Under the pieces are notes generated by a model. That model did no database searches and was not told where the DNA came from. It worked only from the letters and a program-made list of their open reading frames with translations. The position numbers were made by a program, and so were the translations under genes. A DNA stretch of 51,693 nt from an uncultured Gammaproteobacteria bacterium (GTDB lineage: Bacteria; Pseudomonadota; Gammaproteobacteria; Pseudomonadales; Pseudohongiellaceae): contig CAIOZF010000123.1 of the NCBI GenBank assembly GCA_903862645.1, forward strand, positions 1-51,693, read 5' to 3'. Below are positions 1 through 51,693 of this stretch, piece by piece. Every line of letters begins with the position of its first letter. Position 1 is the stretch's first letter.

Positions 1-33
1 TGTATTTTTACTCTGACCCCTCTATTCCATAAG

Positions 34-1188
34 CTACTCAGAATAGCCCTTGCGCACAATGCCATTGCTCTGCCCATCCACCGTGCCATCGCGCAGCCAT
101 TGCAGCGAGGCGTCGAAGAGCAGTGGGGCATTGATCTCCCACATCGCGTTATGGGAGGAACAGCCTAGGTCGAGCAGCACCTTCTCGCTGGCACCGAGAT
201 CCTCGTACATTTCATTGACGCGGGCGGGTGGCACCTGCGCGTCGTGAATGCCCGCTACCAACAGCATCGGCGCTTTGGTGGCGGCGACGACCTCGCGGGT
301 CCAGCCCCAGATCGGCGTGTTCGGTGCACGCCGTACGCCGGTGCCCCAGGTAGCGCCGACAGGATCGGAGGCGAGCATGTCCTGCCACACGGCCGGTCTG
401 ACATGGGCTTCGACCTGATTAGCGCAGGCGATCTGACGGTCCCAGCCATTATCGAAGTCGAGCTGCGATTGTTTGGTGAATGCGGCACCTGGCACGGGCA
501 CTGCCTCCGGCATGGCAGCGCGGTTGCGGCTGTAGGCAGGGGCCAGCAGCACCAGACGCTCGACCTTGTCTGGATAAAGCGCCGCATAACCGGCCGCGCG
601 CGGTCCGCCCAGCGACCACGCCACCAGATGCACCTTGTCGACGCCACGCATCTCCCGCAGGTAATCAACTACTGCGTTGATGTCGTGCCAGTCCGATTCG
701 ATCGTCGTGGCAGTGAACGGGTAACTCGGCACACAGGGCGCTGACAGCATGCCGGGAATGAAATCCTGCTGCGCCGTTTCGGAGAGGTTGCACAGATCAT
801 TCATCACATGGGGCCGGGTCGAGCGTCCATAACCCGTGGTGTCCATGGCGAAGGTGTCGTAACCCGCCTCGGCCAGATAGGCCATCCAGCTATAGCCCTC
901 GACCGGAACATCGAAGGCCACCTCGGCCGGCGTGCCCGCGCCGTGAATGAACAGGACCACTTTGCCCTCGAGATCGGCACTGCGCAGCGGCGTTCCCGGC
1001 AGAGTACGCTCACGCACGTAGATACGTGCCATCTCGCCCTCCATCGATGGTGCCTTTGACACCACCTGCACGTAGTGGTCGAGGCGCAGCAACTCCTGCG
1101 CTGATGATTGCGCGAGGAGCCAGGGAGAGATAAAAACCGCCAGCAGTGCGGAGAGGTTCGAACGGGGCAAGCGGAGACGTATTGTCAT
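34..1188 (-). CDS. Secreted alpha/beta hydrolase
   Basis: A 384-residue alpha/beta-hydrolase-fold protein of unknown substrate. Residues 1-30 form a signal peptide (basic MTIRLRLPR, hydrophobic core, cleavage near AQSSAQ), so it probably acts in the periplasm. The oxyanion-loop HGAG is at about 82-85. The nucleophile elbow AWSLGG puts Ser at about 192; it has Ala where GxSxG usually has Gly. A C-terminal GIHDAQVPP segment supplies the likely acid and SSHNAMWE the likely His. I chose the ATG at 1188 because it has GGAG ten bases upstream and opens directly into the signal peptide; a longer frame to 1308 would overlap the glycerate kinase gene. It lies 49 bases downstream of that gene and may share its operon. 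Fold assignment is firm; substrate is unknown. Confidence 0.85.
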   Translation of the reverse strand: MTIRLRLPRSNLSALLAVFISPWLLAQSSAQELLRLDHYVQVVSKAPSMEGEMARIYVRERTLPGTPLRSADLEGKVVLFIHGAGTPAEVAFDVPVEGYSWMAYLAEAGYDTFAMDTTGYGRSTRPHVMNDLCNLSETAQQDFIPGMLSAPCVPSYPFTATTIESDWHDINAVVDYLREMRGVDKVHLVAWSLGGPRAAGYAALYPDKVERLVLLAPAYSRNRAAMPEAVPVPGAAFTKQSQLDFDNGWDRQIACANQVEAHVRPAVWQDMLASDPVGATWGTGVRRAPNTPIWGWTREVVAATKAPMLLVAGIHDAQVPPARVNEMYEDLGASEKVLLDLGCSSHNAMWEINAPLLFDASLQWLRDGTVDGQSNGIVRKGYSE

Positions 1189-1237
1189 TTTATTACTCCG
1201 GCAGTGGTGGTTGTTCTGGAACGTTTTCCCTACAAAT

Positions 1238-2374
1238 TTATGAGAACCGAACGCCGTGCACCAGGCGCGCGATCTGCTCTGCAGTTCTGGCAATGTGCTG
1301 TGCCGCATTCGTCAGTGCGTCCGAGCGTGTCAACGGACCCGGAGCGATGCTGAACGCTGCCGTGAGCCCGTGCTCGTGCAATGCCTGCAACGATGTACCG
1401 ACCACTCCCGCCAGCGCGATCACTGGCACGCCATGTTGCTGCGCCAGTCGACAGACACCCGCAGGCACCTTGCCCGCCGCGCTCTGGGCGTCGAGACTGC
1501 CCTCGCCCGTGATGACGATGTCGGCCTCACGCAGCTGCTGCTCCAGCCCCACTGTATTCATCACCATCTCCACGCCGGAGACGATCTGGGCCCTAAGCAA
1601 GCCGGCAAGCGATCCGCCAATACCACCGGCTGCGCCACTGCTGGGAAATCCGTCTACGACAAGCCCGTGCGAACGGGCACGCGCGGCATAGTGCTGCAGG
1701 CCACGCTCCAGCTCCGCCACCTGTTCGGCCGAGGCGCCCTTCTGCGGGGAGTACACCGCTGCAGCACCGCGCGGACCGAGCAGATCATTGGTCACGTCGG
1801 TCGCCACGATAATTTCGATGCCGGACAAGCGTTCGAGTACGGGCGCAATGTCGATATGAGCGAGATTGATCAGTGCTCCTCCACCGCGCTCCAGAAGCTG
1901 ACCCTGTACATCCGTGAAGCGGGCGCCCAGTGCCTGCAGCAGGCCGACGCCAGCATCGGTGGTCGCGCTGCCACCCAGCCCGATGATCATTCGCCGGGGC
2001 CGGCTCTGCAGCGCCGCGAGAATCAATTCGCCGGTGCCGCTGCTGGAGGCGCGCAGGGCATCGCGCTGCTCCGGCGCCACGAGGTGCAGACCACTGCCCT
2101 CTGCCACTTCCACGACGGCCGTGCTGCCAGCGTCGATCAGCCCGTAGTGGGCAGTGACCGGGGTGCCCAGCGGGCCGCTCACCGTACAGGCGTGCAGCGT
2201 GCCCGCAGCGGCGTTGACCAGCGCCACCGTCGTGCCCTCACCGCCATCCGCCAGAGGCATCTCCACCAGCACATCCTGCGGTGCTGCCCGGCGCCAGCCC
2301 TCGGCGATGGCTCGTGCCACGGCCTGCGCGCTCAGGCACTCCTTGAACGAATCCGGCGCGATCAGCACTCGCAT
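1238..2374 (-). CDS. Glycerate 2-kinase (GarK/GlxK family)
   Basis: A 378-residue protein of the type usual for GarK/GlxK-family glycerate kinases, which phosphorylate D-glycerate with ATP and feed it into lower glycolysis. It begins with the family-typical MRVLIAPDSFKECLSA and carries PLADGGEGT near residue 45. Glycine-rich segments GLGGSATTDAG and GAAGGIGG follow, with VITGEGSLDAQS in the C-terminal third. GAGG lies about ten bases before the ATG. The gene follows the GntP-type permease by 24 bases on the same strand, which suggests a coupled uptake-and-phosphorylation unit for glycerate or a related sugar acid. Family identity is clear; whether the product is 2- or 3-phosphoglycerate is inferred from the family. 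Confidence 0.92.
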   Translation of the reverse strand: MRVLIAPDSFKECLSAQAVARAIAEGWRRAAPQDVLVEMPLADGGEGTTVALVNAAAGTLHACTVSGPLGTPVTAHYGLIDAGSTAVVEVAEGSGLHLVAPEQRDALRASSSGTGELILAALQSRPRRMIIGLGGSATTDAGVGLLQALGARFTDVQGQLLERGGGALINLAHIDIAPVLERLSGIEIIVATDVTNDLLGPRGAAAVYSPQKGASAEQVAELERGLQHYAARARSHGLVVDGFPSSGAAGGIGGSLAGLLRAQIVSGVEMVMNTVGLEQQLREADIVITGEGSLDAQSAAGKVPAGVCRLAQQHGVPVIALAGVVGTSLQALHEHGLTAAFSIAPGPLTRSDALTNAAQHIARTAEQIARLVHGVRFS

Positions 2375-2398
2375 GAAATGAACCTCAAAACACCACCA

Positions 2399-3757
2399 TC
2401 ATAAAACCACCAGCGCAACCAGCTGCACCGCGATGATCGTGACGATCCCCATGGCCAGCGTGGCGGCGGTGTGCGCGCGATAGGCGGTGGCGACATCCAT
2501 CCTGCTGAACTGCGCCACCACCCAGAAATAACTGTCATTGGCATGGGAGACCGTCATCGAACCGGCCGCGATCGCCATCACCGTGAGTACCCGCCCCATG
2601 TCACTGTCGAGTCCCATCTGCGGCAGCAATGGCGCCACCAGCGCCGAGGCCGTCACCATCGCGACCGTCGAGGAGCCCTGTGCGGTCTTCAGCGCGGCAG
2701 CTACCAGAAAAGGCATCAACATCCCGATTCCGAGGGAGGAGAGACTGCTGCCGAGAAAGTCTCCCAATGGCGTCGCGGCGAGCACTGCACCGAAGGCACC
2801 GCCCGCGCCCGTCACCAGCAGAATCGGCGCGGCAATCACCAGCCCTTTGCCAATGTAGTCGCTGAACTTCGCCACCCGGCCCTCGCCACGCAACAACAAT
2901 ACTGCGCAGCCCAGCCCTACCATCAGCGCATTCACCGGTTTGCCCAGAAAATTCAGCGCCTCATAGAGTGCGCCCTGCCCCAGGGGGGCGCCGGGATAGT
3001 TCACCACCGACCCCAGACAGATCAACAGAATTGGCACTAAGATGGGGGCGAAAGCCCTGCCGGGCCCGGGCAGATCACGCGGCAGCGCAGACTCGTCGTC
3101 ATGCTGATGCGCGCCACTGACCTCTTCGGGCTCGTCCAGCTCCGCGCTCGGCAGATGCTGGCTGAAGTGTGCCCAGGCCAGGCCGGTCAGCGCAGCGATC
3201 ACCGCAAACCCCAATCCCACGAGAATCACCAGCCCCAGGTTGTCGCCCAGTCCGAGGTTACCGGCGGCAGCAATCGGCCCCGGCGTAGGCGGCACGAGCG
3301 TGTGGGTGGCGAAAAGACCTGTGGACAGCGCCACGGTCATAGCCACTGGAGAAGCTTTGAGCGTGCGGGCCACAGAGCGCTTGAGGCTATTGAGAATGAC
3401 AAAACCGGAATCGCAGAATACGGGGATCGACACCAGAAACCCGACACTTGTCATCGTCAGCGTCGGGAAGCGCTGCCCGAACACTTTGATGATGGTCTGC
3501 GCCATGGTGATCGCGGCGCCGCTGCGCTCCAGAATCACGCCGATCACCGTGCCCAGCACGATCACCAGCCCGATGTTGCCCATGATGCTGCCGAACCCGC
3601 CACGAATGGTGGTCTCGATGTCACGCAGGGGCAAGCCATAGGCAAAGGCCGCGATGAAGGCTGCCAGCAGCAGAGTGATGAAGGGATTGAGTTTGAGTCT
3701 GGCTGTCGCGAACACGATCAGCGCTATCAGAACTAACAGCACAAACACCAGATACAT
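2399..3757 (-). CDS. GntP-family sugar-acid/H+ symporter
   Basis: A 452-residue integral inner-membrane protein with about a dozen hydrophobic segments, matching the GntP (gluconate permease) family in length and pattern. Typical segments include NPFITLLLAA near the N terminus, GSIMGNIGLVIVLGTVIG, PVFCDSGFVIL, and HTLVPPTPGPIAAAG around residue 155. Members import gluconate, glycerate or related hydroxy acids with protons. The neighbouring glycerate kinase suggests glycerate as the substrate here, which is an inference from context. The start has GGGAAG about eleven bases upstream. A hydrophilic Glu/Asp/His-rich loop near residues 205-225 separates the two halves. Confidence 0.9.
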   Translation of the reverse strand: MYLVFVLLVLIALIVFATARLKLNPFITLLLAAFIAAFAYGLPLRDIETTIRGGFGSIMGNIGLVIVLGTVIGVILERSGAAITMAQTIIKVFGQRFPTLTMTSVGFLVSIPVFCDSGFVILNSLKRSVARTLKASPVAMTVALSTGLFATHTLVPPTPGPIAAAGNLGLGDNLGLVILVGLGFAVIAALTGLAWAHFSQHLPSAELDEPEEVSGAHQHDDESALPRDLPGPGRAFAPILVPILLICLGSVVNYPGAPLGQGALYEALNFLGKPVNALMVGLGCAVLLLRGEGRVAKFSDYIGKGLVIAAPILLVTGAGGAFGAVLAATPLGDFLGSSLSSLGIGMLMPFLVAAALKTAQGSSTVAMVTASALVAPLLPQMGLDSDMGRVLTVMAIAAGSMTVSHANDSYFWVVAQFSRMDVATAYRAHTAATLAMGIVTIIAVQLVALVVL

Positions 3758-3891
3758 GGCGACTTCCCGGGCGTGACGTCGGCAGCGTCATCGGCAGCCA
3801 GCAATGTCAGCGTTGATTGTTGTTATAAGGTTGGCGGACGCCGGGAGTATAAGCGCGGGGCTCGGAGGAAAGCCACTGCGCGTTGGGCAGG

Positions 3892-3931
3892 TTTTTAGTA
3901 AAAAAATGCCCGTATCTCGCGATACGGGCAT
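3892..3931 (-). terminator. Rho-independent terminator of glnK-amtB
   Basis: A perfect 11-bp inverted repeat (ATGCCCGTATC / GATACGGGCAT) with a 4-base loop is followed, read on the minus strand, by TTTTTT-ACTAAAAA-type U-rich sequence. It sits 41 bases after the amtB stop and before the gntP start, so it separates the nitrogen operon from the sugar-acid operon. Confidence 0.9.
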
Positions 3932-3971
3932 TGCTGTTGCGGCTGCAGAAGCGACGGGCCTTCGTGCCGAC

Positions 3972-5414
3972 TTAGTTGTGAGAGGCAGATTCGCCGTGTT
4001 CGGAGAGGTCGAGACCAGTGGACTCGACTTCAGGCGATACACGCAGACCGATGGTGTACTTGAGCGCTGCAAGGATGACAGAAGTCACCACTGCGCTCCA
4101 GACCACGGCAACCAGTACTGCTTTCACCTGGATCAGGATTTGACCGGAGTCATAGCCGAACGTCGGACCGACCCAGCCATCGACCACATAACCTGCGCCA
4201 CCCAGAGCTGGGTTGACGAATACACCGGTGAGGATTGCACCAACGATGCCGCCGACTGCGTGGATGCCGAATGCGTCCAGCGCATCGTCGTAGCCCAGCA
4301 TGTTCTTGATGTAGGCCACTGCGAAGAAGCACACGATGCTCGCTACCATACCGATCACCAGAGCGCCCCCAATGCCCACAAAGCCGCAAGCCGGGGTAAT
4401 TGCCACGAGGCCTGCAACGGCGCCTGACAGAATACCCAGCAGGCTCGGACGGCCTCTCAGAATCCACTCAGCTGCCATCCAGGTGAGGGCTGCTACTGCC
4501 GTTGCTATCAGCGTGTTGCCGAATGCCAGCACTGCATAACCGTTGGCTTCGAGGTTGGAGCCGGCGTTGAAGCCGAACCAGCCAAACCACAGCAGGGAAG
4601 CGCCCAGCATGGTCATTGTCAAGTTGTGCGGTGCCATTGGCACTTTGCCGTAGCCAGTACGTTTTCCCAGGAACAAGGCAGCGACCAAGCCTGCGATACC
4701 AGCGTTGATGTGCACCACGGTGCCGCCTGCGAAGTCCAGCGCGCCCATCTGCCACAGATAGCCTGCGGTGGCGTTAAGATCTGCTACTACTTCCGGGCTC
4801 GTGTAGGCATCAGGACCTGGCCACCACCAGACCATGTGCGCCAAGGGGATGTAGGAGAAGGTGAACCACAGCACCGAGAAGATCAGGACGGCGGAGAACT
4901 TCATGCGCTCAGCGTAACCACCGGCAATCAAAGCCACTGTGATTGCAGCGAACGTGAGCTGGAAGAAGGCAAACAGCATCTCGGGAATGACAACGCCTTT
5001 GCTGAACGTTGCGGTAGCAACGAAAAAGCCGTTGGCGTCGTAAACAACACCGCTCAGCAACGTCTTGCTCAGGCCGCCAAAGAAGGCGCCACCGTTACTG
5101 AAGGCCATACTGTAGCCGTAAACCACCCACAGCACCGAAATGAGGCAGAAAATGGAGAATATCTGCATCATCGTAGAGAGCACGTTCTTGGCCCGCGCCA
5201 TGCCACCGTAAAAGAGGGCAAGACCAGGAATGGACATCAACAGTACGAAGGCAGTCGACACCAGCATCCAAGCGATATCGCCGTTGTTGTATACCGGAGC
5301 GTCCTGCGCCATTGCGAGCTGCGGGAGAGCCATGGCTGCTGCAGCCAGACCCCACCAGGCAGTGCGTTTTACTTTGCCTGCCAGAGTGGCTGGAATTCGA
5401 GAAACATTAGTCAT
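3972..5414 (-). CDS. amtB: Ammonium transporter AmtB
   Basis: A 480-residue Amt/MEP/Rh-family channel that conducts ammonia/ammonium across the inner membrane. An N-terminal signal peptide (to about residue 36, ending ALPQLAMAQ) is followed by DIAWMLVSTAFVLLMSIPGLALFYGGM, the first channel helix. Family blocks present include DFAGGTVVHINAGIAGL, LLWFGWFGFNAGS and DDALDAFGIHAVGG, which contain the conserved pore histidines. The start has AGGAGA at a normal distance and lies 24 bases after the glnK stop. The glnK-amtB order is the classical nitrogen-limitation operon, where GlnK plugs the AmtB trimer when nitrogen becomes plentiful. Confidence 0.97.
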   Translation of the reverse strand: MTNVSRIPATLAGKVKRTAWWGLAAAAMALPQLAMAQDAPVYNNGDIAWMLVSTAFVLLMSIPGLALFYGGMARAKNVLSTMMQIFSIFCLISVLWVVYGYSMAFSNGGAFFGGLSKTLLSGVVYDANGFFVATATFSKGVVIPEMLFAFFQLTFAAITVALIAGGYAERMKFSAVLIFSVLWFTFSYIPLAHMVWWWPGPDAYTSPEVVADLNATAGYLWQMGALDFAGGTVVHINAGIAGLVAALFLGKRTGYGKVPMAPHNLTMTMLGASLLWFGWFGFNAGSNLEANGYAVLAFGNTLIATAVAALTWMAAEWILRGRPSLLGILSGAVAGLVAITPACGFVGIGGALVIGMVASIVCFFAVAYIKNMLGYDDALDAFGIHAVGGIVGAILTGVFVNPALGGAGYVVDGWVGPTFGYDSGQILIQVKAVLVAVVWSAVVTSVILAALKYTIGLRVSPEVESTGLDLSEHGESASHN

Positions 5415-5438
5415 TGGAAATCTCCTGAACCTGAAAGG

Positions 5439-5879
<441 letters not shown>

Positions 5880-5902
5880 TCAGGCTTTTCGCGGGCAGCT
5901 AT

Positions 5903-5949
5903 TGCACCAAATAGAGTCGAGAGGGTTGAGCGTGCGTGCTATTGGTGCG
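5903..5949 (-). promoter_or_regulatory. Probable NtrC binding sites
   Basis: Two sites resemble the NtrC consensus (TGCACYAWWWTRGTGCA). One at 5933-5949 has TGC on one side and TGGTGC on the other. One at 5903-5919 has an intact TGCACCA half but a poor second half. Their centres lie about 78 and 108 bases upstream of the predicted sigma54 start and about 30 bases (three helical turns) apart, a usual enhancer arrangement. The 353 bases between glnK and the antitoxin gene otherwise hold the sigma54 promoter and the palindrome at 6083-6113. Confidence 0.6.
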
Positions 5950-6082
5950 ATTTTAATGCCGCCTGCGATGACAGTGGAGTGAATGAGGTGACAGACAGTT
6001 CCAATACTGTGGACAAATGTGCAGAAGGAAGCTGTGGCTGAAGTTCTGAGTTGGAAGTTTCCAGGAGTCAGCGCCTTGCACC

Positions 6083-6113
6083 GATGCATCTGATGCGACA
6101 GCATCAGTGCATC
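6083..6113. promoter_or_regulatory. Palindromic operator of the VapBC-like locus
   Basis: GATGCATCTGATGC, a 4-base spacer (GACA) and GCATCAGTGCATC form a 13-bp inverted repeat with a single unpaired base. It ends 17 bases before the antitoxin start codon. Ribbon-helix-helix antitoxins usually bind such palindromes to repress their own operon, so this is the likely autoregulatory operator. It could also form an RNA hairpin. Confidence 0.6.
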
Positions 6114-6130
6114 AATATGGAGGCTCCTTC

Positions 6131-6391
6131 ATGCGTGCCACACTAGACATAGACGACTCAGTTCTAAGCGCCATCAAGGAGCTGGCACAGCGCCAGCGTA
6201 AAACCGCTGGCGAGGTGATTTCGACACTGGCGCGACAGGCACTGTTGCAGGGCTCCGCGCCTCAGCAGCCGCAAGGTCATGAGATAAAAGAGCCACAAGC
6301 CAGCTTCGGTTTTCGGCCTCTGTCTGCCACCAGTGACACACTGGTCAGCAACGCCACGGTTGACAAGTTGCGCAACGAGCTCGGTGTCTGA
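6131..6391 (+). CDS. VapB-like (ribbon-helix-helix) antitoxin
   Basis: An 86-residue protein beginning MRATLDIDDSVLSAIKELAQ and followed by KTAGEVISTLARQAL, the beta-strand/helix/helix pattern of an RHH DNA-binding domain in residues 1-37. The C-terminal half (FGFRPLSATSDTLVSNATVDKLRNEL) is the usual toxin-wrapping tail of this VapB/DUF2191-type group. The ATG at 6131 follows GGAGG at a good distance; a GTG at 6107 would lie inside the palindrome. Its stop codon overlaps the start of the toxin remnant (TGATG), as in intact vapBC pairs. Because the partner is damaged, this may now be an orphan antitoxin. Confidence 0.8.
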   Translation: MRATLDIDDSVLSAIKELAQRQRKTAGEVISTLARQALLQGSAPQQPQGHEIKEPQASFGFRPLSATSDTLVSNATVDKLRNELGV

Positions 6392-6600
6392 TGCGCGCCT
6401 TGCTCGATGTGAACGTCCTGATCGCTCTGCTGGATATGCAGATGTTCGACTGGCAACAGCTGTTCGATCCCCGTCAGCTCACCGATGCCTATCTGCTGGC
6501 GCTGGCTGTGCAGCATGCCGGGGTGTTTGTTACCTTCGATCATGCCGTGCCGCTGCGTGCGGTAGCGGGCGCCGGGGCGGAGCACCTGGTGCTGATCTGA
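6391..6600 (+). pseudogene. VapC/PIN toxin remnant with internal deletion
   Basis: An open 69-codon frame beginning MRALLDVNVLIALLD, the classic first strand of a PIN-domain ribonuclease with Asp6. It jumps directly to DWQQLFDPRQLTDAYLLALA (third acidic motif, Asp32) and FVTFDHAV (last acidic motif, Asp50). Full VapC proteins of this group are about 130-145 residues, so some 70 central residues are missing. The lost part includes the second conserved acidic residue and the helices around it. The deletion kept the frame. It is very unlikely to be an active RNase, but could still bind the antitoxin and take part in operon autoregulation. It overlaps the antitoxin stop by one base. Confidence 0.75.
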
Positions 6601-6757
6601 GAGTTGGCTATGTGAATACAACTGGATGAATCAGAACCAGCTGCAAGAGACTGGCTAGATCGGTGCTCTATGTGTCAGCATACTCTCGCCAGCCGTGCAG
6701 GGGGTTCTTCAACAGCAATCAATAAACGGGCAAAACAGCCCAGGGAATGGAGCACTC

Positions 6758-7423
6758 ATGCAAAATTCATCAAGCAAAACCTCTTTTCTTCTCACCATGT
6801 GTCTGTTGGTGGCAGGGCTGGCTGGTGCAGCGCCTTCACTGGCCGCAGACGCCGCTTACGATGGCGCCACCGGCCTGCTCACCTTGCCTGTTGTCGATGT
6901 ACCGGGCACCGGGGTGGTCAACGCCGGACTGCGACTGAGCAAGGACAACCCCATCGAGTTCACGCTACAGTCGGCGCAGATCTACTCCACGGCAGTGACG
7001 CTGAACAGCAAGTCAGCCAGAGTGCGCGACGGCGGTGTCCTTTACATCCCAAGCGCGCAGGTTGGCAGTCAGCTGTATGAATTGAACATGACGTTGATCA
7101 GGCAGGATCCGATCACCTTTGGCAACCTGCAGGTGCTCGGTGTCACCAATGTCGTACCCCCCGCGCCGGACCCGCTGCAATTGAGCATCACCGCAGGAGA
7201 GACCCGCTATGCACAGCTGTGCGCAAGCTGTCACGGCAGTAATGGCGGCGGTGCGGCGTTGGGCCCAAATCTGGTCGCCAGCGCACTCACCACCTTCAGT
7301 CCGTTGCGAGTGAAGATCAACAACACCATGCCGCCGGGGAACCCATCCGCCTGCATCGACAGCGGCAGCTCGACGTGCGCCACGGACGTCACCAACTACA
7401 TCATCAATCGTCTGCAGCGGTGA
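6758..7423 (+). CDS. Periplasmic c-type cytochrome protein
   Basis: A 221-residue exported protein with a signal peptide (residues 1-29, ending APSLAAD). A domain of about 115 residues without a recognised family follows, rich in beta-type sequence. The C-terminal mono-haem cytochrome c domain has CASCH at 155-159 and a probable axial Met at about 191 (NTMPPG). Two Cys nearby (SACIDSGSSTC) may form a disulphide. The ATG at 6758 was chosen because GGAATGGAG precedes it and it opens the signal peptide. It probably carries electrons in the periplasm. The next gene starts 4 bases later, suggesting a two-gene unit. Confidence 0.85.
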   Translation: MQNSSSKTSFLLTMCLLVAGLAGAAPSLAADAAYDGATGLLTLPVVDVPGTGVVNAGLRLSKDNPIEFTLQSAQIYSTAVTLNSKSARVRDGGVLYIPSAQVGSQLYELNMTLIRQDPITFGNLQVLGVTNVVPPAPDPLQLSITAGETRYAQLCASCHGSNGGGAALGPNLVASALTTFSPLRVKINNTMPPGNPSACIDSGSSTCATDVTNYIINRLQR

Positions 7424-7427
7424 AAGC

Positions 7428-8369
7428 ATGAAAGTCACAATGACGGAGAGCTTGCGTCTGGCGATCGCCTGCCTGGCAGCGCTGACTGCTCCGGCCACAC
7501 TCGTCGGTCAAGCCCAGGCCCAGGAGATCTTGCGCGACTATGAGCGGGAGACCTTCGACAGCCCCGAGGGCTGGGCGATGGCCCACACGCTATCCTCATC
7601 GTTGAATCTCGGAGCAATGCCTCCCGACATCCTGGCACCTTGGCAGTGGAACGTCTCGGCGGAGATGGGCTCTATCCCCCACCTCACCCGCGAGGAGCAA
7701 CGGGTTGGCTTCGGCGGCTACAAGCTGGAGGACATGAACAAGTCGCCGGTGTTCGGCCGGGGCCGCTTGAGCGTCGGGCTGCCCGGCGGTGTGGCTATCG
7801 AGGCCTCGTGGACACCCCCTGTACAAGTGGACGGTGCACGGCCCGAAGGCATCTACGGACTGGCGCTGGAGAAGTCTCTGTTTGACCAGGAGGGCTGGCA
7901 GCTTGGGGTTCGCCTGTTCGCCGTGCGCGGCGAAGCGTCGGGCGGCACAACGTGCAGCCGATCCGTGGCCTCCTCTCCGGTGGGCTCGGCCGAGAATCCC
8001 TTTGGCTGTCGGGCTCCTTCTCACGACAGACTAAGACTCGATCATGAGGGCATCGAACTCATGGCCTCGCACCGCATTCCCAACAGTCGCTGGCAGCCGT
8101 TCATTGCCATGGCGAAGACACAGGCCAATCCTTACGTGAAGATCAAGGCACGGGTGTTCGACAACCTCGACCTCTCGGAATTGGAGACCAGTGGATCACT
8201 CGACACGTTGTCGATCGGCACTGTCTATCATGCGACGCCGGACTGGCGGGTGTCAGCAGCATTCTCGTATACGCCGCTGGATGTGCGCCGCCCACCGCTG
8301 CGGCAGAGCCGCGACGCCAATTTCTGGAGCGTACGGCTGGGGCTCGCGTGGATGGGCTCAGCACGCTGA
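7428..8369 (+). CDS. Probable outer-membrane beta-barrel protein
   Basis: A 313-residue exported protein with a signal peptide (residues 1-31, ending GQAQAQE). No enzyme motif is seen. The mature part has alternating hydrophobic/polar strands (GRLSVGLPGGVAIEASWT; WQLGVRLFAVRGEAS; DANFWSVRLGLAWMG) and a strand-like C terminus, which suits a small outer-membrane barrel, but I recognise no named family. It begins 4 bases after the cytochrome gene, so the two are probably co-transcribed. A second ATG at 7440 is an alternative start. Confidence 0.6.
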   Translation: MKVTMTESLRLAIACLAALTAPATLVGQAQAQEILRDYERETFDSPEGWAMAHTLSSSLNLGAMPPDILAPWQWNVSAEMGSIPHLTREEQRVGFGGYKLEDMNKSPVFGRGRLSVGLPGGVAIEASWTPPVQVDGARPEGIYGLALEKSLFDQEGWQLGVRLFAVRGEASGGTTCSRSVASSPVGSAENPFGCRAPSHDRLRLDHEGIELMASHRIPNSRWQPFIAMAKTQANPYVKIKARVFDNLDLSELETSGSLDTLSIGTVYHATPDWRVSAAFSYTPLDVRRPPLRQSRDANFWSVRLGLAWMGSAR

Positions 8370-8522
8370 AAAGCTGTAAATAAATGCACTCGGCGCCTGC
8401 ACTTTGATGCGTGTTTCCCCTACACTCCGAGCATCTGGCCCCTTCAGGATGAAACGGGATTAAAACCAGTCTGAGACCGGCATAACAATTCAAACCAACC
8501 GCCTACCCGGAGAACAAGAAGA

Positions 8523-9401
8523 ATGTGTGACAACCATACCAATGAAGAGAACGATGCTTTTTTGAAGCTGCACCGCAAGATGAGCCGTCGTACATTCGGC
8601 AAGCTGACCGCCGGTGCAACCATGATGATGATGCTCCCCTCCGTGCTTAATGCACAGGACGTGATGGAAATGGACGTCAACATCGAGACACCCGACGGAA
8701 CTGCCGACTGCTATTTCGTGCACCCCAGTACCGGCTCTCACGCCGCTGTCATCATCTGGCCGGACATCCTCGGTCTGCGACCGGCATTCCGCGCCATGGG
8801 CAAGCGCCTGGCCCAGTCCGGTTACTCTGTGCTGGTCGTTAACCCCTTCTACCGCAGCGCCAAGTCTCCTGTGGTGCCCGAAGGCGCTACTTTTGCAGAC
8901 CCGGCGATCTCCGCCATCGTGCGGCCAATGGCTGGCCAACTCAATGCCACCACCCACGTCACCGATGCACGTGCCTTCGTGGCCTGGGTCGATCAACAGT
9001 CAGCCGTGGACACCAGCCGCAAAATCGGCACCATGGGCTACTGCATGGGCGGCCCGATCGTGATGAGGACTGCTGCAACACTGCCGGATCGCATCGGTGC
9101 TGGCGCTACGTTTCACGGCGGCGGCCTGAACACCACCAATCCGGACAGCCCGCATTTGGGTATCACCAACATGCAGGCGTCCATGCTGATCGCGATTGCC
9201 GCCAACGACGACGAGCGTGATCCGGAGTCCAAGAACGTACTGCGCGCGGCATTCGATGCGGCGGGTGTGCAGGCGGAAATCGAAGTGTATGAGGGCTCGT
9301 TGCACGGCTGGTGTGTGCCGGACTTCCCTGTGTACAACGAGCCACAGGCAGAGAAGGCCTGGAACCGCATGCTGGCGATCTTCGAGACCGCACTGGCGTA
9401 A
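8523..9401 (+). CDS. Tat-exported dienelactone hydrolase family protein
   Basis: A 292-residue protein with a twin-arginine signal (SRRTFGK at about 21-27, then a Met-rich hydrophobic stretch ending VLNAQD), so it is probably folded before export to the periplasm. The mature part is a dienelactone-hydrolase-like alpha/beta hydrolase. WPDILGLRP is the first motif, GYCMGG holds the nucleophilic Cys typical of this family, AANDDERDP holds the acid, and SLHGWCVPD holds the His. Substrate is unknown. Translation could also start at the ATG just before SRRTFGK (8580). It converges on the outer membrane factor gene with 20 bases between stops. Confidence 0.85.
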   Translation: MCDNHTNEENDAFLKLHRKMSRRTFGKLTAGATMMMMLPSVLNAQDVMEMDVNIETPDGTADCYFVHPSTGSHAAVIIWPDILGLRPAFRAMGKRLAQSGYSVLVVNPFYRSAKSPVVPEGATFADPAISAIVRPMAGQLNATTHVTDARAFVAWVDQQSAVDTSRKIGTMGYCMGGPIVMRTAATLPDRIGAGATFHGGGLNTTNPDSPHLGITNMQASMLIAIAANDDERDPESKNVLRAAFDAAGVQAEIEVYEGSLHGWCVPDFPVYNEPQAEKAWNRMLAIFETALA

Positions 9402-9421
9402 CGCTCCCACAAACATCCGTT

Positions 9422-10858
9422 TTATTCTGCGGGTTGCCAGCCGCCGCCGAGGGCCTGATACAGGCTCACGGCGGTGTTGAGCTGTTGCAGCTTGCTGTCG
9501 AGATAGGCGTTACGACTGGAGAACAAGGTGTTCTGTGAAGTCAGCACCGTCTGGAACTCGGTAACCCCCTCCTCATAGCGCACCTGCGCAATACGGAATG
9601 ATTCCTCTGCAGCGCTGAGATTCTGCTGCGCCACGTTGACCTGCTCAGTCTGCAACTGAATGCTGCTGAGCAATACTTCGATCTCGTTGAAGGCCGCCAG
9701 CACGGTCCGACGATACGTCGACAGGCTGCTGTCCATTGTCAGTCGCGTCCTCTCCACAGTGCGTGTGCGCTGCCCGGTGTCGAGCAGTGTCTGCAATATG
9801 GCAGCGCTGGACCTGAAATACACATCCGGCGAGATCACCAGTTCAGACAAGGAAGTACTGCTCGTATTCAATCCCCCCGTCAGCGAGATACTCGGAAAAA
9901 AGTCACTGCGCGCGATGTCCAGCCCGGCCACTGTGCTGCGCAGTTGCGCCTCTGCCTGCACAAGATCCGGTCTGCGCAGCAGCAGCTCAGACGGCAACCC
10001 CGGCTGCACCTGAGGTACGGCAATATTGGCCAGCGTCTGTCCAGCAATGTCGAAACCCTGCACGCCTCGTCCACTCAGCAATGCCAGTGAGGCTCGCGCC
10101 GCCAGATCACTCTGCAACAGGCTGCTCAACGAAGCCCGTTCACGCTGCAATGCGATCTGCTGCTGCAAAGCCTCGATCGGCACGGCGACTCCCGCCGCCA
10201 CCCGCGCATTGGCGATCTCTGCGATGGCCTCGGCATTGGCCACGTTCTGACGCGCAGCGGCGGTCTTGTCGCGGATCAGCAGCAGCTGGAAATAGGTGGA
10301 GGCCGACGTCCCCAGCGTATTAAGCGCCACGTCAGCCACTTGCGCGGCTCGCGAATCATAGTCCGCCAGCGCCTGTGTATAGACCGCCGGCTTACTGAGA
10401 ATGTCTGTATAGCTGATGCTGCCGGCCACGTCGAACGGCGAGCCAGTGCTGCCGGAATTCTGCACACCGTCAACGCGGGTGTCGCTGTAGGAGGCGCCGG
10501 TGCCAATCGTCAGGCTCGCCCTGGGCAGCAGATTGAATTGTGCCTCGCGCAGATTGATCTGCGCCGCCTGCAGATTGCGCTGATTATTGGCCAGATCGAA
10601 ATTGCCGGTCTGCACCTGAGTGATCAACCCAGTCAGCTCCGCATCACCAAAACTCTCCCACCAGTTCACCGCTGGCCAGACCATGGCATCGGTGGTCACC
10701 GGCCCCAACCATGCGGCAGGGACATCAGACTGATCCAGCGGTGGCACTTCGCTTTGCAGAGCGCAACCGCTCAGCGCAGCAACGCTCAGTGACAACAGGG
10801 CGGCAACACAGGCTTTCCTTCCATACAGCTCTTTCATCTTGATGAAATTCCTATTCAT
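9422..10858 (-). CDS. RND/MacAB-type outer membrane factor lipoprotein (NodT family)
   Basis: A 478-residue TolC-like channel component. The N terminus is a lipoprotein signal with lipobox ALSGC. Two outer-membrane-efflux repeats of long heptad-rich helices follow (for example NQRNLQAAQINLREAQFNL and TEQVNVAQQNLSAAEESFR), with PGLPSELLLRRPDLVQAEAQLRS between them, a hallmark of NodT-type proteins. The start overlaps the macB stop by 8 bases; an in-frame ATG at 10837 (MKELYGRK), with AGGAA ten bases upstream, is an equally good start. With MacA and MacB it would complete a dedicated tripartite pump, unlike E. coli MacAB, which borrows TolC. Confidence 0.92.
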   Translation of the reverse strand: MNRNFIKMKELYGRKACVAALLSLSVAALSGCALQSEVPPLDQSDVPAAWLGPVTTDAMVWPAVNWWESFGDAELTGLITQVQTGNFDLANNQRNLQAAQINLREAQFNLLPRASLTIGTGASYSDTRVDGVQNSGSTGSPFDVAGSISYTDILSKPAVYTQALADYDSRAAQVADVALNTLGTSASTYFQLLLIRDKTAAARQNVANAEAIAEIANARVAAGVAVPIEALQQQIALQRERASLSSLLQSDLAARASLALLSGRGVQGFDIAGQTLANIAVPQVQPGLPSELLLRRPDLVQAEAQLRSTVAGLDIARSDFFPSISLTGGLNTSSTSLSELVISPDVYFRSSAAILQTLLDTGQRTRTVERTRLTMDSSLSTYRRTVLAAFNEIEVLLSSIQLQTEQVNVAQQNLSAAEESFRIAQVRYEEGVTEFQTVLTSQNTLFSSRNAYLDSKLQQLNTAVSLYQALGGGWQPAE

Positions 10859-12902
10859 TCGCGAGTGCCTGCACCGGGTCCATGCGCGCTGCCTTGCGGG
10901 CCGGCATGAAACCGAAAACCAGACCAGTCCCTGCAGAGCAGCAGAATGCCATCACTATGGGGCTGGTCGTGAACTTAATAGGCGCACCGACCTGCGCCAG
11001 CAGCAGTCCGATACCCACTCCAGCTGCCACACCGATGACACCTCCCAAGGCGGACACCACAATGGCTTCCGAAAGAAACTGCGAGAGAATGTCAGATTGC
11101 CGAGCACCGGTGGCCATGCGGATACCGATCTCACGGGTTCGCTCGGTCACCGACACCAGCATGATATTCATCACCCCGATGCCACCCACCAATAGAGAGA
11201 TGGCCCCTATCGAGCCGAGCAACATGGTAAAAATGTCCTTCGACGCAGACACCGTGTCGAGCAGTTCGGCACTATTGAAGACGCGGAAGTCCTGGGTGCC
11301 ATGCCGCACCGTCATGAACTCCACCAGATTGGCTTCGGTCATATTGATCTGCTCGATGTCTGCCACCGCCACGGAAATTGAGCGCGCAACGCGTGTCCCA
11401 AACAGACGCAGCGCCCCTGTCTGGAGCGGCACAAAGACGGCATCGTCCTGATCTGCGCCGTTGAAACCACCCCCGCCCTTGCGCGTCAGCACCCCGATGA
11501 TCTGGAACGGTATGTTGCGAATCAGGATGTACTCGCCCAACGGATCGGAGCCATCCGGGAACATCTCATTCGCCACCGTTGCCCCCAGCACCGCTACAGA
11601 GGCATAGGTGTCGCTGTCCTCACGGGTGAAATAGATACCACGGGCCAAGGGCCAGCTGCGGATATCCGGCATGTTCTCACTGTTCGCTGTCACGTTGGTC
11701 GAATAGTCCTGCCGCCCGAAACGCACCGTATAGTTTCCCTGAATCTCCGGTAGCGTGCCCAGCACATTGGGCACGCCCTCGGTGATCGCATCGGCGTCCT
11801 CGAAGGTCAGGGTCGAGGGCGCATTACGCCGTCCCTCGACGCGCGCCGGCTGCAAGGTGAGCATATTGGTGCCGATAGAACTGATGCGCTCGACGATCAT
11901 GTCTCCGGCACCCTCGCCGATAGCCAGCATGGCCACCACCGAAGCGACGCCAATGACGATTCCGAGCAAAGTCAGAACCGTGCGAAAAAGGTTCGCGGTG
12001 AGCGAACGCAGAGCCATGCGGATAGCTTCCCCAACGCTGGCAAGTGGCGAGGTGACGCGGCGACTCATCAGCATTTCACGCAGTTTGCTGTTGCTGTCGT
12101 GAGGCACGTCGGGCCGCTCACGATGGCGATCCTTGACCACCTCACCATCGCTGAACTCAATGATGCGGTCGGCGTTTTCGGCCAGCTTAGGGTCGTGGGT
12201 GATGATGATCACCGTGTGACCCTGGCGAGCGAGACTCTTGAGCAGGTTGATGACTTCCACGCCGCTCTTCGAATCCAGTGCCCCGGTCGGTTCATCGGCG
12301 AGGATGATGTTGCCGCCATTGATCATGGCACGCGCGATGGAGACACGTTGCTGCTGACCGCCGGAGAGCTGACTGGGGCGGTGATCCATGCGGTCGCCAA
12401 GCCCGAGAGAAGTCAGCAGTGCTTCCGCCTTGATGCGCCTTTCGCTGCCACTCAAGCCAGCATAGATCGCAGGAATCTCGACGTTCTCAAGCGCTGTGGA
12501 GTGAGGCAGCAGGTTGTAGCTCTGGAACACGAAACCGAAGGCCTCACGGCGCAGCCAGGCTAGATCGTCCGGCCCGAAGTCGCGAATGTCGCGGCCGCCG
12601 AACAAATAGGTGCCGGCCGTGGGCTTATCCAGACAGCCGAGAATATTCATCATCGTGGACTTGCCGGAACCGGACTGCCCGACGATAGCCACAAACTCGC
12701 CAACATGAATCTTCAGATCGATGCCGCGCAGCGCATGCACTTCGACACCGCCGCCGGTGATGAAGGTGCGCCTGATCCCGCGCAATTCGATAATGGGAAT
12801 CTGGTTGATATCGTCGGCGGTATTGTAGGCAGCCTGATTCGCACGCCCCTCAGGTCGCCGCGCGGAACCGGGCATGCCACCATCGAGAATCGCCGTGCTC
12901 AT
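10851..12902 (-). CDS. macB: MacB-type ABC efflux ATPase/permease
   Basis: A 683-residue fused ATPase-permease of the MacB class. After a 38-residue N-terminal extension, the nucleotide-binding domain shows Walker A GQSGSGKST, signature LSGGQQQR and Walker B IILADEPTGALD. The membrane domain has one helix near residue 320, a large periplasmic domain, then three helices near the C terminus (including LLVGGIGVMNIMLVSVTERTREIG). Such proteins act as mechanotransmitters that push periplasmic substrates (macrolides, peptides, haem precursors) through the outer membrane channel. The start overlaps the macA stop by 4 bases (ATGA), and its own stop overlaps the next gene. Confidence 0.95.
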   Translation of the reverse strand: MSTAILDGGMPGSARRPEGRANQAAYNTADDINQIPIIELRGIRRTFITGGGVEVHALRGIDLKIHVGEFVAIVGQSGSGKSTMMNILGCLDKPTAGTYLFGGRDIRDFGPDDLAWLRREAFGFVFQSYNLLPHSTALENVEIPAIYAGLSGSERRIKAEALLTSLGLGDRMDHRPSQLSGGQQQRVSIARAMINGGNIILADEPTGALDSKSGVEVINLLKSLARQGHTVIIITHDPKLAENADRIIEFSDGEVVKDRHRERPDVPHDSNSKLREMLMSRRVTSPLASVGEAIRMALRSLTANLFRTVLTLLGIVIGVASVVAMLAIGEGAGDMIVERISSIGTNMLTLQPARVEGRRNAPSTLTFEDADAITEGVPNVLGTLPEIQGNYTVRFGRQDYSTNVTANSENMPDIRSWPLARGIYFTREDSDTYASVAVLGATVANEMFPDGSDPLGEYILIRNIPFQIIGVLTRKGGGGFNGADQDDAVFVPLQTGALRLFGTRVARSISVAVADIEQINMTEANLVEFMTVRHGTQDFRVFNSAELLDTVSASKDIFTMLLGSIGAISLLVGGIGVMNIMLVSVTERTREIGIRMATGARQSDILSQFLSEAIVVSALGGVIGVAAGVGIGLLLAQVGAPIKFTTSPIVMAFCCSAGTGLVFGFMPARKAARMDPVQALANE

Positions 12903-14365
12903 CGGAAGCCTCCGGGGATCACGCCACGCGGAATACCCATCCCTTGATTGCTAGCGTTGCTGTCCGGCTCCGGTGCAGCCTGCAGGATACCAGCCACCAC
13001 CTGCTCACCCTCCGCGAGTCCGGAAATGACCTCGGCACTCACGCGACTGGTGAGGCCCACGACCACGTCACGCACCTGTTCGATGCCGTCTGCCGCGATG
13101 ACCCGCACCGTGGCCGGACGTCTGGCCCCCACTTCCCCTTGCGCGGCACCCGGGCGTTGGCGGCGGGCACCATTGGCGCCCGCCGGACGCTGGCCGGACT
13201 GCACCGCCTGACGCATCGCCGCCGCAGCAGCATCGGCATTCACCGGGCCACCACTGATAGCCCCGGCAGCGGCATCACTGCCAGCGCCTCCCGGGGTGGC
13301 GCCCCTGCGGGCTGCGTCCATTGCCCTGCCCTCGGTCGGCAGTCCCGGCTCGGCAAAGGTCAGCGCGCCCACCGGCACCGTCAGCACATTGCGCGCTGCA
13401 GAGGTCACGAAGAAGACCTGTGCGGTCATCTCCGGCAGCAAGGATCCGTCGCTGTTTTCAACATCGAACAAGCCGGTGTAAAGCACCACGTTGTTCTCGA
13501 TCACTGGTGTTGGCAACACCTGACGCAGTGTTCCGACCCAGCGGCGGTCACCGCCACTCAGGGTGGTGAAATAGATATCCATGCCAGTCTTCATGTTGCC
13601 GATGTCGGCCTCGGAGATCTCGGTCTGCACCGTCATGGTGGAAAGGTCTGCGACGCGCAAAATAGTGGGTGCCTGCTGATTGGCATTGAGGGTGCGCCCC
13701 TCGTTCATCTCGATAGAGACAACCGTGCCCGAGATCGGCGCATAGATGCGGGTGAACTCAAGCTGGGTCTCTTCGGAATTCAGCGTGGAACGGCTTTGTT
13801 GAATCTGCCGTTCCAATTGGATGACGTTGGCCTCGGCGCTGGCGAGGTTGGCCGTGGCGGTGTCGTAGTCCTGCTGGCTGGTGGCATTGGCCGCCATCAG
13901 ACGTTCCTGACGCTGGGCGTTGGCCCTGGACAGAACCAAGCTAGCTCGTCGCGAGCTGACCTGCGCCTCTTGGGCGGCAAGCGCTGCACGGCTGGCCTCC
14001 ACACGGCTGACCTGGGTACGCGCATCGATTTCCGCCAGCAGCTGACCGGACTCTACCCTGTCGCCCACCTCAGCGTGCAACTTCTGCAGCTGACCGGATA
14101 CCTGGGCACCGACATCCACAAAAATACTGGGCTTCAGGCTGCCTGCCGAGGAGATCGTGTTCTCGATATCACCGACAGTCACGGTGGCGATCAGCGGCTG
14201 ATCGACGATCTGCTCCTCGTCATCCTGCAAATACACGTACAGACCCAGGACGGCCAGCAGCACGATGCTGATCAGGCCCCATCTGCGGCCACCTTTCCGC
14301 CTGCCAGGAGGGGTGAGAATTGGGGAATCCTGAGCTTCGGACTGGCTGTCGCGTTCCATCTTCAT
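12899..14365 (-). CDS. macA: MacA-type periplasmic adaptor
   Basis: A 488-residue membrane-fusion protein. One N-terminal membrane anchor (GLISIVLLAVLGLYVYLQ) is followed by a split lipoyl domain (SAGSLKPSIFVDVGAQVSG and APISGTVVSI), a coiled-coil hairpin of about 90 residues, then beta-barrel and membrane-proximal domains. Residues about 339-417, in the membrane-proximal part, are an Ala/Gly/Arg/Pro-rich low-complexity insert not usual in MacA. I chose the ATG at 14365 (AAGGA six bases upstream) over a TTG at 14383. It connects MacB to the outer membrane factor. Confidence 0.93.
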   Translation of the reverse strand: MKMERDSQSEAQDSPILTPPGRRKGGRRWGLISIVLLAVLGLYVYLQDDEEQIVDQPLIATVTVGDIENTISSAGSLKPSIFVDVGAQVSGQLQKLHAEVGDRVESGQLLAEIDARTQVSRVEASRAALAAQEAQVSSRRASLVLSRANAQRQERLMAANATSQQDYDTATANLASAEANVIQLERQIQQSRSTLNSEETQLEFTRIYAPISGTVVSIEMNEGRTLNANQQAPTILRVADLSTMTVQTEISEADIGNMKTGMDIYFTTLSGGDRRWVGTLRQVLPTPVIENNVVLYTGLFDVENSDGSLLPEMTAQVFFVTSAARNVLTVPVGALTFAEPGLPTEGRAMDAARRGATPGGAGSDAAAGAISGGPVNADAAAAAMRQAVQSGQRPAGANGARRQRPGAAQGEVGARRPATVRVIAADGIEQVRDVVVGLTSRVSAEVISGLAEGEQVVAGILQAAPEPDSNASNQGMGIPRGVIPGGFR

Positions 14366-14539
14366 GCAAATATCCTTCAACAACTTGAATGGGAAATTGA
14401 TCTGATTGGATGCTGGTACGCAATCTGCAGCATAACCCGTCGTTGCTGGCGCCCGACAAATCGTGCCAATCGGTGACAGCTTGCCTGCGCATTCCTGTCA
14501 TGCGTTCTTCCAGCGACCGCTTTTCTGTATCATGGCGCC

Positions 14540-15769
14540 ATGCTCAATATTCTCTGGCTCAGCTTCTTCCTGCTCGCATTCGTTGCCGCCCTCTGGCAAT
14601 GGCTGTCGGGCACCAATCCCGAAGTATTCAGCCAGCTCATCGCGGCAACCTTCGAGATGTCGAGTCTTGCAGTAGAGATCGCCATGGGGCTGATTGGCGT
14701 CATGGCACTGTGGCTTGGGTTGTTCAAGATCGCGGAGCACAGCGGCCTCATCGCCGTCATCGCCTGCGCCATGGGGCCTTTGTTCTCGCGACTGATGCCA
14801 GAGGTGCCGCCCAATCATCCCGCCATCGGCTCCGTCACCATGAATCTGGCCGCCAACTTCCTCGGTCTGGACAACGCCGCCACCCCGATGGGTCTGAAGG
14901 CGATGAATGATCTGCAAGAACTGAATCCGGACAAGGACACGGCCACCAATGCCCAGATCCTGTTTCTGGTTCTCAACACTTCCTCAGTGACCCTGTTGCC
15001 CGTGACAATCTTTCTCTACCGGGCACAACAGGGTTCGCCAGAGCCAGCCGCCGTGTTTCTGCCGATTCTCATGGCGACCTCGGCCTCGACCCTGGTCGGC
15101 CTCATCAGCATCGCCTGGATTCAGAAACTGCGCCTGCATGACCCCGTGGTACTGGCCTGGTTCGGCGGCTTTGCGGTATTCATGGCGGCACTGCTGAGCT
15201 GGATCGTCGGCCTGCCCGGCGACGTGCTCTCCACTCGCTCTGCCCTGATCGGCAACTTGCTGCTGTTCAGCGTCATCGTGTTGTTTCTGGTCTCCGGCAT
15301 ACAGCGCAAACTCGACTGCTATTCATTGTTCATCGAAGGGGCTAAAGAAGGCTTCACCGTCGCCATCAAGATCATCCCCTTCCTGCTGGCCATGCTGGTG
15401 GGGATAGGCGTATTCCGCGCCAGCGGCTGTCTCGACATTCTGCTGGAAGGCATTCGGGCACTCGTCTCGGTGCTGGGCATCGATACGCGCTTCGTCGATG
15501 CGCTGCCGACCGCGTTTATGAAACCGCTGAGCGGCAGCGGTGCCCGCGCGATGATGCTGGAGACCATGAATACCTTCGGGGTGGACTCTTTCGCCGCGCG
15601 CATGGCGGCCACCATTCAGGGCAGCACGGAGACAACCTTCTACGTGCTGGCGGTCTACTTCGGCAGCGTCGGCATCCGCAAAACCCGCCATGCCATCAGC
15701 TGCGGCCTGCTGGCCGACCTGGCTGGCATCAGCACCGCCATCTTCGCAAGTTACTGGTTCTTCGGCTGA
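14540..15769 (+). CDS. SpmA-SpmB fusion (nucleoside-recognition/gate-domain membrane protein)
   Basis: A 409-residue membrane protein. The N-terminal half matches spore maturation protein A (GPLFSRLMPEVPPNHPAIGS, MNLAANFLGLDNAATPMGLKAM). The C-terminal half matches SpmB (EGAKEGFTVAIKIIPFLLAML, FMKPLSGSGARAMM, GSTETTFYVLAVYFGS). Each half carries a gate (nucleoside-recognition) domain. Sporulating Firmicutes have two genes; a single fused gene is known in many Gram-negatives, where its role is unclear and may be transport. There is no evident Shine-Dalgarno before this ATG, and a -10-like TGTATCAT lies just upstream, so a leaderless message is possible. It is divergent from macA. Confidence 0.88.
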   Translation: MLNILWLSFFLLAFVAALWQWLSGTNPEVFSQLIAATFEMSSLAVEIAMGLIGVMALWLGLFKIAEHSGLIAVIACAMGPLFSRLMPEVPPNHPAIGSVTMNLAANFLGLDNAATPMGLKAMNDLQELNPDKDTATNAQILFLVLNTSSVTLLPVTIFLYRAQQGSPEPAAVFLPILMATSASTLVGLISIAWIQKLRLHDPVVLAWFGGFAVFMAALLSWIVGLPGDVLSTRSALIGNLLLFSVIVLFLVSGIQRKLDCYSLFIEGAKEGFTVAIKIIPFLLAMLVGIGVFRASGCLDILLEGIRALVSVLGIDTRFVDALPTAFMKPLSGSGARAMMLETMNTFGVDSFAARMAATIQGSTETTFYVLAVYFGSVGIRKTRHAISCGLLADLAGISTAIFASYWFFG

Positions 15770-15901
15770 GCGCTTCGTCGCAGCTCAATTGTGCTTTCCG
15801 GGAAATTGTGGTTTCATCCGGAAGCGTTGAAGATCACTGAAAGACTTGTCCAGAAACCCAATAAAAACAGGCAATTGCCACAACAAGAAGATCTGAGCAG
15901 C

Positions 15902-16984
15902 ATGGGTAATCAGCACCAATCCATCGGCAACTCCCGTCATGAATCGCGTCCCGGCAGCAAATGGCGTCCTCTCTTGCTCGCACTGTGCCTGCCGGCCCTG
16001 CTCATCGGCTGTTCGGAGCAGCTGGCCGCCAACCGCCCCTATATTCTCACGACCGCTACCGTCGGCGGCGCTTACTATCCGATCGGCGTGGCCATGGCCA
16101 CCATCTCCAAGTCCCAGCTGCAACGCACCCACAACATCTCGCTCTCCGCCATCAGTTCGGCCGGCTCACTGGAAAACGTCAAACTGCTGCGCGACAACGA
16201 GGCCCAGTTCGCGATCCTGCAGGGCCTCTTCGCTGCCTGGGCATGGAACGGTGAAGGGCCGGTGCGCAATCCGCAGAGCGAGATGCGCAGCATCAGCGCG
16301 ATGTGGCTGAACGTCGAACACTTCGTGCTGCTGACAGAACTGGTCAAGAACGGCACGCTCAGCGATTTCGGCACCTTGCAGGGCGAACGCGTCGTGCTCG
16401 GCGCCCGCAACTCCGGCGCCGATCAGTCCGGACGTTACATTCTCGAGCAACTGGGCATCGACTACGAGAGCGCCATGACCTTCGGCTACATGGGCTATGA
16501 GGCAGCTGCCAACGCCATGCAGGATGGCAATGTCGCCGGTATCAACGTCCCGGCCGGAGCGCCAGCCAGCGCCATCACCCAGGCCTTCGCGCAGATGGGG
16601 GATGACATCACCCTGCTGACTTTCTCGCAACAGGAACTTGACACGCTGAACAGCCGCTACCCGCTGTGGGACTGGTATGACTTTGCCCCCGGCACCTATC
16701 CGAATCAGGACGCTGCGATGCGCTCCATCGCTTCTCCCAATGTGCTGGTGGTGCGCGCCGATATCCCCGACGAAGCTGTCTATCAGATCACCAAGATGAT
16801 CTGGGAAAACCTCGGCACGATGCAGGACATTCACGCAGCGACCAAGGACATGCGTCTGGAGATTGCCCTCAAGGGCCTGGCCGCGCCCCTGCACCCCGGC
16901 GCCCTGCGTTACTACCGTGAACAGGGACTCGAAATTCCTCCCCATTTGTTGTTGGACCCGCAGCAGGAGCGGTCAGCCCCATGA
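15902..16984 (+). CDS. TRAP transporter TAXI-family binding lipoprotein
   Basis: A 360-residue solute-binding protein of the TAXI class of TRAP transporters. After a 30-residue hydrophilic-basic stretch there is a hydrophobic signal ending LLIGC, a lipobox, so it is probably lipid-anchored rather than free in the periplasm. TAXI blocks include TTATVGGAYYPIGVAMA, ISAISSAGSLENVKLL, EAQFAILQG and LGARNSGADQSGRYIL. TAXI systems import organic acids such as glutamate or 2-oxoglutarate; the substrate here is not readable. I chose the ATG at 15902 because the longer frame to 15791 would bury the signal. The stop overlaps the permease start by 4 bases. Confidence 0.9.
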   Translation: MGNQHQSIGNSRHESRPGSKWRPLLLALCLPALLIGCSEQLAANRPYILTTATVGGAYYPIGVAMATISKSQLQRTHNISLSAISSAGSLENVKLLRDNEAQFAILQGLFAAWAWNGEGPVRNPQSEMRSISAMWLNVEHFVLLTELVKNGTLSDFGTLQGERVVLGARNSGADQSGRYILEQLGIDYESAMTFGYMGYEAAANAMQDGNVAGINVPAGAPASAITQAFAQMGDDITLLTFSQQELDTLNSRYPLWDWYDFAPGTYPNQDAAMRSIASPNVLVVRADIPDEAVYQITKMIWENLGTMQDIHAATKDMRLEIALKGLAAPLHPGALRYYREQGLEIPPHLLLDPQQERSAP

Positions 16985-18981
16985 AATCTCCGTTGTTGCG
17001 CTGGGCCGCATTCCTGTTTGCCTTGTTCCATGTCTACACCAATGTCTTCGCGTCACTCTCGGAGCTGTGGTTCTCTGCGATCCACTTCGGCGGCTTCTGC
17101 GCGCTTTGTGCGCTGATGGACAATGAAACCAACGCCGACGGGCAGCGCCCCGGGCGACTGCGCCAGGGCATCAACATCGCTCTGGCGCTGCTGGCCGTGG
17201 CGGTTCCGGCCTACCTGATTCTGTTCGAGGATGCACTCTATGCCCGCGAGGCCGAGTTCGTATTCGCGGACTATCTGGTTGCGGGAGTCGCGGTGCTGCT
17301 GGCAATCGAATTCACCCGCCGCACCTCCGGCTGGTTCACGCCAGTGCTGATTGCTGTGTCTCTGTGCTACATGCTGTTCCTCGGGCGCTACACGCCCGGC
17401 ATCTTCTCCTTCCCGGGACTGAGTCTGGAGACAGTGCTCTATCGCAGCTTCTTCAGTGCCGAAGGGATGTTTGGCAGCACGGCCAATATCTCGGCCACCT
17501 ATGTCTTCATGTTCATCCTGTTCGGCTCCTTCCTGCTCAAGTCCGGGGCTGGTGACTTCATTGTGAAGCTCGCCCGCTGTCTGGCCGGGCGCTTTGTCGG
17601 CGGGGCGGGCATGGTCGCGGTCGTGGGTTCCGGCCTGATGGGGTCTGTGTCCGGGTCAGCGGTTGCAAACGTCGTCTCCACCGGCGTCATCACGATCCCG
17701 ATGATGAAGCGCTCCGGGTTTCCTGCCCAGTTCGCGGCCGGAGTGGAGGCCGCAGCCTCTACTGGTGGGGCGTTGATGCCGCCGATCATGGGCGCCGGGG
17801 CCTTCGTCATGGCGGGCTATACCCAGATTCCTTACACCCAGATCGTCGCGGTCTCGGTGCTGCCCGCGCTGTTGTACTTCCTGACAGTGGCGTTCTTCGT
17901 GCGCATTGAGGCGAAGCGCCTTGGCATCACCCCGGAAAAACTGGAGAAGGGGGAGAGCGCCGGCGCCGTGCTCCGCGAAGGCTGGCAGTTCATTCTGCCG
18001 CTGGGCGTACTGGTGGGGGGGCTGATGCTGGGCTATACCGCAATCCTGTCCGCCGTCTTTGCCATCTTCGCCTGCATCGTGGCCTCATGGTTGTCGCCCA
18101 CCCCGATGAAATGGCAGGAGTGCTTCGATGCCTGCGTCGATGGGGTGAAAGGCACGATCATGACGGCCTTGTTGCTGGTCGCCATCGGCCTCGTCATCAA
18201 TGTCGTGATCACCACGGGAGTGGGCAACGCCTTCTCGCTGATGATTGTGGAATGGGCGCAGGGCAGCCTCTTCATGACCCTGGTGCTGGTGGCACTGGCG
18301 TCTTTGATCCTCGGCATCGGTCTGCCCGTGACCGCCGCCTATATCGTACTGGCGACGCTGTCTGCCCCGATGATCTACGACCTGATCGCGCAGGACTACC
18401 TGCTGCAGGCACTGCAGGCCACCGACTTGCCTACCAGCGTCCGGGCTACGCTGAGCCTGTTCGGCGGCGACCCGGTGGTGGCGCTGCGGGAGATGCCGCT
18501 GGAGATGCGCCAGTTGCTGCGCACAGAATTGCTCGACCCGACGCTGCTGGCCGGCATGCTGCTCAGCTCTCACCTGATCATCTTCTGGTTGTCGCAGGAC
18601 AGCAACGTCACGCCCCCGGTCTGTCTTGCCGCCTTCGCAGCGGCAGGCATCGCTGGCACCAACCCGAATGCCACCGGCATGACGGCATGGAAACTGGCGA
18701 AGGGCCTCTATCTGGTGCCATTGCTGTTTGCTTATTCACCACTGATCACAGGCACCTGGCCCGAACGGCTCAGTGTGTTCTTCTGGGCGTGCATGGGTTT
18801 GTATGCAGCGGCTGGATTCCTGCAGTGGCGTCTGGAGAAACCCCTGAACCCACTCACCGCCATGATGCTTCTGGTGGCAGCTGTCTTGATGATGTGGTAT
18901 CCCTTTGGAATCGCGTATCATGCGGTGGGCGCGGCGTTGCTGTTCGGCGTCATTTTCTGGCAGAAACGCAGTATTGCCTGA
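16981..18981 (+). CDS. TRAP transporter fused permease (DctQ-DctM)
   Basis: A 666-residue polytopic protein in which the small (4-helix) and large (12-helix) TRAP subunits are fused, the form that usually pairs with TAXI binding proteins. Large-subunit signatures include GSGLMGSVSGSAVANVVSTG, GGALMPPIMGAGAFVMAG and LGIGLPVTAAYIVLATL. The C-terminal region contains TPPVCLAAFAAAGIAGTNPNATG, also typical of fused DctQM. It uses an ion gradient to import the ligand delivered by the lipoprotein encoded immediately upstream (4-base overlap). Confidence 0.95.
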   Translation: MKSPLLRWAAFLFALFHVYTNVFASLSELWFSAIHFGGFCALCALMDNETNADGQRPGRLRQGINIALALLAVAVPAYLILFEDALYAREAEFVFADYLVAGVAVLLAIEFTRRTSGWFTPVLIAVSLCYMLFLGRYTPGIFSFPGLSLETVLYRSFFSAEGMFGSTANISATYVFMFILFGSFLLKSGAGDFIVKLARCLAGRFVGGAGMVAVVGSGLMGSVSGSAVANVVSTGVITIPMMKRSGFPAQFAAGVEAAASTGGALMPPIMGAGAFVMAGYTQIPYTQIVAVSVLPALLYFLTVAFFVRIEAKRLGITPEKLEKGESAGAVLREGWQFILPLGVLVGGLMLGYTAILSAVFAIFACIVASWLSPTPMKWQECFDACVDGVKGTIMTALLLVAIGLVINVVITTGVGNAFSLMIVEWAQGSLFMTLVLVALASLILGIGLPVTAAYIVLATLSAPMIYDLIAQDYLLQALQATDLPTSVRATLSLFGGDPVVALREMPLEMRQLLRTELLDPTLLAGMLLSSHLIIFWLSQDSNVTPPVCLAAFAAAGIAGTNPNATGMTAWKLAKGLYLVPLLFAYSPLITGTWPERLSVFFWACMGLYAAAGFLQWRLEKPLNPLTAMMLLVAAVLMMWYPFGIAYHAVGAALLFGVIFWQKRSIA

Positions 18982-19002
18982 TCACAACAACGGTTCTCGA
19001 AA

Positions 19003-19410
19003 ATGTTCTCAGAAAAAGAGTTGAATCTGGAGGAAACCGAGCTGCGTGAGCTGGCCTCACTGCTCGCCCCTGCGCAACTCGCTGATTACACGCGCATGGA
19101 ACAATCCCTGCGCAAGCGTCCTGGCACCTATGCCGCACTGAACTGGTTCTTCCTGCTGGGGCTGCATCACTTCTACTTGCGCCGGTGGCCGCGCGGCATT
19201 CTAGATGTGCTGCTCACCAGTATTGCCGTCTATGCTCTGTTAACCGCCGACAGCGCCACCTACGGCAGCGCACTGCTGCTGGCCGTCGCGATCATTGAAG
19301 TGCCTCAGCTCCTCAATTACGAACATCTGGTACACAGCTACAACAACCGCATGATGCGCCATTGCCTGCGCCGCGTATCTCGGGACTCAGCCGCAACTCC
19401 GGAACGATGA
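19003..19410 (+). CDS. TM2-domain-like membrane protein
   Basis: A 135-residue protein. The N-terminal 40 residues are a charged, Glu/Leu-rich helix (SEKELNLEETELRELASLLAP). A TM2-type block follows, AALNWFFLLGLHHFYLRRWPRGILDVLL, with the G-x-H-x-F-Y-L pattern in the turn, then a second and probably third hydrophobic helix. TM2 proteins are small membrane proteins of mostly unknown function. It starts 21 bases after the TRAP permease and 25 bases before the antiporter gene, so it may be in the same transcript. No strong Shine-Dalgarno is seen. Confidence 0.65.
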   Translation: MFSEKELNLEETELRELASLLAPAQLADYTRMEQSLRKRPGTYAALNWFFLLGLHHFYLRRWPRGILDVLLTSIAVYALLTADSATYGSALLLAVAIIEVPQLLNYEHLVHSYNNRMMRHCLRRVSRDSAATPER

Positions 19411-19435
19411 GCCGGCCCTGCCGGTACGGGAATTC

Positions 19436-20386
19436 ATGATCATCACGCTGACGCTTTTCCTCTGTGGCCTGCTCCTCCTGGTCAGTGGGGCGGAAGCCCT
19501 GGTGCGCGGCGCCTCAGCACTAGCGTTACGTTTGGGAATCTCGCCACTGCTGATCGGCTTGACGGTGGTCGCCTTCGGCACTAGCGCTCCAGAGCTGGCG
19601 GTGAGTGTAGACGCCGCTCTGGAGGGCAACAGTTCGATCTCCCTGGGTAATATCATCGGTTCCAACATCGCCAACATCGCCCTGATTCTCGGTCTGGCCG
19701 CACTGATTGAACCCATGCGGGTGCAGACATCTCTGATCACTCAACAGATTCCCATCATGATCGGGGTCTCCATACTGCTATGGCTGTTGTCGCTGGACCA
19801 GCGACTCGGGTTTCTCGACGGGCTGCTGATGTTCAGCGGCATCATCGCCTACATCAGCTTCAGCTATCGGCATTCGCAGACCGACGTACCTGCTACCCAA
19901 GTCGAACCAGTGGTGGAAACTTCCATTGCCCTGATGAGCAGACTCTGGTTCTGTCTCCTGCTCATCGGCGCAGGTCTCGCGGCACTGGTTGCGGGCGGCT
20001 CGTTGCTGGTGAACAGCGCCGTCGAGATCGCCCGCCTGTTCAATATTTCGGAAACCTTGATCGGCCTAACGATTGTAGCGTTAGGCACCAGTCTGCCTGA
20101 GATGGCGACCTCCATCGTGGCAGCAATTCGTAAACAGGATGACATAGCAATAGGCAATATCGTCGGTTCCAACATCGTCAATATCCTTGGCATTCTCGGC
20201 TTCTCCTCTATGCTCAGTCCGCTTGCTTCTGCGGAATTCGGCCAGCTGAACTACATTGCCATGATAGGCATCGCCATCGTACTGTGGCCGCTGGCGTGGA
20301 CACGCCGCAGACTGGGGCGATTGGAGGGGCTGGTGCTGCTGACGATCTATGCGGCGTATGTGTATTACCTCTTGCTCAAAACCTGA
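19436..20386 (+). CDS. Calcium/sodium antiporter (CaCA family, YrbG-like)
   Basis: A 316-residue inner-membrane exchanger with about ten helices arranged as two inverted repeats. Each repeat has the alpha motif: GTSAPELAVSVDAA and GNIIGSNIANI in the first, GTSLPEMATSIVAA and GNIVGSNIVNI in the second, supplying the ion-coordinating Glu, Asn, Thr and Ser. Length and motif order match the YrbG/NCX_Mj type. A short GGGAA precedes the start. The ion pair is presumed from the family to be Ca2+/Na+ or H+. Confidence 0.93.
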   Translation: MIITLTLFLCGLLLLVSGAEALVRGASALALRLGISPLLIGLTVVAFGTSAPELAVSVDAALEGNSSISLGNIIGSNIANIALILGLAALIEPMRVQTSLITQQIPIMIGVSILLWLLSLDQRLGFLDGLLMFSGIIAYISFSYRHSQTDVPATQVEPVVETSIALMSRLWFCLLLIGAGLAALVAGGSLLVNSAVEIARLFNISETLIGLTIVALGTSLPEMATSIVAAIRKQDDIAIGNIVGSNIVNILGILGFSSMLSPLASAEFGQLNYIAMIGIAIVLWPLAWTRRRLGRLEGLVLLTIYAAYVYYLLLKT

Positions 20387-20447
20387 TATAAGCAACGCTC
20401 AATCTATCGATAAAAACCACCGCTAAAACTACCGACAAAGACTCTCG

Positions 20448-21866
20448 ATGCAGTTACGAGCCAACAGCAACCGACCCAGTTCTGCCAAAGCACCTGCCGC
20501 CTCTGTATCCAGCGGGGTTGGGCAACGTGCAGATGCACTGGGCAGAACGCCCCCGCAGCTGCTGCGCGCATTCGGAGCACTGCTGCGCGACCGCTTTCCT
20601 CTCACCGTGCAGGGCGTCACTGTGCTGGTGATCGCCATGTTTACGCTGCGAACTTTCGGCTACGGGCGCATGGATCTGGTGGTGTTTGCACTCGCGGTCT
20701 GCGCCCTCGCCATTGTCTTGTTTTCGACAGTAATCGTGTTGCTTGGCGGCCTGATGTTGCGTTACCAGATTATTGATCAACTGGAACGCCAGGTGATCCT
20801 GAAGCGCCACATCGCCCGCATCAAGGCGGAAGCGGGCTATCCAAATGAAACCGGCTTCACCATGCCCACCATGCCCTGGCTGCCGTTGATCAGCGTGCGC
20901 TGGGAAATTGTGCGCCCGGGCTCGATCCGCACCCGCAATCGCCTGTCCGAAGACGAACAGCAATGGGAAGAGGAAATCGTACCGCTGCGCCGCTGCAAAA
21001 GTGCCACAATCACCCGTCGTTTTACGGTCAGCGACGTGCTGGGATTCAGCCGCTTTTCCTGGCGCTTCACGCTGGAGGGCGAGCTGCTGGCGCTGCCACA
21101 GGCAGGCAGTATCAAGTCACTGCCACTGCTGCGCTCACTCACGGCCGAAGATGGCATTCCCGACCCCGGAGGGCATCCCGAGGGCGACCGCATGGATATC
21201 CGTCCTTATGTCCCGGGTGATTCGGTGCGCAACATCATGTGGAAAGTCTATGCGCGCAACCGGCATTTGAATGTGCGGTTAGCCGAGCGCAGTGTCTTTC
21301 ACAGCAACCGGACGCTGGCCTATCTGCTGTCCAGCCCGCACGACGAGGCCGCCGCAGCTGTCACCCGCGTGGCAGTGGAATCCGGTGCACTGGGCGAGGA
21401 CTGGTTATTCTGTGCCGACGGTGGCGACACACCCACCAACAGCATCGGCGAGGCCTTGGAGCTGATCGCGCAGTCGCGGGCACTCGACGGCGCCCATCCC
21501 TACGGGCTCGATCAGTATCTGCAGCATTTCGGCAATCAGGGCAGCGTCCATTGCATCGTCTTTGCCAGCGCCGAACACGGCCCGTGGCTGCATCAGTTGC
21601 GGGCGACTATCAGCCGCTTCCGCGTGCGCTTCTCCGTAGTGCTGGCGACGGATGGCTTCATCACCACCAAGCCGCGGCCGCGCTGGCAGAAAGTGTTGTT
21701 CAGCGAGAGTGCAGCGAGCCGTGAACAAGCCGAGCGGGAAGGTCAGGCGACCTCTGTGGCACAGCTGAGCCGTTTGTTGACGGAACTCGGTCAACTTGTA
21801 GAATCGACCCTGGTCGTGGACCGGCGCACCGGCCAGACCTATGACAAACGCATGAATCGGGTGTAA
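20448..21866 (+). CDS. DUF58 (vWA-like) protein
   Basis: A 472-residue protein. After about 45 polar residues, two hydrophobic helices (about 52-105) anchor it in the membrane. The DUF58 signature GDRMDIRPYVPGDSVRNIMW followed by KVYARNRHLNVR lies near residues 246-280, with a vWA-like C-terminal part. DUF58 proteins occur with MoxR ATPases and transglutaminase-like membrane proteins, where the set is thought to act as an envelope-associated chaperone or maturation system. Here the transglutaminase gene follows by 5 bases and moxR comes next; in most genomes moxR comes first. Confidence 0.88.
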   Translation: MQLRANSNRPSSAKAPAASVSSGVGQRADALGRTPPQLLRAFGALLRDRFPLTVQGVTVLVIAMFTLRTFGYGRMDLVVFALAVCALAIVLFSTVIVLLGGLMLRYQIIDQLERQVILKRHIARIKAEAGYPNETGFTMPTMPWLPLISVRWEIVRPGSIRTRNRLSEDEQQWEEEIVPLRRCKSATITRRFTVSDVLGFSRFSWRFTLEGELLALPQAGSIKSLPLLRSLTAEDGIPDPGGHPEGDRMDIRPYVPGDSVRNIMWKVYARNRHLNVRLAERSVFHSNRTLAYLLSSPHDEAAAAVTRVAVESGALGEDWLFCADGGDTPTNSIGEALELIAQSRALDGAHPYGLDQYLQHFGNQGSVHCIVFASAEHGPWLHQLRATISRFRVRFSVVLATDGFITTKPRPRWQKVLFSESAASREQAEREGQATSVAQLSRLLTELGQLVESTLVVDRRTGQTYDKRMNRV

Positions 21867-21871
21867 CGCAC

Positions 21872-24055
21872 ATGACCATACACAACGCGAAACAGGATTC
21901 TGTCCTCAATCAGCTGCTGCCCTCCAGCCTGCGGGCGGCGATCATCGCCTCCAGTTACTGGGTGCTGAGCCTGTCGCTGACCAGCCCGAGCGGGTCGGTA
22001 GCGGCCTTCGTCGGCTGCCTGTTCTCCTGCTACCTGATCGACGGACTGGTCAACCGCCCCCCGCTGCGCGACCTGCGCCTCAGCGTCATCGCCATTACCA
22101 CTTTGCTGATCCTGTGTGCCGGCATATTTCTGAGCTCCGTCATCACCAGCAGCCTGACTGTCGCCAGCCTGCTCTCACCGTTGCTGACCTATGAGATCGG
22201 CGAGGTGCTGCAGTGGTTCCTGTTTGCCGCCGCGCTCACCGCTTTGCTAAGGATCCTCGCCCATCGCACCGGTTACGGTCGTGTGGTGGAAATTCTGTTT
22301 GTCGCCACCGCCTTTGTCATTACTCTGGCGGCACACCGACAGGGAATGATTCACCGCCCCTTCTTCATCGGCGATTACGCTCTGACACGCGGCATCGACC
22401 CCAGCTCCATCCTCATGGCCATGGGCTGCGGCGCAGTACTGGCCATGGCAGGGCTGTTGATGATGGAGAACAACCATCGCCGCCTGCCCTACCATTTCAC
22501 CGTACTGGGTCTGCTGTGCTTTAGCCTGCTGGCCTATGTGCAGTTGTTCGGGATGCCATCACCACGCCTGACCGACGATATGGGGCTGACCGGCGTGGCG
22601 CGCGGCGAAGGAAGTGCCGCCGAGCAGGAAAACCCCTTCCGCGACGGCGAGAATGATGCCAGCGACAAGGAAGCGCCTGTAGCCATCGTGCTGTTCCGTG
22701 ACGACTACGAACCCGCTGGTGGCTCGTATTATTTCCGCGAATCTGCCTACACCGAATTCAACGGCAGCATGCTGGCTGTAACGGACAGGGACGATCTGGA
22801 CGAAGACCTGATCACCCACTTCCCACCCGTGCGGGCCGACATCGAAGAACCGCTGCCATTGCTGGACAAGCGTCAGGCCGTCCGCACCACCATCGGCCTG
22901 CTTGCCCCGCACCGCACGCCCTTCGGGCTGGACACCCCGGTTGCTTTTCAGAACACGCCCAACCCCAACAACCTGCGTTTCAAGCAGACCTACGACGCCT
23001 ACTCGATGGTGCCGCTGCTGGAATTTCCCGACCTGATCGGCCGCAGCGCCGGTGATCCGGGCTGGACGCCCGCGCAGCGTCAGGCTTATCTGGAGCTACC
23101 CGACGACCCACGCTACCGCGAGCTCGCCGATACCATCCTGCAGGACCTGCGCCCCGGCTATGCCGATGATCCCTATGCCAAGGCACTGGCGATCAAGGAC
23201 TACCTCGACCGCAACGGCATCTACAGTCTCAAGAATGAACACGCTTACGCCGAAGACCCGGCGGCCTCGTTCCTGTTCGGCGACCTGACCGGCTACTGCA
23301 TGCACTTCTCCTTCGCCGCCACGTACATGTACCGCAGCATCGGCATCCCGGCCCGCGTGGGCATCGGCTATTCGGTGCCAGCGAGCAATCGTGCCGGGGG
23401 CTCCTCGCTACTGATACAGGCTATCAATGGCCATGCCTGGCCGGAGATTTTCCTGGACGGCGTAGGCTGGGTGATAGTCGATCCGGCGCCGGGACGCACG
23501 CTGGTCGACATGTCCGTGGACCCGCAGAACAGCCTGCAACAGCTACTCGGCGATATGCTGCGTGACGAGGCCGCGTTCGACGAATTCATCAGCTCGCAGC
23601 AGGACGAGCCGTTCCCGCTGACCGTGCTTCTGCAAACGCTGGTCGCTGCCCTGCTGGTGACGCTGCTGGCCGCCTACACCGTGAAGATCTATCGCTTGCG
23701 TGCGCCGCAGTTTGCCGATCCGGCCCTGCGCTACCGCCTGAGCTATCGCGCCACCCTGGACATGCTCTCCGCGCTGGGCCAACGCCGCCGCTACGGCGAG
23801 AGCCGCGAAGCCTTCGCGCGCCGCCTCAGCACGATGACCCCGTCCTTCGCCACCATGACCGCCTCCCACCTCTACGCCGCACTGGGCCCCTCTGGGAGCG
23901 TACCGGAGGGCATACAGGCCCAGCCGCGATTGCCACCCACCCCCGACTGGCTAGCCCTGCAAAGCCGCATCCGCGCAGAAATCGGCAGCCACACTCCCTG
24001 GTGGAGGCGCGTGCTCGCGTTTCTCGATCCCTTTGCCTGGCTGAAGACACATTGA
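21872..24055 (+). CDS. Transglutaminase-like membrane protein (TgpA type)
   Basis: A 727-residue protein with several N-terminal membrane helices (about residues 20-225), then a periplasmic region with a transglutaminase-like core. The expected triad is present: Cys476 in GYCMHFSFA, His521 in GHAWPEIF, and Asp537 in VIVDPAPG. Another membrane helix follows at about 590-610 (LLQTLVAALLVTLLAAYTV) and then a cytoplasmic tail. It resembles Pseudomonas TgpA in layout; whether it is a true transglutaminase or a protease is unknown. It sits between the DUF58 and MoxR genes, its usual partners. Confidence 0.88.
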   Translation: MTIHNAKQDSVLNQLLPSSLRAAIIASSYWVLSLSLTSPSGSVAAFVGCLFSCYLIDGLVNRPPLRDLRLSVIAITTLLILCAGIFLSSVITSSLTVASLLSPLLTYEIGEVLQWFLFAAALTALLRILAHRTGYGRVVEILFVATAFVITLAAHRQGMIHRPFFIGDYALTRGIDPSSILMAMGCGAVLAMAGLLMMENNHRRLPYHFTVLGLLCFSLLAYVQLFGMPSPRLTDDMGLTGVARGEGSAAEQENPFRDGENDASDKEAPVAIVLFRDDYEPAGGSYYFRESAYTEFNGSMLAVTDRDDLDEDLITHFPPVRADIEEPLPLLDKRQAVRTTIGLLAPHRTPFGLDTPVAFQNTPNPNNLRFKQTYDAYSMVPLLEFPDLIGRSAGDPGWTPAQRQAYLELPDDPRYRELADTILQDLRPGYADDPYAKALAIKDYLDRNGIYSLKNEHAYAEDPAASFLFGDLTGYCMHFSFAATYMYRSIGIPARVGIGYSVPASNRAGGSSLLIQAINGHAWPEIFLDGVGWVIVDPAPGRTLVDMSVDPQNSLQQLLGDMLRDEAAFDEFISSQQDEPFPLTVLLQTLVAALLVTLLAAYTVKIYRLRAPQFADPALRYRLSYRATLDMLSALGQRRRYGESREAFARRLSTMTPSFATMTASHLYAALGPSGSVPEGIQAQPRLPPTPDWLALQSRIRAEIGSHTPWWRRVLAFLDPFAWLKTH

Positions 24056-24127
24056 CCTGCCGTCCACCCAATGTCGCAGCCTTTAAACACAGACCTTAGC
24101 GAAAACCAAGCAGTCCGGAGACCCTGA

Positions 24128-25246
24128 ATGACCCTGGAAGCCACAAGCGCGAACACAGCACCGCTCACAGAAGAGAACACAGCATTGACAGAAACCACCG
24201 ATCAGGGCGCGGCACCAGCGACTTCCAGCCCCGCTGCGGTGCCCGCTCAAACCGCCCGCCTGCAACAGGCTGTCACCGTCCTCAACCGCCTCAGCAGTGC
24301 CGTGCGCAGTCAGGTGCTGGGCCGCGACGACGTGATTGAGCTGGCCATCATCGCGCTGATCGCCGACGGTCACGTGCTGCTGGAAGACTTCCCCGGCTCC
24401 GGCAAAACCACGCTGGCCAAGGCGCTGGGCGAGGCCATCGTTACCCCCTTGCAGGAACAGGCCGATGACGTCGCTGCCGCCATCGTGCCGTTCCGCCGCA
24501 TCCAGTTCACCCCGGACCTGCTGCCCTCGGACGTGACCGGCGGCTCGGTGTTCGACACCAGCACCAACAGCTTCCACTTCCGCCACGGCCCGCTGTTCGC
24601 GCACGTCGTGCTGGCGGACGAAATCAACCGCACCTCTCCCAAGGTGCAGTCGGCGATGCTGGAGGCCATGGGCGAGAAACAGGTGACAGTCGACAACACC
24701 ACCTATCATCTGGACAAACTGTTCTTCGTGATCGCCACCCAGAACCCGCTCGATCTGGTCGGCACCTACCCGCTGCCCACGCCGCAGCTGGACCGTTTCC
24801 TGTTCAAGATCACAATGAAACACATCGAACGTGATGCCGAGCTGGACGTACTGGACACCTACAAGACCCGCCGCGACCACAGCCAGCAGCGCATTCAGGT
24901 GACCCGCAGCGACGTGTTGATGGCCCGCGAAGTGATCGATATGGAAGTGGTGATCGCCCGCGCCATAAAAACTGCCCTTGTCGATATCTCCCGCAATCTG
25001 CGCAGCGACGAACGCGTGCTGCAGGGCAACTCCACGCGCAGCATGGTGCTGCTGCTGCCCGCCCTGCAGGTGCTCGCTGCACTGCGCGGCCGCAGCTTTG
25101 TCAGCGCCGAGGACATCGAGACGCTGCTGCCACGGGTGCTTGGCCACCGTGTCGAGCTGGCCCCCGGCGTCGCCGATCTTGGCAAGGTTTTGCACGACTG
25201 CATGCGCGACCCCTTGGAACAACTGGCGCGGGCAACGTTGCAGTGA
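24128..25246 (+). CDS. MoxR-family AAA+ ATPase
   Basis: A 372-residue AAA+ protein. It has a 40-50-residue Thr/Ala/Pro-rich N-terminal extension, then Walker A PGSGKTT (Lys93), Walker B VVLADEINRTSPK, and family-specific AMLEAMGEKQVTV and ATQNPLDLVGTYPLP. A lid domain ends LAPGVADLGKVLHDC. MoxR proteins act with vWA/DUF58 partners in protein or cofactor maturation. GGAG precedes the ATG. The stop (TGA) overlaps a GTG that opens the next frame. Confidence 0.93.
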   Translation: MTLEATSANTAPLTEENTALTETTDQGAAPATSSPAAVPAQTARLQQAVTVLNRLSSAVRSQVLGRDDVIELAIIALIADGHVLLEDFPGSGKTTLAKALGEAIVTPLQEQADDVAAAIVPFRRIQFTPDLLPSDVTGGSVFDTSTNSFHFRHGPLFAHVVLADEINRTSPKVQSAMLEAMGEKQVTVDNTTYHLDKLFFVIATQNPLDLVGTYPLPTPQLDRFLFKITMKHIERDAELDVLDTYKTRRDHSQQRIQVTRSDVLMAREVIDMEVVIARAIKTALVDISRNLRSDERVLQGNSTRSMVLLLPALQVLAALRGRSFVSAEDIETLLPRVLGHRVELAPGVADLGKVLHDCMRDPLEQLARATLQ

Positions 25247-27420
25247 CAAGGCCACGCTCTGCGCAACACTCATCTCCTGCGGGAGCGGGCCGTGCCCGCG
25301 ATGGGATGTTGCCGCGCCTGCGTTTAATACGACAGCGCGCTGTGTCTGATCGCGAGCTGGGCTCGCTCCCACAGGTCTGCAGGCAGATCGGGTTCGCGGC
25401 CACTATTCTGCTCGGCATCGTCACCCTTCCAACCCACGCCCAGGACGGCCTCGACGGGTTCGATATCCCCGGCACCCCCACGTTGTGCTTCGGCATGCTC
25501 GGTATCACCGAGCAGCGGGCACTGGATATTTGCGATGCGCTCACGCTGAAAGAAAATGTTCGCGCCCGCGAACTGGCACAGCGCTGGATCGCCGAGCAGC
25601 CGGCATCGGCGGCCGCGCAGTTCGCACTCGCGGAGGTGCTGATCCGTGTCGAGGGCAACTTGGCGCGCGCCCTGTTTCACCTGTCCCGTGCCGAGGAATT
25701 GACCAACTACACTTCACTCGGGCGGGCGATGGCCGACGGGGGCGCCGAGTGGCACTACCTCGCGCTTAGCCAACTGTCCTATGTTCATCAGTTGATGGGC
25801 GATCAGCAGGCATCACTCGATTACCTCGACAAGATCGAGGCGGTGTACGGGCAGGAGGTGGAGTCGTTCCGCGGCTGGCCGCTGATCAAGATGCAGAAAT
25901 GGGACGAAGCCCGCGCCAGCGCCGACCTGGTGCTGAGCACCAGTAATGATGTGGGCGAGCGCAGCCGCGCTTGGAACACCCTGTGCGCAGTCGAACTGGC
26001 CAGCCTGCGCCCTGCCGAATCCCTGGAGGCCTGCGACAAGTCAATCGCTGAAGACGGAGCCGCTGCAGGTGAGGATGGCGACCGCGATACTGTGTATCTG
26101 CTCAATGCCTCCGAAGTCGCCCTGAGCATGTTGCGCATGGAGGAGGCAGAAGACTATCTGACCCGCGCCTCCCGCTACCTGAATCCGGACAGCGTTGGCG
26201 ATCCGTGGATCAACTTGCTCTACCTGTACATGAATCAGGGGCGCTTCGAGGAGGCGCGCACGGCATTGGACAGCCTGCTGGTGTGGCGCGACAACCAGGA
26301 GCCCATCGTCGGAGTGATGAACCGTGCCGAACATTTCCTCGTGAGTGCCGCGCTGCTGATTCTTTCCGGCTATCCCGAAGACGCGGCGACCCTCAGCGCC
26401 ACCGCCCTCAACCAGCCGGACCGCACCGGCTCGTACAGTGCCGACGAGGCGCAGAAGGACTCCATCGCCGCCCTTATCAATCATATGGCCAACCAGACCG
26501 CCTACGAGATGAAACTGGAAGAGGCCGCCATCCTGCCGCTTCCCGGCGCACTGAGTGCACGCGCAGAAGCACTGAGCCTGCGCTTCAAGTCCTGGCGCTC
26601 TGCCCGCCATGCCGCGGCGTTGTTTGCCAATTTGCAGACGCTGCAGAACCGCCTGCGTCCCTATGCTCCACTCGATGTGCACATCCCCGAATGGGTGGAA
26701 CCGGAGCTGGTGTCAATCATGGGCGAGGGCGTGATGTCCTCCGTGCTGGAAGAAACCCTGGCGGCTGGTGCCTTCAGCCTGAACGAGGGCTACTACCACG
26801 CCTATCACGCCGAAATCGCCGCCCAGCGTGGACAGGATCTGCGCACCATGGAATACGCCGGCCGCGCGCTGAACCTGTTGCCGGTGCAAGAGGTGCTGCT
26901 GAGAGCGCGCCTGTCCGCGCGCATCGCCGACGCGGCCTGGCGACTGGACCAGCACGAGATCGCGCTCAGCAATTACGAACAGGCGCTGCAGTGGGATCCG
27001 AGCATCATGCGGCGCCGGGGGCTGGCGCTGCCGGTGCACATCACCGGGGTGGACGACGAGTTTGTAAGCGAAGTGATCGGTTATCTGGAGGGCTCGCCAC
27101 GTTTCCGCAATGACCCCGACGGCCTGCTGTTGGAGGTCTTCCCCCAGAGCGATCTGACCCTGTGCCTGAGTACCCGTGGTGGCTCACCCTTGTCCTGCCT
27201 GCAAATGGGCGAAGTCACCACTCTGGAGATCGGTGTCGATGGCCAGACGGAGGCACTGACTCCCGCACAGCAACTGGTCAAAGAGTTCCACCGCCGCACC
27301 TTCGGCCCCGGTCTGGAGATCAGTCAGACTCAGCGTATGGCGTTGATGGGCTCCAGCGTGATCCTCAGCTCCCAGAACAACACCAGTGTGCAGCGCAATC
27401 GTGATGAGGTGCTGCAATGA
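25243..27420 (+). CDS. Exported TPR-like repeat protein
   Basis: A 725-codon frame that opens with GTG overlapping the moxR stop. The recognisable protein begins with a signal-like segment (IGFAATILLGIVTLPTHAQDG, about residues 48-68) and continues as helical pairs of TPR type, for example ARELAQRWIAEQPASAAAQFALAEVLIR, PWINLLYLYMNQGRFEEARTALD and HEIALSNYEQALQWDPS. No catalytic motif is seen; it is probably a periplasmic scaffold serving the MoxR/DUF58/TgpA set. Residues about 12-44 are encoded by a REP/BIME palindrome, so the true start may be ATG 25306 or GTG 25342, which would bring the signal peptide closer to the N terminus. The stop overlaps the next gene by 4 bases. Confidence 0.75.
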   Translation: MTRPRSAQHSSPAGAGRARDGMLPRLRLIRQRAVSDRELGSLPQVCRQIGFAATILLGIVTLPTHAQDGLDGFDIPGTPTLCFGMLGITEQRALDICDALTLKENVRARELAQRWIAEQPASAAAQFALAEVLIRVEGNLARALFHLSRAEELTNYTSLGRAMADGGAEWHYLALSQLSYVHQLMGDQQASLDYLDKIEAVYGQEVESFRGWPLIKMQKWDEARASADLVLSTSNDVGERSRAWNTLCAVELASLRPAESLEACDKSIAEDGAAAGEDGDRDTVYLLNASEVALSMLRMEEAEDYLTRASRYLNPDSVGDPWINLLYLYMNQGRFEEARTALDSLLVWRDNQEPIVGVMNRAEHFLVSAALLILSGYPEDAATLSATALNQPDRTGSYSADEAQKDSIAALINHMANQTAYEMKLEEAAILPLPGALSARAEALSLRFKSWRSARHAAALFANLQTLQNRLRPYAPLDVHIPEWVEPELVSIMGEGVMSSVLEETLAAGAFSLNEGYYHAYHAEIAAQRGQDLRTMEYAGRALNLLPVQEVLLRARLSARIADAAWRLDQHEIALSNYEQALQWDPSIMRRRGLALPVHITGVDDEFVSEVIGYLEGSPRFRNDPDGLLLEVFPQSDLTLCLSTRGGSPLSCLQMGEVTTLEIGVDGQTEALTPAQQLVKEFHRRTFGPGLEISQTQRMALMGSSVILSSQNNTSVQRNRDEVLQ
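25278..25374. repeat. REP/BIME palindrome pair
   Basis: Two REP-like units in opposite orientation: TGCGGGAGCGGGCC-GTGCCCGCGA at 25278-25301 and TCGCGAGCTGGGCTCGCTCCCACAG at 25350-25374. Between them are about 48 bases. The units match those at 44.7 kb and 28.6 kb. This pair lies inside the 5' end of the TPR gene frame, which is unusual because REPs normally sit between genes. Confidence 0.8.
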
Positions 27421-28613
27421 TCACCCACCTCTCCAAAGGACTGATCCTGCTGCTGGCCACGGTCTCGGCACTCGGCCCCTTGGCCATGCAGATATTGCTG
27501 CCGGCCATTCCCATCATCAAGGAGAGTTTCGCAGTCAGTACGGCAGTGGCGCAGCTGACGCTCAGCCTGTCGATGGCGGCGATAGCCGTGGCCACGCTCG
27601 CCTATGGCCCGCTCTCAGATCGCTACGGGCGCAAGCCAGTGCTGATTGTCGGCATGATCATCACCATCGTCGGTTCTATTCTGTGCGTCCTGGCCCCCAG
27701 CATCGAACTGCTGATTGCCGGGCGCATCGTACAGGCTGCAGGCGGCGCGGTGGGCATGGTGGTGGCGCGGGCGATTGTGCGCGATGTCTACGATGCTCGT
27801 GAGTCAGCATCGGTGATCGCCACGCTGGTCATGGTAATGGTGGTGATGCCGATGCTCTCGCCCGCTGTGGGTGGTGAATTGATGGTGCGGCTGGACTGGC
27901 ATTCGGTGTTCGTGCTGGTAGCAATCATCAGCGCGGTGCTGCTGGGCATGCTGTTCTATGCTCTTCCGGAAACGCTACGTGAACCGGTGATCTTCACTGG
28001 TGTCGGCGACATGCTGCGCAGCTATCGGGCGTTGATGCGCGTGCGGGTCTTTCAGGGTTATTCGCTGAGCGTAGCATTCGTGTCGGTCGTATTCTTCAGT
28101 TTTATTTCCGCCGCGCCAGAGCTCATGGTCAGCGTGTTTGAGCGGCCCGCCACGGAATACGGCTATTATTTCATTGTGATTCCGCTGGGTTTCATGATCG
28201 GCAATTACGTGACGCGCTACTACGGGCGCAAGTTCGGCATTGATCGCATGATCGATTACGGTTCGCAGATTTCGCTGGTCGGCATTGTCCTCGCGATTGT
28301 CCTGCAGCTGTTCGGATTGCATCACCCTGCCGCGTTGTTCCTGCCGATAGCGCTGGCGATCTTCGGCAACGGCATCACATTGCCGAACGCCCAGGCCGGC
28401 GCTCTCAACGCAGCACCTCACATGACCGGCAGTGCCTCGGGGCTGACAGGCTTTATGCAGATGGCGTTCTCGGCGGTAGCGGCGCAAGCGGTGGCACTGA
28501 TCTTCAATGGCACGGTCTACCCGATGCTGCTGCTGATGCTGGTGGCATCCGCCATTTCGCTGCTGAGTTTCCGGTTGCTGGTGCCGGCGGAGGGGGCCAC
28601 TGCCCGCGATTGA
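27417..28613 (+). CDS. Bcr/CflA-type MFS drug efflux transporter
   Basis: A 398-residue major-facilitator protein with 12 predicted helices. It has the Bcr/CflA start pattern (ALGPLAMQILLPAIPIIKESF), motif A GPLSDRYGRKPVLI after helix 2, and GRIVQAAGGAVGMVVARAIVRD at helix 4. Members expel bicyclomycin, sulphonamides or small peptides by proton antiport; the substrate here is unknown. It starts in a 4-base overlap with the TPR gene and so may be read from the DUF58 operon. Its last codons (about residues 392-398) lie in a REP-like arm. Confidence 0.9.
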   Translation: MITHLSKGLILLLATVSALGPLAMQILLPAIPIIKESFAVSTAVAQLTLSLSMAAIAVATLAYGPLSDRYGRKPVLIVGMIITIVGSILCVLAPSIELLIAGRIVQAAGGAVGMVVARAIVRDVYDARESASVIATLVMVMVVMPMLSPAVGGELMVRLDWHSVFVLVAIISAVLLGMLFYALPETLREPVIFTGVGDMLRSYRALMRVRVFQGYSLSVAFVSVVFFSFISAAPELMVSVFERPATEYGYYFIVIPLGFMIGNYVTRYYGRKFGIDRMIDYGSQISLVGIVLAIVLQLFGLHHPAALFLPIALAIFGNGITLPNAQAGALNAAPHMTGSASGLTGFMQMAFSAVAAQAVALIFNGTVYPMLLLMLVASAISLLSFRLLVPAEGATARD

Positions 28614-28656
28614 AGCTCTCGCCAAAGCAAATCACGGGCAGGCCCGTTCCCACAGT
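28591..28656. repeat. REP/BIME-like palindrome pair at convergent gene ends
   Basis: The right arm TCACGGGCAGGCCCGTTCCCACAG (28633-28656) is a clear REP unit. The left arm GAGGGGGCCACTGCCCGCGA (28591-28610) is a weaker match and encodes the C terminus of the MFS gene. The pair lies between the convergent MFS and Na/Pi cotransporter genes and may act as a bidirectional terminator. Confidence 0.6.
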
Positions 28657-28663
28657 CAGTGGT

Positions 28664-30325
28664 TCAATTGGCGTAGGTTTCGAGAATGTTGATCGCGTGG
28701 TTCTTGATGCGGCGCATGGCCACAAACATGTCGCTGTAGGTCTGTGCCGGAATGGCCTGACACGAGCCATCTCTGAGCCGCACCAGGTGACGATCACGCA
28801 TGGTATTGGCCACACGGTTCAAGCGCTTGCCCTCGTCCATGAGTCGGGTGATGCGGGTCGAGTCTGCCCGCTTGCGGCGCGCGCCCACGACACGGCCCAC
28901 GAAGGTGTCGATCTCGTTGTAGAAGGTCATGAGATCATTCCAGGCATCGGCACTCAAAGTCTCTCGCTGATTGAACAGGCGCGCACGGTAAATACTAAAC
29001 GACTCCAGACAGTCGGCAATGCTCTCCAATTCATCGGCCATGCGGATCAGTCCGTAGGCGCGCGCCGACTGTGCCTGCGTCACCGCATCGGTGATGCCTC
29101 GGGTGATGAAGGTGATCATCTCCTCTTCAATTGAGTCGGTGACATCTTCTAGGTCATTGATGCGATCAAAAGTCTCCTTGTCGGACTTCTCTGCAGTCAT
29201 GTAAGTGCGCGTCAGATTGAACATCTGCCGGGTGATCTCGATCAGGTTGTCCAACTCCAGATCGGCCTGCTGCAACGCCACTTCAGGAGCGAGCGTCGTG
29301 GTGTGATTCAGGTACCTGACCTTGTGCACCTGCTCGTCTTCCTGCTGCGGAACCAGCCATACCGCCAGCTTCACCAGATAGTCGAGCAACGGAATCCACA
29401 GCACAGCGTTAATGACGTTGAACATCGTATGAGCAATCGCGATGTGCCAGACAATATTCGGCCTCGCTCCGGACGACAACTGCATGTCAGGATCGCCGGA
29501 CACCAACTGGTCAATAAAATCGATGTAGAACGGAAACAGCGCCGTGATCAGCACCGCGCCCAGAATATTGAACACGGAATTCGCGCGGGCTAAACGCAAA
29601 GCTGCAGTACTGGTGCCCACACTGCTCATTTGCGCGTTCAACGCGGTGCCGACGTTCTCGCCAATGATCAGGCCGACCGCGGTATTGAAATCGATGACGC
29701 CGGTACTCCCCAGAATCAATGTGATGGCCAGCATGACGGTGCTGTTGCGAATCAGCATTGTCAGCACTACACCGAGAATCACACACGCCAGCAATGTGCC
29801 AAAGGTTGCGGCATCGATCAAATGCAGGTAAGCGAGAAATTCCTGCTGGGTTCGCAGCGGCGCAAAGGCGGTGCTCATGAAATCGAGCGCAGTAAACAAC
29901 AAGCCCAGCGCCACCAGACTCTTACCTGCGGCAACGGTGCCATTGCTGTTGCCCGCCATCATGGGATAGGTGCCCACCCCGATCAGCAACAGGCCGTATT
30001 TGCCGAGACTGAGTGAGAGTATCCAGCCGGTGATGGTGGCACCGATATTGGCACCGAGCACGACAGCGACGGACTGACGCAATTCCAGCACACCGGCATT
30101 GACCAGACCAACTGTCATCACAGAAGAGATACTGCTGGATTGTGCGAACGCGGTGATACCCATGCCGGCGAGAACGGCCATCAGGCGATTGCGGCTCAGG
30201 TTTGCCAGGACGCTGCGTATGGTGTCGCCGCCACTGGATTGCAGAGCGTCAGACAGGAGTTTGAGTCCCAGGAAAAACAGCCCAAGACCACCTACAGCGG
30301 TATATAGAATTGCGAAGTCGCTCAT
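28664..30325 (-). CDS. Na/Pi cotransporter family protein with PhoU-like tail
   Basis: A 553-residue protein. The membrane domain has two Na/Pi cotransporter repeats: AFAQSSSISSVMTVGLVNAG with VVLGANIGATITG, and LIIGENVGTALNAQMSSVGTS. The last about 200 residues are a soluble, helical PhoU-like domain (LDNLIEITRQMFNLTRTYM and MADELESIADCLESFS). Members import phosphate with sodium; the PhoU-like part is thought to regulate this. It converges on the MFS gene, with the REP pair between them. Confidence 0.92.
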   Translation of the reverse strand: MSDFAILYTAVGGLGLFFLGLKLLSDALQSSGGDTIRSVLANLSRNRLMAVLAGMGITAFAQSSSISSVMTVGLVNAGVLELRQSVAVVLGANIGATITGWILSLSLGKYGLLLIGVGTYPMMAGNSNGTVAAGKSLVALGLLFTALDFMSTAFAPLRTQQEFLAYLHLIDAATFGTLLACVILGVVLTMLIRNSTVMLAITLILGSTGVIDFNTAVGLIIGENVGTALNAQMSSVGTSTAALRLARANSVFNILGAVLITALFPFYIDFIDQLVSGDPDMQLSSGARPNIVWHIAIAHTMFNVINAVLWIPLLDYLVKLAVWLVPQQEDEQVHKVRYLNHTTTLAPEVALQQADLELDNLIEITRQMFNLTRTYMTAEKSDKETFDRINDLEDVTDSIEEEMITFITRGITDAVTQAQSARAYGLIRMADELESIADCLESFSIYRARLFNQRETLSADAWNDLMTFYNEIDTFVGRVVGARRKRADSTRITRLMDEGKRLNRVANTMRDRHLVRLRDGSCQAIPAQTYSDMFVAMRRIKNHAINILETYAN

Positions 30326-30391
30326 TGGCCTGAAGTCTATTCAAACCCTTGCTGGTTTACAAAATTATTTTGCAACTGGTTCCAGAAACGG

Positions 30392-31384
30392 TCACATCAG
30401 ATGAACAGGACCAGTGAATGTCGTCAGACTTGCCGTCAGCAACAAAATTAACAGCACCAAGAACATTTCTGCGCGAATGGCACGCTGCAGCGTGCAAACT
30501 CCAGCATTCACGATGGCGGGCACCAGACGAAATTTGTTCAACGCCGCCAGCCCGAGCAGGCAGATTACCAGCAGCATTTTGCCGACCAAAAGCAAACCAT
30601 AGGGTGTCGTAAACAGATCCAGCGGACGCTCCAACAACTCCGTCAACAGATAGATGCCGGCCAACAACAGGCTACCGGTGACTGCCCAGCCGAGGTTCCC
30701 GAACATTTGCAGCAGTGGCTGTAGTGTCGCCGCCGGTTCGCTGCGACACAGCGCGTGTAACGGATACAGCGCACCAATCCACAGCCCCATCGCGCTGATA
30801 TGCAATGCAATGGCCAGCCACGCCAGCACACCGAGACTCGCGACATGACCAAGTACCGCGAACGAGACTGCAAAGAAAACCATTGCCAGTGGCGCACCAA
30901 TTATCAGCATTGCTGGCAACACCGCCTCATCTGCGGTGGCAAGCAGTGACGGCCGTGCCAGCAGCAAGGCAATTCCAGCCACACCGAAACCGGCCAGCTT
31001 CAGGGAACTGCCATAACCGATCGGCGACTGCAGTAACAGCCCCGCCATGAAACCATCAAACATGCCCGCGATGCCGTTCTGGTTGACGACACCGACCTGC
31101 AGCAAAAAAAACACCACGACGGCGAGACTTCCCAGCACGCACGCCAGCAGCAACACCTTGCAAAAATGCTGCCGCGTCGACAGCGACCATGACAGGCGCC
31201 GTATGGTCGAGATGTTTGTAAGAGCGGGGGATTCAGTAGAGGACGATGCAGCGGATAACCGGGCAGTGCTGACACTGCCCAGCCACAAAATCAGGAAACC
31301 GCCGGCAAGGCTTGCGAGGCTTGCGTAGCTCAGCACCTTGCTGAACACGCTGGCCAGCTCCCAGGGACCGGCGGCGAACGGCAT
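30392..31384 (-). CDS. copD: CopD-domain copper-resistance membrane protein
   Basis: A 330-residue inner-membrane protein with about eight helices, the usual CopD layout. Family-like segments include ALHISAMGLWIGALYPLHAL (His in the membrane) and LLLVGKMLLVICLLGLAALNKFRLVPAI. CopD is thought to move copper across the inner membrane, taking it from CopC. The start shares one base with the copC stop (TGATG), so the two are translationally coupled. The degree of copper specificity is inferred from the family. Confidence 0.88.
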   Translation of the reverse strand: MPFAAGPWELASVFSKVLSYASLASLAGGFLILWLGSVSTARLSAASSSTESPALTNISTIRRLSWSLSTRQHFCKVLLLACVLGSLAVVVFFLLQVGVVNQNGIAGMFDGFMAGLLLQSPIGYGSSLKLAGFGVAGIALLLARPSLLATADEAVLPAMLIIGAPLAMVFFAVSFAVLGHVASLGVLAWLAIALHISAMGLWIGALYPLHALCRSEPAATLQPLLQMFGNLGWAVTGSLLLAGIYLLTELLERPLDLFTTPYGLLLVGKMLLVICLLGLAALNKFRLVPAIVNAGVCTLQRAIRAEMFLVLLILLLTASLTTFTGPVHLM

Positions 31385-31797
31385 CAGTGAACGTGGTCGC
31401 CACCGCCGGCACCGTGTTCAGTCATGACGGCAGCGGGAGCGTTAGGGTCCACGGTAAAACGGAAGTCTTCGCTGACGGAATGTCCGTCTTCACCGATGAC
31501 GGTCCAGTTCACTCGATAGGCACCGGCTACCATGGGTGGCATCGCTACATGGAACATCATGTTGGCAGCGGCGTCGGGCACGAAACCGACTTCGACCACG
31601 CCGTTGTCACCGGTGACGGTCAGGCGCACCAGACGCACGTTGCCGTTGAAATGCAGCATCAGCATCTCGGGCGAGGAAACAGTCTGACCATTGGCTGGAA
31701 CGGAACTGCTCATGGCGCTATGCGCGAAGGCCGTGCTGTGCATGACCAGCATCAACAGTGCAGCGGCCAGGCCCTGCCACAGGGGGAATCTCTTCAT
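31384..31797 (-). CDS. copC: CopC-domain periplasmic copper-binding protein
   Basis: A 137-residue exported protein. The signal peptide ends at HSTAFA, giving a mature protein that begins HSAMSS; this N-terminal His is a Cu(II) ligand in CopC proteins. The beta-sandwich core ends with EDGHSVSEDFRF, which contains the second conserved ligand region. There is a Met-rich stretch (MMFHVAMPPM) and a His-rich tail (EHGAGGGDHVH), both plausible extra copper sites. I chose the ATG at 31797 because GAGGTGAT precedes it and the signal peptide starts there. It is coupled to copD downstream. Confidence 0.9.
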   Translation of the reverse strand: MKRFPLWQGLAAALLMLVMHSTAFAHSAMSSSVPANGQTVSSPEMLMLHFNGNVRLVRLTVTGDNGVVEVGFVPDAAANMMFHVAMPPMVAGAYRVNWTVIGEDGHSVSEDFRFTVDPNAPAAVMTEHGAGGGDHVH

Positions 31798-31920
31798 GGG
31801 TATCACCTCGGTTGGGTTGATTGTGGTGCTCAGCGATGAGCGCATTTATTTCGGTACCGCGAGACGGCACCAATGCGCCGAAGTGTAACTGAATCCTTTC
31901 GCCTTGCCGAGCCAGAATCC

Positions 31921-31935
31921 GCGACACATTGTCGC
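31921..31935. promoter_or_regulatory. Perfect inverted repeat between copC and a divergent gene
   Basis: GCGACA-CAT-TGTCGC is a perfect 6-bp inverted repeat with a 3-base spacer, in the 187-base region between the divergent copC and 2-hydroxyacid dehydrogenase genes. It could be an operator, but no matching regulator is encoded nearby and the repeat is short. No clear -35/-10 pair was found in this gap. Confidence 0.35.
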
Positions 31936-31984
31936 ATGCTAGAATTCCGGCATGATGGCCACTCATAACCCATAGAATCCGCAC

Positions 31985-32953
31985 ATGAACCCGCTCACAA
32001 GACCACAACTGAACCCGCAGCGCCCGCCTCTGCTGATCGCCAACAGCTTCCATCCGGAGACGGTGGCGAAGCTGGATGCGCAGTACGACACCCACAAACT
32101 CTGGCTACTCGACAGCCCGCAGGAGCAACAGGCGCTGATCGAACGCCTCGCACCGGTCTGCGAAGCCGTGGCCACCGCCTCGTGGGCGACCAATACGCTG
32201 ATCTATCAGCTACCGCGCCTGAAGCTGATCAGCTGCTTCGGCGTCGGCACCGATGGTATCGACTTCAATATCACCGGTGCACGCGGCATTCACGTCACCA
32301 ACACACCCCGCGTGCTCAACGATGCCGTGGCGGATCTGGCCATGGCGCTGGTGCTGGCAACTTCGCGCAACCTCATCAACGCCGACCGCTATGTGCGTGA
32401 TGGCAAGTGGCTGCAGGCACCATTCCCGTTCTCCAGCAGTCTTGCAGGCAAGACGCTGGGCATTATCGGGCTGGGTGCGATCGGCAAGGAGATCGCCAAC
32501 CGCGCCACCGCCTTCAAGATGCAGATCGCGTACCACAACCGCCAGCCGAAAGACCTGCCGTGGCGCTACTACCCATCCCTCAACGCACTGGCGCGGGCCA
32601 GCGACGTACTGCTGTGCATGCTTCCGGGCGGCACCGCCACCAGCAGGATGCTCAACCTGGCGGTATTTCGCGAACTGGGTCCGCAGGGCATCTTCATCAA
32701 TGTCGGCCGTGGCAGCAGCGTGGACGAGATGGATCTGGTTGCGGCACTGCAGCAGGGCGTCATTGCCGGGGCCGGACTCGATGTCTACACCAGCGAGCCA
32801 CGCGTGCCCGAGGCTCTGCTGAGCATGCCCAACGTGGTGCTGTTCCCGCACATCGGCAGCGCCACCGTGGAGACCCGCCGCGCCATGGGGCAGTTGACGC
32901 TGGACAACCTGGCGGCGTACTTCGCGGGGCAGTCGCTGCTTACTCCCTGCTAG
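31985..32953 (+). CDS. D-isomer-specific 2-hydroxyacid dehydrogenase
   Basis: A 322-residue NAD(P)-dependent enzyme of the D-2-hydroxyacid dehydrogenase family, closest in pattern to glyoxylate/hydroxypyruvate reductases. The Rossmann motif LGIIGLGAIGKEIANRA lies at about 154-170. NVGRGSSVDEMDL carries the catalytic Arg region, VYTSEPRVP the Glu, and LFPHIGSATVETR the catalytic His. Such enzymes reduce glyoxylate or hydroxypyruvate to glycolate or D-glycerate, which would link to the glycerate kinase at the left of the window, though they are not adjacent. It starts with ATG but has no strong Shine-Dalgarno. Confidence 0.92.
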   Translation: MNPLTRPQLNPQRPPLLIANSFHPETVAKLDAQYDTHKLWLLDSPQEQQALIERLAPVCEAVATASWATNTLIYQLPRLKLISCFGVGTDGIDFNITGARGIHVTNTPRVLNDAVADLAMALVLATSRNLINADRYVRDGKWLQAPFPFSSSLAGKTLGIIGLGAIGKEIANRATAFKMQIAYHNRQPKDLPWRYYPSLNALARASDVLLCMLPGGTATSRMLNLAVFRELGPQGIFINVGRGSSVDEMDLVAALQQGVIAGAGLDVYTSEPRVPEALLSMPNVVLFPHIGSATVETRRAMGQLTLDNLAAYFAGQSLLTPC

Positions 32954-33080
32954 GGAAAGATAGCTCCCACCTAGCACATGCGCACACAAGTTTGTTGCTG
33001 CCTCCTCAGGCGGACTTGGATACAATGCCTATCCTGAGACAACGAGCACGACACAAATAATCAAGACCCAGGAGTTGATC

Positions 33081-34190
33081 ATGAGAAAACTGACGAGCTG
33101 CCTGGTGGCGGTCCTGCTGGTCGTCGTCCTTCCTCTGACCACCGTCAGCGCCCAGAATCAGCCCGGCTTCCGCACCGAGAAAGTCGTAGAAGGCATCGAC
33201 GTCCCTTGGGGGATGACCTGGCTGCCTGACGGCGACATGCTCGTCACCAATAGAGGTGGCCAACTGTACCGTGTCCATGAAGGCACACTGAGCGCGCCAC
33301 TGGGCGGCGTGCCGGAGGTGCATGTAAACGGCCAGGGCGGGCTGCTGGACATCGCGCTGCACCCGGATTACGCCAACAACGGCTGGATCTACATCACCTA
33401 CTCCAGCATGGAAGGTGGCGGCACCGGCAGCCACACGGCTATCATGCGCGCCAAACTGCAGGGCGACAGCCTGGTCGAGCAGCAGGTGTTATACAAAGGC
33501 GAAGGTAACACTGACGGCGGCGCACACTACGGCAGCCGTATCGCTTTCGATAACGATGGCTACCTGTTCTTCTCCATCGGTGAGCGTGGCGCTCACTTCG
33601 AGAACGCCCAGCAACTCGACCGCGACGGCGGCAAGATCTACCGACTGCACGACGATGGCCGCATCCCGGCCGACAACCCCTTCGTCAACACCCCCGGCGC
33701 CAAGACTGCTGTGTACTCTAACGGACACCGTAACCCCCAGGGATTGGCTGTGCATCCGACCACCGGACAGATCTGGGAACACGAGCACGGGCCGATGGGC
33801 GGCGACGAGATCAATATCATTCAGCCAGGCAAGAACTACGGCTGGCCGATCATCGGTTATGGCCTCAACGACAACGGCGAACCCCTGGCGGTGGCGACCA
33901 GCCGCGCAGGCATCGAGCAGCCCATTTTCTATTGGGACCCGTCAATCGCCCCTTCCGGCATCGCCTTCATCACCAGCGACAACTATGGACCGGAACTCAA
34001 GGGCCACCTGCTGGTGGGCTCACTGAAATTCCGCTACATGGTGCATCTGGTGCTGGACGGTAACAACGTGGTGGCCAACGAAACCGTATTCCCCGGCATC
34101 GGTCGTGTCCGCAACATCAAGCAGGGCCCGGACGGCTACATTTACGTCGCCACCGAGGGTGACGGCATCATCCGGATCCTCCCGGAATAG
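33081..34190 (+). CDS. PQQ-dependent sugar dehydrogenase (YliI/soluble GDH-like)
   Basis: A 369-residue exported six-bladed beta-propeller of the glucose/sorbosone dehydrogenase family. A signal peptide ends TVSAQNQ. Blade motifs include VPWGMTWLPDGDMLVTNRGG, GQGGLLDIALHPDY, YGSRIAFDNDGYLFFSIGERG, and HRNPQGLAVHPTTGQIWEHEHG followed by GGDEIN, which carry the PQQ- and calcium-binding His and Arg. It should oxidise aldose sugars in the periplasm if PQQ is available. I chose ATG 33081, with AGGAG nine bases upstream, over TTG 33075. Confidence 0.92.
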   Translation: MRKLTSCLVAVLLVVVLPLTTVSAQNQPGFRTEKVVEGIDVPWGMTWLPDGDMLVTNRGGQLYRVHEGTLSAPLGGVPEVHVNGQGGLLDIALHPDYANNGWIYITYSSMEGGGTGSHTAIMRAKLQGDSLVEQQVLYKGEGNTDGGAHYGSRIAFDNDGYLFFSIGERGAHFENAQQLDRDGGKIYRLHDDGRIPADNPFVNTPGAKTAVYSNGHRNPQGLAVHPTTGQIWEHEHGPMGGDEINIIQPGKNYGWPIIGYGLNDNGEPLAVATSRAGIEQPIFYWDPSIAPSGIAFITSDNYGPELKGHLLVGSLKFRYMVHLVLDGNNVVANETVFPGIGRVRNIKQGPDGYIYVATEGDGIIRILPE

Positions 34191-34232
34191 TGATAACTTT
34201 GTGGGAACAGCACACAGCATTTGGTATAGATC

Positions 34233-34871
34233 ATGAGCGATAAACTTCTCGCTGGTTATCAGCGCTTCAAGAACGGCTACTTTGCCGAGAATAGAGAAAA
34301 ATTGCGGCAACTGGCGGAGCAGCAGCGCCCCAATCATGTCCTGATCACCTGCTGCGACGCGCGCATGGAACCCGCTTTGATTTTCGATACGGCGCCTGGC
34401 GAATTGTTCGTGGTCCGCAACGTCGCCAACCTGGTGCCACCTTACGAGATCGAAGGCTCCTACCACGGCACCAGTGCCGCACTGGAGTTCGCGATTACCG
34501 TGCTGGAAGTGCCTGAGATCATCGTCCTCGGCCATTCACGCTGCGGCGGCATCCGCTCGCTGGTCATGGAATCCAAGCGCCTGCCCCAGGACACCTTTAT
34601 CGCCCGCTGGATGTCGATCGTCGCCCCGGTGGCCAGCCTGGCTGACCCGGAGACACTGGACCCGAATGACCACGCAACCTTCAATCGCTGTGAACAGGCC
34701 GCCGTCGGCTACTCACTGCGCAACCTGATGACCTACCCATGGATTCGCAGCCGTGTAGAAGCCGGGACGCTGAGCCTGAAGGGCTGGCACTACAATATTT
34801 TCACCGGCGCGCTGAAGCAGGTACACGATCAGGACACGATCTCGACAATTGTCGAAGAGGCGCAGGACTGA
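34233..34871 (+). CDS. Beta-class carbonic anhydrase
   Basis: A 212-residue cytoplasmic beta-carbonic anhydrase, the usual length. Zinc ligands are Cys40 in the CCDAR motif, His101 and Cys104 in GHSRCGG; Asp42 and Arg44 form the conserved dyad. It interconverts CO2 and bicarbonate. It stands alone on the plus strand and is followed immediately by a rho-independent terminator. No strong ribosome binding site is seen before the ATG. Confidence 0.95.
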   Translation: MSDKLLAGYQRFKNGYFAENREKLRQLAEQQRPNHVLITCCDARMEPALIFDTAPGELFVVRNVANLVPPYEIEGSYHGTSAALEFAITVLEVPEIIVLGHSRCGGIRSLVMESKRLPQDTFIARWMSIVAPVASLADPETLDPNDHATFNRCEQAAVGYSLRNLMTYPWIRSRVEAGTLSLKGWHYNIFTGALKQVHDQDTISTIVEEAQD

Positions 34872-34900
34872 GCCAGCGGGAACGCTGGCTTTAACTTTTC
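34871..34900 (+). terminator. Rho-independent terminator of the carbonic anhydrase gene
   Basis: A perfect 8-bp stem AGCCAGCG / CGCTGGCT with a GGAA tetraloop is followed by TTAACTTTTC. The stem begins on the last base of the stop codon. Confidence 0.85.
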
Positions 34901-35048
34901 TCGGGCAACGGCAGGTCTTCACCATCACGACGGCGCGCCTCTCCAGTCGTTGCAGGATAGGGTTGTGCTCACTGCAAGACTCCTGTGGTTTTCAAACTTT
35001 TCAAGATGCAGCCCCGCGAAGGCTATATCTCTCTATCAATAAATGCCC

Positions 35049-37154
35049 CTATTTTTTAGTTGCCGCTTCAGTGACATCTCTCTCACTGCAACACAATACC
35101 CGGTCCGCTATAGCCAATGGGGCGACTCGGTGGGTCACCATCACAGTCGTAATATGCAGTGCCTGAATCTCCTTCAGAACAGCCGCCTCTACCGTCGGAT
35201 CGAGGTTAGCCGTGGCCTCATCCAGAAACAGTATCCTCGGCAACATGTAGAAGGAACGCGCCAGCAACACCCGCTGCCCCTGTCCGGCCGACATGATCGA
35301 CCCCATGTCACCAATCAAACTGTTGTAGCCCATTGGCAACGTGCCGATGAACTCCTCGATCTGCGCCATCCGGCAGACTCGCTGCAAACGCTCATGATCG
35401 ACGTCTTCAGCAAAAAGCGTGATGTTATCCATCAGCGTGCCGGAGAGGAGCTGATCGCTCTGCAGCACTCCTGCACAGAGCGCACGAAACTGACGCAGAC
35501 CGAATGATTGAATATCGACACCATCGACACACACGCTGCCCGCAGAGGGTCCGAGCAGCCCCGCCATGATCTTGATCAGCGTCGATTTACCGGTGCCCGA
35601 CGGACCCGTGATGGCAACAATCTCGCCAGGCGCAATGTCGAGACTTATGTCGTTGAGCACAGGAATTCCGCAACCCGGATAACTGTACTGGACGTTCTTC
35701 AGCTGCAATCGCCCCGCTACCGGCACCCGCAGCTTTGGCAAGTAGAGATTATCGAATTCCCTCGGCGTGCAGGTGATATCCGATACTCGCTCCAATTGCA
35801 GACGCAGCAGCCTGATCTGCACCAGCTTCTCGATGAAGGAGCGAATGGAGGAGGAAAAGTTACTCTTCAGCGCGACGAAAGCAGTAAGAAAACCCAGAGA
35901 CAACGCCCCCTCCAGCACCGACATAGCCGCCAGATACACCACCAGCACGTTTTCCAGACCACTCAGCAGGCCGTGGGCCGCGTCAATGCGAATCATCACC
36001 CGAGTCAACTGCACATTGGCATTGACCTGCTCTGCATATTGGTTGCGCCACAGGAGAATGCGCGGCAGTTCACGACAATAGAATTTGATCATCTCGATGG
36101 CACGCATGTTCTCCATCAGGCTGCTGCTGGATCTGGCGTCCGCCACGATGCGCTGCTCGCTTAGCGATTTGACTGTGGGAATCATCGCTAGCCGCAACGT
36201 CGCGATGATCAGCACAAAGGTGAGCACCACACCGGCCAGCAGCGCACTGAAATAGAACATGACAACAAGCGTAAGCAGTGCAAATGTGCCATCCAGCACG
36301 ACCGTAATCATGTCTTCTGTGAGAATGTTCCTGATCTCCCGAATTGACCCGAACCGTGACACCAGATCACCGACATGGCGCTTGCTGAAGAATTCCGTGG
36401 GTAGAGTCATCAGATGATTGAAGACATTGCCGGCCATCTGAAAGCCCAGCTGATTCGAAAAATATAACTGCACACTCGCACGTGCGGCAATCATCCCCAC
36501 ATTGGTCAGCGCCAGCATGAAGAAACCGATGGCGAGCATGGCAAGGAAATCTGCATCCAGTTTAGATACACCCTCGTCGATCACCAGTTGCAAATAAAAC
36601 GCTGCGCCAATCGACGAAAGTTGCAGAAACAGCGAGAGCACGAACAGCTGCGCGACTGCCGCATTGAACCCCGGGTAACGCGTAAACAAATCGACCAGGC
36701 GCGAACGCAGTTCCTGCTTGTCCTGCTTCAACTCCTTGCCCGGAACACATTCAATGGCGATGCCTGTAAAGTGCCGTCCCACCTCACGCAACGAATACTC
36801 CCGCCGCCCAACCGCAGGATCGTGAATCACGATGCCTTTGCGCGATACGCTGCGCAGGACCACGAAATGGGTCATGTCCCAGTGCAGGATAGCCGGCAGC
36901 TGCAGCTGCCCAAGCTCTTCACATTCCAGACGCAGTGGTCGAGTCTGCAGACCAAGTGCATTGGCGATTGAGAGAATATCGCTAAGCCGTGCCCCGCGCG
37001 CGGACACCGGGTAGTCGCGACGCAGAGTGTTCAGATCAACGCGCCCGCCATAGTACGACGCCACCATCGCCAGACACGCCAGAGCACATTCTGTGCGCTC
37101 CGATTGCAGCACCTCGGGCAGTTTGTGACGGCCACCAAACAACGCGGCGATCAC
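35049..37154 (-). CDS. C39-peptidase ABC exporter (CvaB-like)
   Basis: A 701-residue peptidase-containing ABC transporter of the type that cleaves double-glycine leaders and exports the mature peptide (colicin V, class II microcins). The C39 domain is complete: oxyanion Gln17, catalytic Cys23 (SERTECALACLAM), His96 (HWDMTHFVVL) and Asp112 (HDPAVG). Six membrane helices follow (about 165-430), then the ATPase domain with GPSGTGKST, a variant signature MSAGQGQRV and LFLDEATANLD. It is last in the FAAL operon and overlaps the adaptor gene by 4 bases (ATGA). It strongly implies a leader-bearing peptide substrate, which is not encoded in the window as far as I can see. Confidence 0.93.
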   Translation of the reverse strand: MIAALFGGRHKLPEVLQSERTECALACLAMVASYYGGRVDLNTLRRDYPVSARGARLSDILSIANALGLQTRPLRLECEELGQLQLPAILHWDMTHFVVLRSVSRKGIVIHDPAVGRREYSLREVGRHFTGIAIECVPGKELKQDKQELRSRLVDLFTRYPGFNAAVAQLFVLSLFLQLSSIGAAFYLQLVIDEGVSKLDADFLAMLAIGFFMLALTNVGMIAARASVQLYFSNQLGFQMAGNVFNHLMTLPTEFFSKRHVGDLVSRFGSIREIRNILTEDMITVVLDGTFALLTLVVMFYFSALLAGVVLTFVLIIATLRLAMIPTVKSLSEQRIVADARSSSSLMENMRAIEMIKFYCRELPRILLWRNQYAEQVNANVQLTRVMIRIDAAHGLLSGLENVLVVYLAAMSVLEGALSLGFLTAFVALKSNFSSSIRSFIEKLVQIRLLRLQLERVSDITCTPREFDNLYLPKLRVPVAGRLQLKNVQYSYPGCGIPVLNDISLDIAPGEIVAITGPSGTGKSTLIKIMAGLLGPSAGSVCVDGVDIQSFGLRQFRALCAGVLQSDQLLSGTLMDNITLFAEDVDHERLQRVCRMAQIEEFIGTLPMGYNSLIGDMGSIMSAGQGQRVLLARSFYMLPRILFLDEATANLDPTVEAAVLKEIQALHITTVMVTHRVAPLAIADRVLCCSERDVTEAATKK

Positions 37155-38395
37155 AATTTTCTGCCCAGACTTCGCAGCGGGGCGAAGATGCGCTGCAGGA
37201 TGGTTTGTCTCGCCGTCACGATCTGCGCGCTGAATTGCATACCAGGACGCAGGCGCTCCATTGACGACCCGGCAGCCTCAAATACAGGCAGACTCGCACG
37301 AATCAGATACACCGGCTCGCGCAGCTCCGCAGGCAGGTCAATTTCGCGTGGATCCATTGCTGTGTCGGCGATGAACGTCACGGTCGCCGGAAAGGTTCCA
37401 TAGGTGCGCACAGGGTACGCATCGTAGGCCAGCATAATCTCTTGCTGCAGTGTCACCTCTCCGAGTGCACGCGACGGCAGATACAGCCATGCCTCCAGCG
37501 CACTGTCCTCCGGCAGCAGCGTGAGCAATGGCTGCCGCAGCTCTAACGCAGAACCCTGCGGCACCAGCAGGTTGCTGACGACACCAGCAGTCGGCGCCGT
37601 AACCGCAAAGACGCCCTGCATCTCCAGATCCTTGCGGCGCGCCAGCAGCTGGGAGCTCGTCTGTGCCATTGCCAGCAGCTCCTGTTGTAAGGTCAACGGC
37701 CGCATGACCAGCGCGTGACGCGCATCCGTCAGCGCTTGCTCGCGCCCCTCGATCAACAGCAGATTATTTCGACTCAACTGCTTCGCACTGTATAGCCTGT
37801 CTAGCTGTTGATCGCGAAGGGAGTCGGAGAGCACGCCTTGCGCGTGCAACCTGGCACTGCGCTCGTATTCCTGTTCACTGAGCGACAGGCGACTGTCTAC
37901 GCCAGACTGCTGCTCCCGCAACAACTGTAATTCGGATTGCAGTGCCAATACCTGCTGCTGTCGTTGCTGGTCGTCCAGCGTCGCCCGCTCTTTCGTGAGA
38001 ACCATCTGCTCTTCCAGATGCTGCGACTGCCGGTCGATCTGCTGCAACTGAAAGTGAATGGAGCCATGACCATACTGGTCCATCTGCGGAACCATCACGA
38101 TTGCCAGCACCTGCCCGGCCCCTACGCGTTGACCTTCAACAACCTCCACGCGCTGCAGCACTCCGGTGCGCCCGGCGTAAACCTCAACTGCACCCGCCAC
38201 GGGGTTGAGATGGCCGCGCGCGGATTCCGTGCGACTGAAACCAGCAAGACCGGCAAAGAGAAGAAAGCCCAGGAATGTCAGCAGCAGACCCACACAGAAC
38301 ACCCGCAGCCCCGGAGGTTGATAGAACACGGCAGCGCCGTATCGCGAACCGTTAGTCGCCAGCAGAGCCTCCTTTCTGAACAAGGTCTGACTCAT
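37151..38395 (-). CDS. HlyD/CvaA-type secretion adaptor
   Basis: A 414-residue membrane-fusion protein. It begins MSQTLFRKEALLA, like CvaA-type adaptors, with one membrane helix at about 28-52. A beta domain (GAVEVYAGRTGVLQRV), a long coiled coil (about 110-250) and a second lipoyl-like half (VTAPTAGVVSNLLVPQG) follow, ending in LRPGMQFSAQIV. It links the C39 ABC exporter to an outer membrane channel, probably a TolC-type protein encoded elsewhere. I chose ATG 38395, which overlaps the preceding stop as ATGA, over the longer frame to 38488 that runs into the acyltransferase gene. Confidence 0.92.
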   Translation of the reverse strand: MSQTLFRKEALLATNGSRYGAAVFYQPPGLRVFCVGLLLTFLGFLLFAGLAGFSRTESARGHLNPVAGAVEVYAGRTGVLQRVEVVEGQRVGAGQVLAIVMVPQMDQYGHGSIHFQLQQIDRQSQHLEEQMVLTKERATLDDQQRQQQVLALQSELQLLREQQSGVDSRLSLSEQEYERSARLHAQGVLSDSLRDQQLDRLYSAKQLSRNNLLLIEGREQALTDARHALVMRPLTLQQELLAMAQTSSQLLARRKDLEMQGVFAVTAPTAGVVSNLLVPQGSALELRQPLLTLLPEDSALEAWLYLPSRALGEVTLQQEIMLAYDAYPVRTYGTFPATVTFIADTAMDPREIDLPAELREPVYLIRASLPVFEAAGSSMERLRPGMQFSAQIVTARQTILQRIFAPLRSLGRKL

Positions 38396-39633
38396 TGCCG
38401 TGTGCTCCCTGCGCATGCCGCCGCAGCGCTGAAGTAGCCGAGCAGCGACGGGAGGTACTGCCATTGCTCCGGTGCTCGTCTGATCCATTTTTCCGCCAGC
38501 AGTGCCAACTTCTGAGTGACCCGGTTAACCGCCATTGCCAGAGACTCTCCCGGCAGCGGGTGAGTATCAATCATGTCTTCCATTTCAATGCGGTCAACGC
38601 CCTCACACTCCCATGTGACAAAAGGAATGATCGGTGTTCTGCCCGCGATTGCCAGCAGCGCCGGCCCTTTGACCAGCTGAGCCTTGTGGCCAAAAAACAG
38701 CACTTCGGTGGTCGCCCCGAAGTCTTCGCACAAGTCGAAGAGTAGTCCCACACTCTGGCAACCCGTGCGCAAACCCGCCACCGCAATGGCTGGGGCGTCC
38801 ACGCCATGCCGCAACACCTGCACTCGCAGTCCTGGGTTCAGCACATGCGGCACTGCATCATGTCGTTCCCGGCGCAGGGACATTACGGTCCGACCAGTGG
38901 TGACCTCATCAGCGATACAGCGAAAGGCGCCGACGAAGTCACCCATATGAATTGTCACCAGCACGCGCGAACCCGGACATCTATGGACCAGTGCCGAATA
39001 GACGTCCTGCTCGGGCCATAGAAACGCTCTGCGCAAGCCCTTCGCGACAGCCTCTGGGCGGTGTTCAATGCGCTTGGCATAGTTGTAATGAAAGTAGAAC
39101 TCGTGCTGGCTCAGGATTCGCAGCACGGCTGCATGCGGCTCATGCAGCAGCGCACCCAGGCCAGATGCAAGCGCCTCGCGATGTGCGGCAGCGGGCAACA
39201 GGTGAGACAGCAGTGGTGCCCGCAGACGATGCAGGCAATGCAGTAACCAGCGACGTCGCGACAAGGCCATTGGGCTGACGACACACTGCCCGGCCAGCCT
39301 GTGCAGGAGCATGGAGAGCGTTTCTACGAAAGTTCGTGCGGGGAGCGCGCTCAGCAGTTTGTCTGCGTAGTCGAGGTGTCGCCGGCTCTCCGATTCAGCA
39401 TAGACCTGCTGGCACAGTTCAATGCGTGCCCCGGTTTCGGTGTGCAGCAGACGGGTCGACCCGGACGGCCACGGACATGTCCGCAGCAGCAGTCGAATAA
39501 TGCTCGACTCGCGCCTGCACAGCATTGATTCCAGCGCGCCGCAGGTCAGCGTGACCGCGAGCGCATAGTGACCCTCGCATTGCGCTCGCCGGGCTTTCCG
39601 CAACTGATTGCTGATGTGGTTGGGAACAGTCAT
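38392..39633 (-). CDS. Divergent LpxL/HtrB-like acyltransferase
   Basis: A 413-residue protein. The C-terminal about 200 residues fit the LpxL/HtrB lysophospholipid-acyltransferase fold: RVLVTIHMGDFVGAF, then VGLLFDLCEDFG, EVLFFGHKAQLVKGPALLAIAGRTPIIPFV. The active-site His is at about 229. The usual HX4E pattern is altered: the +5 position is Val, while an Asp lies at +3. The first about 170 residues are Leu/Arg/His-rich and unlike lipid A acyltransferases; I recognise no domain there. The gene lies between the acyl carrier protein and the secretion adaptor with 4-base overlaps on both sides, so it probably transfers the ACP-bound acyl group to the exported product or a lipid. Confidence 0.72.
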   Translation of the reverse strand: MTVPNHISNQLRKARRAQCEGHYALAVTLTCGALESMLCRRESSIIRLLLRTCPWPSGSTRLLHTETGARIELCQQVYAESESRRHLDYADKLLSALPARTFVETLSMLLHRLAGQCVVSPMALSRRRWLLHCLHRLRAPLLSHLLPAAAHREALASGLGALLHEPHAAVLRILSQHEFYFHYNYAKRIEHRPEAVAKGLRRAFLWPEQDVYSALVHRCPGSRVLVTIHMGDFVGAFRCIADEVTTGRTVMSLRRERHDAVPHVLNPGLRVQVLRHGVDAPAIAVAGLRTGCQSVGLLFDLCEDFGATTEVLFFGHKAQLVKGPALLAIAGRTPIIPFVTWECEGVDRIEMEDMIDTHPLPGESLAMAVNRVTQKLALLAEKWIRRAPEQWQYLPSLLGYFSAAAACAGSTRQ

Positions 39634-39911
39634 ACCGTCTCCACTGGCGCGGCAACTGAACCGACAGCCACCACAAACATGTCAATGACGTCGGCGACAC
39701 TTTGCAGTTGCACCAGCAACTCTTCATCGGCCTGCACCTCATAATAGGATTCCAGCTCGAAGACCATCTCCACCATGTGCAGCGAATCAAGCCCCAGCTC
39801 CGCCAGCGCCATGTCGGGGGCAACAACGACTGCCACACCCCGACGCTCGCATCCTTCACGCAACGACAACAGCATCTGCTCCGACACTGCTCTCTTCAGG
39901 TTCTCTTCCAT
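39630..39911 (-). CDS. Acyl carrier protein
   Basis: A 93-residue phosphopantetheine-binding protein. The attachment motif ELGLDSLHMVEMV puts the modified Ser at 43, followed by the acidic helix II typical of ACPs (EMVFELESYYEV). Its start lies inside the end of the ligase gene. I favour ATG 39911 (GGAG upstream at a workable distance); ATG 39875, with GGAG seven bases upstream, and ATG 39917 are alternatives. It is a dedicated carrier for the acid activated by the adjacent ligase. Its stop overlaps the acyltransferase start by 4 bases (ATGA). Confidence 0.88.
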   Translation of the reverse strand: MEENLKRAVSEQMLLSLREGCERRGVAVVVAPDMALAELGLDSLHMVEMVFELESYYEVQADEELLVQLQSVADVIDMFVVAVGSVAAPVETV

Positions 39912-41547
39912 AGCCATGCTCCATTGGGGTTTCACTTCCATATTGTCCTGACAGAAATCGCTCCCGACACTGCATGCGTTGCAGCTTGCCGCTGCTGGTC
40001 AGTGGCAGGCTGTGTCGCGGCACTAAGCGAATATGCGCGGCAAGAATGCCTGGGGACTCGCACAAGTGCGATCGCAGCATTGGAATGGTAAGTTCTATAT
40101 CAGCGATAGCGGCATCACTGGCTGGCTCCAGCAGAATGGTCAACGAGTCGTCGGCATCCGGATACAGTTCGAACGCAGCGCAGCGCAGCACGCCCTTGCC
40201 AGACATGCACAGAGTCGCCTCGGCTTCGATGTCTTCTGCATGAAAACTGCGGCCTCGTCGCTTGATCAGATTCTTGCTGCGCCCCGTGAAGTACAATTCT
40301 CCCTGATGGACATAGCCCAGATCACCGGTACGCAGCACTACTTCCTGTTCAGTTCCAAACACTTCGTCAAGCCCGATGTGGTTGTAATATCCCCTGGCCA
40401 CGGAAGGCGAGCGCACCACAATCTCTCCCATCTCCTCGTCGGCCATTTCCTCTCCGGAATCCTGGTCAATGATGCGAATGTCGACCTGCTCCTGCAATCG
40501 ACCAATGCTGACGTCCTCGCGCCCGCTGCGCTGATGCCTATGCGTGCGCAGACCATGACGACTGCAGACATAGAGCGTCGCCTCGGCCATCCCATAACAC
40601 GGGTGCAACGCTCCCGTATCGAATCCTGCGCGGACAAATCGCTGCGAGAATCGCCGCAGCGTGTGTGCCGAGACTTTTTGCGCTCCGCAGTAAGCGAGGC
40701 GCCAGCTGCGCAGATGCAATGGTTCCAGCTCTTCGTCCGTGACTCTGGGATGGCAAAGCTCATACCCGAAGTCCGGCGCCCCGCTGATGGTGCCGGCATA
40801 GCGCGAGATCGCCTGCAGCCAGCGCAGTGGCCGTGCGGCGAAATCCGCAGGGGCAAGAAAATAATTGTGAATGCCGCAGTACAGGGGCGTGATGATGTGG
40901 CCGATCAGCCCCATGTCGTGATGGAATGGCAGCCAGCTCACGCCAATATCCGTTGTCGTGCAGCCAAAGGCCTGACGAATCAGTTCGCAATTGTGAAGGA
41001 TGTTGGCGTGAGTTATCGCCACACCCTTTGGCGCGGCGGTGGACCCCGAGGTGTACTGAATGAAGGCGATGTCGTCTGCGCAAGGTCGCGTCCATTGCCA
41101 ACAAACTCTTCGTTCCACTTTAGATTCACAAACCTTCCCCGTATCGACAAGGAGCAGGGAATTTTTGCCAGATAATTCCAGCGGCAGATGTCGCAAGGTC
41201 GCACTCAGACTCAGCAGGGCGACGGCCCCACTGGCGCGCACAATGCCCTCCAGTGTGCGCCAGTCCCTTGCTCGCGGTCGCGCGACGGGTATCGGGTAGG
41301 CGCCTGCCAACAAGCAGGCGAAGAACGCCACAATGAAGTCACTGCCATGGGGATAGAGCAACACCGCCGGCCGCCCGCGCAGGCCGTGACCCTGCAACAA
41401 AGCAGCGAGTTCGCCCGCTCTGGCAAAAAGGGCTGCAACGGTCAGGCTTTGCGTCACCGCGCCGTCGCGGTCCAGAAATGAGTACAGGGGCTTGTCGGGC
41501 TGTGACTGCAGCCGACTGTCAAACAGAGATAGCAGATCCCGATCCAT
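39856..41547 (-). CDS. Fatty acyl-AMP ligase (FAAL-like)
   Basis: A 563-residue adenylate-forming enzyme. The P-loop is YTSGSTAAPKGV. WLPFHHDMGLIGHI and SGAPDFGYELC are characteristic of fatty acyl-AMP ligases rather than acyl-CoA ligases, and LRTGDLGYVHQGELYFTGRSKNLI is the hinge region. It would activate a free acid as acyl-AMP and load it on the ACP encoded next. I chose ATG 41547 (GAGGAAG upstream) over a longer frame to 41667 because a sigma70-type promoter lies between them. About 25 residues past the family end overlap the ACP gene. It is first in the operon. Chain length cannot be read from the sequence. Confidence 0.9.
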   Translation of the reverse strand: MDRDLLSLFDSRLQSQPDKPLYSFLDRDGAVTQSLTVAALFARAGELAALLQGHGLRGRPAVLLYPHGSDFIVAFFACLLAGAYPIPVARPRARDWRTLEGIVRASGAVALLSLSATLRHLPLELSGKNSLLLVDTGKVCESKVERRVCWQWTRPCADDIAFIQYTSGSTAAPKGVAITHANILHNCELIRQAFGCTTTDIGVSWLPFHHDMGLIGHIITPLYCGIHNYFLAPADFAARPLRWLQAISRYAGTISGAPDFGYELCHPRVTDEELEPLHLRSWRLAYCGAQKVSAHTLRRFSQRFVRAGFDTGALHPCYGMAEATLYVCSRHGLRTHRHQRSGREDVSIGRLQEQVDIRIIDQDSGEEMADEEMGEIVVRSPSVARGYYNHIGLDEVFGTEQEVVLRTGDLGYVHQGELYFTGRSKNLIKRRGRSFHAEDIEAEATLCMSGKGVLRCAAFELYPDADDSLTILLEPASDAAIADIELTIPMLRSHLCESPGILAAHIRLVPRHSLPLTSSGKLQRMQCRERFLSGQYGSETPMEHGYGREPEESSVGADAVVVA

Positions 41548-41581
41548 GGGTTTCTTCCTCGAACTGACCACATCTGAATCG

Positions 41582-41610
41582 ACTATAGGCAGAGAACTGA
41601 AAATCGTCAA
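41582..41610 (-). promoter_or_regulatory. Sigma70-type promoter of the FAAL-exporter operon
   Basis: On the minus strand TTGACG (41610-41605), a 17-base spacer and TATAGT (41587-41582) match the sigma70 consensus in ten of twelve positions. The expected start site is about 28 bases before the FAAL ATG, with GAGGAAG in the leader. No operator was recognised nearby. Confidence 0.75.
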
Positions 41611-41682
41611 TTCGCTTCCTGACAGGCGCAAATGCAAAATCCGGCCTATGCTTGACACATAACCCAATCAAGGAGGATCGCT

Positions 41683-42663
41683 ATGCTCATCCCCAACAGT
41701 TCGACCTTTCGCACCGAAATTCACGGCGTTATTCCGTGGGACTATTCTCAGGACTATTCACAGGACTATTCACAGGGCCATGCACACGACAGAGCGCCGA
41801 TCCACCGGCTCTATGAACTGGCGAAAGCGAATCAGTGGAACGCCAACACGGACGTCCACTGGCAGACCGATGATTCTCTGGATGCTTTTCCCTGTAGTGA
41901 GGAGGCAAATCCACTACGCGGATTCCCGGACTACGACAAACTTCCGGAGGCAGAACGGCGCCGCCTGAGCTGGTGGCAGCACCGTCTTGAGATGACCGAG
42001 ATATTGCACGGCGAACAGGCTGCCATGCTGATTGCCTCGCAGTTGGTGTCGTGCCTGCCGACGGTAGAGGCGAAACTTTTTGCCAGCACCCAGGTGGTGG
42101 ATGAGGCGAGACATGTAGAATTTTTTTCCCGCTACCTGACCAGACTCGGCGGCGATATTTCAGGCCCCAGCGCCGCCTTGCTGAGCCTCATTCAGACAAG
42201 CATTGCCGAGCGGCGCTGGGATATGAAGTTCATTGCCTGCCAGATTCTCATCGAAAGCCTCGCGATGGCCCGCTTTCAGGAGCTTCGCCAAAGGGCTAGC
42301 GTTCCAGAATTGCGTTTTGCCGTGGATTACATTCTGCGCGACGAGGCCCGACACGTTCGCTTCGGAGTCGAGTTCCTGCGCGAACATCTGGCTGCGCTGG
42401 ATGCAGCTGCTCTGGAAGAACGCAGTAGTTTCGTCCTCGACAACGTCCTGAAGCTCGCCAATTCTCTGCACCTTTATGATCGCATCGGTGTGGCGAAAGG
42501 CTGGGATCCGGCAGAGTTGCGGCGACATCTGCGGCGCTATCGGCTGCAGCATCCCGAACAGAACCGCCAGCGTTTCCGTCAGCTTGCGCTGAACATGGAG
42601 GCTGTCGGTCTGTTGACCGCGCGAGGGCGGGAAAGGATGAAAAAGATGAATCTACTCGCTTAA
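41683..42663 (+). CDS. Ferritin-like diiron oxygenase
   Basis: A 326-residue helical protein of the ferritin-like diiron superfamily. The metal-ligand set is complete: Glu111 (LHGEQAA), Glu141-x-x-His144 (DEARHVEFF), Glu191 (LIESLAM) and Glu221-x-x-His224 (DEARHVRFG). This pattern resembles AurF/R2-type oxygenases, which hydroxylate, desaturate or N-oxygenate carrier-bound or free substrates. It starts 135 bases from and divergent to the FAAL gene, with a strong AAGGAGG before the ATG. The likely substrate is the ACP-bound acyl chain, by context only. Residues 20-31 are three DYSQ repeats. Its stop shares four bases (TTAA) with the convergent speA stop. Confidence 0.82.
   Translation: MLIPNSSTFRTEIHGVIPWDYSQDYSQDYSQGHAHDRAPIHRLYELAKANQWNANTDVHWQTDDSLDAFPCSEEANPLRGFPDYDKLPEAERRRLSWWQHRLEMTEILHGEQAAMLIASQLVSCLPTVEAKLFASTQVVDEARHVEFFSRYLTRLGGDISGPSAALLSLIQTSIAERRWDMKFIACQILIESLAMARFQELRQRASVPELRFAVDYILRDEARHVRFGVEFLREHLAALDAAALEERSSFVLDNVLKLANSLHLYDRIGVAKGWDPAELRRHLRRYRLQHPEQNRQRFRQLALNMEAVGLLTARGRERMKKMNLLA
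41740..41775 (+). repeat. Three 12-bp tandem repeats (DYSQ)
   Basis: GACTATTCTCAG, GACTATTCACAG and GACTATTCACAG lie in tandem inside the diiron oxygenase gene and encode DYSQ three times at residues 20-31. The unit length keeps the reading frame when copy number changes. Confidence 0.9.
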
Positions 42664-44687
42664 ATTTTATCGGTATCGCAGTAAGTCGAGTCTTCCAGAC
42701 GCTTCGTGTAGTTGTTGAGAATGCGCATGCCCTCCGCCGGTTTGACCACTCCAGTCTCGATCTTGCGGCGGATCAGTTCGGTCATGCGTCGGTCCAGGTC
42801 GCTTGGCACGTACTGCACCTGCGAAAGCATGTCCTTGATGCTGATCGCCTTGATGGTCTCCTCGATCCAGAAGTTGCCCGGCTCGTCGGCGCTGGCGTAG
42901 ATGTGCGCCTCGCCGACGGGGCCCAGCAGGTTGTGGGCGTCGCCTAGAATCTCCTGATACGCTCCCACCAGAAACACTCCTAGGTAATAGGGTTTGTCGT
43001 GCTGATATTCATGCAGCGGCAGCCAGCTCTTGTTGGCATGGGAGGAGACGTACTGGTCGATCTTGCCATCCGAATCACAGGTAAGGTCCACGACCTGCCC
43101 ACGTCGAGTGGGCTCCTCGTCCAGACGGTCCAGTGGCATCACCGGAAACACCTGACCGATGGCCCAGTGGTCGAGAATCGATTGAAACACGGAGAAGTCA
43201 CACAGATACAGGTCGGTGAGCTGGGTCTCCAGCTCGATCTGTTCGGCCGGCGCCGGATTCAGATGCAGCGCAGTGAATTTACGCAACACCTTGCGACAGA
43301 TATTCCAGTACTGGCTCTCCACATAGGCCAGTGACTCCATGTCGAGGTAGCCCAATCGCGACAGTTGCCCTGCCTCCATACGCGCATCCTGGGCGTCGTG
43401 AATTACCTCCATCAGCAGGCCACGCGAACGCACCGCCTTGGCCTCCTTCAGCGCTGCCTCCATGCGCAGAACGACCGGCGCGGGGTCGGCGGGTGCGGCA
43501 CATTTCGGAGGGTTGTCGGGCTGATGCACGCCAATAACCGGCACCACCAGAATGGAGTGATGCGCGGTGATCGCACGGCCACTCTCGGAGAGCAACGTCG
43601 GCATCGGCACGCCGCGCTGTTCGCAGATTTCCTTCACGGTATAAACGATAACGTTTGCGTATTCCCTCAGGCCGTAGTTGATCGTGGATTCCATCTCTTC
43701 GTACTCGCCGCCATGGCTACCACTGCCACCTGGGCCGTGAGCACCGCTGTAGTTGCCGCCATAGTTCACACCGAGGCCACCGCCCACATCAAGGTACTGC
43801 ACCTTCACACCGCGCAGATGCAGATCAGCGTAAAACTGTGCGATCTCGCGCACGGCCGAGCGGAGCGCCTGAGTGTCGGCGATCTGGCTGCCGAGGTGGA
43901 AGTGCAGCAGCTCCAGGCTGTCGGGGCTGCTGCGTTTCTCCAGCTCATGCACCAGCTGCACCAGCTCGGGCACCGTGAGGCCAAACTTGGAGCCGGAGCC
44001 ACCGGACTCGAACCAGCGGCCCGAACCACGCGAGGAGAGCTTCAGCCGCACGCCCATGCGCGGCGCCTTGCGTGGGCTTTCCACCGGCGTGTCGCGCGGC
44101 TGTTCACGCTGATCGGCTAGTACCATCAGTTGCTCGAACTCAGAGAATTTCTCGATCACCGGCAGCACCTGCTGTCCGAGCTGCTGCGCATTGAGCATCA
44201 GCGTCAACATGGAGTGATCCTTGACACCGTTGCACAGCATCAGAATGTCATCGCCGATCAGCGCCAGCGTCGCCATCAGCTCCGCACGCGAACCGCATTC
44301 CAGCCCGAGCTTGAACTCCTTGCCCGCATCCATCACCTCGGCGACTACCTCGTGCAGCTGGTTCACCTTGATCGGATAGATCGTGCGGTATTCGCCGGCG
44401 TAACCTGCCTCAGCAATAGTCTCGCGGAAGGTCTGATTAAGGCGGCGTACCCGCGCGCTGATGATGTCCTGAAAGCGCACGATCAAGGGAAACGTGCAGC
44501 CTTCTTTGATGGCTGCTTCGACAACCTCGGTGATGTCAATCTCCAGATCGCTGCCCGGGATCGGCCTGACCGCCGCGTGGCCTTTGTCGTTGACTCCGAA
44601 GAAGCCAGCGTTCCAGCTCTTCATGGCATAGAGTTCCTCTGCATCGGCAGGGGTCCAGGGTTTCTTCGGGGCTATATTATCGATCAC
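42660..44687 (-). CDS. speA: Biosynthetic arginine decarboxylase
   Basis: A 675-residue PLP enzyme of the SpeA type, which converts arginine to agmatine. YPIKVNQLHEVV holds the PLP lysine. LKLSSRGSGRW, HFHLGSQIADTQALR and YLDVGGGLGVNY are family blocks, and LYLCDFSVFQS holds the active-site Cys region. I chose the GTG at 44687 (GGAAGG upstream), where the family-like N terminus starts (DNIAPKKPWTPADAEELYAMKSW without the first residues); the longer frame to 44822 reads through a REP element. With speB upstream it gives the two-step route to putrescine via agmatine. Confidence 0.95.
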   Translation of the reverse strand: MIDNIAPKKPWTPADAEELYAMKSWNAGFFGVNDKGHAAVRPIPGSDLEIDITEVVEAAIKEGCTFPLIVRFQDIISARVRRLNQTFRETIAEAGYAGEYRTIYPIKVNQLHEVVAEVMDAGKEFKLGLECGSRAELMATLALIGDDILMLCNGVKDHSMLTLMLNAQQLGQQVLPVIEKFSEFEQLMVLADQREQPRDTPVESPRKAPRMGVRLKLSSRGSGRWFESGGSGSKFGLTVPELVQLVHELEKRSSPDSLELLHFHLGSQIADTQALRSAVREIAQFYADLHLRGVKVQYLDVGGGLGVNYGGNYSGAHGPGGSGSHGGEYEEMESTINYGLREYANVIVYTVKEICEQRGVPMPTLLSESGRAITAHHSILVVPVIGVHQPDNPPKCAAPADPAPVVLRMEAALKEAKAVRSRGLLMEVIHDAQDARMEAGQLSRLGYLDMESLAYVESQYWNICRKVLRKFTALHLNPAPAEQIELETQLTDLYLCDFSVFQSILDHWAIGQVFPVMPLDRLDEEPTRRGQVVDLTCDSDGKIDQYVSSHANKSWLPLHEYQHDKPYYLGVFLVGAYQEILGDAHNLLGPVGEAHIYASADEPGNFWIEETIKAISIKDMLSQVQYVPSDLDRRMTELIRRKIETGVVKPAEGMRILNNYTKRLEDSTYCDTDKI

Positions 44688-44710
44688 GTAGTTTTCCTTC
44701 CATTTGCATC

Positions 44711-44778
44711 GTGCGGGAGCGGGCCTGCCCGCGACGACTTTTCGTGGCTCGGATATCGCGGGCAGGCTAGCTCCCACA
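44711..44778. repeat. REP/BIME palindrome pair between speB and speA
   Basis: Two REP units face each other: TGCGGGAGCGGGCCTGCCCGCGA (44712-44734, each arm itself palindromic) and TCGCGGGCAGGCTAGCTCCCAC (44756-44777). They fill most of the 98 bases between the speB stop and the speA start. In transcripts the pair could form a hairpin that changes the speB:speA mRNA ratio. Confidence 0.88.
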
Positions 44779-44785
44779 GTGTTTT

Positions 44786-45748
44786 TCAGGCCGTCTGGCG
44801 TCTGCTGCTGGCATACAAGCACAATAGTTCTATGGCGATCTGTGCGGCTGCCAGCGCTGTAATTTCAGCGTGATCATAGGCAGGTGCCACTTCAACCACA
44901 TCCATGCCCACCAGATTGATGCCGATGAGTCCGCGAATAATCTCCAGCGCCTGATACGAAGACAGACCGCCCGGCACCGGCGTGCCCGTGCCGGGCGCGA
45001 AGGCCGGGTCGAGACAGTCGATGTCGAAGGTCAGGTAGACAGGGTTCTGCCCGACTCGCTCACGGATCTGCGCAATCATCGCATCGCAGCCCTGGCGATG
45101 GACGTCGGAGGAGGAAAGTATCTTGTAGCCGAGCGTATCATCGTTGGTAGTACGAATGCCGATCTGAATCGACTGTTCGGGCAATACAATGCCCTCTTTG
45201 GCTGCCTTGTAGAACATGGTGCCGTGGTTGATGCCTTCGCCCGAGGAGGGCCAGGTGTCGGTGTGGGCGTCAAAGTGGATCAGGCTCAGTGGGCCGTGCA
45301 CTTTAGCGTGGGCGCAGAGGCTGGGGTAGGAAATAAAGTGATCCCCCCCCAACAGCAGCGAGACCGCGCCAGCATCGAGAATGCGGGCGACATGCTGCTC
45401 GATATGCGCCACGCCCAGCAGCCCGCCACCACTGTGATTCTCGCAGTCGCCGTAGTCGATCACGGACAGCTCCATCATGGGGTCTTTGGGCCAGGGCCAG
45501 GGTCGCTCCCAGGCCAGTGACAACGACGCATTGCGGATAGCGCGCGGCCCCAACCGGGCACCCGAGCGATTAGTCGTGGCGATGTCCAACGGCACACCGC
45601 TCACGACGACATCCGCACCGGTGAGGTCACGCGAGTACGGCATGCGGAAGAAACTGCCAGCGCCACCGAAGCTGTGTGAACCGACCATTCCCGTTCCGGG
45701 CTTGCCGACGATGGCATTGTCCCAGCTCTGTTTGTTCTTGTCCGTCAT
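44786..45748 (-). CDS. speB: Agmatinase
   Basis: A 320-residue ureohydrolase that splits agmatine into putrescine and urea. The manganese-binding motifs are complete: LGGDHFISYP, FDAHTDTW and TFDIDCLDPAFAPGTGTPVPGG. Residues near NRSGARLGPRAIR are also conserved in agmatinases. I favour ATG 45748 (GGAG nine bases upstream); ATG 45763, overlapping the amidase stop as TAATG, is the alternative. Context with speA supports agmatinase over guanidinobutyrase or arginase. Confidence 0.92.
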   Translation of the reverse strand: MTDKNKQSWDNAIVGKPGTGMVGSHSFGGAGSFFRMPYSRDLTGADVVVSGVPLDIATTNRSGARLGPRAIRNASLSLAWERPWPWPKDPMMELSVIDYGDCENHSGGGLLGVAHIEQHVARILDAGAVSLLLGGDHFISYPSLCAHAKVHGPLSLIHFDAHTDTWPSSGEGINHGTMFYKAAKEGIVLPEQSIQIGIRTTNDDTLGYKILSSSDVHRQGCDAMIAQIRERVGQNPVYLTFDIDCLDPAFAPGTGTPVPGGLSSYQALEIIRGLIGINLVGMDVVEVAPAYDHAEITALAAAQIAIELLCLYASSRRQTA

Positions 45749-45762
45749 GGTGCTTGGCTCCA

Positions 45763-47331
45763 TTATCTGTCGATCCGCAGCAACGAGGGTGTGCTGGGTG
45801 GCGTTCGGCGGTGCTGTGTCAGTTGTTCGAATTCATAACCCAGCGCCAGCAGGCGCGCATCGGTGAAGGCGCCACTGAGCAACTCGATGCCCATGGGCAG
45901 CCCCTCGGATGAGAAGCCCATCGGCAACGACAGTGCCGGCAACCCAGAATGGGCGCTGAGGCTGCAGTTGTTTCCGGGTTGGGCTGCGCCGATCACCACT
46001 GGCAATGCTCCAATCGGCGGGTAGGCGAGCAGTTCCAGATTCTGCGCCAGCATTTCCGCGTCGATGGCAGCGCGAAGTTCTTCGCGAGCTGTCAGCGCTG
46101 CCGCGTAGAGCATGGGGTCCTGGGTCCCCGCCGCGCTGCGCCTTAGCACTCCGTCCACCGCTTCATGGTGCAGTCCGGTGGCGACAATCGCCTCAAGATT
46201 CGTGTAGTCAGTGCTTCCAAACTCGGCGAGCCATGCATTCAAGTCGGCTTCGAACTCCTGCCCGATTAAACCGGAGCGGGAGATCAAATCGCGCAGGTTG
46301 GGAATGGTAACGTCCACCACCACTGCTCCATGCGCCGTCATTTGCGCCAACGCCTCATTCAGTAGCACCTGCACGGGCGGCTCAGCGGTATCGTAGTAAT
46401 CCAGCAGGCGGCCGATGCGGACGCTCTGCAGGCTGGCTGTGCCCAGCTGATCAAGGAAACGCGGCGGCTCGCGCTCCTGCATGGCGGCGGTGGCCGGGTC
46501 CAGCGGGTCGTAGCCCTCTACGATATCCAGCACGACAGCCAGATCAGTAATGCTGCGCGCCAGCGGGCCGGCGACGTCCTGCGTAGCGGAGAGTGGCATC
46601 ACGCCATAAATGCTGGACAGCCCCTTGGTCGGACGCAGGCCAACGAGGTTGTTGTAGGCGGCGGGGATGCGGATCGAGCCACAGGTGTCAGAGCCCATGC
46701 CCACCGTCGCGAACCCGGCGGCAACAGCTGCAGCCGAACCACCACTGGAACCACCCGGAATGCGCGTCAGATCGTAGGGGTTGCGAGTCTGTCCACCGAG
46801 AGAGCTGATGGAGGTAATGCCGTAGGCGAATTCATGCAGGTTGGCCTTGCCGAGGATGACGGCACCGGCATCCAGCAGGCGCTGAACCTGGGTGGCATTG
46901 GCATCGGGAATGAAGTCCTCCAGAACTTGCGAGCCGCCGCTGGTGGGCATATTCACCGTGGCGTAGTTGTCCTTGAGAATCACGGGGATGCCATGCAAGG
47001 GACTGCGCGGGCCGGTGATGCGGCGCTCATCATCAAGGGCTTGCGCCTGCTCGCGGGCCTGAGGATTGAGATAGATGAGCGCGTTGAGGGCAGGACCTTG
47101 ATCGTCAAAAGCCTCGATGCGCGCCAAGGAGGCGGCCACCAGAGACGCGGAAGTCAGGGCGCCTGTCTCCATGTCGAGTTGCAGTTCGCGGATGCTGGCT
47201 TGCCCGATGTCAGGGGCCTGGGCCTGCACGTCATAAGTCGTCGGCAGCAAGAAGGCCAGAACGAAACAGAGGGCGGGCAAGCGCGGTGAGGCAAGCGTGC
47301 TGACAATAAGTAGATCTTGGTTCGTTGGCAA
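45763..47331 (-). CDS. Exported amidase (amidase-signature family)
   Basis: About 522 residues. An N-terminal signal peptide (to about YDVQAQA) is followed by an amidase-signature enzyme. The Ser-cisSer-Lys triad is present: Lys in GIPVILKDNY, and the serines in PGGSSGGSAAAVAAGF and GSDTCGSIRIPAA. It hydrolyses an amide, substrate unknown, probably in the periplasm. The start is uncertain: I prefer the TTG at 47331, with GGAG eight bases upstream; a GTG at 47367 lies inside a REP-like unit. It sits directly upstream of speB in the same direction, so amide hydrolysis might feed amine metabolism, but that is only a contextual guess. Confidence 0.85.
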   Translation of the reverse strand: MPTNQDLLIVSTLASPRLPALCFVLAFLLPTTYDVQAQAPDIGQASIRELQLDMETGALTSASLVAASLARIEAFDDQGPALNALIYLNPQAREQAQALDDERRITGPRSPLHGIPVILKDNYATVNMPTSGGSQVLEDFIPDANATQVQRLLDAGAVILGKANLHEFAYGITSISSLGGQTRNPYDLTRIPGGSSGGSAAAVAAGFATVGMGSDTCGSIRIPAAYNNLVGLRPTKGLSSIYGVMPLSATQDVAGPLARSITDLAVVLDIVEGYDPLDPATAAMQEREPPRFLDQLGTASLQSVRIGRLLDYYDTAEPPVQVLLNEALAQMTAHGAVVVDVTIPNLRDLISRSGLIGQEFEADLNAWLAEFGSTDYTNLEAIVATGLHHEAVDGVLRRSAAGTQDPMLYAAALTAREELRAAIDAEMLAQNLELLAYPPIGALPVVIGAAQPGNNCSLSAHSGLPALSLPMGFSSEGLPMGIELLSGAFTDARLLALGYEFEQLTQHRRTPPSTPSLLRIDR

Positions 47332-47350
47332 TTTTGGCTCTCCACTAGAT

Positions 47351-47377
47351 TGATCGCGTGCAGGCACGTTCCCACGG
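47351..47377. repeat. Single REP-like unit
   Basis: TGATCGCGTGCAGGCACGTTCCCACGG resembles one arm of the BIMEs at 44.7 and 28.6 kb (GCAGGC core, TTCCCAC end). It lies between the ygfB-like gene and the amidase start. Confidence 0.5.
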
Positions 47378-47384
47378 TTTAATC

Positions 47385-47897
47385 CTAACTGTCCCTCTTC
47401 GTGCTCGCCAGCAGCTCACTGCTCATCAGCAGCACGGCGACCTTCAGATATTCCACCAGTTCGGCGTAGGCGCTCTCGTTGCTCTCGTCATCCTCAGTGC
47501 CGAAGTCATCGGCGAGGTTGGCGATATTGACAATGTCTTTGAGCGCCTCTTCGGTTTCAGGGCTGAAATTAGCAATTGCTCTCTGTCCGCTCGCCGTGCC
47601 GAAGCCTACCAGAAATCCCTGACACCAGACTGCCAGGCAGCGCACGCGCTGGGACAAATCCAGTTCGTCATCGGGCAGGAACAATGTGTAACACGAATCG
47701 CTGTTGAACATCTCGCGTTCGATGAATTCATACATCTGCAATATGGTGTGGCGATTGCGCTCGGAGCACGAATCAACATCAACGTGTTTGACCACGAGGT
47801 TGACGACGCTGTCGGGGCGGATCTTCAGCCCGGTAGTGACTACGCCCGACAACAGGCCATGGATTTCCGAGGGCGAGACTTCGTAGCCGAACTCCAT
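47385..47897 (-). CDS. YgfB/UPF0149-family protein with missing start
   Basis: A 170-residue frame matching the YgfB/YecA-like UPF0149 family: VSPSEIHGLLSGVVTTG at the N terminus, then LFLPDDELDLSQRVRCLAVWCQGFLVGFG, and an acidic C terminus (FGTEDDESNESAYAELVEYLKVAVLL). The family resemblance begins upstream of the first ATG (LDFDQCCNQF before Met1), yet no ATG, GTG or TTG exists between the preceding in-frame stop and 47897. The missing part lies inside the 3' end of the cvfB-like gene, in the -1 frame. Translation must start at 47897 (short form), at an unusual codon, or by frameshift. Function of the family is unclear. Confidence 0.75.
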   Translation of the reverse strand: MEFGYEVSPSEIHGLLSGVVTTGLKIRPDSVVNLVVKHVDVDSCSERNRHTILQMYEFIEREMFNSDSCYTLFLPDDELDLSQRVRCLAVWCQGFLVGFGTASGQRAIANFSPETEEALKDIVNIANLADDFGTEDDESNESAYAELVEYLKVAVLLMSSELLASTKRDS

Positions 47898-48727
47898 GAA
47901 CTGGTTGCAGCACTGGTCAAAGTCGAGGGCGAGGGTTTCTTCTTGAGCAGGGTGCCGATAGCCTTCTTGTAGTTACCCTTGCTGACCTTGTAAACGGCGT
48001 AAATCTCCTCCGGCGTACTATGGTCGCACAGCGATGACACTCCGTCATTAGCACGCAGATGCGCAAGAATCTTCTCCCCCAGATCATCGCGCACCTCCTG
48101 CCCTTGCAGTTGCAGGCACAGGTCGATGCGGCCATCTTCGCGAATCCGTCGGATGAAACCCTTGAGCTTCTGCCCGATGCGCAATGACTGCAATATCTCG
48201 GTCTTGAAGATCAGGCCGAGGTGGGTCTGATTGACGACTGCCTTGTAGCCCAGATCCGTCCGGCCACAGACCAGCAGATTGACCGGCTGCATCGGTTCGA
48301 AGCCGGTGCCGTCTTCGTTCAACCAGTTCTCCAGGCGCGAGGTGGCAGCGATGCGCCCGCTGGGCTTATCCATATAGACATAGACCACATAGGAGTTTTC
48401 CTCACGCATCGGCACCCGCTGCTCGCTGAACGGCACCAGCAAGTCCTTGGGCAGTCCCCAGTCGAGGAAAGCCCCGGCATGGTTGACCTGCACTACACTC
48501 AAGGAAACGCACTGGCCAACCTGGGCGCGAGGCCTGCGGGTCGTCGCAATGGGGCGATCTTCGGAATCGTGGTAAAGGAAAACCTCCAGCGCGTCGCCTA
48601 CCTTGCAATCTGCCGGCACGTCCAGACGCGGTAGCAGGATTTCGCCAAGCTCACCCCCGTCCACATAGACGCCAAAGGCTACCTGTTTGGTCACAGGAAG
48701 GGTGTTGAATTTGCCGATTTCGGCCAT
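47840..48727 (-). CDS. CvfB/YitL-like S1 RNA-binding protein
   Basis: A 295-residue protein with several S1/OB-type RNA-binding domains: GKFNTLPVTKQVAFGVYVDG at the start, VVQVNHAGAFLDWGLPKDLLVPF in the second domain, and IGQKLKGFIRRIREDGRIDL in the third. The C-terminal winged helix ends KVSKGNYKKAIGTLLKKK. From there the frame leaves the family: about 30 residues (PSPSTLTSAATSS..) are read from the ygfB-like gene in the wrong frame, and the usual last strand is absent. I chose ATG 48727 (GGGAG upstream) over the longer frame to 48769. CvfB homologues affect virulence factor or translation control in some Firmicutes; the role here is unknown. Confidence 0.82.
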   Translation of the reverse strand: MAEIGKFNTLPVTKQVAFGVYVDGGELGEILLPRLDVPADCKVGDALEVFLYHDSEDRPIATTRRPRAQVGQCVSLSVVQVNHAGAFLDWGLPKDLLVPFSEQRVPMREENSYVVYVYMDKPSGRIAATSRLENWLNEDGTGFEPMQPVNLLVCGRTDLGYKAVVNQTHLGLIFKTEILQSLRIGQKLKGFIRRIREDGRIDLCLQLQGQEVRDDLGEKILAHLRANDGVSSLCDHSTPEEIYAVYKVSKGNYKKAIGTLLKKKPSPSTLTSAATSSWSSATKSRPRKSMACCRA

Positions 48728-48739
48728 GGGGGCTCCCGC

Positions 48740-48756
48740 TGACAGGCATCCTGTCA
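48740..48756 (-). promoter_or_regulatory. Hairpin immediately upstream of the cvfB ribosome binding site
   Basis: TGACAGG-ATG-CCTGTCA is a perfect 7-bp inverted repeat with a 3-base loop. It ends a few bases before the GGGAG that serves the cvfB-like start. It could be an operator or a translational control hairpin. Confidence 0.4.
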
Positions 48757-48769
48757 AAATCAATTGCAC

Positions 48770-48810
48770 TGAAAATAAAAATGCCCGCCATCCTTGTCGG
48801 AGACGGGCAT
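48770..48810 (-). terminator. Rho-independent terminator after the TonB receptor gene
   Basis: On the minus strand ATGCCCGTC pairs with GGCGGGCAT (9 bp with one G-T pair) around a 12-base loop, followed by TTTTATTTTC. It lies about 150 bases after the receptor stop and just before the cvfB-like gene. Confidence 0.75.
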
Positions 48811-48963
48811 CGAATTGTGGCAGATTGATCTGCTCTTATAAATAAACCTTTGCAGGCTAATCATCGCGTGTCAGGGACGCCCCCGAGTTTGTGACGCTCT
48901 GGATGTGAGCTTACCTGGCACGCGAATCCAAACATCGTGAACCACGTACGGCTCACGAAAAAA

Positions 48964-51153
48964 TCAGAACGTACCGCGGATCTTCAACGCCAGCTTCAAG
49001 CCGGTGTTGCTGCAGGACGTTTCAATCTCATTCAGCACGCCCGTGGCAATCGAGCCACGCACGTAACGTGAACGCTCACGACAACGCTCGCCTTCCAAGA
49101 CATTCATGGCTTCGAAGCGGTAGGTCAGACCCGCGTAACCTATTGTTTCAGCGAACACTATCAACATGTCACCGGAGTTGTAGTCTTCGATCTTGTCGAT
49201 GTCGTAGGCCTTTCTGTCACCCTCGAACTGGTGGGCGAAGTTGAAGCCATAGTTCAGGCTCAGCGCTGGCAAATCATGACGGAAGCCCAGGCGCATATTG
49301 CCACGGCCGCCCTGACGCAGTTTGCGATCGATGCCCAGGAACGGATCGGTCACGCTGGAGTCCTCAATCTGCACCCCAGAGGTCAACAGCATCTCTGGAA
49401 CGCCGATGAATCCCAGGCGCAGACTCGCGTCCACGCTGGCACCGTAACGCTCACCATCACCGATGTTGCCGCTGGCAGACTGAATGCTGGTGCGGGTAGA
49501 CACATCGACCCTATCAATCACGTCGGTAAGGTCGTGATAGAACGCCTTGGTGCTGAGCACGCCGGCATCATTGGGCAGACGATATTCCAGATTGGCCTCA
49601 TAGCGCAGAGACTGCTCCTGCGCCAGTTGGGGATTACCTGCCAAAGCGTTCTGGTCGTCGTCACCACCGGCAATGCTGGCGGTGAAGTCAGCAAAACTAA
49701 GCTGTGCGACGTCCTTCTCGATGGAAGCACGGAACTGGATCGCGGGAGTAATATCAAAACGGTAGTCGACCTTCGGACGGATGAAGTCGAAGTCGCGCTT
49801 GTTGCGCACATCTCCGCTCTGCTCGATGCTGGAGTTCTCAAACAGCAAAGTGCTCTCCAGAGACATGCGATCGTTGAGCTGCCAGTTGTGCACCACGAAC
49901 GACTCATAACGGATTTCTTCCACGAGAGCATCGGTGTTGCTGGCCGGTCGCAGGCCACCGAACAGCGGTGACGGTGCAAACGGCACAGGCGGCAGACCCA
50001 GTTGCAACTGTGAATCCAGAATGGTCTGGGCGCGCTCGATACCAATTTCCAGATCCTGCGTGTCGTTCAGGCTGAAGGAGTAGGTACTGCGAACGATGCG
50101 CTCCTTGTTGACGCTCTGGGTCGCCAGGTACAGGAACTTGCTGTAACTGGCGCCGTTCACATCGAAGGCATCGCGTGCGCTTTCGCTGTTGGCTTCGTTG
50201 ACGATGAACAACGTCTTGAAGCGGCTGCCATTCACGAAGGTGTGCTCATAGTCACCACCAATCTCCCAGTTGTCACTGGAAGCCGGAGTGTCGTCATATT
50301 CCGTGGTCAACTTATTCGGTGTGGCGCGCAGATCGGTGATGTAACGATCCACGGTCATCGGGGCATCGGAATTGGCAATCAGTGCATTGAAGTTGACGCG
50401 GTCATTCAAGGTCAGGTCATAGCCGAGGTTGGTGCTCAGTGTGACGGGCTTGGAGTCGCGATATTCCTGGCGCACCACGATGTCGTTGGGCGTGCCGTTG
50501 GCCAGGATGCTCGTCTCGAAGCCGTCACGGAACTCGTAGCGCGGCTCGGCGGCAGCACTAAACTGATAGTTGAGAGCGCCACGTTGCCCGTTCAGGGAGA
50601 TCGAACCACCCGGGTCCAGTGTACCGTCGTGGTAACGATCGAGATTCGCTTCGGCCGCAATACTTGAGCGGGTTTCGGCTTCCAGCAGCACGATATTGAT
50701 GACCTGGGCGCCACCACGTATATCCAGATCACCGGAGGTACCACGAATGATTTCGATGTATTGCACCTGGCTCGCGGGAATACGCGCCAGTTGGGCATTA
50801 CCTTCATTTTCCTTGCCGGCAATGCGGCGTCCATTGATCAGGATCTGATCACCACCGGCGCCCAAGCCGCGACGATCGGCGCCACCGGAGCTGCCTGGAC
50901 CGCCACCGCCACCGCCGCTGGCACCCTGATTGCCGCCACCCATCGCCAGGTTGATACCGGGGATGCGTGACAGCATGTCACTCACGGAGAAGGGTTCGTA
51001 CTGGGCAAAAAATTCAGCGGGATAGGTAACGGTAGAATCACTGGCGGCGGGCTCTTGTGCAGATGCTGCACTGGCAAGCAGCAGCGCTGCAGCGGCCAGA
51101 GTGATGGGGCGCACTGTCGCGCGCAACCTATTGCGAATCAAGCGATAACTCAT
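48964..51153 (-). CDS. TonB-dependent outer membrane receptor
   Basis: A 729-residue protein. The signal peptide ends ASAASAQE; a plug domain follows (FSVSDMLSRIPGINL, DQILINGRRIAGKENEG, VQYIEIIRGTSGDLDIRGGAQVINIVL), then a large beta barrel ending in Phe (LKIRGTF). The plug contains an unusual Gly-rich stretch at about residues 72-101. No STN signalling domain is present. The ligand is unknown; no siderophore or transport genes are adjacent. I chose ATG 51153 (GGAG ten bases upstream, start of the signal peptide) over the longer frame to 51210. Confidence 0.9.
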   Translation of the reverse strand: MSYRLIRNRLRATVRPITLAAAALLLASAASAQEPAASDSTVTYPAEFFAQYEPFSVSDMLSRIPGINLAMGGGNQGASGGGGGGPGSSGGADRRGLGAGGDQILINGRRIAGKENEGNAQLARIPASQVQYIEIIRGTSGDLDIRGGAQVINIVLLEAETRSSIAAEANLDRYHDGTLDPGGSISLNGQRGALNYQFSAAAEPRYEFRDGFETSILANGTPNDIVVRQEYRDSKPVTLSTNLGYDLTLNDRVNFNALIANSDAPMTVDRYITDLRATPNKLTTEYDDTPASSDNWEIGGDYEHTFVNGSRFKTLFIVNEANSESARDAFDVNGASYSKFLYLATQSVNKERIVRSTYSFSLNDTQDLEIGIERAQTILDSQLQLGLPPVPFAPSPLFGGLRPASNTDALVEEIRYESFVVHNWQLNDRMSLESTLLFENSSIEQSGDVRNKRDFDFIRPKVDYRFDITPAIQFRASIEKDVAQLSFADFTASIAGGDDDQNALAGNPQLAQEQSLRYEANLEYRLPNDAGVLSTKAFYHDLTDVIDRVDVSTRTSIQSASGNIGDGERYGASVDASLRLGFIGVPEMLLTSGVQIEDSSVTDPFLGIDRKLRQGGRGNMRLGFRHDLPALSLNYGFNFAHQFEGDRKAYDIDKIEDYNSGDMLIVFAETIGYAGLTYRFEAMNVLEGERCRERSRYVRGSIATGVLNEIETSCSNTGLKLALKIRGTF

Positions 51154-51313
51154 TGGTAAGACTCCATGCGTTGTGTACGTTGTGAGCTGCATATTGCGCC
51201 GACAATTCATTTTTTATCGAATTTAAACCGGCGCAAGTATGCACAGAACGCAGACGGCTAAAAACCACCGCCTGTGTCGTTTTTGTGACATTTTGTAATG
51301 TCGGAACGAAAGA

Positions 51314-51693
51314 TCAGGGCGACGGAACGATGGTCTGACGCTGCTCGTCAAGCCCTTCGATACCCAACCGCACCACGTCTCCAGGCTGCAGATAAACCGG
51401 CGGCACCATCCCATCACCAACCCCGGCAGGAGTCCCGGTGTAGATCACATCCCCCGGATAGAGGGTCATGAACTCGGTGAGATGGCTGACGATCTTTGCC
51501 ACTCCAAACACCATGTCGGCTGTGTTGCCCTGTTGACGCATCTCACCATTGACCTCAGACCAGATGGAGAGATTCTGCACGTCTGTGATGCTGTCGCGGG
51601 TCACCAGCCATGGGCCCAGCGGTGCGAAGGTGTCTGCACTCTTGCCCTTGGTGAACTGGCCGCCGCGTTCGCGCTGAAAGGCGCGCTCAGACA
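51314..51693 (-). CDS. Fumarylacetoacetate hydrolase family protein (partial)
   Basis: The C-terminal about 126 residues of an FAH-family enzyme; the 5' part lies beyond the window. FTKGKSADTFAPLGPWLVT, LSIWSEVNGEMRQQGNT and YPGDVIYTGTPAGVG are the substrate- and metal-binding blocks of the family. Members hydrolyse or isomerise C-C bonds in ring-cleavage products such as 2-oxo-hept-3-ene-1,7-dioate. The exact reaction cannot be told from this fragment. It ends 160 bases before the receptor start. Confidence 0.92.
   Translation of the reverse strand, partial: SERAFQRERGGQFTKGKSADTFAPLGPWLVTRDSITDVQNLSIWSEVNGEMRQQGNTADMVFGVAKIVSHLTEFMTLYPGDVIYTGTPAGVGDGMVPPVYLQPGDVVRLGIEGLDEQRQTIVPSP

Follow-up and report, generated by a model that had tools for sequence, protein, structure and literature searches.

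A six-gene locus with predicted acyl-transfer and peptide-export functions

The locus lies in a 51.7-kb stretch of Pseudohongiellaceae DNA (hereafter the window) and comprises five minus-strand genes, encoding a fatty acyl-AMP ligase (FAAL), an acyl carrier protein (ACP), an acyltransferase (AT), a periplasmic adaptor and an ABC exporter, together with a divergently oriented diiron oxygenase gene [Table 1]. All six genes are open and intact, and domain matches bear out the family assignments made in the original prediction. The 4-base ATGA overlaps that had been described at three junctions are present at ACP/AT and AT/HlyD, the HlyD/ABC junction being GTGA instead; the stretch shared by FAAL and ACP measures 56-86 bases, according to which ACP start is used. 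The likely start of the adaptor is at 38395, where the ATGA overlap is found (listed ORF start, 38488), and that of FAAL at 41547 (listed TTG start, 41667).

Table 1 Features of the locus and their coordinates in the window.
Feature	Coordinates	Strand	Pfam match or remark
C39 peptidase-containing ABC exporter (CvaB/PCAT-like), 701 aa	35049..37154	-	PF03412, PF00664, PF00005
HlyD/CvaA-like periplasmic adaptor, about 414 aa	37151..38395	-	PF13437
LpxL/PatA-like acyltransferase (AT), 413 aa, extra helical N-terminal part	38392..39633	-	PF03279
Acyl carrier protein (ACP), up to 103 aa	39630..39941	-	PF00550, LGLDSL phosphopantetheine site
Fatty acyl-AMP ligase (FAAL), about 563 aa	39856..41547	-	PF00501
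Divergent intergenic region, FAAL / diiron gene	41548..41682	.	coordinates only
AurF/R2-like-oxidase family diiron oxygenase, 326 aa	41683..42663	+	PF11583

The exporter carries a Peptidase_C39 domain (E 4e-34), the only one found in the window's genome, whose catalytic Cys, His and Asp all align with those of PCAT1 (4ry2), indicating an intact peptidase; its predicted role is to cleave double-glycine (GG) leaders and export the resulting peptides. The adaptor matches HlyD_3 (7e-11) and the ACP matches PP-binding (1.3e-8) with its DSL motif. AT matches Lip_A_acyltrans (E 1.8e-6), and its AF2 model (pLDDT 84) matches PatA (5f2t, E 1.1e-9) and LpxM (5kn7, E 4.6e-6); His229 and Gly231 are invariant, and both the fold and the conserved His are those of the LpxL/PatA superfamily. 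FAAL scored below the cut-offs of the NCBIfam FAAL models, and its top matches among solved chains are FAALs (best, 7r7g, E 8.5e-94). The diiron protein matches AurF (1.6e-17) and harbors two DEARH (ExxH) motifs, both invariant; its AF2 model (pLDDT 83) matches R2lox and CmlI.

Conservation and surroundings of the operon in relatives

FAAL, AT, HlyD and C39-ABC adjoin one another in 18/18 relative loci, and ACP accompanies them in 17/18, three loci cut by contig ends (L014, L022 and L026) being excluded from this count. The grouping is thus not due to chance. The diiron gene is adjacent to the operon in 19/19 cases by tblastn, one copy being decayed and another interrupted by an in-frame stop. 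Genus g5 carries a shorter set, AT-ACP-HlyD-ABC, with FAAL and the diiron gene absent nearby (13/13 loci). The acyl genes and the exporter co-occur in homologous loci, so that the refuting conditions named with the original prediction did not overturn it; AT, ACP, HlyD and C39-ABC remain together also in loci lacking FAAL and the diiron gene. Cut locus L026 retains FAAL and AT with no ACP match between them, and six g4 loci have a gene for an alpha/beta hydrolase (c19) in the vicinity of the operon. AT was found in 54/119 genomes of the family and in 0/368 other genomes of the class, and no relatives of it were found among viral contigs and plasmids. On the exporter tree, in which eight rows were flagged as long and from which the L247 and L262 exporters were omitted as too short, the AT label takes 3 changes over 38 rows.

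Such a gene set might nevertheless serve two purposes, the exporter secreting ordinary class II microcins that bear no modification, and the acyl genes, linked to it only by the operon, making a separate product (an acylated LPS, a lipid or a small molecule). The surroundings of the g5 operon speak for this alternative, consisting as they do of LPS genes (a Kdo transferase in 13/13 loci, an HldE-like gene in 10 and an LpxL-like gene in 6), as do the solved AT homologues PatA and LpxM, which act on glycolipids. Against it, none of these LPS genes was found near any FAAL-type locus fetched, and the adjacency of AT, ACP and exporter is kept from genus to genus, while FAAL and the diiron gene are missing from the g5 loci. 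Four g5 genes (c13, c16, c21 and c37) were considered as substrates of the system but discarded, since full-operon loci do not contain them.

Double-glycine peptides and their C-terminal residue

Searches for GG leaders, likewise suggested at the outset, revealed microcin-like peptides adjoining the operon in 6/18 relatives, with G063 as a seventh genome, and one peptide elsewhere in the window's own genome. Most GG peptides of the family are unlinked to the operon, unlinked meaning here that no C39 or AT match lies in the fetched stretch, which sometimes spans only about 1.5 kb per side. The window's genome contains one C39 exporter and one GG peptide (G000:C136:2522-2707), the latter on a different contig from the operon; genome G016 has one C39 exporter and five GG peptides. 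Its leader HMM score (E 5.7e-7) is to be read in light of the fact that the peptide was chosen by eye from its leader, which is itself one of the 24 rows of the HMM (A3); support independent of the HMM comes from homologues in G011 and G013 (56-66% identity). Homologues also occur in four genomes without AT, so that the peptide may not require acylation in order to work. Six-frame regex searches for a precursor yielded nothing within the window and nothing credible in the three nearest relative loci (L032-L034), and peptide profile A1 retrieved nothing credible from the genome itself (its top match, at E 0.23, falls within a 503-aa frame). The leader DNA pattern gave 22 matches versus 15 in the reversed control, so that its matches are mostly chance; several further frames are also short, or start 11-26 residues ahead of the GG.

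Three of the five GG peptides scanned scored above the cut-off of the NCBIfam class IIb bacteriocin model. A CPBP/Rce1-like gene, a candidate immunity neighbor only, lies upstream of the G000 peptide in an arrangement common to 7 genomes, and a family of small proteins, membrane-like as judged by eye only, adjoins peptides in 17 genomes. With an intact C39 peptidase, a HlyD/CvaA-type adaptor and a GG precursor in the same genome, the system shares these three features with class II microcin export, and export of GG peptides by it is well supported. In g5, GG peptides are found in 31/33 AT+ genomes versus 9/33 AT- genomes. None was found in AT-bearing G002, G009, G084 and G106.

The last residue of these peptides was compared in a set of 146 closed peptides (105 AT+, 41 AT-) drawn from fetched loci rather than from every profile match, one open-ended peptide (G116) being left out; the species are related and the counts are thus not independent. 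Leaving aside those beside AT-less C39 exporters, 81/97 peptides from AT+ genomes end in Ser, a residue that accounts for 7.8% of core residues. In contrast, Ser ends 0/8 of the peptides beside AT-less C39 exporters in AT+ genomes (p 2.6e-6; 1/8 without two hand corrections), 1/22 of those from AT-free genera and 0/9 of those from elsewhere in the class. The hand corrections assign the G063 peptide (AVADDS) to an AT operon, its AT being located beyond the fetched stretch, and the G071 peptide (ACSGFR) to an AT-less C39 exporter 2 kb away. Within the family of the peptide from the window's genome, four AT+ copies end in YYNVS, YYNRS or YYSRS and four AT- homologues in YYSSGC, YYD, YYSGC or GGGGGR. 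The secretion of unmodified peptides beside an unrelated acyl pathway, although compatible with the majority of unlinked peptides and with the occurrence of the window's peptide family in AT-free genomes, is accordingly rather unlikely in our view: GG peptides follow AT in g5, and peptides adjoining AT-less exporters are unlike the others in how often they end in Ser.

The correlation has known exceptions. Ser is missing from the end of 16/97 AT+ peptides, including those of five operon-bearing g1 relatives (G004, G005, G006, G008 and G010, with the ends GSH, ACSM and AACR), three of which lie beside the operon; among operon-adjacent peptides, 3/8 as labelled, or 3/9 with corrected G063, have no terminal Ser. 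Held-out g5 peptides did not discriminate (12/12 Ser-ended in AT+ versus 6/8 in AT-, p 0.15), and once G093 and G094 were reclassed as AT+ upon finding pieces of AT, the difference pointed in the wrong direction (13/15 versus 5/5). Terminal Ser is found in 7/8 peptides from AT- g5 genomes, among which G064 has a completeness of 99% and G073 one of 96%. G059, likewise counted as AT-, probably owes the absence of AT to an assembly gap, since its exporter, which is located close to the start of a contig, groups with the AT-linked clade. These AT- peptides and the operon-adjacent ones without Ser would fit acylation elsewhere (N-terminus, Lys, Cys or internal Ser), terminal Ser then reflecting lineage or serving as a signal to the exporter. 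That no peptide beside AT-less exporters in AT+ genomes ends in Ser, and that the residue is so much rarer within the cores than at their ends, make this alternative improbable.

Proposed function and relation to known systems

With moderate confidence, we read the operon as a shared maturation and export machine for GG-leader microcin-like peptides, its product being a lipo-microcin perhaps acylated at a C-terminal serine. FAAL would load a fatty acid onto ACP, the diiron enzyme would then oxidise or desaturate the ACP-bound chain, AT would move the chain to the precursor, most likely to its C-terminal serine at the hydroxyl group, and removal of the leader and secretion of the lipo-microcin would fall to the exporter. 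The secreted acylated peptide originally proposed is thus partly supported: the co-occurrence of the genes and the GG peptides speak for secretion; acylation and its site are suggested by gene content and the serine correlation, and an oxidised or unsaturated acyl group by the diiron gene only. No acylated product of the system is known. The chain may instead be loaded on a carrier-bound small molecule that AT, as a coupling enzyme and not a direct fatty acylase, joins to the peptide C-terminus like a class IIb siderophore, which the class IIb leader type, the frequent terminal Ser, the g4 hydrolase gene and the siderophore borne by class IIb microcins on their C-terminal serine (PMC10233263) would accommodate, but the peptide tails harbor no Gly/Ser-rich motif at positions -2 to -8 and we deem this very unlikely.

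More tentatively, the direct-acylation reading may extend to a new class of lipidated microcins, in which one chromosomal hub (FAAL-ACP-PatA/LpxL-type AT-diiron-PCAT) would attach an oxidised or unsaturated chain by O-acylation to the C-terminal Ser of many scattered GG peptides, and this lipid would stand in for the siderophore of class IIb microcins. If true, microcins would gain a fatty-acid branch built by FAAL, ACP and an LpxL/PatA-type enzyme, the lipid would be an alternative to the siderophore for bringing a peptide to or into the Gram-negative envelope, and roughly a hundred candidates (105 peptides of AT-bearing genomes) with a predicted attachment residue would be available for testing. 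No description of the gene set was found among the open-licence PMC papers searched, and we do not claim priority.

Known PatA and LpxL/LpxM acyltransferases, whose substrates are glycolipids, share with AT the fold and the conserved His region, whereas AT is encoded within a peptide-export operon and carries an additional N-terminal region. The RiPPs of Ren et al. (2024), likened here by title alone, are reportedly acylated at the N-terminus with the help of non-modular fatty acid synthases, and would have fatty acylation of ribosomal peptides in common with our proposal. So would the nostolysamides, although according to PMC13060382 a GNAT, preferring palmitoyl-CoA in vitro, acylates Lys1, whereas the operon holds FAAL, ACP and an acyltransferase of PF03279/PatA rather than GNAT fold. 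Class IIa microcins and MccV (CvaA/CvaB) have the same type of exporter, adaptor and peptide, but class IIa peptides are described in PMC10233263 as unmodified save for disulfides; here, acyl genes lie within the exporter operon. Class IIb microcins (MccE492 and MccH47, for example) combine, according to the same source, a GG leader, a PCAT exporter with adaptor, modification genes able to serve several peptides and a siderophore added at the C-terminal serine. The system described here, found in this analysis only in another bacterial family, differs from them in its FAAL, ACP, LpxL/PatA-type AT and diiron oxygenase and in peptides whose tails are not rich in Gly/Ser.

Gene content and distribution of the operon

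Our analysis established an operon with intact motifs and recognizable predicted folds (listed below), its co-occurrence across relatives, and accompanying microcin-like candidate precursors with double-glycine leaders (GG peptides). The catalytic Cys, His and Asp of the exporter aligned with counterparts in PCAT1. Predicted structure searches matched the acyltransferase (AT; model pLDDT 84) to PatA of mycobacteria (E 1.1e-9) and to LpxM (E 4.6e-6), and the diiron protein (pLDDT 83) to an R2-like ligand-binding oxidase and the arylamine oxygenase CmlI; both ExxH motifs of the latter protein were invariant among 11 aligned sequences, the window's included. TAXI-type TRAP transporter genes (NMT1_3, DctM) at 15791-18981 of the window are ordinary.

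Operon genes and the adjoining oxygenase gene in the window
Gene	Position	Strand	Remark
FAAL	39856 to about 41547	minus	
ACP	39630-39941	minus	DSL site kept
AT (LpxL/PatA-like acyltransferase)	38392-39633	minus	predicted structure match
HlyD/CvaA-like adaptor	37151-38395	minus	
C39-ABC exporter	35049-37154	minus	catalytic residues aligned with PCAT1
Diiron oxygenase	41683-42663	divergent from operon	predicted structure; ExxH motifs

The AT search returned matches in 58 of 194 genomes, counting the window's own. In each of the 18 relative loci that were not truncated (L003-L021 minus L014), the FAAL, AT, HlyD and C39-ABC genes were adjacent, with the ACP gene present in 17; loci L014, L022 and L026 end at contig ends, and L026 has FAAL and AT genes without an ACP gene between them. 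The diiron gene adjoined the operon in 19/19 longer loci (L032-L049, L053), including a decayed copy in L041. The latter was reduced to two short fragments (tblastn, 10558-10791) beside an otherwise conserved operon, which suggests that the oxidation step can be lost; an in-frame stop was also seen in the diiron gene of the L037 range. Genus g5 keeps a shorter set of AT, ACP, HlyD and C39-ABC genes in 13/13 loci, with neither FAAL nor diiron gene in the fetched stretch of any of them.

At E <= 1e-15, the AT profile A4 detected the gene in 54 of 119 family genomes, to which may be added a fragment in G094 and a weak match in G055 (1.4e-9), but in none of 75 order-level relatives (best 1.4e-12) and in 0/368 other genomes sampled across the class. 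Among the 17 named loci, LSUCC0112 and Pseudohongiella sp. O18 stand beside records, mainly of MAGs, labelled Gammaproteobacteria, Pseudomonadales or Pseudohongiella. One of them (L103), which has the operon, bears the title 'MAG: Klebsiella pneumoniae isolate ZE-13nov19-95', probably a mislabel since it seems to represent G008 of genus g1 (G008:C81, locus L037).

A Kdo transferase gene lay near the operon in 13/13 g5 loci (L050-L063), an HldE-like gene in 10 and an LpxL-like gene in six, while none of the three was found in the window's stretch or in 19 loci with the full, FAAL-type operon. This LPS neighbourhood fits either an AT derived by LpxL duplication or an AT acting on LPS, and as gene context offers a hint that the AT may have originated from LpxL. 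Downstream of the g5 exporter lie a 190-262-aa protein (FYDxACxxFYLLRLL..., cluster c9; 11/13 of the same loci) and a membrane-like protein (c14; 9/13), one member of each of which had no Pfam match at 0.001.

GG peptides and their C-terminal serine

GG peptides, of leader consensus MRELxxxEIxxVSGG, adjoined the operon in six of the 18 relatives (L036, L037, L042, L044, L048, L049) and in G063; many more were unlinked to it. The window's genome (G000) holds one Peptidase_C39 and, in a leader search of its contigs at E <= 0.3, one leader match, the peptide MRILGTREIELVAGG|ASFHVGTDYVGFDFDSSEVGEVYDWAVEQMTEFFEWWDPAGYYNVS (G000:C136:2522-2707). A CPBP/Rce1-like gene lies directly upstream, an arrangement seen in seven genomes, G000 included. 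Many other GG peptides adjoin one small-protein family (27 members, 17 genomes), and these small proteins look membrane-like by eye, as expected of immunity genes. In an NCBIfam scan of five peptides, three scored above the cut-off of the class IIb bacteriocin (cerein 7B family) model, and that of the window's genome had no match. Genome G016 combines one C39 exporter with five GG peptides, three of them Ser-ended. GG peptides at L215, L245, L246 and L251 come from genomes without detected Peptidase_C39 (G014, G015, G026, G031), and in three of these four cases they are followed by a member of a single small-protein family. The g5 genomes G071, G072 and G078 (L054, L055, L058) hold six, three and five C39 domains, respectively. 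Because peptides beside AT-less exporters in G071 and G072 are not Ser-ended, several parallel GG-peptide systems may share one genome.

The g5 GG peptides were found in 31/33 genomes with the AT (AT+) versus 9/33 without (AT-; p 2.5e-8), although p-values here and below overstate independence because the species are related. Serine was the last residue of 81/97 peptides of AT+ genomes, making up 7.8% of residues in their cores, versus 0/8 beside AT-less C39 exporters in AT+ genomes (p 2.6e-6; 1/8 before two hand corrections). Ser ends numbered 1/22 in AT-free genera and 0/9 elsewhere in the class (seven genomes); counted by peptide family, the comparison was 20/26 vs 4/23 (p 4e-5). In one family, AT+ copies end YYNVS, YYNRS or YYSRS, and AT- homologues YYSSGC, YYD, YYSGC or GGGGGR. 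A similar contrast is seen in g5, where peptides finish with ...LYDWLS and their AT- g3 homologues run on (...YDRYLSRLILNGSY).

Against this link, 16/97 AT+ peptides lack the Ser end, among them those of five g1 relatives with the operon (GSH, ACSM and AACR ends), and the LPS setting of the g5 operons also speaks against it. In AT- genomes of AT-bearing genera, Ser ends numbered 7/8 (g5), 3/8 (g4) and 0/3 (g1). A held-out g5 test gave Ser ends in 12/12 AT+ vs 6/8 AT- (p 0.15), or 13/15 vs 5/5 once G093 and G094 were moved to AT+. Those five AT- held-out genomes might be missing AT genes, being 87-94% complete. Completeness reaches 99% in G064 and 96% in G073, two AT- genomes that have Ser-ended peptides and in which a C39 search returned no match. 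The AT absence in G059 (g4) is likely an assembly gap, since its exporter lies near a contig start, inside an AT-linked clade.

Proposed pathway and known systems

We are confident that the operon exports GG peptides, lean modestly towards their being acylated, and only tentatively place the acyl group on the C-terminal serine. FAAL would form acyl-ACP, whose chain the diiron enzyme would oxidise; in g5, fatty acid synthesis would supply the acyl chain of the ACP. The AT, whose superfamily esterifies hydroxyls, would then acylate the peptide, most plausibly at the C-terminal Ser hydroxyl, before cleavage and export by the exporter.

Selidamides, goadvionins and lipolanthines are named beside lipidated RiPPs, and one study, by its title, reportedly describes ribosomal peptides N-terminally acylated by non-modular fatty acid synthases. 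FAALs depend on holo-ACP (PMC8460268). In the lipidated RiPP of an excerpt from PMC13060382, a GNAT acts on Lys1, whereas the enzyme here is LpxL/PatA-like. A parallel is found in class IIb microcins, where, in the portion of PMC10233263 that describes them, several peptides share export and modification genes and the addition is made at a C-terminal serine.
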